Part shown: piece by piece, positions 1-21,797 of the stretch
Layout: every line of letters begins with the position of its first letter
Numbering within the stretch: position 1 is the first letter of the stretch
From: a virus
DNA: 21,797 bases
Direction: 5' to 3' (one strand)
Virus record (IMG/VR): IMGVR_UViG_3300036770_000834
Span: 1 to 21,797 of that record
Translations under genes and position numbers: made by a program
Notes under the pieces: generated by a model
The model's input: only the letters and a program-made list of their open reading frames with translations
What the model was told of the DNA's origin: nothing
Database searches by the model: none

Positions 1-25
1 CTAAATATTCAACAAAACGTTTCAT
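1..25 (-). CDS. Start of a further phage gene (partial)
   Basis: Sixteen bases after the stop of the nucleotidyltransferase gene there is an ATG on the minus strand that reads MKRFVEYL before the window ends. An AGAG-like ribosome-binding element lies upstream, within AAAGAAAGAGTATATA. The short spacing fits continuation of the same operon. Only eight codons are visible, so the product cannot be identified. Confidence 0.5.
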
Positions 26-40
26 TATATACTCTTTCTT

Positions 41-841
41 TTATTGATCACACTTGTCAATTAAATATCTTAACCAACGAATGGATCCTACCTCTACTGA
101 TTCTGGTAACATAACACCTTCTTTCCCCAGCGTCTCACGTGCAGATGCTGTAAGTGTTGCATAATCAGGTCTAGATTTAATCTTCTTTAAGATGTTTTCT
201 ATAGTCTCAAGATCAGTGCTATTAGCAGAATCACCCAACAACAATTTTGCAATCTGATTTGGATCTTTTGTTATTACTTTATCAGTTGCAGGATCTATTA
301 GTCCATTCTTGTAACTGTACTTATAATTTTGTGCTCTAGCAATAGACGCTAATAAAACGTGACGATGCATGCCTTTATACGGACTATCTGCTAAACCACC
401 ACGCATGCTCCACTGTTGCCAAACTGGATCTGCACTGAACATGAAATCTGTTTGTACAAATCCATTTTTCTCGTCACCCATGATAGGCGCTCTGAAATGT
501 ACATTATCACCAGATAGTTGAATCCAATTACTACGATCAACTTTGGTATTCATTACATCAGTTGACTGTATGCCAGATTTTAATGCCCACTGAATTAGGA
601 TGTTCTTCAATTGATCTTTTGTTATTTCGTTCTCATTAACACTTAAGTCTAAATCACCACTGCTGGTCTTTCTGCCCGTTGTGCCTAGCCACTTAATTGG
701 AATTCCGCTATTGTCTACATCCTTACTAAAATCTAAGCCTGTTATTTTTTCAAGCCACTTGATGGTGGGCATTATTTCTTGTTGGTTTATTCTACGACAC
801 ATTAGTGTGCCGTCTTGTAGTTTAAATACGTTTTGACTCAT
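41..841 (-). CDS. Polymerase-beta-superfamily nucleotidyltransferase-like protein
   Basis: The 266-residue product carries the hallmark of the pol-beta nucleotidyltransferase fold. A Gly-rich segment (LGTTGRKTSSGDLDL, residues 52-66) ends in the paired metal-binding acids D63 and D65, and a third candidate acid sits in a strand-like segment (QTDFMF, D132). Such enzymes transfer a nucleotide from NTP to RNA, protein or a small molecule; the substrate here cannot be read. Residues 139-170, with several Trp, Arg and His, look conserved in character and may shape the acceptor site. There is no signal peptide or membrane segment. The gene follows the ligase-like gene by five bases, so the two are probably co-translated and may act together. 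Starts at ATG with no competing upstream start. The fold is fairly secure, the function open; a toxin or tRNA-modifying role is possible but unproven. Confidence 0.7.
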   Translation of the reverse strand: MSQNVFKLQDGTLMCRRINQQEIMPTIKWLEKITGLDFSKDVDNSGIPIKWLGTTGRKTSSGDLDLSVNENEITKDQLKNILIQWALKSGIQSTDVMNTKVDRSNWIQLSGDNVHFRAPIMGDEKNGFVQTDFMFSADPVWQQWSMRGGLADSPYKGMHRHVLLASIARAQNYKYSYKNGLIDPATDKVITKDPNQIAKLLLGDSANSTDLETIENILKKIKSRPDYATLTASARETLGKEGVMLPESVEVGSIRWLRYLIDKCDQ

Positions 842-846
842 ATATT

Positions 847-2052
847 TTAACTTTCACTGTATTGAATACGATTTATCAAACGCACTATGCCACGATCATT
901 CCCTACGGCAACATAGCCTTCAGCGGAATTTACTTTATATCCATCGTTTTCTTTTACAAATACACCGGTACTTTCAATCTGTTTGATTTTATCAAGAATC
1001 AACATTTTAAGCTCTATTATTTTTTTGTAAACAGAAAAAACTCCCAATATTGCATTTAGATTATCACCTATAAATTTTTCAATTTTTTCAGTTGATTTTG
1101 CTGATGCTTCTGGATCTGCGGTTGATACTTCTAAGTTTTTCTCTTTATAGTATTCTATGAAGTCTTTTAATAATCTCATAGGATCAATAATCAGTTGACG
1201 ATCACGCATTTTGTCATGTACGAATGATTTCATATACGTTGAAAAATCAACATTATTGATCATGCTATTAAATTTTATTGGATCAATTTTGGTAATAGTA
1301 GATGCACTCTTGCGAAGTCCTACTAATATTTTTGCATTTTCTTCTGGAGTCAGACTGGCAATTCCAGTATAATCTCTGTAAGTATCATCGCTCATCCATA
1401 CGTTTTTATTCTGTTTTATCCCAGAAGTATTTGCCTCGTAGGTTGGAGTCATTTCTGTTAGATTATTACCCTCGTATGTCGTATGAAAGAATATTCCTAT
1501 TTTTGCTTGACTGATTCTATTTCCTAAATCACTGTCAACTATCACAGCATATGTAGTATTGTTAGGAGTGAAGGTATACATTTGTTGACCATTTGTGTTT
1601 GATATTAAGATATCATCTGCGATAAACAATAATTTACCCTGTATAACTTTTCCTATTTCTAGAGAAGATAGATATCTAAAACATAGTTTTAGTCTCTTTG
1701 CTAGTAGATCATCATCACCGTAGAATTTATCAATATCAGATGATGATTTACATGCTGCGTCAGGTAATTGTAGTGCTTGATCTGTGCCTATAAAAAATCT
1801 GCCATCTGCTGGATCAGCACCACAAACTATAGAAAGGGATCCATCCCATTTTACTTTTGTTTTTCCTACCTTACCCTGTCCTGTGGCAAACATTCTTCTT
1901 AAATTTTCTACATAGTTAAATGCTCTTTTTGCGCCATTAAAGCCTTGCTTGAAGATCAAATCTTCAAGATGTTCTATATGAAAATCTTTACCCTGTTTGT
2001 CTTCTAAAATAAGCCACTTTGGCGAACGATTTTCTACTTCAAATAGTTTCAT
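847..2052 (-). CDS. Ligase-superfamily-like protein with KWDGS motif
   Basis: A 401-residue protein if the ATG at 2052 is used. A TTG six bases further upstream also opens the frame, but GGA is eight bases from the ATG and too close to the TTG. Residues 68-72 read KWDGS, matching motif I (KxDG) of covalent nucleotidyltransferases such as DNA and RNA ligases, where the Lys carries AMP. A hydrophobic/acidic stretch (GKLLFIADDILI, about 139-150) is placed like motif III. Near the C-terminus EGYV (378-381) resembles motif IV. Thirteen residues after its Glu comes R391, the same spacing as Glu to the first motif-V Lys in the RNA ligase of this window, though here it is Arg. Neighbours are a nucleotidyltransferase and two unknown proteins. 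The catalytic motifs are an inference from short matches; it could be an inactive or structural relative. Confidence 0.5.
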   Translation of the reverse strand: MKLFEVENRSPKWLILEDKQGKDFHIEHLEDLIFKQGFNGAKRAFNYVENLRRMFATGQGKVGKTKVKWDGSLSIVCGADPADGRFFIGTDQALQLPDAACKSSSDIDKFYGDDDLLAKRLKLCFRYLSSLEIGKVIQGKLLFIADDILISNTNGQQMYTFTPNNTTYAVIVDSDLGNRISQAKIGIFFHTTYEGNNLTEMTPTYEANTSGIKQNKNVWMSDDTYRDYTGIASLTPEENAKILVGLRKSASTITKIDPIKFNSMINNVDFSTYMKSFVHDKMRDRQLIIDPMRLLKDFIEYYKEKNLEVSTADPEASAKSTEKIEKFIGDNLNAILGVFSVYKKIIELKMLILDKIKQIESTGVFVKENDGYKVNSAEGYVAVGNDRGIVRLINRIQYSES

Positions 2053-2065
2053 ATTCAATTTCCAT

Positions 2066-2872
2066 TCATATTGTAGGAGTTTCTATATTCGAAGTATATC
2101 CGTCTAGTTTTGATGGAATTGTTCCGCCTATATATCTTTTCCATTGTTCAAATATTTCATTAAGATATGTTGGATTTTTTACCTCGTAGACCTGATATTT
2201 AAACGTTGAGTGAGTTATTTCTACCTTGGGAATATCTCCAATAACACCGGAATCTACTTTAGATTTAAGTTCATCTGGCAAATTCAAAAGATATACCCCT
2301 TTTTTCCTTATAAAGACCCATGCAGGCTCTCCTGGTCTAGTAGATAACGTTGTTTCAAAAACGATTTCATCAGTGTCTGGTATATTGGCCATTAAACTGG
2401 AAATATTGGATATAGCAATTTTATTTGAAGTTGGTAATTCAGTTTTTAGTTTAAAAATAATTTCAGCACGTTTTTTAGCCGTATCCATAAAATATTCTTT
2501 TATTGCGTTAAGATTTATACTATTAGGAGGCAATCTTCTAAAGGCATCAGACAAAGTTTCTATACCAATTAAAATTTCATTTATTGTTTTATTTTCTTCT
2601 CCAGTAGTCATATATGATCTAACATATTGTATTAGACTATCTTTGATAGTATCTTCATTAGCCAATACATCATCTCTATTAGAAACATTTATATTTGCCG
2701 CATCCAATCTTTTTTTATAATCATTAAATCCGGTCATTGCCACCTGAGAAATAACAGTGGGATTTTTTACTTCGTTTGGATCTAATCCTTTTAGTCTTGA
2801 GTACTCACCACCTGTTTGTTTATCCATCCATCTGGTAAAAAAACCTTCATTTATTTTTTTATTTACTTTCAT
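2066..2872 (-). CDS. Unrecognised 268-aa phage protein
   Basis: I do not recognise this family. The protein is hydrophilic and mixed helical, with a predominantly helical first half (about residues 50-165). The second half looks more beta-rich and includes RPGEPAWVFIRKKGVYLLN near residues 184-202. There is no signal peptide, membrane helix or clear catalytic motif. Its ATG overlaps the end of the 83-aa gene by 14 bases, and the ligase-like gene starts 13 bases after its stop, so it belongs to the same transcription unit as the NTase and ligase-like genes. The position suggests a partner in that module, but an ordinary virion or scaffold role cannot be excluded. Confidence 0.6.
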   Translation of the reverse strand: MKVNKKINEGFFTRWMDKQTGGEYSRLKGLDPNEVKNPTVISQVAMTGFNDYKKRLDAANINVSNRDDVLANEDTIKDSLIQYVRSYMTTGEENKTINEILIGIETLSDAFRRLPPNSINLNAIKEYFMDTAKKRAEIIFKLKTELPTSNKIAISNISSLMANIPDTDEIVFETTLSTRPGEPAWVFIRKKGVYLLNLPDELKSKVDSGVIGDIPKVEITHSTFKYQVYEVKNPTYLNEIFEQWKRYIGGTIPSKLDGYTSNIETPTI

Positions 2873-3110
2873 TCTGGATCCTTTTCATACCTCTAGAAAA
2901 CTTAGACGAGTCCTGATTTCTAATACTGTTAAGTAATCTACGTTCTAATTCATCGGCCTGATCTGAATTATAATTTTCTTTTATGGAATTAATTAGATTT
3001 ATTGCACCTTGAATTACATGTTGTGCTCTTGATTCTATAATCGCATTTTTGTCTTTTTGGATTTTTAATGAATCTAATTCTTCCAAAATACTACGAGTTT
3101 TTCTTTGCAA
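2859..3110 (-). CDS. Small helical protein, unrecognised (TTG start)
   Basis: An 83-residue, highly charged protein that should be almost entirely helical (KTRSILEELDSLKIQKDKNA followed by an amphipathic helix). I do not recognise the family. The start is TTG at 3110, chosen because GGAG lies seven bases upstream (TTGGAGCTATATTTTG) and no ATG occurs early in the frame. It is the first gene after the helicase, beyond a 57-base gap that holds a late-promoter-like motif, so it may begin its own transcript with the three following genes. It overlaps the 268-aa gene by 14 bases, which argues that it is real. Confidence 0.55.
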   Translation of the reverse strand: MQRKTRSILEELDSLKIQKDKNAIIESRAQHVIQGAINLINSIKENYNSDQADELERRLLNSIRNQDSSKFSRGMKRIQNESK

Positions 3111-3138
3111 AATATAGCTCCAAGTTAGTTATAATATT

Positions 3139-3147
3139 GTATTTATT
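3139..3147 (-). promoter_or_regulatory. Late-promoter-like AATAAATAC
   Basis: In the short gap between the helicase stop and the 83-aa gene the minus strand reads AAATAAATACAATATTATAAC. T4-type late promoters consist of TATAAATA at -10, read by the gp55 sigma factor. This site shares ATAAATA and is followed by enough room for a leader and a GGAG ribosome site. The AT-rich background makes chance matches likely. Confidence 0.35.
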
Positions 3148-3167
3148 TGAAGTATTAAAAAAATAAA

Positions 3168-4571
3168 TCAATCTCTACTTAACTTTAAGTCATTAAGCAA
3201 ACTTTTCAATTTACTACTTTGTGCAGTTGCTTCTGGCGCCTTAATCTCGCCGGTTTCTTGATCCACTATAGATTTGGCCTTAATTGAACTCATGATACTA
3301 CCTATTTGTGGTTTAATCGTTCCAGGTGTTCCCTGTGCATCTTCACCCGCATCAGTAATACGCAGTGTGTCAATATCATAATCCAAATCTATTTTTGTGC
3401 CTACGCCACTGCTGCTACGAGTTTTCATCAACTGAATTTGGTATCGTCCACGTTCACGCATGGCTCTACTGGTAAAAATACCAAACACATTATCTGCTGT
3501 ATTAATCTTGGAAATACCACCACTGATATGACTATGATCAAATTCTATTTCTTCAACGGACGATCTATTCAACTGTGATGCAGTAACTAGTAGAAGATTC
3601 AATTCTTTTGCCAGATTACGTAATTCTTCACTGACATATTTGTCCTTAACGAACAAATTAGATGGATCAACCTTTGCGCTTACCGGCATGATCAAGTCAA
3701 GATAGTCTACCATGATAAAATCTATTCGTTGTCCACTTTGAACTTCAAGTTCCTTTAGATAAGCACGGATTTGATTTACATTGCTTTGTGCAGGCATGTA
3801 TTTAATGCGTAGATTTCCAGATTTTTTGCCGGCTATTTTTACTTTGATTTCTAGATTATCTAAGTCCTTGAATATTTCTTTGGTTGATACTCCTGCAATC
3901 ATGCTATCCATACGCATAGCACTTAGTTCTTCGCTAAGTTCAAGTGTCAAATAAACACCATTAAGCCCTTGTGTAACCCAATTAACTGCAATATTTTGCA
4001 TGAATAGACTTTTACCACTGCCTGACCCACCCGCAAAAATGTTTAACTCACCACGATTCATGCCACCAAACAATCGCTTGTCCATGGTAGGCCAACCCGT
4101 GCTTACTTGTCCATTATTTGATTTAATTTTCAGCAGTCTGGCACGTGGATCAGCAAAGTAATCAGTTCCCATATCACGGGTAAGACTGATTTGAACAGCA
4201 TCTTTGATTAGTTTTTCTACAGGATCAAAATCACCCTTCTCGATCATGTCGGCTGCTTTAAGAATAGCACGCTCTAGTTCATTCTTCTTTGTGAAACTTT
4301 CAAACTCAGCCATGAACCAATCATAGTGATTGACACTTAATTCAGTTACATCCTGTAAGTCAGTACCAGTTACTGCCTTTATTTGTGCTAACTTTGGCAT
4401 AGCATTATACTTAGAAGTATGTTCCTTTATGAAAACTGCTACACTTTTTACACTTTTATGAAAATTATCTGGATTGAATATGTTTTGAACACGAACATAT
4501 AATTCAGGATTATGAACCATAATCTCTATGAATAATTTTTGTAAATCAACACTATATTCTTTATTACTCAT
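3168..4571 (-). CDS. 41: Replicative DNA helicase (T4 gp41-like, DnaB family)
   Basis: A 467-residue hexameric 5'-3' helicase that would unwind the phage replication fork and carry the primase. The N-terminal domain (about 1-140) is followed by the RecA-like motor. Walker A is GGSGSGKS (181-188), a DnaB-type acidic segment LELSEE is at 210-215, Walker B is FIMVDYLDL (285-293), the sensor-type TASQLNRSS is at 330-338, and a probable arginine-finger region is MKTRSSSGVG (382-391). Length matches T4 gp41 (475 aa). The ATG overlaps the end of the primase gene by eight bases, so the two primosome subunits are translationally coupled. The C-terminal 50 residues are polar and probably flexible, a likely site for contact with primase or loader. 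Assignment to the family is secure. Confidence 0.95.
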   Translation of the reverse strand: MSNKEYSVDLQKLFIEIMVHNPELYVRVQNIFNPDNFHKSVKSVAVFIKEHTSKYNAMPKLAQIKAVTGTDLQDVTELSVNHYDWFMAEFESFTKKNELERAILKAADMIEKGDFDPVEKLIKDAVQISLTRDMGTDYFADPRARLLKIKSNNGQVSTGWPTMDKRLFGGMNRGELNIFAGGSGSGKSLFMQNIAVNWVTQGLNGVYLTLELSEELSAMRMDSMIAGVSTKEIFKDLDNLEIKVKIAGKKSGNLRIKYMPAQSNVNQIRAYLKELEVQSGQRIDFIMVDYLDLIMPVSAKVDPSNLFVKDKYVSEELRNLAKELNLLLVTASQLNRSSVEEIEFDHSHISGGISKINTADNVFGIFTSRAMRERGRYQIQLMKTRSSSGVGTKIDLDYDIDTLRITDAGEDAQGTPGTIKPQIGSIMSSIKAKSIVDQETGEIKAPEATAQSSKLKSLLNDLKLSRD

Positions 4572-5619
4572 TCTTTATCTTTTTTTCTAATATTTGTATT
4601 TTTATGGGATTAGATTCTACGCCATCTAGAATTGATTTTAGAGTAAATAATTTTCCATATTTAACAACGGCATCATTTACGTCTTTGCAATCCTTTCTCC
4701 ACACAGGAAAACTTACATTCCATCCATATTCTAATGCACGCTTTATAGTAACTTCACCTGGCCAAACTTCACGCCCTTGCTTATTATAATGTTTATCAAA
4801 GTCAGGAATTACTATAACATTTTTACCAAGAGATTCTATTATATCTGCCTGCTGCTCTGATATATCATTAGTTTGAGTACTAACACCATCAATACTCATA
4901 GCATCAAATGTTCCTTCGACCACTAAAACAATTTTGTTATCTTTATGTTGATTATCAAGGTTGAAAACAAAATGTCCTGGATGATCGCTATGATACTTTT
5001 TGATCTTTGTTGTTGTATCAGTAAGTCTAGCCGTATATCCTACAATCTGATTCTTGTAGTAGAAAGGAACAATTACTCTATGATTTAATTTATTCTCGAT
5101 ATTAGGTGACCAGAAAAAATTATATTTACTCAAGTCTATGCATCTATCATGTATATACTGAACTGCGTTTGCTAGATCATCAAATACATTTTCACCACTA
5201 GCGATTACAGCATCAATAATGTTTATGGCATTGGATGGTAGTTGTCGTGACTCAAATGAAAATTCTTCTTGAACAGCAATAGGATTTTCTATTAGTATGG
5301 TATTTTTTAATCTAAGACTTTCGAGTACCAATCGCTGTATTTCATTTTCGTTGGCACCCATCCATTTAAGTAATTTTCTGTATTTGAAACTTAAGGTTCT
5401 ACCAGGTACATAACTGGTTTTAAATCCACAGTTGAAACAGTGATAACTTATTTTGCCATCTGTTTCTACTAGTACGCCGCCGCGACTTCTGGTGTCCGAA
5501 TTATGACCATTGTTATGGCAGCAGGGCGCATTGAAACTTAACCATCCACTTTGTGATGATTTTTGTTTTCTCGGCAATAAAGATATGGTATAGTCGCTGA
5601 TGATAGTATTAAGCATCAC
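4564..5619 (-). CDS. 61: DNA primase (T4 gp61-like)
   Basis: A 351-residue primase that would make RNA primers for lagging-strand synthesis with the overlapping helicase gene product. The N-terminal zinc-ribbon is visible: C33, C34, H35 and H39 around PCCHNNGH, then C61 and C64 in YHCFNCGF. The TOPRIM catalytic core follows, with the Glu/Asp of VVEGTFDAM (E235, D239) and the metal-binding PDFD (D273, D275). Both blocks are where the T4 gp61 family has them, and the length is close to T4 gp61 (342 aa). The frame opens with ATGATG; either ATG could be used. It is separated from the tail block by 53 bases containing a TATACT box on the minus strand, so it may have its own promoter. Family assignment is secure. 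Confidence 0.93.
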   Translation of the reverse strand: MMLNTIISDYTISLLPRKQKSSQSGWLSFNAPCCHNNGHNSDTRSRGGVLVETDGKISYHCFNCGFKTSYVPGRTLSFKYRKLLKWMGANENEIQRLVLESLRLKNTILIENPIAVQEEFSFESRQLPSNAINIIDAVIASGENVFDDLANAVQYIHDRCIDLSKYNFFWSPNIENKLNHRVIVPFYYKNQIVGYTARLTDTTTKIKKYHSDHPGHFVFNLDNQHKDNKIVLVVEGTFDAMSIDGVSTQTNDISEQQADIIESLGKNVIVIPDFDKHYNKQGREVWPGEVTIKRALEYGWNVSFPVWRKDCKDVNDAVVKYGKLFTLKSILDGVESNPIKIQILEKKIKNE

Positions 5620-5672
5620 ACTATTTTAGTATAAAGATGGAAAACTAACAAATTTTTTGTTATACTAACAGA

Positions 5673-7004
5673 TTAGTTGTATTCTTCCCAAATCATGCTT
5701 GCGACACAATCATCGTTGTTTGTGGTCGCCTGAACGGCTACTAGAAATACTTCTTGAGTTCCATCAATTCTTCGTGTAAGTTGCAAACTGCTATTGAAAT
5801 CTTTTAACATCATGTTAAATGGCTGCAATGCACCACTAATACTACCTCCAAATATACCCTCTAACATTTTTGTACCACCTGTGTAACTAGTGGCAGTTAT
5901 GTTATATTCAACATGGCTTTCGTTAGCGGCACTAACCCACGTGCCTCCAGTTAATGTAATATCGTTTAATATTTGATATCTATATGCAGCGTTTTGAAGT
6001 CCATATAAATTTACATTTGATGGCACTACTACACCATCAAGTTGAGCGGATTTAAGACGTAATGCTATGATCGGCGTAAAATCAGTGTTTGATAAATTGA
6101 CACCAGTTAATGGAGTAGAAACTGCTCTAGGACTTACTTTCGGCGTAGAACCACCTTCCGACACAACTGTATTACAAATATGTTTCAATCTGCTATTGCT
6201 TGAAGTACTAGAAACATTTTCTATTTCATATCGTATAGGCAGAGTAGCAGTGGTCATGTAAACGCTGTCTAATATATTTGCATGATTGAACGTATGTGCT
6301 AAGACAAATTTTCCGTCTATTACAAATCCTATTCTTATACTGCCAGCACCTAGCCACTCGACGTCTGCCCACATTATCTGTGCTTTTGTCCAGTCAAGAT
6401 TAATAGTGCTTGTGCCACTGCCATTTAAAGGATCATTGCTCCATTCTGTTTGTGATACACGAATATCACTGGCTGATCCAGTAGTATAACTACGTTTTAC
6501 AATATATGTTGTAGTGCCATCACGTTCTAAAAATATACCGTTACGTGCACCGAATAATCCTACTCGTTGTCTTAATCCTTCTTTACCCTCGTTAAAAACG
6601 AAAGTGTTTATAGTAAGTTGACTTTTACCAGGTTGATATATAAAAACTCTTTTTGTTTCTCTGACAACTTTATCGCCTGACGATGTGGTAACGTTCATTG
6701 ACATCGTGCTTTCATTTACCAAGTGAGTAATTGATCCAGATCCAGATAGTGCAGTATCCCATACTCTGGTATCATCACCATAACGTAGGGTACTATCAAA
6801 AAGAGTATACGGTTCAGATACTCTAAAACGTCCAAAAGCATCAGTTGCAATTGCTGCGAATTGTGTTCTTAGAACTGGTTGTCCAAAACTGTTGTATTCT
6901 AACGCCTTATGTAAATTTAGCAGATTAGTTTCTTGCGGATGCCAGTAGTTTGTAGTGTTAGTTCTTGGCGATTGATTTGGTTGTGGACCAGTGATGATTG
7001 TCAT
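5673..7004 (-). CDS. Phage structural protein, tail/adhesin block (443 aa)
   Basis: A 443-residue Ser/Thr/Asn-rich, beta-rich protein with no signal peptide. The N-terminal segment contains RTQFAAIATDAFGRFRVSEP (residues 46-65), followed by repeated beta segments such as DTRVWDTALSGSGSITHLVN. I have an impression of similar proteins among structural genes of aquatic myoviruses but cannot verify it. It is the last gene of the adhesin operon, four bases after the ubiquitin-like gene, with GGA eight bases upstream of the ATG. Its role is probably in a tail fibre or capsid decoration and may involve oligomeric beta structure. No enzyme motif is evident. Confidence 0.65.
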   Translation of the reverse strand: MTIITGPQPNQSPRTNTTNYWHPQETNLLNLHKALEYNSFGQPVLRTQFAAIATDAFGRFRVSEPYTLFDSTLRYGDDTRVWDTALSGSGSITHLVNESTMSMNVTTSSGDKVVRETKRVFIYQPGKSQLTINTFVFNEGKEGLRQRVGLFGARNGIFLERDGTTTYIVKRSYTTGSASDIRVSQTEWSNDPLNGSGTSTINLDWTKAQIMWADVEWLGAGSIRIGFVIDGKFVLAHTFNHANILDSVYMTTATLPIRYEIENVSSTSSNSRLKHICNTVVSEGGSTPKVSPRAVSTPLTGVNLSNTDFTPIIALRLKSAQLDGVVVPSNVNLYGLQNAAYRYQILNDITLTGGTWVSAANESHVEYNITATSYTGGTKMLEGIFGGSISGALQPFNMMLKDFNSSLQLTRRIDGTQEVFLVAVQATTNNDDCVASMIWEEYN

Positions 7005-7007
7005 AAA

Positions 7008-7430
7008 TTATGTCCAGGGTCTGCCTTCTATTAATCCATCAGGATTTGAATTATCCACTACGGTATTGCCACTGTAATAAGTTGGTAATTCGGCTATGTT
7101 GAGAGTAAATCTTGGATTACCACTTGCTTCACGATCTAAGGCTGCTAATGCTAATTTAGCCACTTGACGATCTTCTAGAGTTGTTAATCTTGATATTTTA
7201 TTTGCACTACGCAGTGACACATTGCTTTCTATGCCATAATCTTCAAACGTTGCATCAGTATTACTCAACAGTGTACTGCCATAGTATAGGGTATACCAAC
7301 TGACATTGACATTCGTTGCTGTTTCTATGTTTGCTTTAAGTGTGCCAACCGTGTCGGTAGTTGCAACTACATAAGTATCATATAGCGCCGTATTCAACAA
7401 ACTTTGAACTGACAGTGATATAGTTGCCAT
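7008..7430 (-). CDS. Ubiquitin-like (beta-grasp) protein in tail block
   Basis: A 140-residue protein whose first about 75 residues align with ubiquitin without large gaps. Residues 26-36 (DTVGTLKANIE) match ubiquitin DTIENVKAKIQ, then YTLYYGSTLL (46-55) matches RLIFAGKQL, then TFEDYGIESNVSL (61-73) matches TLSDYNIQKESTL. That covers the helix, the third and fourth strands and the final strand of the beta-grasp fold. There is no C-terminal di-Gly directly after the domain. Instead a helical linker (about 80-102) and a tail ending in GRPWT follow, so conjugation is not implied. The ATG overlaps the stop of the 89-aa gene (TAATG), and the 443-aa structural gene follows after four bases. Ubiquitin folds also serve as plain binding modules, and a virion component is the conservative reading. 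No E1, E2 or JAB protease is encoded in the window. Confidence 0.65.
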   Translation of the reverse strand: MATISLSVQSLLNTALYDTYVVATTDTVGTLKANIETATNVNVSWYTLYYGSTLLSNTDATFEDYGIESNVSLRSANKISRLTTLEDRQVAKLALAALDREASGNPRFTLNIAELPTYYSGNTVVDNSNPDGLIEGRPWT

Positions 7431-7699
7431 TATTTAGTGGCTCCATATCCTGGGTAAAGACTGACACTATCACTGCGCATATCGGCTGGATTTTTACTAT
7501 GATGTATATCATCGCCTGCTGGATAAGCACTACTTAATGGAAAGTAGTGTTCATCGGGTTCAGTGGTTGCTTTACCTATGCCAGACAATACAAGTATATC
7601 TGTTACACCGTCATCATCATCTGAGGGTATATCTTTTTTCTTTGCTGGCTCCAATGCACTGAGTTCATCAAATGTTTTAAGTAATTCGGCTATTTTCAT
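7430..7699 (-). CDS. Small acidic protein, unrecognised (89 aa)
   Basis: An 89-residue protein with a short N-terminal helix (MKIAELLKTFDELSALEPA), an acidic run (SDDDD, residues 26-30) and a Pro/Gly/Tyr-rich C-terminus ending SLYPGYGATK. Much of it is probably disordered. I do not recognise it. It lies between the LamG-like gene (15-base gap containing ATAAATAC) and the ubiquitin-like gene, which it overlaps by one base as TAATG. Tight packing and frame conservation argue that it is a real gene. It could be a linker or chaperone for a neighbouring adhesin, which is inference only. Confidence 0.55.
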   Translation of the reverse strand: MKIAELLKTFDELSALEPAKKKDIPSDDDDGVTDILVLSGIGKATTEPDEHYFPLSSAYPAGDDIHHSKNPADMRSDSVSLYPGYGATK

Positions 7700-7703
7700 A
7701 GTA

Positions 7704-7713
7704 GTATTTATCC
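7704..7713 (-). promoter_or_regulatory. Late-promoter-like GGATAAATAC
   Basis: The 15-base gap between the LamG-like gene and the 89-aa gene reads TGGATAAATACTACT before the ATG. It contains the ATAAATAC core also found in the gaps at 3139 and 13225. Here it sits only five bases from the start codon, so a transcript from it would be nearly leaderless. It could instead serve as a weak GGA ribosome site, or be chance. Confidence 0.3.
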
Positions 7714-7714
7714 A

Positions 7715-8437
7715 TTATGGTGTTAACAGTAGTTTTGTAAATCCACTTTCTATTGCTGCGGTATTACTTCCGCCGTATGGATTTGCACTAGCAGTTGCAG
7801 TTAATGCGCTGGTAGGCACCGTAAAATTGCCTGTATATACAGCAAGTCCCTTGATAAATCTAAAACTAGTTATATCGCCAACAAATGCTGCATTAGTTGC
7901 AAACGTATTAGTATTGCCTACTACGAAGGTTGTTGTATTATCTGTAATATTATTAGTATCTGAAAAACTAGAACCTAATAAAATTCCGTTTTTATATACA
8001 CTGGTAGTGCCGCTGCTGCGTACTACTGCAAAGTGGTACCAAGTGTTAACAGTAGTTGCACCGCTTGAACTGTATCTAAAAGAGTTATTTGCCCAATAAT
8101 AAAAGATGCTAGATTCAATGCTTACACCTATTTTTATGTTAGGATAATCTCCGACGGAAAATACTCGTTGAAACTGTGAAGTATCACTTTGATAACTAAA
8201 CCATTCAACTGTAAAATCTCCTGTGCCAACTGCCCAATCATTACTGCCAGGAGTAGTGATATAACTGTTGACACTACTAGAAAATCGATAACTATTGCCG
8301 CTACCAAATGGGCTCTGAGCGACTGTGGTTACCGCCGATCCAAATGTTAATGTTGGATTTTCAAATGGTACTGGCGGCGCTGGTGACGCAATAACTCTGT
8401 TTATAGAGTTCATGGCGCTTAACATAATACCTGCCAT
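7715..8437 (-). CDS. LamG/concanavalin-like lectin-domain adhesin
   Basis: A 240-residue protein with a jelly-roll lectin-like domain at about residues 45-200. The visible signatures are GDFTVEWFSY, the central NTWYHFAVVRSSGTTSVYKN followed by GILLG, and the closing GDITSFRFIKGLAVYTGNF, which are typical of Laminin_G_3-type domains in phage tail fibres. Such domains bind carbohydrate, so a role in receptor binding is likely. The N-terminal about 40 residues may attach it to a fibre. The ATG overlaps the stop of the 815-aa fibre gene (TAATG), so the two are translationally coupled and probably assembled together. There is no signal peptide, as expected for a virion protein. The ligand cannot be predicted. 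Confidence 0.8.
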   Translation of the reverse strand: MAGIMLSAMNSINRVIASPAPPVPFENPTLTFGSAVTTVAQSPFGSGNSYRFSSSVNSYITTPGSNDWAVGTGDFTVEWFSYQSDTSQFQRVFSVGDYPNIKIGVSIESSIFYYWANNSFRYSSSGATTVNTWYHFAVVRSSGTTSVYKNGILLGSSFSDTNNITDNTTTFVVGNTNTFATNAAFVGDITSFRFIKGLAVYTGNFTVPTSALTATASANPYGGSNTAAIESGFTKLLLTP

Positions 8438-10884
8438 TAGTTGACTCCAGTACCATTAATGAACCAGGTATCCGTTGCTACTTTCATCAGCGTAGCCATA
8501 CCATAATTACCTAATGTTCTTGATCCGGCTGTACTATTGCCAGCCAGATATAGGGTAACTCCAGAATCTGGTGTTATTGTTAAGTTCGCAGTGCCTTCTT
8601 GTACTATGCTAACGGCTGTTCCTATGTTAAAATTTACTGTAGCATTGTTAGGAATAGTAATCACATTAGCACTGTTAGCACTGTAGTAATGTTTACCCGC
8701 GTCAGTTAACGATAAAGTAGAATTGCTAGTGAATATAACTTGTGGAATATCACGATAGCCAATGCTATAACCGTTAACATTACCTGAAATATTACCTGAA
8801 GCGATTAAGTTAATTGCAGAAACTGAAGAAAATCCGCTGATTACAGGAGCAGGGCTAGCGCCAGTTGTAATTATAGATTCAGACACTATAAAGTTAGTGC
8901 CAGAAACGTTACCAGGCGCTGTCAATGTTCCATCGGTATTAAATATCCAACTCGCTGTGTTGGCAGTTATTACTACGTTATTTCCGCTATTGATGATTTC
9001 AGAGTCAGTGCCGTCACCTAGACTTAGATTGCCTGGAAACGCTACATTAGCAGAGCCGTTGACGCCAAATGTGAATTGCTGAAAGGCAGCATTACCATTA
9101 GTAGTAATATAAAACTGTTGGCCGGCTACATATATGCTAGGATCAAAGTTTGGATCAGTGACTACGAAGGTGCCATCCATTTGATTGCCAATGCTAATCA
9201 CTCCGCCTTCTGTCTTAACAGTCATTACATTGAGATTTCCTCCAGTGCCTACAGCAAGATTACCAATGATTTCCACATTGTTTGCTGTAATGTCGCCAGT
9301 AACGGTTAATCCTTCAGAATTCACAACGGTAATAACATTTGCTTCTGCTATATTACCAACGAATGTTTTTACAATACCGTTAGTGCTGCCTAGAATTAGG
9401 TTTCCAACATTACCAGTACTTGGTCCAGTAGCATCGTTGCCTACTACAACTAAATATCCATCATTAGACGAATTACTATCACCGAACCATGATGGATCAG
9501 AGTAATTGCTTCCATCTATTCCTAGATTTATATAGTATGATGAGTCATTGCCGTTATCAGCAGTTAAAACTAAATCAGTACTAGCACTAGTGCCATCACT
9601 GACATTCTGTAACACAAACTGCGAATAACTATCTACATTAGAGTATACTTGTGCGTATGCGTCTGGAAAACTACCAAAAGTTTCTCCATCTGAACTGACT
9701 ACTAAATTACCATAGATATGGGTGGTATAATTACCGTAGAAGCCTGCAAATACATTACCTTCGTGATTTATTGTTATTAAGTCGGGTGGACCAGATATAT
9801 GTCGCATACCACTATAACCGCCGCCTTCTGCATAGAAACTGTAACCATAAGCACTATTTTTACTGGCGGTAAAGTCTGTAGCACTTAATTGACCATTGAA
9901 GTTAAAATCAAACGCATTAGATACGGTATTAAAACTCATACGTTGATTGTTCGCCCACAAATATATACTTGAACTGTAGATGCCATCTGTCGCTGTTAAA
10001 CGCATATCAGCATTTGACAGTGTTTGTATCACGCTTTGTGTATTTGCTTCCAAATAAGATATTAATAAATTACCAGAAGTTATATTGCCTGATGTATTGA
10101 TGACATTACTGCCAAAATTAGATAGTAGTGAAACTACATTGCTATTACCATATGGATTTTCTTCAACAATATATGCAGTTGACTGTACACTGCCGTCAGG
10201 GAATGTTAAATTCCCAGAAGTATCAAACGTCCAACTTCTAGTAGTATCATCATAATCAGTTATGATTGAGATGTTTGAATTTGCAAACATCTGAGTTTGT
10301 CCAACATCGTTTAGGGATATTCCTGTACTGCCAGTTGAAAAATCAGCATACAGTAACAAACCTTGTGTTCCACCGAATTGAATTTCTGCCTCACCTAGTG
10401 TAGATTTTATGTAACCAGGAAGTGTCAGATAACTATTCCTGTCTAGCGTCATTGTGTATACTATTGATGTTGTTTGATCTACGGTGGAGAATTTAATATT
10501 ACTAGTATTGTTACGTAATTCAACATCAGAACTGTCTGTACTGGATGGTAGTGTCAAAGAACTGCCAGTTGTTGTTGAACTGATAGTATAATTTCTTATA
10601 TCAATGTTTGGTGTTACTAAATTGGATGTTAACACCACGCTGGCATTTGTTGGAGATAAAGTAATATTAGTATTAGGAGCAGTGCCTGTTATAGTTTGAT
10701 TAGTGACGACTAAGTTTCCTATATTACTTACGTTTGTGTTTAATATAGAATAACCACCAGGCGTTAAACCATCATGCACATTTAGCGTATAGTTATCGGT
10801 ATTAATGGTTATTTCACCCTGTGCACCTACATAACTTGTGCTTACATTAGCATTGCCTCGTTTAAATTGTACTGTTTTGCTCAT
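8437..10884 (-). CDS. Large tail fibre protein with Mtd-like N-terminal domain
   Basis: An 815-residue fibre. The first about 45 residues (VQFKRGNANVSTSYVGAQGE, then the motif LNVHDG) match the short N-terminal module found in the Bordetella phage major tropism determinant and many fibres, thought to attach the protein to the tail. The middle, about 50-730, is a long Asn/Ser/Thr/Gly-rich beta-repeat region with phrases such as GNLTFPDGS and GNITSGNL, suggesting a trimeric beta-helical shaft. The C-terminal about 80 residues (from the TLSLTDAGKHYYSANSANV region to TDTWFINGTGVN) form a compact tip domain common in phage fibres. GGA lies six bases before the ATG. It is encoded between an amidotransferase-fold-like gene and the LamG adhesin. 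The receptor is unknown. Confidence 0.85.
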   Translation of the reverse strand: MSKTVQFKRGNANVSTSYVGAQGEITINTDNYTLNVHDGLTPGGYSILNTNVSNIGNLVVTNQTITGTAPNTNITLSPTNASVVLTSNLVTPNIDIRNYTISSTTTGSSLTLPSSTDSSDVELRNNTSNIKFSTVDQTTSIVYTMTLDRNSYLTLPGYIKSTLGEAEIQFGGTQGLLLYADFSTGSTGISLNDVGQTQMFANSNISIITDYDDTTRSWTFDTSGNLTFPDGSVQSTAYIVEENPYGNSNVVSLLSNFGSNVINTSGNITSGNLLISYLEANTQSVIQTLSNADMRLTATDGIYSSSIYLWANNQRMSFNTVSNAFDFNFNGQLSATDFTASKNSAYGYSFYAEGGGYSGMRHISGPPDLITINHEGNVFAGFYGNYTTHIYGNLVVSSDGETFGSFPDAYAQVYSNVDSYSQFVLQNVSDGTSASTDLVLTADNGNDSSYYINLGIDGSNYSDPSWFGDSNSSNDGYLVVVGNDATGPSTGNVGNLILGSTNGIVKTFVGNIAEANVITVVNSEGLTVTGDITANNVEIIGNLAVGTGGNLNVMTVKTEGGVISIGNQMDGTFVVTDPNFDPSIYVAGQQFYITTNGNAAFQQFTFGVNGSANVAFPGNLSLGDGTDSEIINSGNNVVITANTASWIFNTDGTLTAPGNVSGTNFIVSESIITTGASPAPVISGFSSVSAINLIASGNISGNVNGYSIGYRDIPQVIFTSNSTLSLTDAGKHYYSANSANVITIPNNATVNFNIGTAVSIVQEGTANLTITPDSGVTLYLAGNSTAGSRTLGNYGMATLMKVATDTWFINGTGVN

Positions 10885-10912
10885 ATTTCATCCATTTTAT
10901 ATTACTTATCAC

Positions 10913-11656
10913 TTATAGTCTATTCATAGACAGTAACATATTATCAATAAAATTCAAGTTTTTAAATCTATTGACAAAAATATTGACATCTAACACAGAA
11001 ATTATTGCACCAGCATTAGCAGAGTTCAATGATCCAGTTTCCCACATTACTGCAACATATTCACTGTCAGTAAATGGCGTAGTCATGGGTGTTCCATTGC
11101 CAACAGATGTAAATGTGCCAGGTCTTGCAAAAGTAACTTTATTATCATTATTTGATAGCAAGAATTTAGATTCTACCGTTACTTCGATACTAGAACCACT
11201 ATAATCAGTGCTGCCACGAACAACACTGCCGCCACCGATATTAGTTATAAAATCATCTATTGAACTATCACGTGCTCCAAAATTGCTATTTTCTCCTAAT
11301 ATGAACATTGCTCCACCATATTGTATATATTGATACAATCTACTAGTTGGATCAGATGGATTAGTAGTATATGGACTAGCATAACCTATATCCCACAGAT
11401 GAGCATAATCATACAGATTATATGTTAGTAAATCTTCGTAACTAGTAACCAGAATACTATCATAGCCCAGTGCTGTTTCACGTGCTGCAATTACTGGATA
11501 TATATCAGTTGCTGGATTTATTGCACCAGATGCATAATAATTAGTGTCACCACCTGGACCGTTTGTCAGTGAATCATAAAAAATAATTGCTGTTTTTTTG
11601 TATCCACGATCTGGTTGCAAAAATCCAAATCCTAATTTATTAACACCATAAAACAT
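10913..11656 (-). CDS. Class I glutamine-amidotransferase-fold-like protein in tail block
   Basis: A 247-residue protein if the ATG at 11656 is used. A TTG directly upstream would add one residue; the ATG overlaps the collagen-like gene's TGA (TGATG). It begins with a beta-strand (KTAIIFYDSL) and continues with ETALGYDSILVTSYEDLL and YDYAHLWDIGY. A later strand-turn is YIQYGGAMFILGEN followed by FITNIGGGSV. This alternating pattern resembles the flavodoxin-like fold of ThuA/GATase-type domains. No Cys nucleophile is present at the expected turn (GEN instead of a Cys), so enzymatic activity is doubtful. It sits between the collagen-like fibre and the 815-aa fibre and is probably virion-associated, perhaps a glycan-binding or structural domain. 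Confidence 0.5.
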   Translation of the reverse strand: MFYGVNKLGFGFLQPDRGYKKTAIIFYDSLTNGPGGDTNYYASGAINPATDIYPVIAARETALGYDSILVTSYEDLLTYNLYDYAHLWDIGYASPYTTNPSDPTSRLYQYIQYGGAMFILGENSNFGARDSSIDDFITNIGGGSVVRGSTDYSGSSIEVTVESKFLLSNNDNKVTFARPGTFTSVGNGTPMTTPFTDSEYVAVMWETGSLNSANAGAIISVLDVNIFVNRFKNLNFIDNMLLSMNRL

Positions 11657-12675
11657 CAAGCATATCCCGTAGTTAGTGCAACATAGTATCTGGATCCATC
11701 GTAAAACATATTAAGCATATCAATACTATTTGCATTAAAACTAAGAACTTTGTAGTTGCTGGCAAATTTGTAGTTAGAATTAGCAGTTAATGTTCTACCA
11801 CCCACTTCATCTTGCGTGAAAATAAGTGTCAAACTTTCTCCTATGTCCATATTTTCTGGTACTTGTAAGTCTATATTTCCAGTCAATGTGGCTGTTTGAA
11901 CTGTTGCTAGAGTTCTGTTAGGTGTGAAACTTCCGCTGATGTTGCCTAAATCATATATTGACGATTGAACGCCTTCAAACGTGACCGTGACTGCATCGCC
12001 TATGTTTGAAGCAATTATTCCATTGCCAGCGAAGTTCAAACTCTGTAGATTAGTAGTTAGTACAACACTATCATTTTCTACTGTTATACTTGGACCTTGT
12101 GGTCCAGCGGGACCCTGCGGTCCTTGTGGACCAGGCACAGTGCTTTCTGGGCCTTGTGGACCTTGTGGGCCTTGTGGTCCTTCTATTCCCAGAGGTCCCT
12201 GTTGACCTTGAGGGCCTTGTGGTCCTTGTGGTCCTGTATTACCTATTGATCCTTGTGGTCCTTGTGGGCCTTGTGGTCCAGTGTCGCCTTGTATTCCCTG
12301 ATCGCCTTGTGGTCCTTGTGGACCTTGTGTTCCCTGAGGACCCTGTGGTCCCTGTATGCCAATCGGACCCTGTGCTCCTTGTGGCCCTTGTGGGCCTTGT
12401 GAACCCTGCGGCCCCTCTATACCAATTGGCCCAATTGGGCCACGTGGTCCCTGTACTCCCTGTGGTCCCTGCGGTCCTTGTGGTCCTTGTAGTCCAGTCG
12501 GACCTTGTATACCTTGCGGACCAATTACACCTTGAGGACCCTGCATTCCTCTGACTCCAGCCGGTCCTTGTGGACCTTGAGGACCCTGTATGCCTTGCGG
12601 TCCCTGTGGACCTTGTGGACCTCTAGGTCCCTGTGGACCTTGCGGTCCTGCTGGTATGTCTAACAAACTGTCCAT
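11656..12675 (-). CDS. Collagen-like tail fibre protein
   Basis: A 339-residue protein dominated by Gly-X-Y triplets, mostly GPQ, from G10 to about residue 196, with one interruption at residues 177-181 (ESTVP). This should form a collagen triple helix of about 60 triplets. The C-terminal about 140 residues are globular ([20 protein letters not shown], then [16 protein letters not shown]) and probably act as trimerisation and tip domain, as in other phage collagen-like fibres. AAGGA lies before the ATG. The gene is first after the 178-aa protein and overlaps the next gene by TGATG. The repetitive DNA creates a long open frame on the opposite strand, which is not a gene. Triplet number is likely variable between relatives. 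Confidence 0.9.
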
Positions 12676-12684
12676 CGTTAATCC

Positions 12685-13221
12685 TTAAATGTTTCCAAAA
12701 TCATATATAGCACTGATTGTAGGATCAGATATTTGTCCAAGATCAAGCGAAACAGGTGGATCTATAGGATATGCTGAATTACTTAAAAAAATCTGTCCTA
12801 CCGCATTATAGTTGTCATCAACATACGTTACTACATTTCCATATATTGAGTTTATTTTTACATTGTATGTATAATTTTCTCTATCTAATTGAACTAAATC
12901 ATTTCCAGAAATAATAGTGTAACCAAGGCCTTGACTACTATTGTATATAGTAATATTTGAACTTAAAACCACATTGGCATTTGCAAATACATAATCATCC
13001 ACTATATTAAAAGTAGCAGGTCGATCACCCAAGTTTATAGGTTTTTGTTCAGAATTAAGAAATTGAAATTTTAGAACATTGTTAATGTTCTTATACATTT
13101 GTATTGTTCGTGTGTACACAACTCTGTTCCTTTGATTTGTGTTTATATCTAATCCCACCGCAGATACGTCTAACTGTACTTCTATGGTGTTATCATAATA
13201 ATAACTTGTTATTGTTTGCAT
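12685..13221 (-). CDS. Virion structural protein, probable baseplate/fibre attachment
   Basis: A 178-residue beta-rich protein heading the tail block. It contains [20 protein letters not shown] (about 46-65), a phrase resembling the N-terminal domain of baseplate upper proteins such as BppU, where Phe and Leu residues precede a 'polymer property' beta-sandwich. The rest, with short strands and [20 protein letters not shown], fits a beta-sandwich. No signal peptide or enzyme motif. There is no obvious ribosome-binding site: AATAAATAC lies three bases before the ATG. The collagen-like gene starts nine bases after its stop. BppU similarity is a weak inference; structural role in the adhesin is likely. 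Confidence 0.6.
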
Positions 13222-13224
13222 CTT

Positions 13225-13233
13225 GTATTTATT
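13225..13233 (-). promoter_or_regulatory. Late-promoter-like AATAAATAC before tail block
   Basis: Minus-strand AATAAATAC ends three bases before the ATG of the 178-aa gene. The core ATAAATAC resembles T4 late promoters (TATAAATA), expected for tail genes. If it is the -10 element, the transcript would start at or inside the start codon, so a second ATAAATAC at 13396-13403, inside the plus-strand gene, is an alternative promoter that would leave a leader. Confidence 0.35.
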
Positions 13234-13246
13234 ACAATCTCGGCAG

Positions 13247-13256
13247 AAATAAATAG
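13247..13256 (+). promoter_or_regulatory. Late-promoter-like AAATAAATAG before plus-strand gene
   Basis: Plus-strand AAATAAATAG lies 27 bases before the ATG of the only plus-strand gene. It is the counterpart of the minus-strand motif in the same divergent gap. A transcript starting just downstream would include the whole hairpin at 13258-13290. Confidence 0.35.
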
Positions 13257-13257
13257 T

Positions 13258-13290
13258 CTTCCATCCAATAAATAAATATTGGAATGGAAG
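13258..13290 (+). promoter_or_regulatory. Hairpin over the start codon of the 124-aa gene
   Basis: The arms CTTCCATCCAATA (13258-13270) and TATTGGAATGGAAG (13277-13290) pair over 13 bases with one bulged A and an AATAAA loop. The start codon ATG (13284-13286) and the only ribosome-site-like GGA lie inside the 3' arm, so folding of the plus-strand transcript would hide them. The structure is seen directly; its regulatory effect is inferred. It could also bind a dimeric regulator as DNA. Confidence 0.5.
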
Positions 13291-13658
13291 AAAATTATAA
13301 AGAATTACTAGATTCTTATCCGTTTTTAAGTTATATCACTTATGGTGGACAAGAATATATTGGGATAATACAAAATTTAGATGATGTAATTACCAGTATT
13401 TATGATTATGGCGTGATTAAATTTCAAGATCAAAAGAAATTATATCTAGAACTAGGAGAAATATGGTGGTGGGAAAGCAATAGATTAGTACCAATCAATA
13501 TATTTCTTAAATCAGATTGGATACAATTCAGACCCACGCTTAAAACGTTTAATAGCAAAGATGTTATTATTAAATATGGTCCAGTTCTTAGCCTAAAAGA
13601 AGCAGCACAAAAACGTAGCAAGAAAAAATCAATTACTTTGATTAGAAAGATTATTTAA
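13284..13658 (+). CDS. Conserved-type 124-aa phage protein on the plus strand
   Basis: The only convincing plus-strand gene. The 124-residue product contains LGEIWWWESNRLVPINIFL (about 56-74) and a downstream LKTFNSKDVIIKYGPVLSL. I have an impression of similar small proteins in T4-like phages of aquatic bacteria but know no function. It is soluble with a basic C-terminus (AAQKRSKKKSITLIRKII). It diverges from the tail block across 62 bases and converges on the DnaE-like gene, overlapping its 3' end by 30 bases, so the two transcripts would be antisense at their ends. The opposite-strand frame (13430-13621) is shorter and lacks protein-like character. The ribosome site is poor and hidden in a hairpin. 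Confidence 0.8.
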   Translation: MEENYKELLDSYPFLSYITYGGQEYIGIIQNLDDVITSIYDYGVIKFQDQKKLYLELGEIWWWESNRLVPINIFLKSDWIQFRPTLKTFNSKDVIIKYGPVLSLKEAAQKRSKKKSITLIRKII

Positions 13659-14228
13659 CAAATTTATATGTACCACAGTTAAATGTGCATACGCAACGGC
13701 ATGTGATTTTTTATAGTAATAAGTACCATCGCTGGGTTTTTCCCAGATAGTTTTACTTACTTCATCCCAACTTTTGCCTATTAGATGTCGCTTAGATGGA
13801 CGAATTACACTCAAGAACATTGCCAGTTTTGTGATAGAATCTATCCTCTCTGGCATCTTAATCAAACTTGCGTGATGATTGTTTATATGAATAACCTTTG
13901 AACAAAAATCAGCATTATATATGCTATTCCAATCTGGCGATTGCGCTAACAGTTGATTTAACTGTTCTTTACTGGATATTAAACTATAAACATGTACGTT
14001 TAGAAAATCTAGTTTTACATATCCACGATCCTCTGCGACTTCATAGTCTATACTTGCATTGCCATTGTCAGGATTTACTGGAATATCTGTGAAGTATACT
14101 CCAGTATTGTGCTTAGACCATTTGCCGTCTCTGTTGATAGATGCGGGAACATGTTTCAACAGTTTCAAAGCATCATCACGGGATGCAAAATCTATGTCAA
14201 TATCACTAGAAAATTTTACGTTATTCAT
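13629..14228 (-). CDS. Miniature DnaE-like (Pol III alpha palm) protein
   Basis: A 199-residue protein carrying, in order, short motifs of the bacterial replicative polymerase DnaE. SSDIDIDFASRDDA (7-20) matches PDFDIDF with catalytic acids D11 and D13. KHNTGVYFTDIPV (39-51) matches the HAAGVVIADKP type. GYVKLDFLNVHVYSLI (69-84) matches GLVKFDFLGL with the third acid D74. SITKLAMFLSVIRPSKR (131-147) matches the EDLIALNALYRPGP helix. YKKSHAVAYAHLTVVH (172-187) matches FNKSHAAAYALVSYQ. DnaE is over 1,000 residues; the PHP domain, thumb and most of the fingers are absent here. Whether it polymerises is unknown; it may be a repair or nucleotidyl-transfer relic. T4-like phages use a B-family polymerase, not visible in this window. 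It overlaps the 72-aa gene by ATGA. Confidence 0.65.
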   Translation of the reverse strand: MNNVKFSSDIDIDFASRDDALKLLKHVPASINRDGKWSKHNTGVYFTDIPVNPDNGNASIDYEVAEDRGYVKLDFLNVHVYSLISSKEQLNQLLAQSPDWNSIYNADFCSKVIHINNHHASLIKMPERIDSITKLAMFLSVIRPSKRHLIGKSWDEVSKTIWEKPSDGTYYYKKSHAVAYAHLTVVHINLLNNLSNQSN

Positions 14229-14443
14229 GTAATTAACTTAAACCAACATGCAACTAATGGATCATTAAAACAAAATGTAACAATACGTTGCTTTACTTCA
14301 GGCTGGTCAAAGGAAAATTCACGAATATGATTTTTGTATTCCCATGTGAAATCTTCTTGCTTTGAATATCCTGCCTCTGCTAGTTTATCCAAAAGTTTAT
14401 ATGCGTCATTAAGGCCTTCAACATTAACATGTACTTCGTTCAT
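14225..14443 (-). CDS. Small phage protein, unrecognised (72 aa)
   Basis: A 72-residue acidic protein with an N-terminal strand (EVHVNVEG) and a helix (NDAYKLLDKLAEAGYSKQED), then strands ending in DPLVACWFKLIT. It looks like a compact ferredoxin-like fold. I do not recognise the family. Both of its ends overlap neighbours by ATGA (zinc-finger gene before, DnaE-like gene after), so it is translated in a coupled chain and may work with the DnaE-like protein. Confidence 0.65.
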   Translation of the reverse strand: MNEVHVNVEGLNDAYKLLDKLAEAGYSKQEDFTWEYKNHIREFSFDQPEVKQRIVTFCFNDPLVACWFKLIT

Positions 14444-15183
14444 AACCCTGATTCCTTTAGTACTGACTTCAACCAGTTGACATCAGATTTGCTAGTAATG
14501 AATTTTTTCTGCCATACATCTGGATCAATATATGGAAGTATCAAGTTCACCTGCTCTTCATTTAAGTTGTCTAAGAACTCTATTCCACTCTGACAATTAT
14601 ATATGATCCATGGACTAATTCTGCCAGAACGAATATGATCTACAATTCTATTTTTTGAGCCGAGTCTAAAATAGTTGTTGAAATTGTCTGCTAAAATAGC
14701 ATCATCATCAGCATAATGTTGCATCTCTTTGAAAGAGCGATCCAGTGCGTCCTCTACTGTCTCTTTCAACAGATAAGATTTCATCCACTCTAAGTATAGA
14801 TCATCTTTGGTCCAGTTGTCTATCTTCTTGTTGTTTTTTAACAACCAAGCAGTGTAACTAGCAAAATTGATGGTTCTGATACCGACTTGATGTCTGCCAT
14901 ACTTGACGAATGCTATATAGAAATCACTGTCTACAAAGTCATCGTATGATTTTTTCTTGCCACTAGGTTGTGTGACCTCGTAGAATTTCAGATATGCCTG
15001 AAATCCTAATTGAACACCCTGTTCTTTTTCTTGTTGGAATCTACGCTTCTTTTCACATAGATGTGTAGATAGCGTAGATTCTTTTATGAAAGACTTTTTG
15101 CAATACTTACAGGTATATTTTGCCTCAACTTTAGGAACTAGTTTACTCATTTCTATGTAAGCACTGACAACCTCTGAAAGCAT
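14440..15183 (-). CDS. Zinc-finger phage protein in the clamp-loader neighbourhood
   Basis: A 247-residue protein with one zinc finger near the N-terminus (CKYCKKSFIKESTLSTHLC, ligands C25, C28, H41 and C43, a C2HC arrangement). The rest is charged and helical. It includes LGFQAYLKFYEVTQ, VKYGRHQVGIRTINFASYTAWL and a C-terminal IDPDVWQKKF. I have an impression that this type recurs beside replication genes in T4-like phages, but know no function; DNA binding or transcription control is a reasonable guess. It starts at ATG one base after the gp62-like stop. A second Met at residue 12 is an alternative start. Coupled by ATGA to the 72-aa gene. Confidence 0.65.
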   Translation of the reverse strand: MLSEVVSAYIEMSKLVPKVEAKYTCKYCKKSFIKESTLSTHLCEKKRRFQQEKEQGVQLGFQAYLKFYEVTQPSGKKKSYDDFVDSDFYIAFVKYGRHQVGIRTINFASYTAWLLKNNKKIDNWTKDDLYLEWMKSYLLKETVEDALDRSFKEMQHYADDDAILADNFNNYFRLGSKNRIVDHIRSGRISPWIIYNCQSGIEFLDNLNEEQVNLILPYIDPDVWQKKFITSKSDVNWLKSVLKESGL

Positions 15184-15184
15184 A

Positions 15185-15652
15185 TTACTTTAACTCTTTT
15201 TTGATTTCTTGATCAGACATTCCAGCATCAATCGCTAGATTGATGATGTCTTGATCAGTATTTATTTGAGCCAATAACTCTATGTCTTTGAGTTTATATG
15301 TTGGATATAATTTTAACAGAAATTTGATTTTTTTACTACTTGAATTGTCTTTTTTCTTGGAATTCATCCAGTAATGTCTATGATTACCCATGTTGGGACT
15401 GACCGCAGTCAATAGTAACCATTGAAGTTTTGGATGATCATTCAAATCAAAAAAGTTAACGTTTACGTATTCATTTGTTGCACGTAAATACCATTCTTGT
15501 AGATCAGGATCACCTTCTACGTTTGCACAATATTTCAGCAACAGATAAGAACTAAACTTCTTCTTTTCTTCGTCAGTCAAATCATCGTAAAATCCTTTGT
15601 CTTTTTTGTTAAGACAGGACAGTTCATTGTTTAAACTTAGTTTGTCACTCAT
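15185..15652 (-). CDS. 62: Probable clamp-loader small subunit (T4 gp62-like)
   Basis: A 155-residue protein from the ATG at 15652. A TTG start at 15703 would add 17 residues, but the ATG overlaps the preceding small gene as ATGAGTGA, favouring coupling. The pattern LTDEEKKKFSSYLLLKYCAN, a helix with EWYLRATNEYVN, then LQWLLLTAVSPNMGNHRHYW resembles T4 gp62 (sequence feature YLMAAVPRGKRYGKWAK) in order and spacing. The C-terminus is Lys-rich and helical. gp62 is the non-ATPase partner of the gp44 clamp loader. No gp44 is next to it here, which is unusual relative to T4. The assignment rests on pattern and context, so is moderate. T4 gp62 is 187 aa, so this would be a shorter version. Confidence 0.55.
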   Translation of the reverse strand: MSDKLSLNNELSCLNKKDKGFYDDLTDEEKKKFSSYLLLKYCANVEGDPDLQEWYLRATNEYVNVNFFDLNDHPKLQWLLLTAVSPNMGNHRHYWMNSKKKDNSSSKKIKFLLKLYPTYKLKDIELLAQINTDQDIINLAIDAGMSDQEIKKELK

Positions 15653-15788
15653 GTGGGTAAATGTATCCGTACTGAGAATAAATCCATTTAATGAATGTTT
15701 CAATCTCTACACTATGATCTGGATAACTTTCTAGAAATATTTCTGCCAGACGACAAATATTTGATAATAGTTCTGAATCGTGATTCAT
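15645..15788 (-). CDS. Small 47-aa gene between the 168-aa gene and gp62-like gene
   Basis: A 47-codon frame begins at ATG one base after the TAA of the 168-aa gene and ends by overlapping the gp62-like ATG (ATGAGTGA). It reads MNHDSELLSNICRLAEIFLE and continues as an amphipathic helix to a Tyr-rich end (YSQYGYIYPHE). The exact packing on both sides, with no other gene in that stretch, is the main support. The product is not recognised. Confidence 0.6.
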   Translation of the reverse strand: MNHDSELLSNICRLAEIFLESYPDHSVEIETFIKWIYSQYGYIYPHE

Positions 15789-15789
15789 T

Positions 15790-16296
15790 TTACCATGCTT
15801 TAGTATAATTAACGATTTCACATTGTCTACTGATATCTTTTACAAAATATGCACACAATGAACCCTTGACATTTGTTTCCAGTGGCACTGCCAGTAATTG
15901 GCCTGACTTCAATTTGGGAAAATACCATTTCACATCTTGATAAATGTCAATGACTTCGACTGGTAAAAATGTCGGTCTAAAACTTGAAAGTGGATTGAAA
16001 GCAAATGCACTAAAGCCACGATCATTAATGGATGTCAGTGGTACTACCTCTAAATCACCTACCTCAGATTCACCGATCAATAATTGCCAATCAATAGGCA
16101 TCTTGATTACGCTGTCGCCTATTCTGAGAACCAGTGCTGGTGCATTGAAACTTTCTAGAAATATCAGAGGAATAAAAAAATAATCTGGATTTTTTGCATC
16201 ACTGTTGTCTAATACACAAAATCTGATGTCATCTACCTCGTCCGGTATTTCGTTGATTTCAAAACTTGAATTGTTTTCTAATACTAATAATCTCAT
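15790..16296 (-). CDS. Conserved-type phage protein downstream of uvsW
   Basis: A 168-residue mostly beta-rich protein with no membrane segment. It includes NEIPDEVDDIRFCVLDN (about 15-31), SVIKMPIDWQLLIGESEVGDLEVVPL and a C-terminal KSGQLLAVPLE. I have an impression of similar proteins next to uvsW in other T4-like phages but know no function. The ATG overlaps the uvsW stop by ATGA, and the 47-aa gene starts one base after its stop. It could be an accessory of DNA processing, which is only positional inference. Confidence 0.6.
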   Translation of the reverse strand: MRLLVLENNSSFEINEIPDEVDDIRFCVLDNSDAKNPDYFFIPLIFLESFNAPALVLRIGDSVIKMPIDWQLLIGESEVGDLEVVPLTSINDRGFSAFAFNPLSSFRPTFLPVEVIDIYQDVKWYFPKLKSGQLLAVPLETNVKGSLCAYFVKDISRQCEIVNYTKAW

Positions 16297-17753
16297 TGTT
16301 GCCAGTTTACCTTTTCTATTGTGTAATTATACTCTACTTCCTTGTAGAATTCTTTTCTTTTAGTTAAATGGCGTTTTGAAAATTTACATGAACTGTTAAC
16401 ATCCCAAATTTCAACATGGTCCTTGTCGTGTGCTTTTCTCAGACCACGGCCAATTGACTGTATGGTTCTAACAAACGATTTCCCTGGCTCTAACAATACC
16501 ACATTGAAAATTCTAGGAATGTTGATTCCAACCGCGGCTACCTGATAAGTTGCAACGATGATTTTGCCATCTGAATCCGATATACTTTCGTATTCTGTTT
16601 GACGATCTTTGTTTTTAGTATTACCTGACACAAATACAGAATTAGGCAATATTGCTACTAACGATTCGCCCGCTGATATGCGATCAACTAAGACTAGCGT
16701 ATTGCCAGATTTGGATATTTTAGATACCAGACTAGCAATATATGTTATACGATCACCATCTTCTAACAAATATTTTAGTTCATTTTGGTAATTTGAAAAT
16801 TCACGATGATCTTGTAGTTGAAGTATGTTTACATGACAATTTGAAAGTACACCTTTTTCCTGTAACTCAACTGCGGTAAGTTTATTGATAACTGGTCCGA
16901 TACAAACAGTTAGCGCAGTAGAGGCAAATTCTTCTTTGGGAATAGTACCAGTCAACCCCCATCGAATTGGAATATGTGCCATTACTGTTGATAACATTGA
17001 TTTCAGTTGATCGGCCTTTGCGCCATGTACCTCATCACAAATAACACATACAACATCTTCAAGAAAGTCATGTATGGTATAAGTTGCTTCGCCATTCTGG
17101 GTGTTTTTAATTATTGCTAGTACACTCTGCCATGTGCATATTGTATGTTTTTTGCCTAATTCTTTGCGATCTCCATAGTATACACCTACGTCAAGTCCTA
17201 AGTTGATATAATCCGCTTCAGTTTGTGTTACCAGCGATTTGTTAGGAACTATGACAATAGAACGACCATGATGCTCTACTGATGAACTTAATGCAGCAGT
17301 AATCAATGTTTTGCCTGCACCGGTTGGTGCTACTTGAATACATTGTGGATTTTTTAGAAAGTTGTTAACTATCTCAACTTGATAATCACGTAATTCAATT
17401 GGTTTGCCTGCTAAACTATGTTTTTCTGGCCATGAAATATGTGAAAATGAATTTTCAGTTATGGGTTTAAATTCAAACGAAGTAGAATAACTGCGTACAT
17501 CATCAATCTCTATGTCATAACCAGCAGCATCAATTATTGGAATAATTTCTGGCAATAAGTTGATATAGGATGCTCCTCCTACACTGAAGTAGGATACTTT
17601 TCCACTCCATCTACCTAAACGCACACTGGGTAGATATCTAGCGCCAGGTATTTCGTATTCAAACTTTTTGGTTAACGCTCTGCGTTCTGCTAATTCTAGA
17701 CCATCTATTTTTAGATTGACTTCATCCTTGATGATTATTTTACATGTTTTCAT
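16293..17753 (-). CDS. uvsW: UvsW-type DNA helicase (superfamily 2)
   Basis: A 486-residue SF2 helicase that would remodel stalled forks and R-loops and resolve recombination branches, and in T4 helps switch from origin- to recombination-driven replication. The N-terminal about 90 residues (including SVRLGRWSGKVSYFSVGG, then EIIPIIDAAGYDIEI) match the T4 UvsW substrate-binding domain (T4 has RYGNWDGRIRLL). Motor motifs: Walker A APTGAGKT (142-149), DEVH box (240-243), LTGT (267-270), motif V QVAAVGINIP (404-413) and motif VI QSIGRGLRK (432-440). Length is close to T4 UvsW (503 aa). Its first codons overlap the end of the HARP-like gene by 14 bases, and its end overlaps the 168-aa gene by ATGA. 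Family assignment is secure. Confidence 0.93.
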   Translation of the reverse strand: MKTCKIIIKDEVNLKIDGLELAERRALTKKFEYEIPGARYLPSVRLGRWSGKVSYFSVGGASYINLLPEIIPIIDAAGYDIEIDDVRSYSTSFEFKPITENSFSHISWPEKHSLAGKPIELRDYQVEIVNNFLKNPQCIQVAPTGAGKTLITAALSSSVEHHGRSIVIVPNKSLVTQTEADYINLGLDVGVYYGDRKELGKKHTICTWQSVLAIIKNTQNGEATYTIHDFLEDVVCVICDEVHGAKADQLKSMLSTVMAHIPIRWGLTGTIPKEEFASTALTVCIGPVINKLTAVELQEKGVLSNCHVNILQLQDHREFSNYQNELKYLLEDGDRITYIASLVSKISKSGNTLVLVDRISAGESLVAILPNSVFVSGNTKNKDRQTEYESISDSDGKIIVATYQVAAVGINIPRIFNVVLLEPGKSFVRTIQSIGRGLRKAHDKDHVEIWDVNSSCKFSKRHLTKRKEFYKEVEYNYTIEKVNWQQ

Positions 17754-18783
17754 GTTCTACGATTATGATTTTTTCTGCTGTTTTTAGCATTGTACTTTTC
17801 TTTATTCCGATCAACACAGGCGACTGTGATATAAACAGTTTAACAGGCACGGAGGAATCAGGCCAAGATTTATCCAAATGAATCAAATTTTCATGCTTAT
17901 ATCTGCTCAGAGTTTTATATGAACTAAGATATGCATATACTGGAGTTCTACCAAATTCTTCAGCATAGTCCATCATCTGTTTAATATCAAAGTCTTTTAA
18001 TTTTATAGTTGTTGTTTTTTGTAAAACAAAATCAGGCAAATCAAGACTTGATTTCTTGATTAAATCTTCATGAACAGTATAACCCAGTGTGGTAGATAAA
18101 TCAATTAATTTAGGTAAATTGACATAATCTAAATCTCCAACATTGGCTTTTATGTAAAGGAGCAAAGATGGATGAGCATTAGTGATCTGAAGTCCATCAG
18201 CGGTATCAACTAATTCTATTTTATATGGTTGATTTTCAATTTCAATTATTGACGCATATAAATCTTGTATCTCATCTGAATAAGCGAATTCATTATCCTT
18301 GCAGTAAGCCTTGATATATGTCAAACTATATTCAGTTAGTGGTAATACCCATGTTTTATTTTGATAATTGAATCTAGCATAAACGTCATTGTCGCTACTC
18401 TTGTTTAATGATCTAAATTTAGATATCAGATCCTGATTGTATGGAAACTTAATACTAAATTTGTTATTTTCATGATCAATTTCTACAATTTTAGTTTGAT
18501 CTACCTTTCTTATAGGCAGTCTGAATTGATCTAGAGTGTCTGGTACATTTATGCCAAACTTCTCTAGTTGTTTTTTATATTTTTTGATTAGTGAAACTGC
18601 CAAGTCTGCCTGTTTTTGCGAAAATGCCAAATTTCTAAACAGTATCTGTTCGCAAAAACTATCTACTATAGCAACATCATAACGTGCTAAATTTATATTT
18701 TTTTTATTCAGAATACTGTTAGTGAAATTTTTGTATCCGCCTATATATTCAATATAGTCTTCAACATGATTAAAACTTTTCAT
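17740..18783 (-). CDS. Protein with HARP-like segment, coupled to uvsW
   Basis: A 347-residue protein with no helicase motifs. Residues 54-73 (FSQKQADLAVSLIKKYKKQL) form a helix of a type seen in replication accessory proteins. Residues about 108-161 (FSIKFPYNQDLISKFRSLN, then NYQNKTWVLPLTEYSLTYIK) resemble the HARP domain of annealing helicases such as SMARCAL1, which reads FPY...LI...K.W.LP. The final third is mixed alpha/beta ending in AEKIIIVEHENM. It overlaps the uvsW start by 14 bases and the heme oxygenase stop by ATGA. The picture is of a substrate-recognition partner supplied in trans to the UvsW motor. The HARP match is short, so this is moderate inference. Confidence 0.5.
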   Translation of the reverse strand: MKSFNHVEDYIEYIGGYKNFTNSILNKKNINLARYDVAIVDSFCEQILFRNLAFSQKQADLAVSLIKKYKKQLEKFGINVPDTLDQFRLPIRKVDQTKIVEIDHENNKFSIKFPYNQDLISKFRSLNKSSDNDVYARFNYQNKTWVLPLTEYSLTYIKAYCKDNEFAYSDEIQDLYASIIEIENQPYKIELVDTADGLQITNAHPSLLLYIKANVGDLDYVNLPKLIDLSTTLGYTVHEDLIKKSSLDLPDFVLQKTTTIKLKDFDIKQMMDYAEEFGRTPVYAYLSSYKTLSRYKHENLIHLDKSWPDSSVPVKLFISQSPVLIGIKKSTMLKTAEKIIIVEHENM

Positions 18784-19313
18784 TGACTTAAATCCACATC
18801 ATATGATTTTAAAATTTTGTGTGCCCAATCAAATGCAATATTAGTTTCATCTACCAAATCAATATCTAATAGATTTTCTAATTTTTCAATGATCTTTGGT
18901 CTATTCTTGAAATCCAAACTGGGACTATCTAACGACAGAACTTTCTTAATCATCTGCCCACCATACATGTCGCCCATATGCCAGGTGTATAGGTGCGCTA
19001 GGATTCGTCTGTCACCTACATTGATTGACTTTAAATACTTAAAGTATTCAATGGCTTCATCACGATACTTTAAATCACTGTATAGATGCTTGCATTCTAA
19101 ATACAATAAAAAAGATCTATTGATTTCAATAAAATCATTAGTGTACTTGGACGCTGATGCGGTATCTTCTATGATTTTGTAAAATAACGATTTTTGATAA
19201 ACAAAATCATACCACAAATTCATTGGCAACTTTTTTTCAAAAATTGCCCGCATGAATTTTGTTGATTCAACTAAATTATGACTGTCTCTGGAATATTCTC
19301 TTAGTATACTCAT
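18780..19313 (-). CDS. Heme oxygenase
   Basis: A 177-residue heme oxygenase, which would open heme to biliverdin with release of iron and CO, using a reductase from the host. H12 in SRDSHNLVESTKFM is placed like the proximal heme ligand (mammalian H25). GDMYGGQ (114-120) with the preceding YTWHM is the distal-helix signature (mammalian GDLSGGQ). The surrounding LARILAHLYTW-type helix and FVYQKSLFYKII match the all-helical fold. It is shorter than bacterial enzymes (about 210-240 aa), like phage versions. It lies between the Cys-rich protein (7-base gap) and the HARP-like gene (ATGA overlap). Bilin production or iron release during infection are both possible; no bilin reductase is encoded nearby. 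Confidence 0.82.
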   Translation of the reverse strand: MSILREYSRDSHNLVESTKFMRAIFEKKLPMNLWYDFVYQKSLFYKIIEDTASASKYTNDFIEINRSFLLYLECKHLYSDLKYRDEAIEYFKYLKSINVGDRRILAHLYTWHMGDMYGGQMIKKVLSLDSPSLDFKNRPKIIEKLENLLDIDLVDETNIAFDWAHKILKSYDVDLSQ

Positions 19314-19320
19314 ATGTTAT

Positions 19321-19656
19321 TTACTTTAAGTTTGTTTGTTCAAGTTTATTTGCTGCCTCTTCTAACAAGTCGGCAATACGATCAGCCTTGCCCTCTTCTA
19401 CACTTTTCCTGCCTGGGATTTGTCTACGAATCTCTGCACGTTTACGCAAACGATAAATCAGTGGTTGGCTTTCGGTTGGAAGTCGTTGTAAACAGTTTAC
19501 ACCATCGCATTCAGTTGGGCTTAAACATTTGATACATTTGACTCCTGGACATTCTTCTTTGGTATTATACACAGTTTCTACTGTATTACAAACCTTACAA
19601 TAAGTTAGATCAGGCATACCAAATGTTGTTTCGTCATTACGCCATTGATGTTTCAT
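19321..19656 (-). CDS. Cys-rich, probably zinc-binding protein
   Basis: A 111-residue protein with seven Cys and a His near the N-terminus (H3, C20xxC23, C36, C41xxC44, C50, C55), suggesting one or two zinc-binding sites, followed by a basic segment (YRLRKRAEIRRQ) and a helical C-terminus (RIADLLEEAANKLEQ). The ATG at 19656 is chosen over an upstream in-frame GTG because it forms the ATGA overlap with the alanine-rich gene. Its ribosome site is the repeated GGA-TGTGT-ATG junction that also precedes the paralogous copies. The function is not recognised; nucleic-acid binding is a guess. Confidence 0.6.
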   Translation of the reverse strand: MKHQWRNDETTFGMPDLTYCKVCNTVETVYNTKEECPGVKCIKCLSPTECDGVNCLQRLPTESQPLIYRLRKRAEIRRQIPGRKSVEEGKADRIADLLEEAANKLEQTNLK

Positions 19657-20066
19657 ACACATTCCAATTCACGAATTCGTTCAAACGCAATCACTGCTGG
19701 AATCAATAGAATTGCTGCTGGTTCTTCACTGAGAATAGCCCAAACACGCAGGTGGTCGACAGGCATGGCTAGATATTTACTGGCGTCGTCATATGCGATT
19801 AGGGCGATTATCGCATTCCACGCCGCATCCTGAGCCGCAATCCAAGCCGCACCCTGAGCCGCAAGTCTAGCATTCAAAGCCGCATCCCAAGCCTCATTAT
19901 GAGGCGTCTCCCTAGCCGCATTCATAGCCGCATCTGTGGCCTCATACCAATCCAAATCATTGTGAGCCGCATCTCTAGCCGCATCCCAAATTTCAGGATG
20001 TGACTTTACAGACTCAAGTACCCGATCAATATGATGGGCATTTGGCAAATGACTCCATGCGTTCAT
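19653..20066 (-). CDS. Alanine-rich repeat protein, copy 3
   Basis: A 137-residue protein with three parts shared with two upstream paralogues. An N-terminal cap (WSHLPNAHHIDRVLES, KSHPEIW) is followed by a variable Ala-rich helical repeat of AAxx tetrads, here the least regular, with insertions such as NDLDWYEATDA. It ends in a C-terminal cap (LIAYDDASKYLAMPVDHLRV, AILLIPAVIAFERI, ELECV). It starts at ATG overlapping copy 2's stop by ATGA. Function unknown; no catalytic residues, signal or membrane segment. The family's role is not known to me. Confidence 0.75.
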   Translation of the reverse strand: MNAWSHLPNAHHIDRVLESVKSHPEIWDAARDAAHNDLDWYEATDAAMNAARETPHNEAWDAALNARLAAQGAAWIAAQDAAWNAIIALIAYDDASKYLAMPVDHLRVWAILSEEPAAILLIPAVIAFERIRELECV

Positions 20067-20461
20067 ACACACTCCAATTCATTGATTCGTTCAAAAGCAA
20101 TCACTGCTGGTAGTAATAAAATCGCTGCCGGGTCTTCACTAAGAATAGCCCAAACACGTAGTTGATCGACAGGCATGTCTAGATATTTACTGGCATCATC
20201 AAATGCAATTAGTGCTGCTGTCGCATCCATAGTCGCAAGCGTAGCCGCAACCCAAGCTACATTCCAAGCCGTAACCCAAGCTACATTCCAAGCCGTAACC
20301 CTAGACGCATTCAAAGCCGCAAACCTAGACGCATCCAAAGCCGCACCATGAGCCGCAAGTCTAGCATTCAAAGCCGCATCCCAAATTTCAGGATGCGACT
20401 TCGCTGACTCAAGTACCCGATCAATATGATGGGCATTAGGTAAATGACTCCATGCGTTCAT
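20063..20461 (-). CDS. Alanine-rich repeat protein, copy 2
   Basis: A 132-residue paralogue with caps near-identical to copies 1 and 3. The repeat region (about residues 29-85) has in-phase 12-base units giving Ala-rich tetrads, including ALNASRVTAWNVAWVTAWNV. The ATG lies in ATGA with the copy 1 stop, behind GGAG. A 33-base stretch including GCCGCAAGTCTAGCATTC (plus strand, from 20352) is identical to one in copy 3, pointing to recent duplication or gene conversion. Function unknown. Confidence 0.75.
   Translation of the reverse strand: MNAWSHLPNAHHIDRVLESAKSHPEIWDAALNARLAAHGAALDASRFAALNASRVTAWNVAWVTAWNVAWVAATLATMDATAALIAFDDASKYLDMPVDQLRVWAILSEDPAAILLLPAVIAFERINELECV
20220..20387 (+). repeat. 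12-bp tandem coding repeat (copy 2)
   Basis: Degenerate units starting with GCCGCA, GCTACA, GCCGTA or GACGCA recur every 12 bases from 20220 to about 20363, then once at a 9-base interval. They encode the Ala-rich tetrads of copy 2 on the minus strand. Confidence 0.8.
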
Positions 20462-20835
20462 ACACACTCCAATTCACGAATTTTTTCAAAAGCAACCACT
20501 GCTGGAATCAATAGAATTGCTGCTGGGTCTTCACTAAGAATAGCCCAAACACGTAGTTGGTCGACAGGCATGTCTAGATATTTACTGGCGTCGTCATATG
20601 CGATTAGTGCTGCTATCGCACCCCAAGCCGCATTCCAAGCCGCATACCTAGCCGCACCCAAAGCCGCACCCAAAGCCGCATACTTAGCCTCATCCAAAGC
20701 CGCATATCTAGCCGAAAGCCGAGCCGCACCCAAAGCCGCATACCTAGCCGAAAGCCTAGCCTCATTCCAAGCCGCACCCCAAATTTCAGGATGTGACTTT
20801 ACAGACTCAAGTACCCTATCAATATGATTGGGCAT
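20458..20835 (-). CDS. Alanine-rich repeat protein, copy 1, N-terminus frameshifted
   Basis: A paralogue with the most regular repeat: fourteen 12-base units in phase (20615-20782) encode tetrads such as AALG and ARYA. The ancestral start is probably ATG at 20860, which overlaps the RNA ligase stop as ATGA. However, one extra base in the run at about 20828-20830, relative to copies 2 and 3, shifts the frame and ends it at a TGA after 13 codons. The remaining frame can start at the internal ATG at 20835 (MPNHIDRVLES), giving 125 residues that retain the repeat and C-terminal cap. This may be a natural mutation with re-initiation, or a sequencing error. Confidence 0.65.
   Translation of the reverse strand: MPNHIDRVLESVKSHPEIWGAAWNEARLSARYAALGAARLSARYAALDEAKYAALGAALGAARYAAWNAAWGAIAALIAYDDASKYLDMPVDQLRVWAILSEDPAAILLIPAVVAFEKIRELECV
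20615..20782 (+). repeat. 12-bp tandem coding repeat (copy 1)
   Basis: Units beginning GCCGCA (or GCCTCA, GCCGAA, ATCGCA) follow each other every 12 bases without a phase break, fourteen units from 20615. On the minus strand each unit gives four residues of the AAxx type. The exact period allows unit gain and loss without frameshift. Confidence 0.85.
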
Positions 20836-20856
20836 TTGGTAAATGACTCCATGCGT

Positions 20857-21774
20857 TCATACAGCATTCTCCATATAGTTCCTAACCCACTCCAACCGTT
20901 GTTGTTCGGTCATATCAGTATATTCTACAATGTTTTCACGAATGTAGTCAATTAACCCATGATATTCCTCATCAATGCTACGCTTGATGTCATTCTTCAA
21001 ATCTACCAACTTATCGGTCCGCGGATTACGAGCCACCCACTTGTTTACCAAGTAATACGGACTCTTGATCTTGGTAGACCGACCATCATCGGTGTATACC
21101 ACATAACCTTCGTGACGACACTCCTTAGTCAACTCTTGAATTCTACCCATATTAGAAATCACACATTCAGGCGTATAACAACCCAACTCCTTCGCTAGAT
21201 CACGCAGAGTAAAACTATCATACTGTACCCGAGAACCCCACACATTTTCCCGAAAACCCAACAAATACATGCCAGGACGTTCAGGAACAATGTGTGGATC
21301 ATCTACATGGCAACATTCAAACATAAAGGTCACGCCCTGCATATCGCTGCGGCTGAAAACCAAACACCAATCTTCGTAATTATATTGTTCACGGATCATT
21401 TTACGAACCATGTCAACATAATCACTATCCAATGAACCGGTAGTGCTGATCAACAAATCACCACGATACCAGGTAACGGACGCCATAAAGCCATTGACCT
21501 TACGAAACGCAGTTACCTTGGTATCAACATCGATCGAAGGCGCACGGCTTTCGATACCAAAATTGTAGATTTTCTTGAAGGGATAAGCAACCAGATTGAA
21601 ATCCTGATCAACGACCGCACCACGACATTCTTCCAAGAAGTTATCCCAAGAATTCTTGTAAAAGACCTTCTTGCTGTACTTCAGCACATACAAGCCAGGA
21701 TATACAGCAGATTCTCGCATCTTCACAGACTGAGAATTCTGCCGTACATATTCACGCAATTCATCACGAAACAT
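20857..21774 (-). CDS. RNA ligase (T4 Rnl1-like)
   Basis: A 305-residue ATP-dependent RNA ligase, expected to seal 5'-phosphate and 3'-OH ends, as T4 RnlA does for tRNAs cut by host defence. Motif I is KVNG (K92, the AMP-carrying Lys; Asn where most ligases have Asp). ECRGAVVD (49-56) is the upstream Rnl1-type element. Motif III is FMFECC (150-155), motif IV EGYVV (222-226), and motif V KIKSPYYL (235-242). It is shorter than T4 Rnl1 (374 aa), so the C-terminal tRNA-specificity domain appears reduced. Hand-sampled lines suggest about 40-45% GC, against roughly 30-35% in many other genes here. Starts at ATG with a weak upstream ribosome site; the 23 bases beyond it at the window edge hold nothing else visible. 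Its stop overlaps the ancestral start of alanine-rich copy 1. Confidence 0.85.
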   Translation of the reverse strand: MFRDELREYVRQNSQSVKMRESAVYPGLYVLKYSKKVFYKNSWDNFLEECRGAVVDQDFNLVAYPFKKIYNFGIESRAPSIDVDTKVTAFRKVNGFMASVTWYRGDLLISTTGSLDSDYVDMVRKMIREQYNYEDWCLVFSRSDMQGVTFMFECCHVDDPHIVPERPGMYLLGFRENVWGSRVQYDSFTLRDLAKELGCYTPECVISNMGRIQELTKECRHEGYVVYTDDGRSTKIKSPYYLVNKWVARNPRTDKLVDLKNDIKRSIDEEYHGLIDYIRENIVEYTDMTEQQRLEWVRNYMENAV

Positions 21775-21797
21775 TTTAGACTTTCAATTGATTAGGC

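Follow-up and report, generated by a model that had tools for sequence, protein, structure and literature searches.

The window analysed here is the whole IMG/VR virus record IMGVR_UViG_3300036770_000834 (21,797 bases) and contains three paralogous genes of approximately 400 bp, which are arranged head to tail on the minus strand between an RNA ligase gene and a small cysteine-rich gene (Table 1). Judged by the tail-fibre attachment-type RNA ligase and a UvsW-like helicase, the virus is a T4-like or jumbo myovirus. The ligase gene is the upstream anchor of the array and shares an ATGA overlap with copy 1. A first-pass annotation had described the locus as a tandem triplication, which is confirmed by the coordinates and by a TRF analysis of the array (period 395 bp, 2.2 copies, score 1239). 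It had further stated that the copies share their caps and differ in the repeat region; indeed, protein identity between the window copies is 95-100% in the N-cap and 88-90% in the C-cap, but 53-56% in the repeat core, which is about the background for unrelated cores in the AAxx-array family. The start of each copy overlaps the stop of the preceding gene as ATGA, and GGAG is found 8-11 nt 5' of the ATG in all three copies, within the end of the preceding gene; the ATG of the cysteine-rich gene has GGAA, not GGAG, at the corresponding upstream place. Since GGAG and ATGA are part of each unit, the duplication unit includes the ribosome site and the junction, as had been proposed.

Table 1. Genes and repeat cores of the array and its flanks (window positions).
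Feature	Position	Strand	Remarks
T4 RnlA-type RNA ligase / tail-fibre attachment catalyst	20857..21774	-	phrog_562, 1e-52; TIGR02308, 6e-9 (under its cut-off)
Copy 1 of AAxx-repeat gene (module A)	20458..20860	-	frameshifted; ATG 20860, stop 20458
AAxx core of copy 1	20611..20778	-	56 aa; 12-nt units GCG GCT NNG NNT
Copy 2 (module C)	20063..20461	-	132 aa, intact
AAxx core of copy 2	20216..20380	-	55 aa
Copy 3 (module B)	19653..20066	-	137 aa, intact; AF2 model made
AAxx core of copy 3	19806..19985	-	60 aa
Cys-rich small gene	19321..19656	-	no Pfam, NCBIfam or PADLOC match

Two features had been missed in the first-pass annotation, namely an extra base in copy 1 and a frozen third codon position in the cores. 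Copy 1 carries a single extra A near 20829, and due to this 1-base frameshift only 13 codons are read from its normal start. Reading can resume in frame from an overlapping ATG at 20835; the resulting product lacks the WSHLPNA motif, the region of which comprises the most conserved residues of the N-cap. Going by its reading frame, copy 1 looks damaged, and a full-length orthologue is present in the related contig L001 (L001:4834-5223). Antisense genes were considered as well and rejected: copy 1 is covered by a plus-strand frame of 127 aa, copies 2 and 3 only by shorter ones, and GCN-rich codons produce frames of this kind mechanically.

An assembly artefact was rejected as an explanation, because the longest exact word common to two copies is 39 nt and thus shorter than a short read; moreover, the arrays of relatives are independent. 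Over 4,163 nt, a separate record, L042, which starts inside copy 3, matches the window at 99.98% identity. The gene family was assembled from three scans of viral contigs, complemented by a count per record, and the array comprises between 1 and approximately 25 copies in relatives. Five copies are found in L001, two in L004, four in L006, five to six in L209 (one of them interrupted) and seven, in dispersed positions, in G013. In the 103-kb contig G001 (L219, L222, L224), approximately 25 matches were counted, the majority of them grouped in three tandem clusters; many of its cores are without the regular AAxx pattern. A tblastn search for named relatives covered 50,697 phage records as well as plasmid records and had no match, and a GTDB genome scan found no relatives in species-level bacterial genomes.

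In 20 contigs, the window included, the array comes immediately after the RNA ligase. Empty sites are found in L057-L060 and L065-L066, in which the ligase abuts, with no array in between, a gene homologous to the C-terminal half of the cysteine-rich gene; this half (RLRKRAEIRRQ...DRIADLLEEAA) lies directly 3' of the ligase in array-free relatives. In L237 (position 3697 onward), one copy of the repeat protein forms a single in-frame fusion with the same RLRKRAEIRRQ...DRIADLLEEAA protein that follows the arrays elsewhere, hinting at a possible functional link between the two. At its C-terminal end, the RNA ligase has ~25 residues that hardly differ between the window (20857-20935) and L010 (L010:5920-6004), although the ligases are 59% identical overall, which suggests that the end of the ligase may have been exchanged together with the array.

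Comparison of closely related records reveals how these arrays change. L006 and L012 are two records of near-identical phages, with four and two copies, respectively: L012 lacks exactly copies 1 and 2 of L006, and the two records are identical at 5296/5296 bases upstream, at 879/881 bases in the shared copies and, in the alignment that extends downstream from copy 3 (5,578 bases), at 99.96%. Likewise, L040 has two copies and L048 has one, with 94/94 identical upstream bases and two mismatches in 3071 downstream bases. L006 and L007 differ by exactly one 12-base unit inside copy 2; L007 also switches to a copy-4-type C-cap, which could be an assembly-end effect, because its contig ends within the array. 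When the cores of the window are paired with those of L001, copy 1 corresponds to L001-1 (87%), copy 2 to L001-4 (93%) and copy 3 to L001-2 (71%). The caps do not track this pairing, and the order of the modules is A-C-B in the window and A-B-X-C-D in L001. Such comparisons of genomes show that whole genes as well as single 12-base units have been added, deleted and reshuffled, and this evolution of the array is well supported. Homologous recombination in the caps and cores explains the changes. The earlier suggestion of an expansion with diversification between the ligase and the cysteine-rich gene is therefore upheld by the range of copy numbers, the missing-copy alleles and the core shuffling, and both copy number and repeat length, whose comparison in related phages had been recommended, were found to vary.

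Since orthologous cores of the window and L001 are 71-93% alike, compared to 53-56% within one genome, diversity is kept between the copies. This bears on the idea that the extra copies simply boost the amount of one protein, as described for tifA in T4, a segment of which is amplified under toxIN, or for T6, in which SegB drives the amplification. T4-type phages are known to amplify anti-defence genes in tandem via recombination between short homologies (PMC9391042, PMC13096335), and the segmental amplifications of T4 dmd-tifA and T6 SegB/tRNA share with the array that they are tandem, recombination-driven and linked to counter-defence (PMC9391042, PMC13096335). However, these amplifications are recent, dose-raising repeats with near-identical copies, whereas the copies of the window have diversified in their cores and share no exact word longer than 39 nt. 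Because the copies are diverse and not alike, an explanation by gene dosage is considered unlikely.

The core unit reads GCG GCT NNG NNT (Ala-Ala-x-x) across 30 distinct cores. Positions 7, 8, 10 and 11 of the unit vary; the third base of a codon mostly stays the same, also in units with a different residue. Fourfold sites carry G or T in 761/858 cases in the cores, compared to 457/1080 in the caps (p 4e-106), and arginine is encoded by AGG or CGG in 125/134 core codons, but in only 13/220 codons elsewhere in the window. Third positions account for 19% of the differences between neighbouring units and for 54% of those between C-caps. For pooled window-L001 pairs, dN/dS is 0.07 in the N-cap, 0.23 in the C-cap and 1.4 in the core, a contrast that is due to the low dS of the core, as its dN is not above that of the C-cap. 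The dS of the core is 0.06 and thus about five times lower than that of the caps (0.3-0.4) and the ligase (0.28). On these ratios, the caps are under strong purifying selection. The selection for diversity postulated in the first-pass annotation is backed by the codon-position patterns; the dN/dS comparison of caps and repeats, which had also been recommended, yielded a contrast, but not through an elevated dN in the cores.

The fixed third bases could also mean that it is the nucleic acid, DNA or RNA, with the sequence GCGGCTNNGNNT that is conserved, for instance for recombination or translation, and that the variation of the residues is incidental. The excess of G and T at fourfold sites and the low dS of the cores are in line with such a nucleic-acid constraint; however, the frozen bases vary by lineage, being C-rich in L052/L054, A/G in L009 and C,A,G,C in phage Tweety. 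A single, universally conserved DNA motif is weakened as a candidate by these differences, and the constraint is given only a small probability. From the lineage-specific third bases, it is inferred instead that the cores have probably been re-expanded repeatedly from a local seed unit, combined with selection on the residues.

Alternatively, the array might be a tolerated by-product of neutral or selfish expansion, in which the G+C-rich 12-base repeat and the near-identical caps act as unstable recombination substrates. Repeats promote unequal recombination, the frame of copy 1 is disrupted, copy number differs between near-identical genomes and array-free relatives exist, all of which would be expected from neutral expansion. 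This explanation is at odds with the strong purification of the caps and with the retention of open frames in almost all copies of many lineages. Furthermore, the cores differ at amino-acid-changing positions, whereas drift would fill third positions first. A neutral origin is therefore rated as rather improbable, albeit as the most serious of the rivals considered here.

The closest known counterpart is gp54 of mycobacteriophage Tweety, which was described in 2007. Its gene contains a 12-bp unit with invariant positions 1-6, 9 and 12 and variable positions 7, 8, 10 and 11, and it has a G+C-rich core and ends that are >95% identical (PMC2884959). Genes of this type have 48, 26 and 15 repeats in three mycobacteriophages and are absent from a fourth (PMC2884959); a re-count in the fetched Tweety gene likewise gave 48 units. 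According to two reviews, gp54 acts in counter-defence against the prophage systems of Phrann and MichelleMyBell, and escape mutants alter its repeat number (PMC9262239, PMC8549241). Tweety gp54, Che8 gp57 and PMC gp51 (phrog_3416) share with the window family the 12-bp Ala-Ala-x-x unit with six invariant first bases. The fixed third codon bases 9 and 12, the G+C-rich core between conserved ends, the varying repeat number (in the window family, the 12-nt indel between L006 and L007) and the absence of the gene from some close relatives are also common to gp54 and the window family. In contrast, the single Tweety gene contains ~48 regular units, whereas the window family comprises between 1 and ~25 genes, each built of ~14 units that are less regular; unlike gp54, the window family duplicates and shuffles whole genes. 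Neither cap HMMs nor blastp detected homology between the caps and gp54. As the caps are non-homologous, the link to gp54 is an analogy drawn from the repeat architecture: the array of the window may work like gp54, without being a member of the gp54 family. The earlier guess of an anti-defence role has thereby gained an experimental precedent of the same repeat design, to the extent that the reviews describe it, and it stands as an analogy.

The family phrog_8332 matches 18/18 aligned copies, and in the window copies the match is confined to the repeat; phrog_3416 matches only 5/18 copies, with the matching stretch on the repeat where shown. Phage DUF7666 (PF24703) proteins and phrog_8332 / phrog_18326 share the AAxx tract, partly with the same 12-mer, but the DUF7666 domain itself is absent, PF24703 having no match in the window copies or the aligned relatives; a literature search on DUF7666 found nothing. 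Since further phage proteins, among them some with DUF7666, contain the 12-mer as well, the AAxx tract might be a general module that serves different purposes. PADLOC reported nothing for the copies, and a sequence search of the PDB returned chance-level matches only. Structure prediction had been recommended to see whether the repeat is a helical rod or a solenoid; AlphaFold2 predicted an all-helical structure for copy 3 from 29 family sequences (m190c7dfce328; pLDDT 84.5, pTM 0.81), with several helices of 11-21 residues and one short helix; the model of copy 2 (18 sequences) is one long helix with a pTM of 0.28 and is not reliable. Searches by fold found nothing significant, with no PDB match at E<=0.001. 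A virion or adhesion protein, in which the cores form a rod or decoration and their variation alters the host range, might be suspected, as the adjacent ligase family is also known as a tail-fibre attachment catalyst and the Tweety authors likened the gp54 repeat to one that varies in a gene of a Bordetella phage (PMC2884959). However, no structural-protein family matched any copy, and the neighbours of the array gene are short genes that are gained and lost between relatives rather than a tail module, which makes a virion role very improbable. The sequence, family and fold searches likewise gave nothing in favour of the surface role that the first-pass annotation had named beside anti-defence.

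The reading that is cautiously preferred here is an expandable array of differently tuned counter-defence proteins similar to Tweety gp54. Each protein consists of a constant N-cap and C-cap, which flank a varied, predicted helical Ala-Ala-x-x core, and the gain, loss and reshuffling of whole genes and 12-base units fit homologous recombination within and between the copies. By analogy with gp54, the core might set the geometry or the contact surface between the two caps and might thereby tune the protein to the defence complex, encoded by a host or a prophage, that it neutralises. Tuning of counter-defence by the core is an evenly balanced call, taken from the one experimental precedent, Tweety gp54. 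This phage lineage would in this way carry several tuned versions at once beside its RNA ligase gene and turn them over rapidly, instead of retuning one gene. It is tempting to speculate further, albeit with less confidence, that some T4-like phages maintain up to ~25 cap-core-cap proteins as a repertoire that recombines, in which every protein is tuned to another defence complex, with new counter-defence specificities arising from shuffling and slippage; such a repertoire might be a phage counterpart of antigenic-variation gene families. PRDM9 zinc-finger arrays, among others, also combine repeat turnover with variation at a few residues of otherwise uniform units, a likeness for which no homology is claimed; nothing in the cores points to a code for the recognition of nucleic acids. 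Compared to the gp54 precedent, the different caps, the occurrence in T4-like phages, the multi-gene arrays with natural copy-number alleles and the shuffling of cores are new. The role of the AAxx tetrapeptide repeat in phages is known only from the single Tweety case; if the arrays are counter-defence repertoires, they would be places to seek new defence systems and would allow repeat length and repeat sequence to be compared directly as determinants of specificity.

Some further observations concern the surroundings of these genes. L006 contains a second, unrelated tandem set of three alanine-rich genes (L006:10777-11794) with a different shared N-terminus, MNDKLxEMWxALxxHEPAPSYAEAW; the one copy that was scanned had no PHROG or Pfam match. 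In L005 and L003, several adjacent small genes around the single copy have the pattern MNERIKEL...CxxxV...FGV(E) and represent another duplicated small-gene family. Within the window, all on the minus strand, a 347-aa protein (17740-18783) has a weak PADLOC match to GajB (0.016), which is probably due to chance, and a heme-oxygenase-like protein (18780-19313; Pfam PF01126, 8.5e-13) is encoded two genes downstream of the array. A collagen-like protein with GPQGPQ repeats (11656-12675) is probably a fibre.
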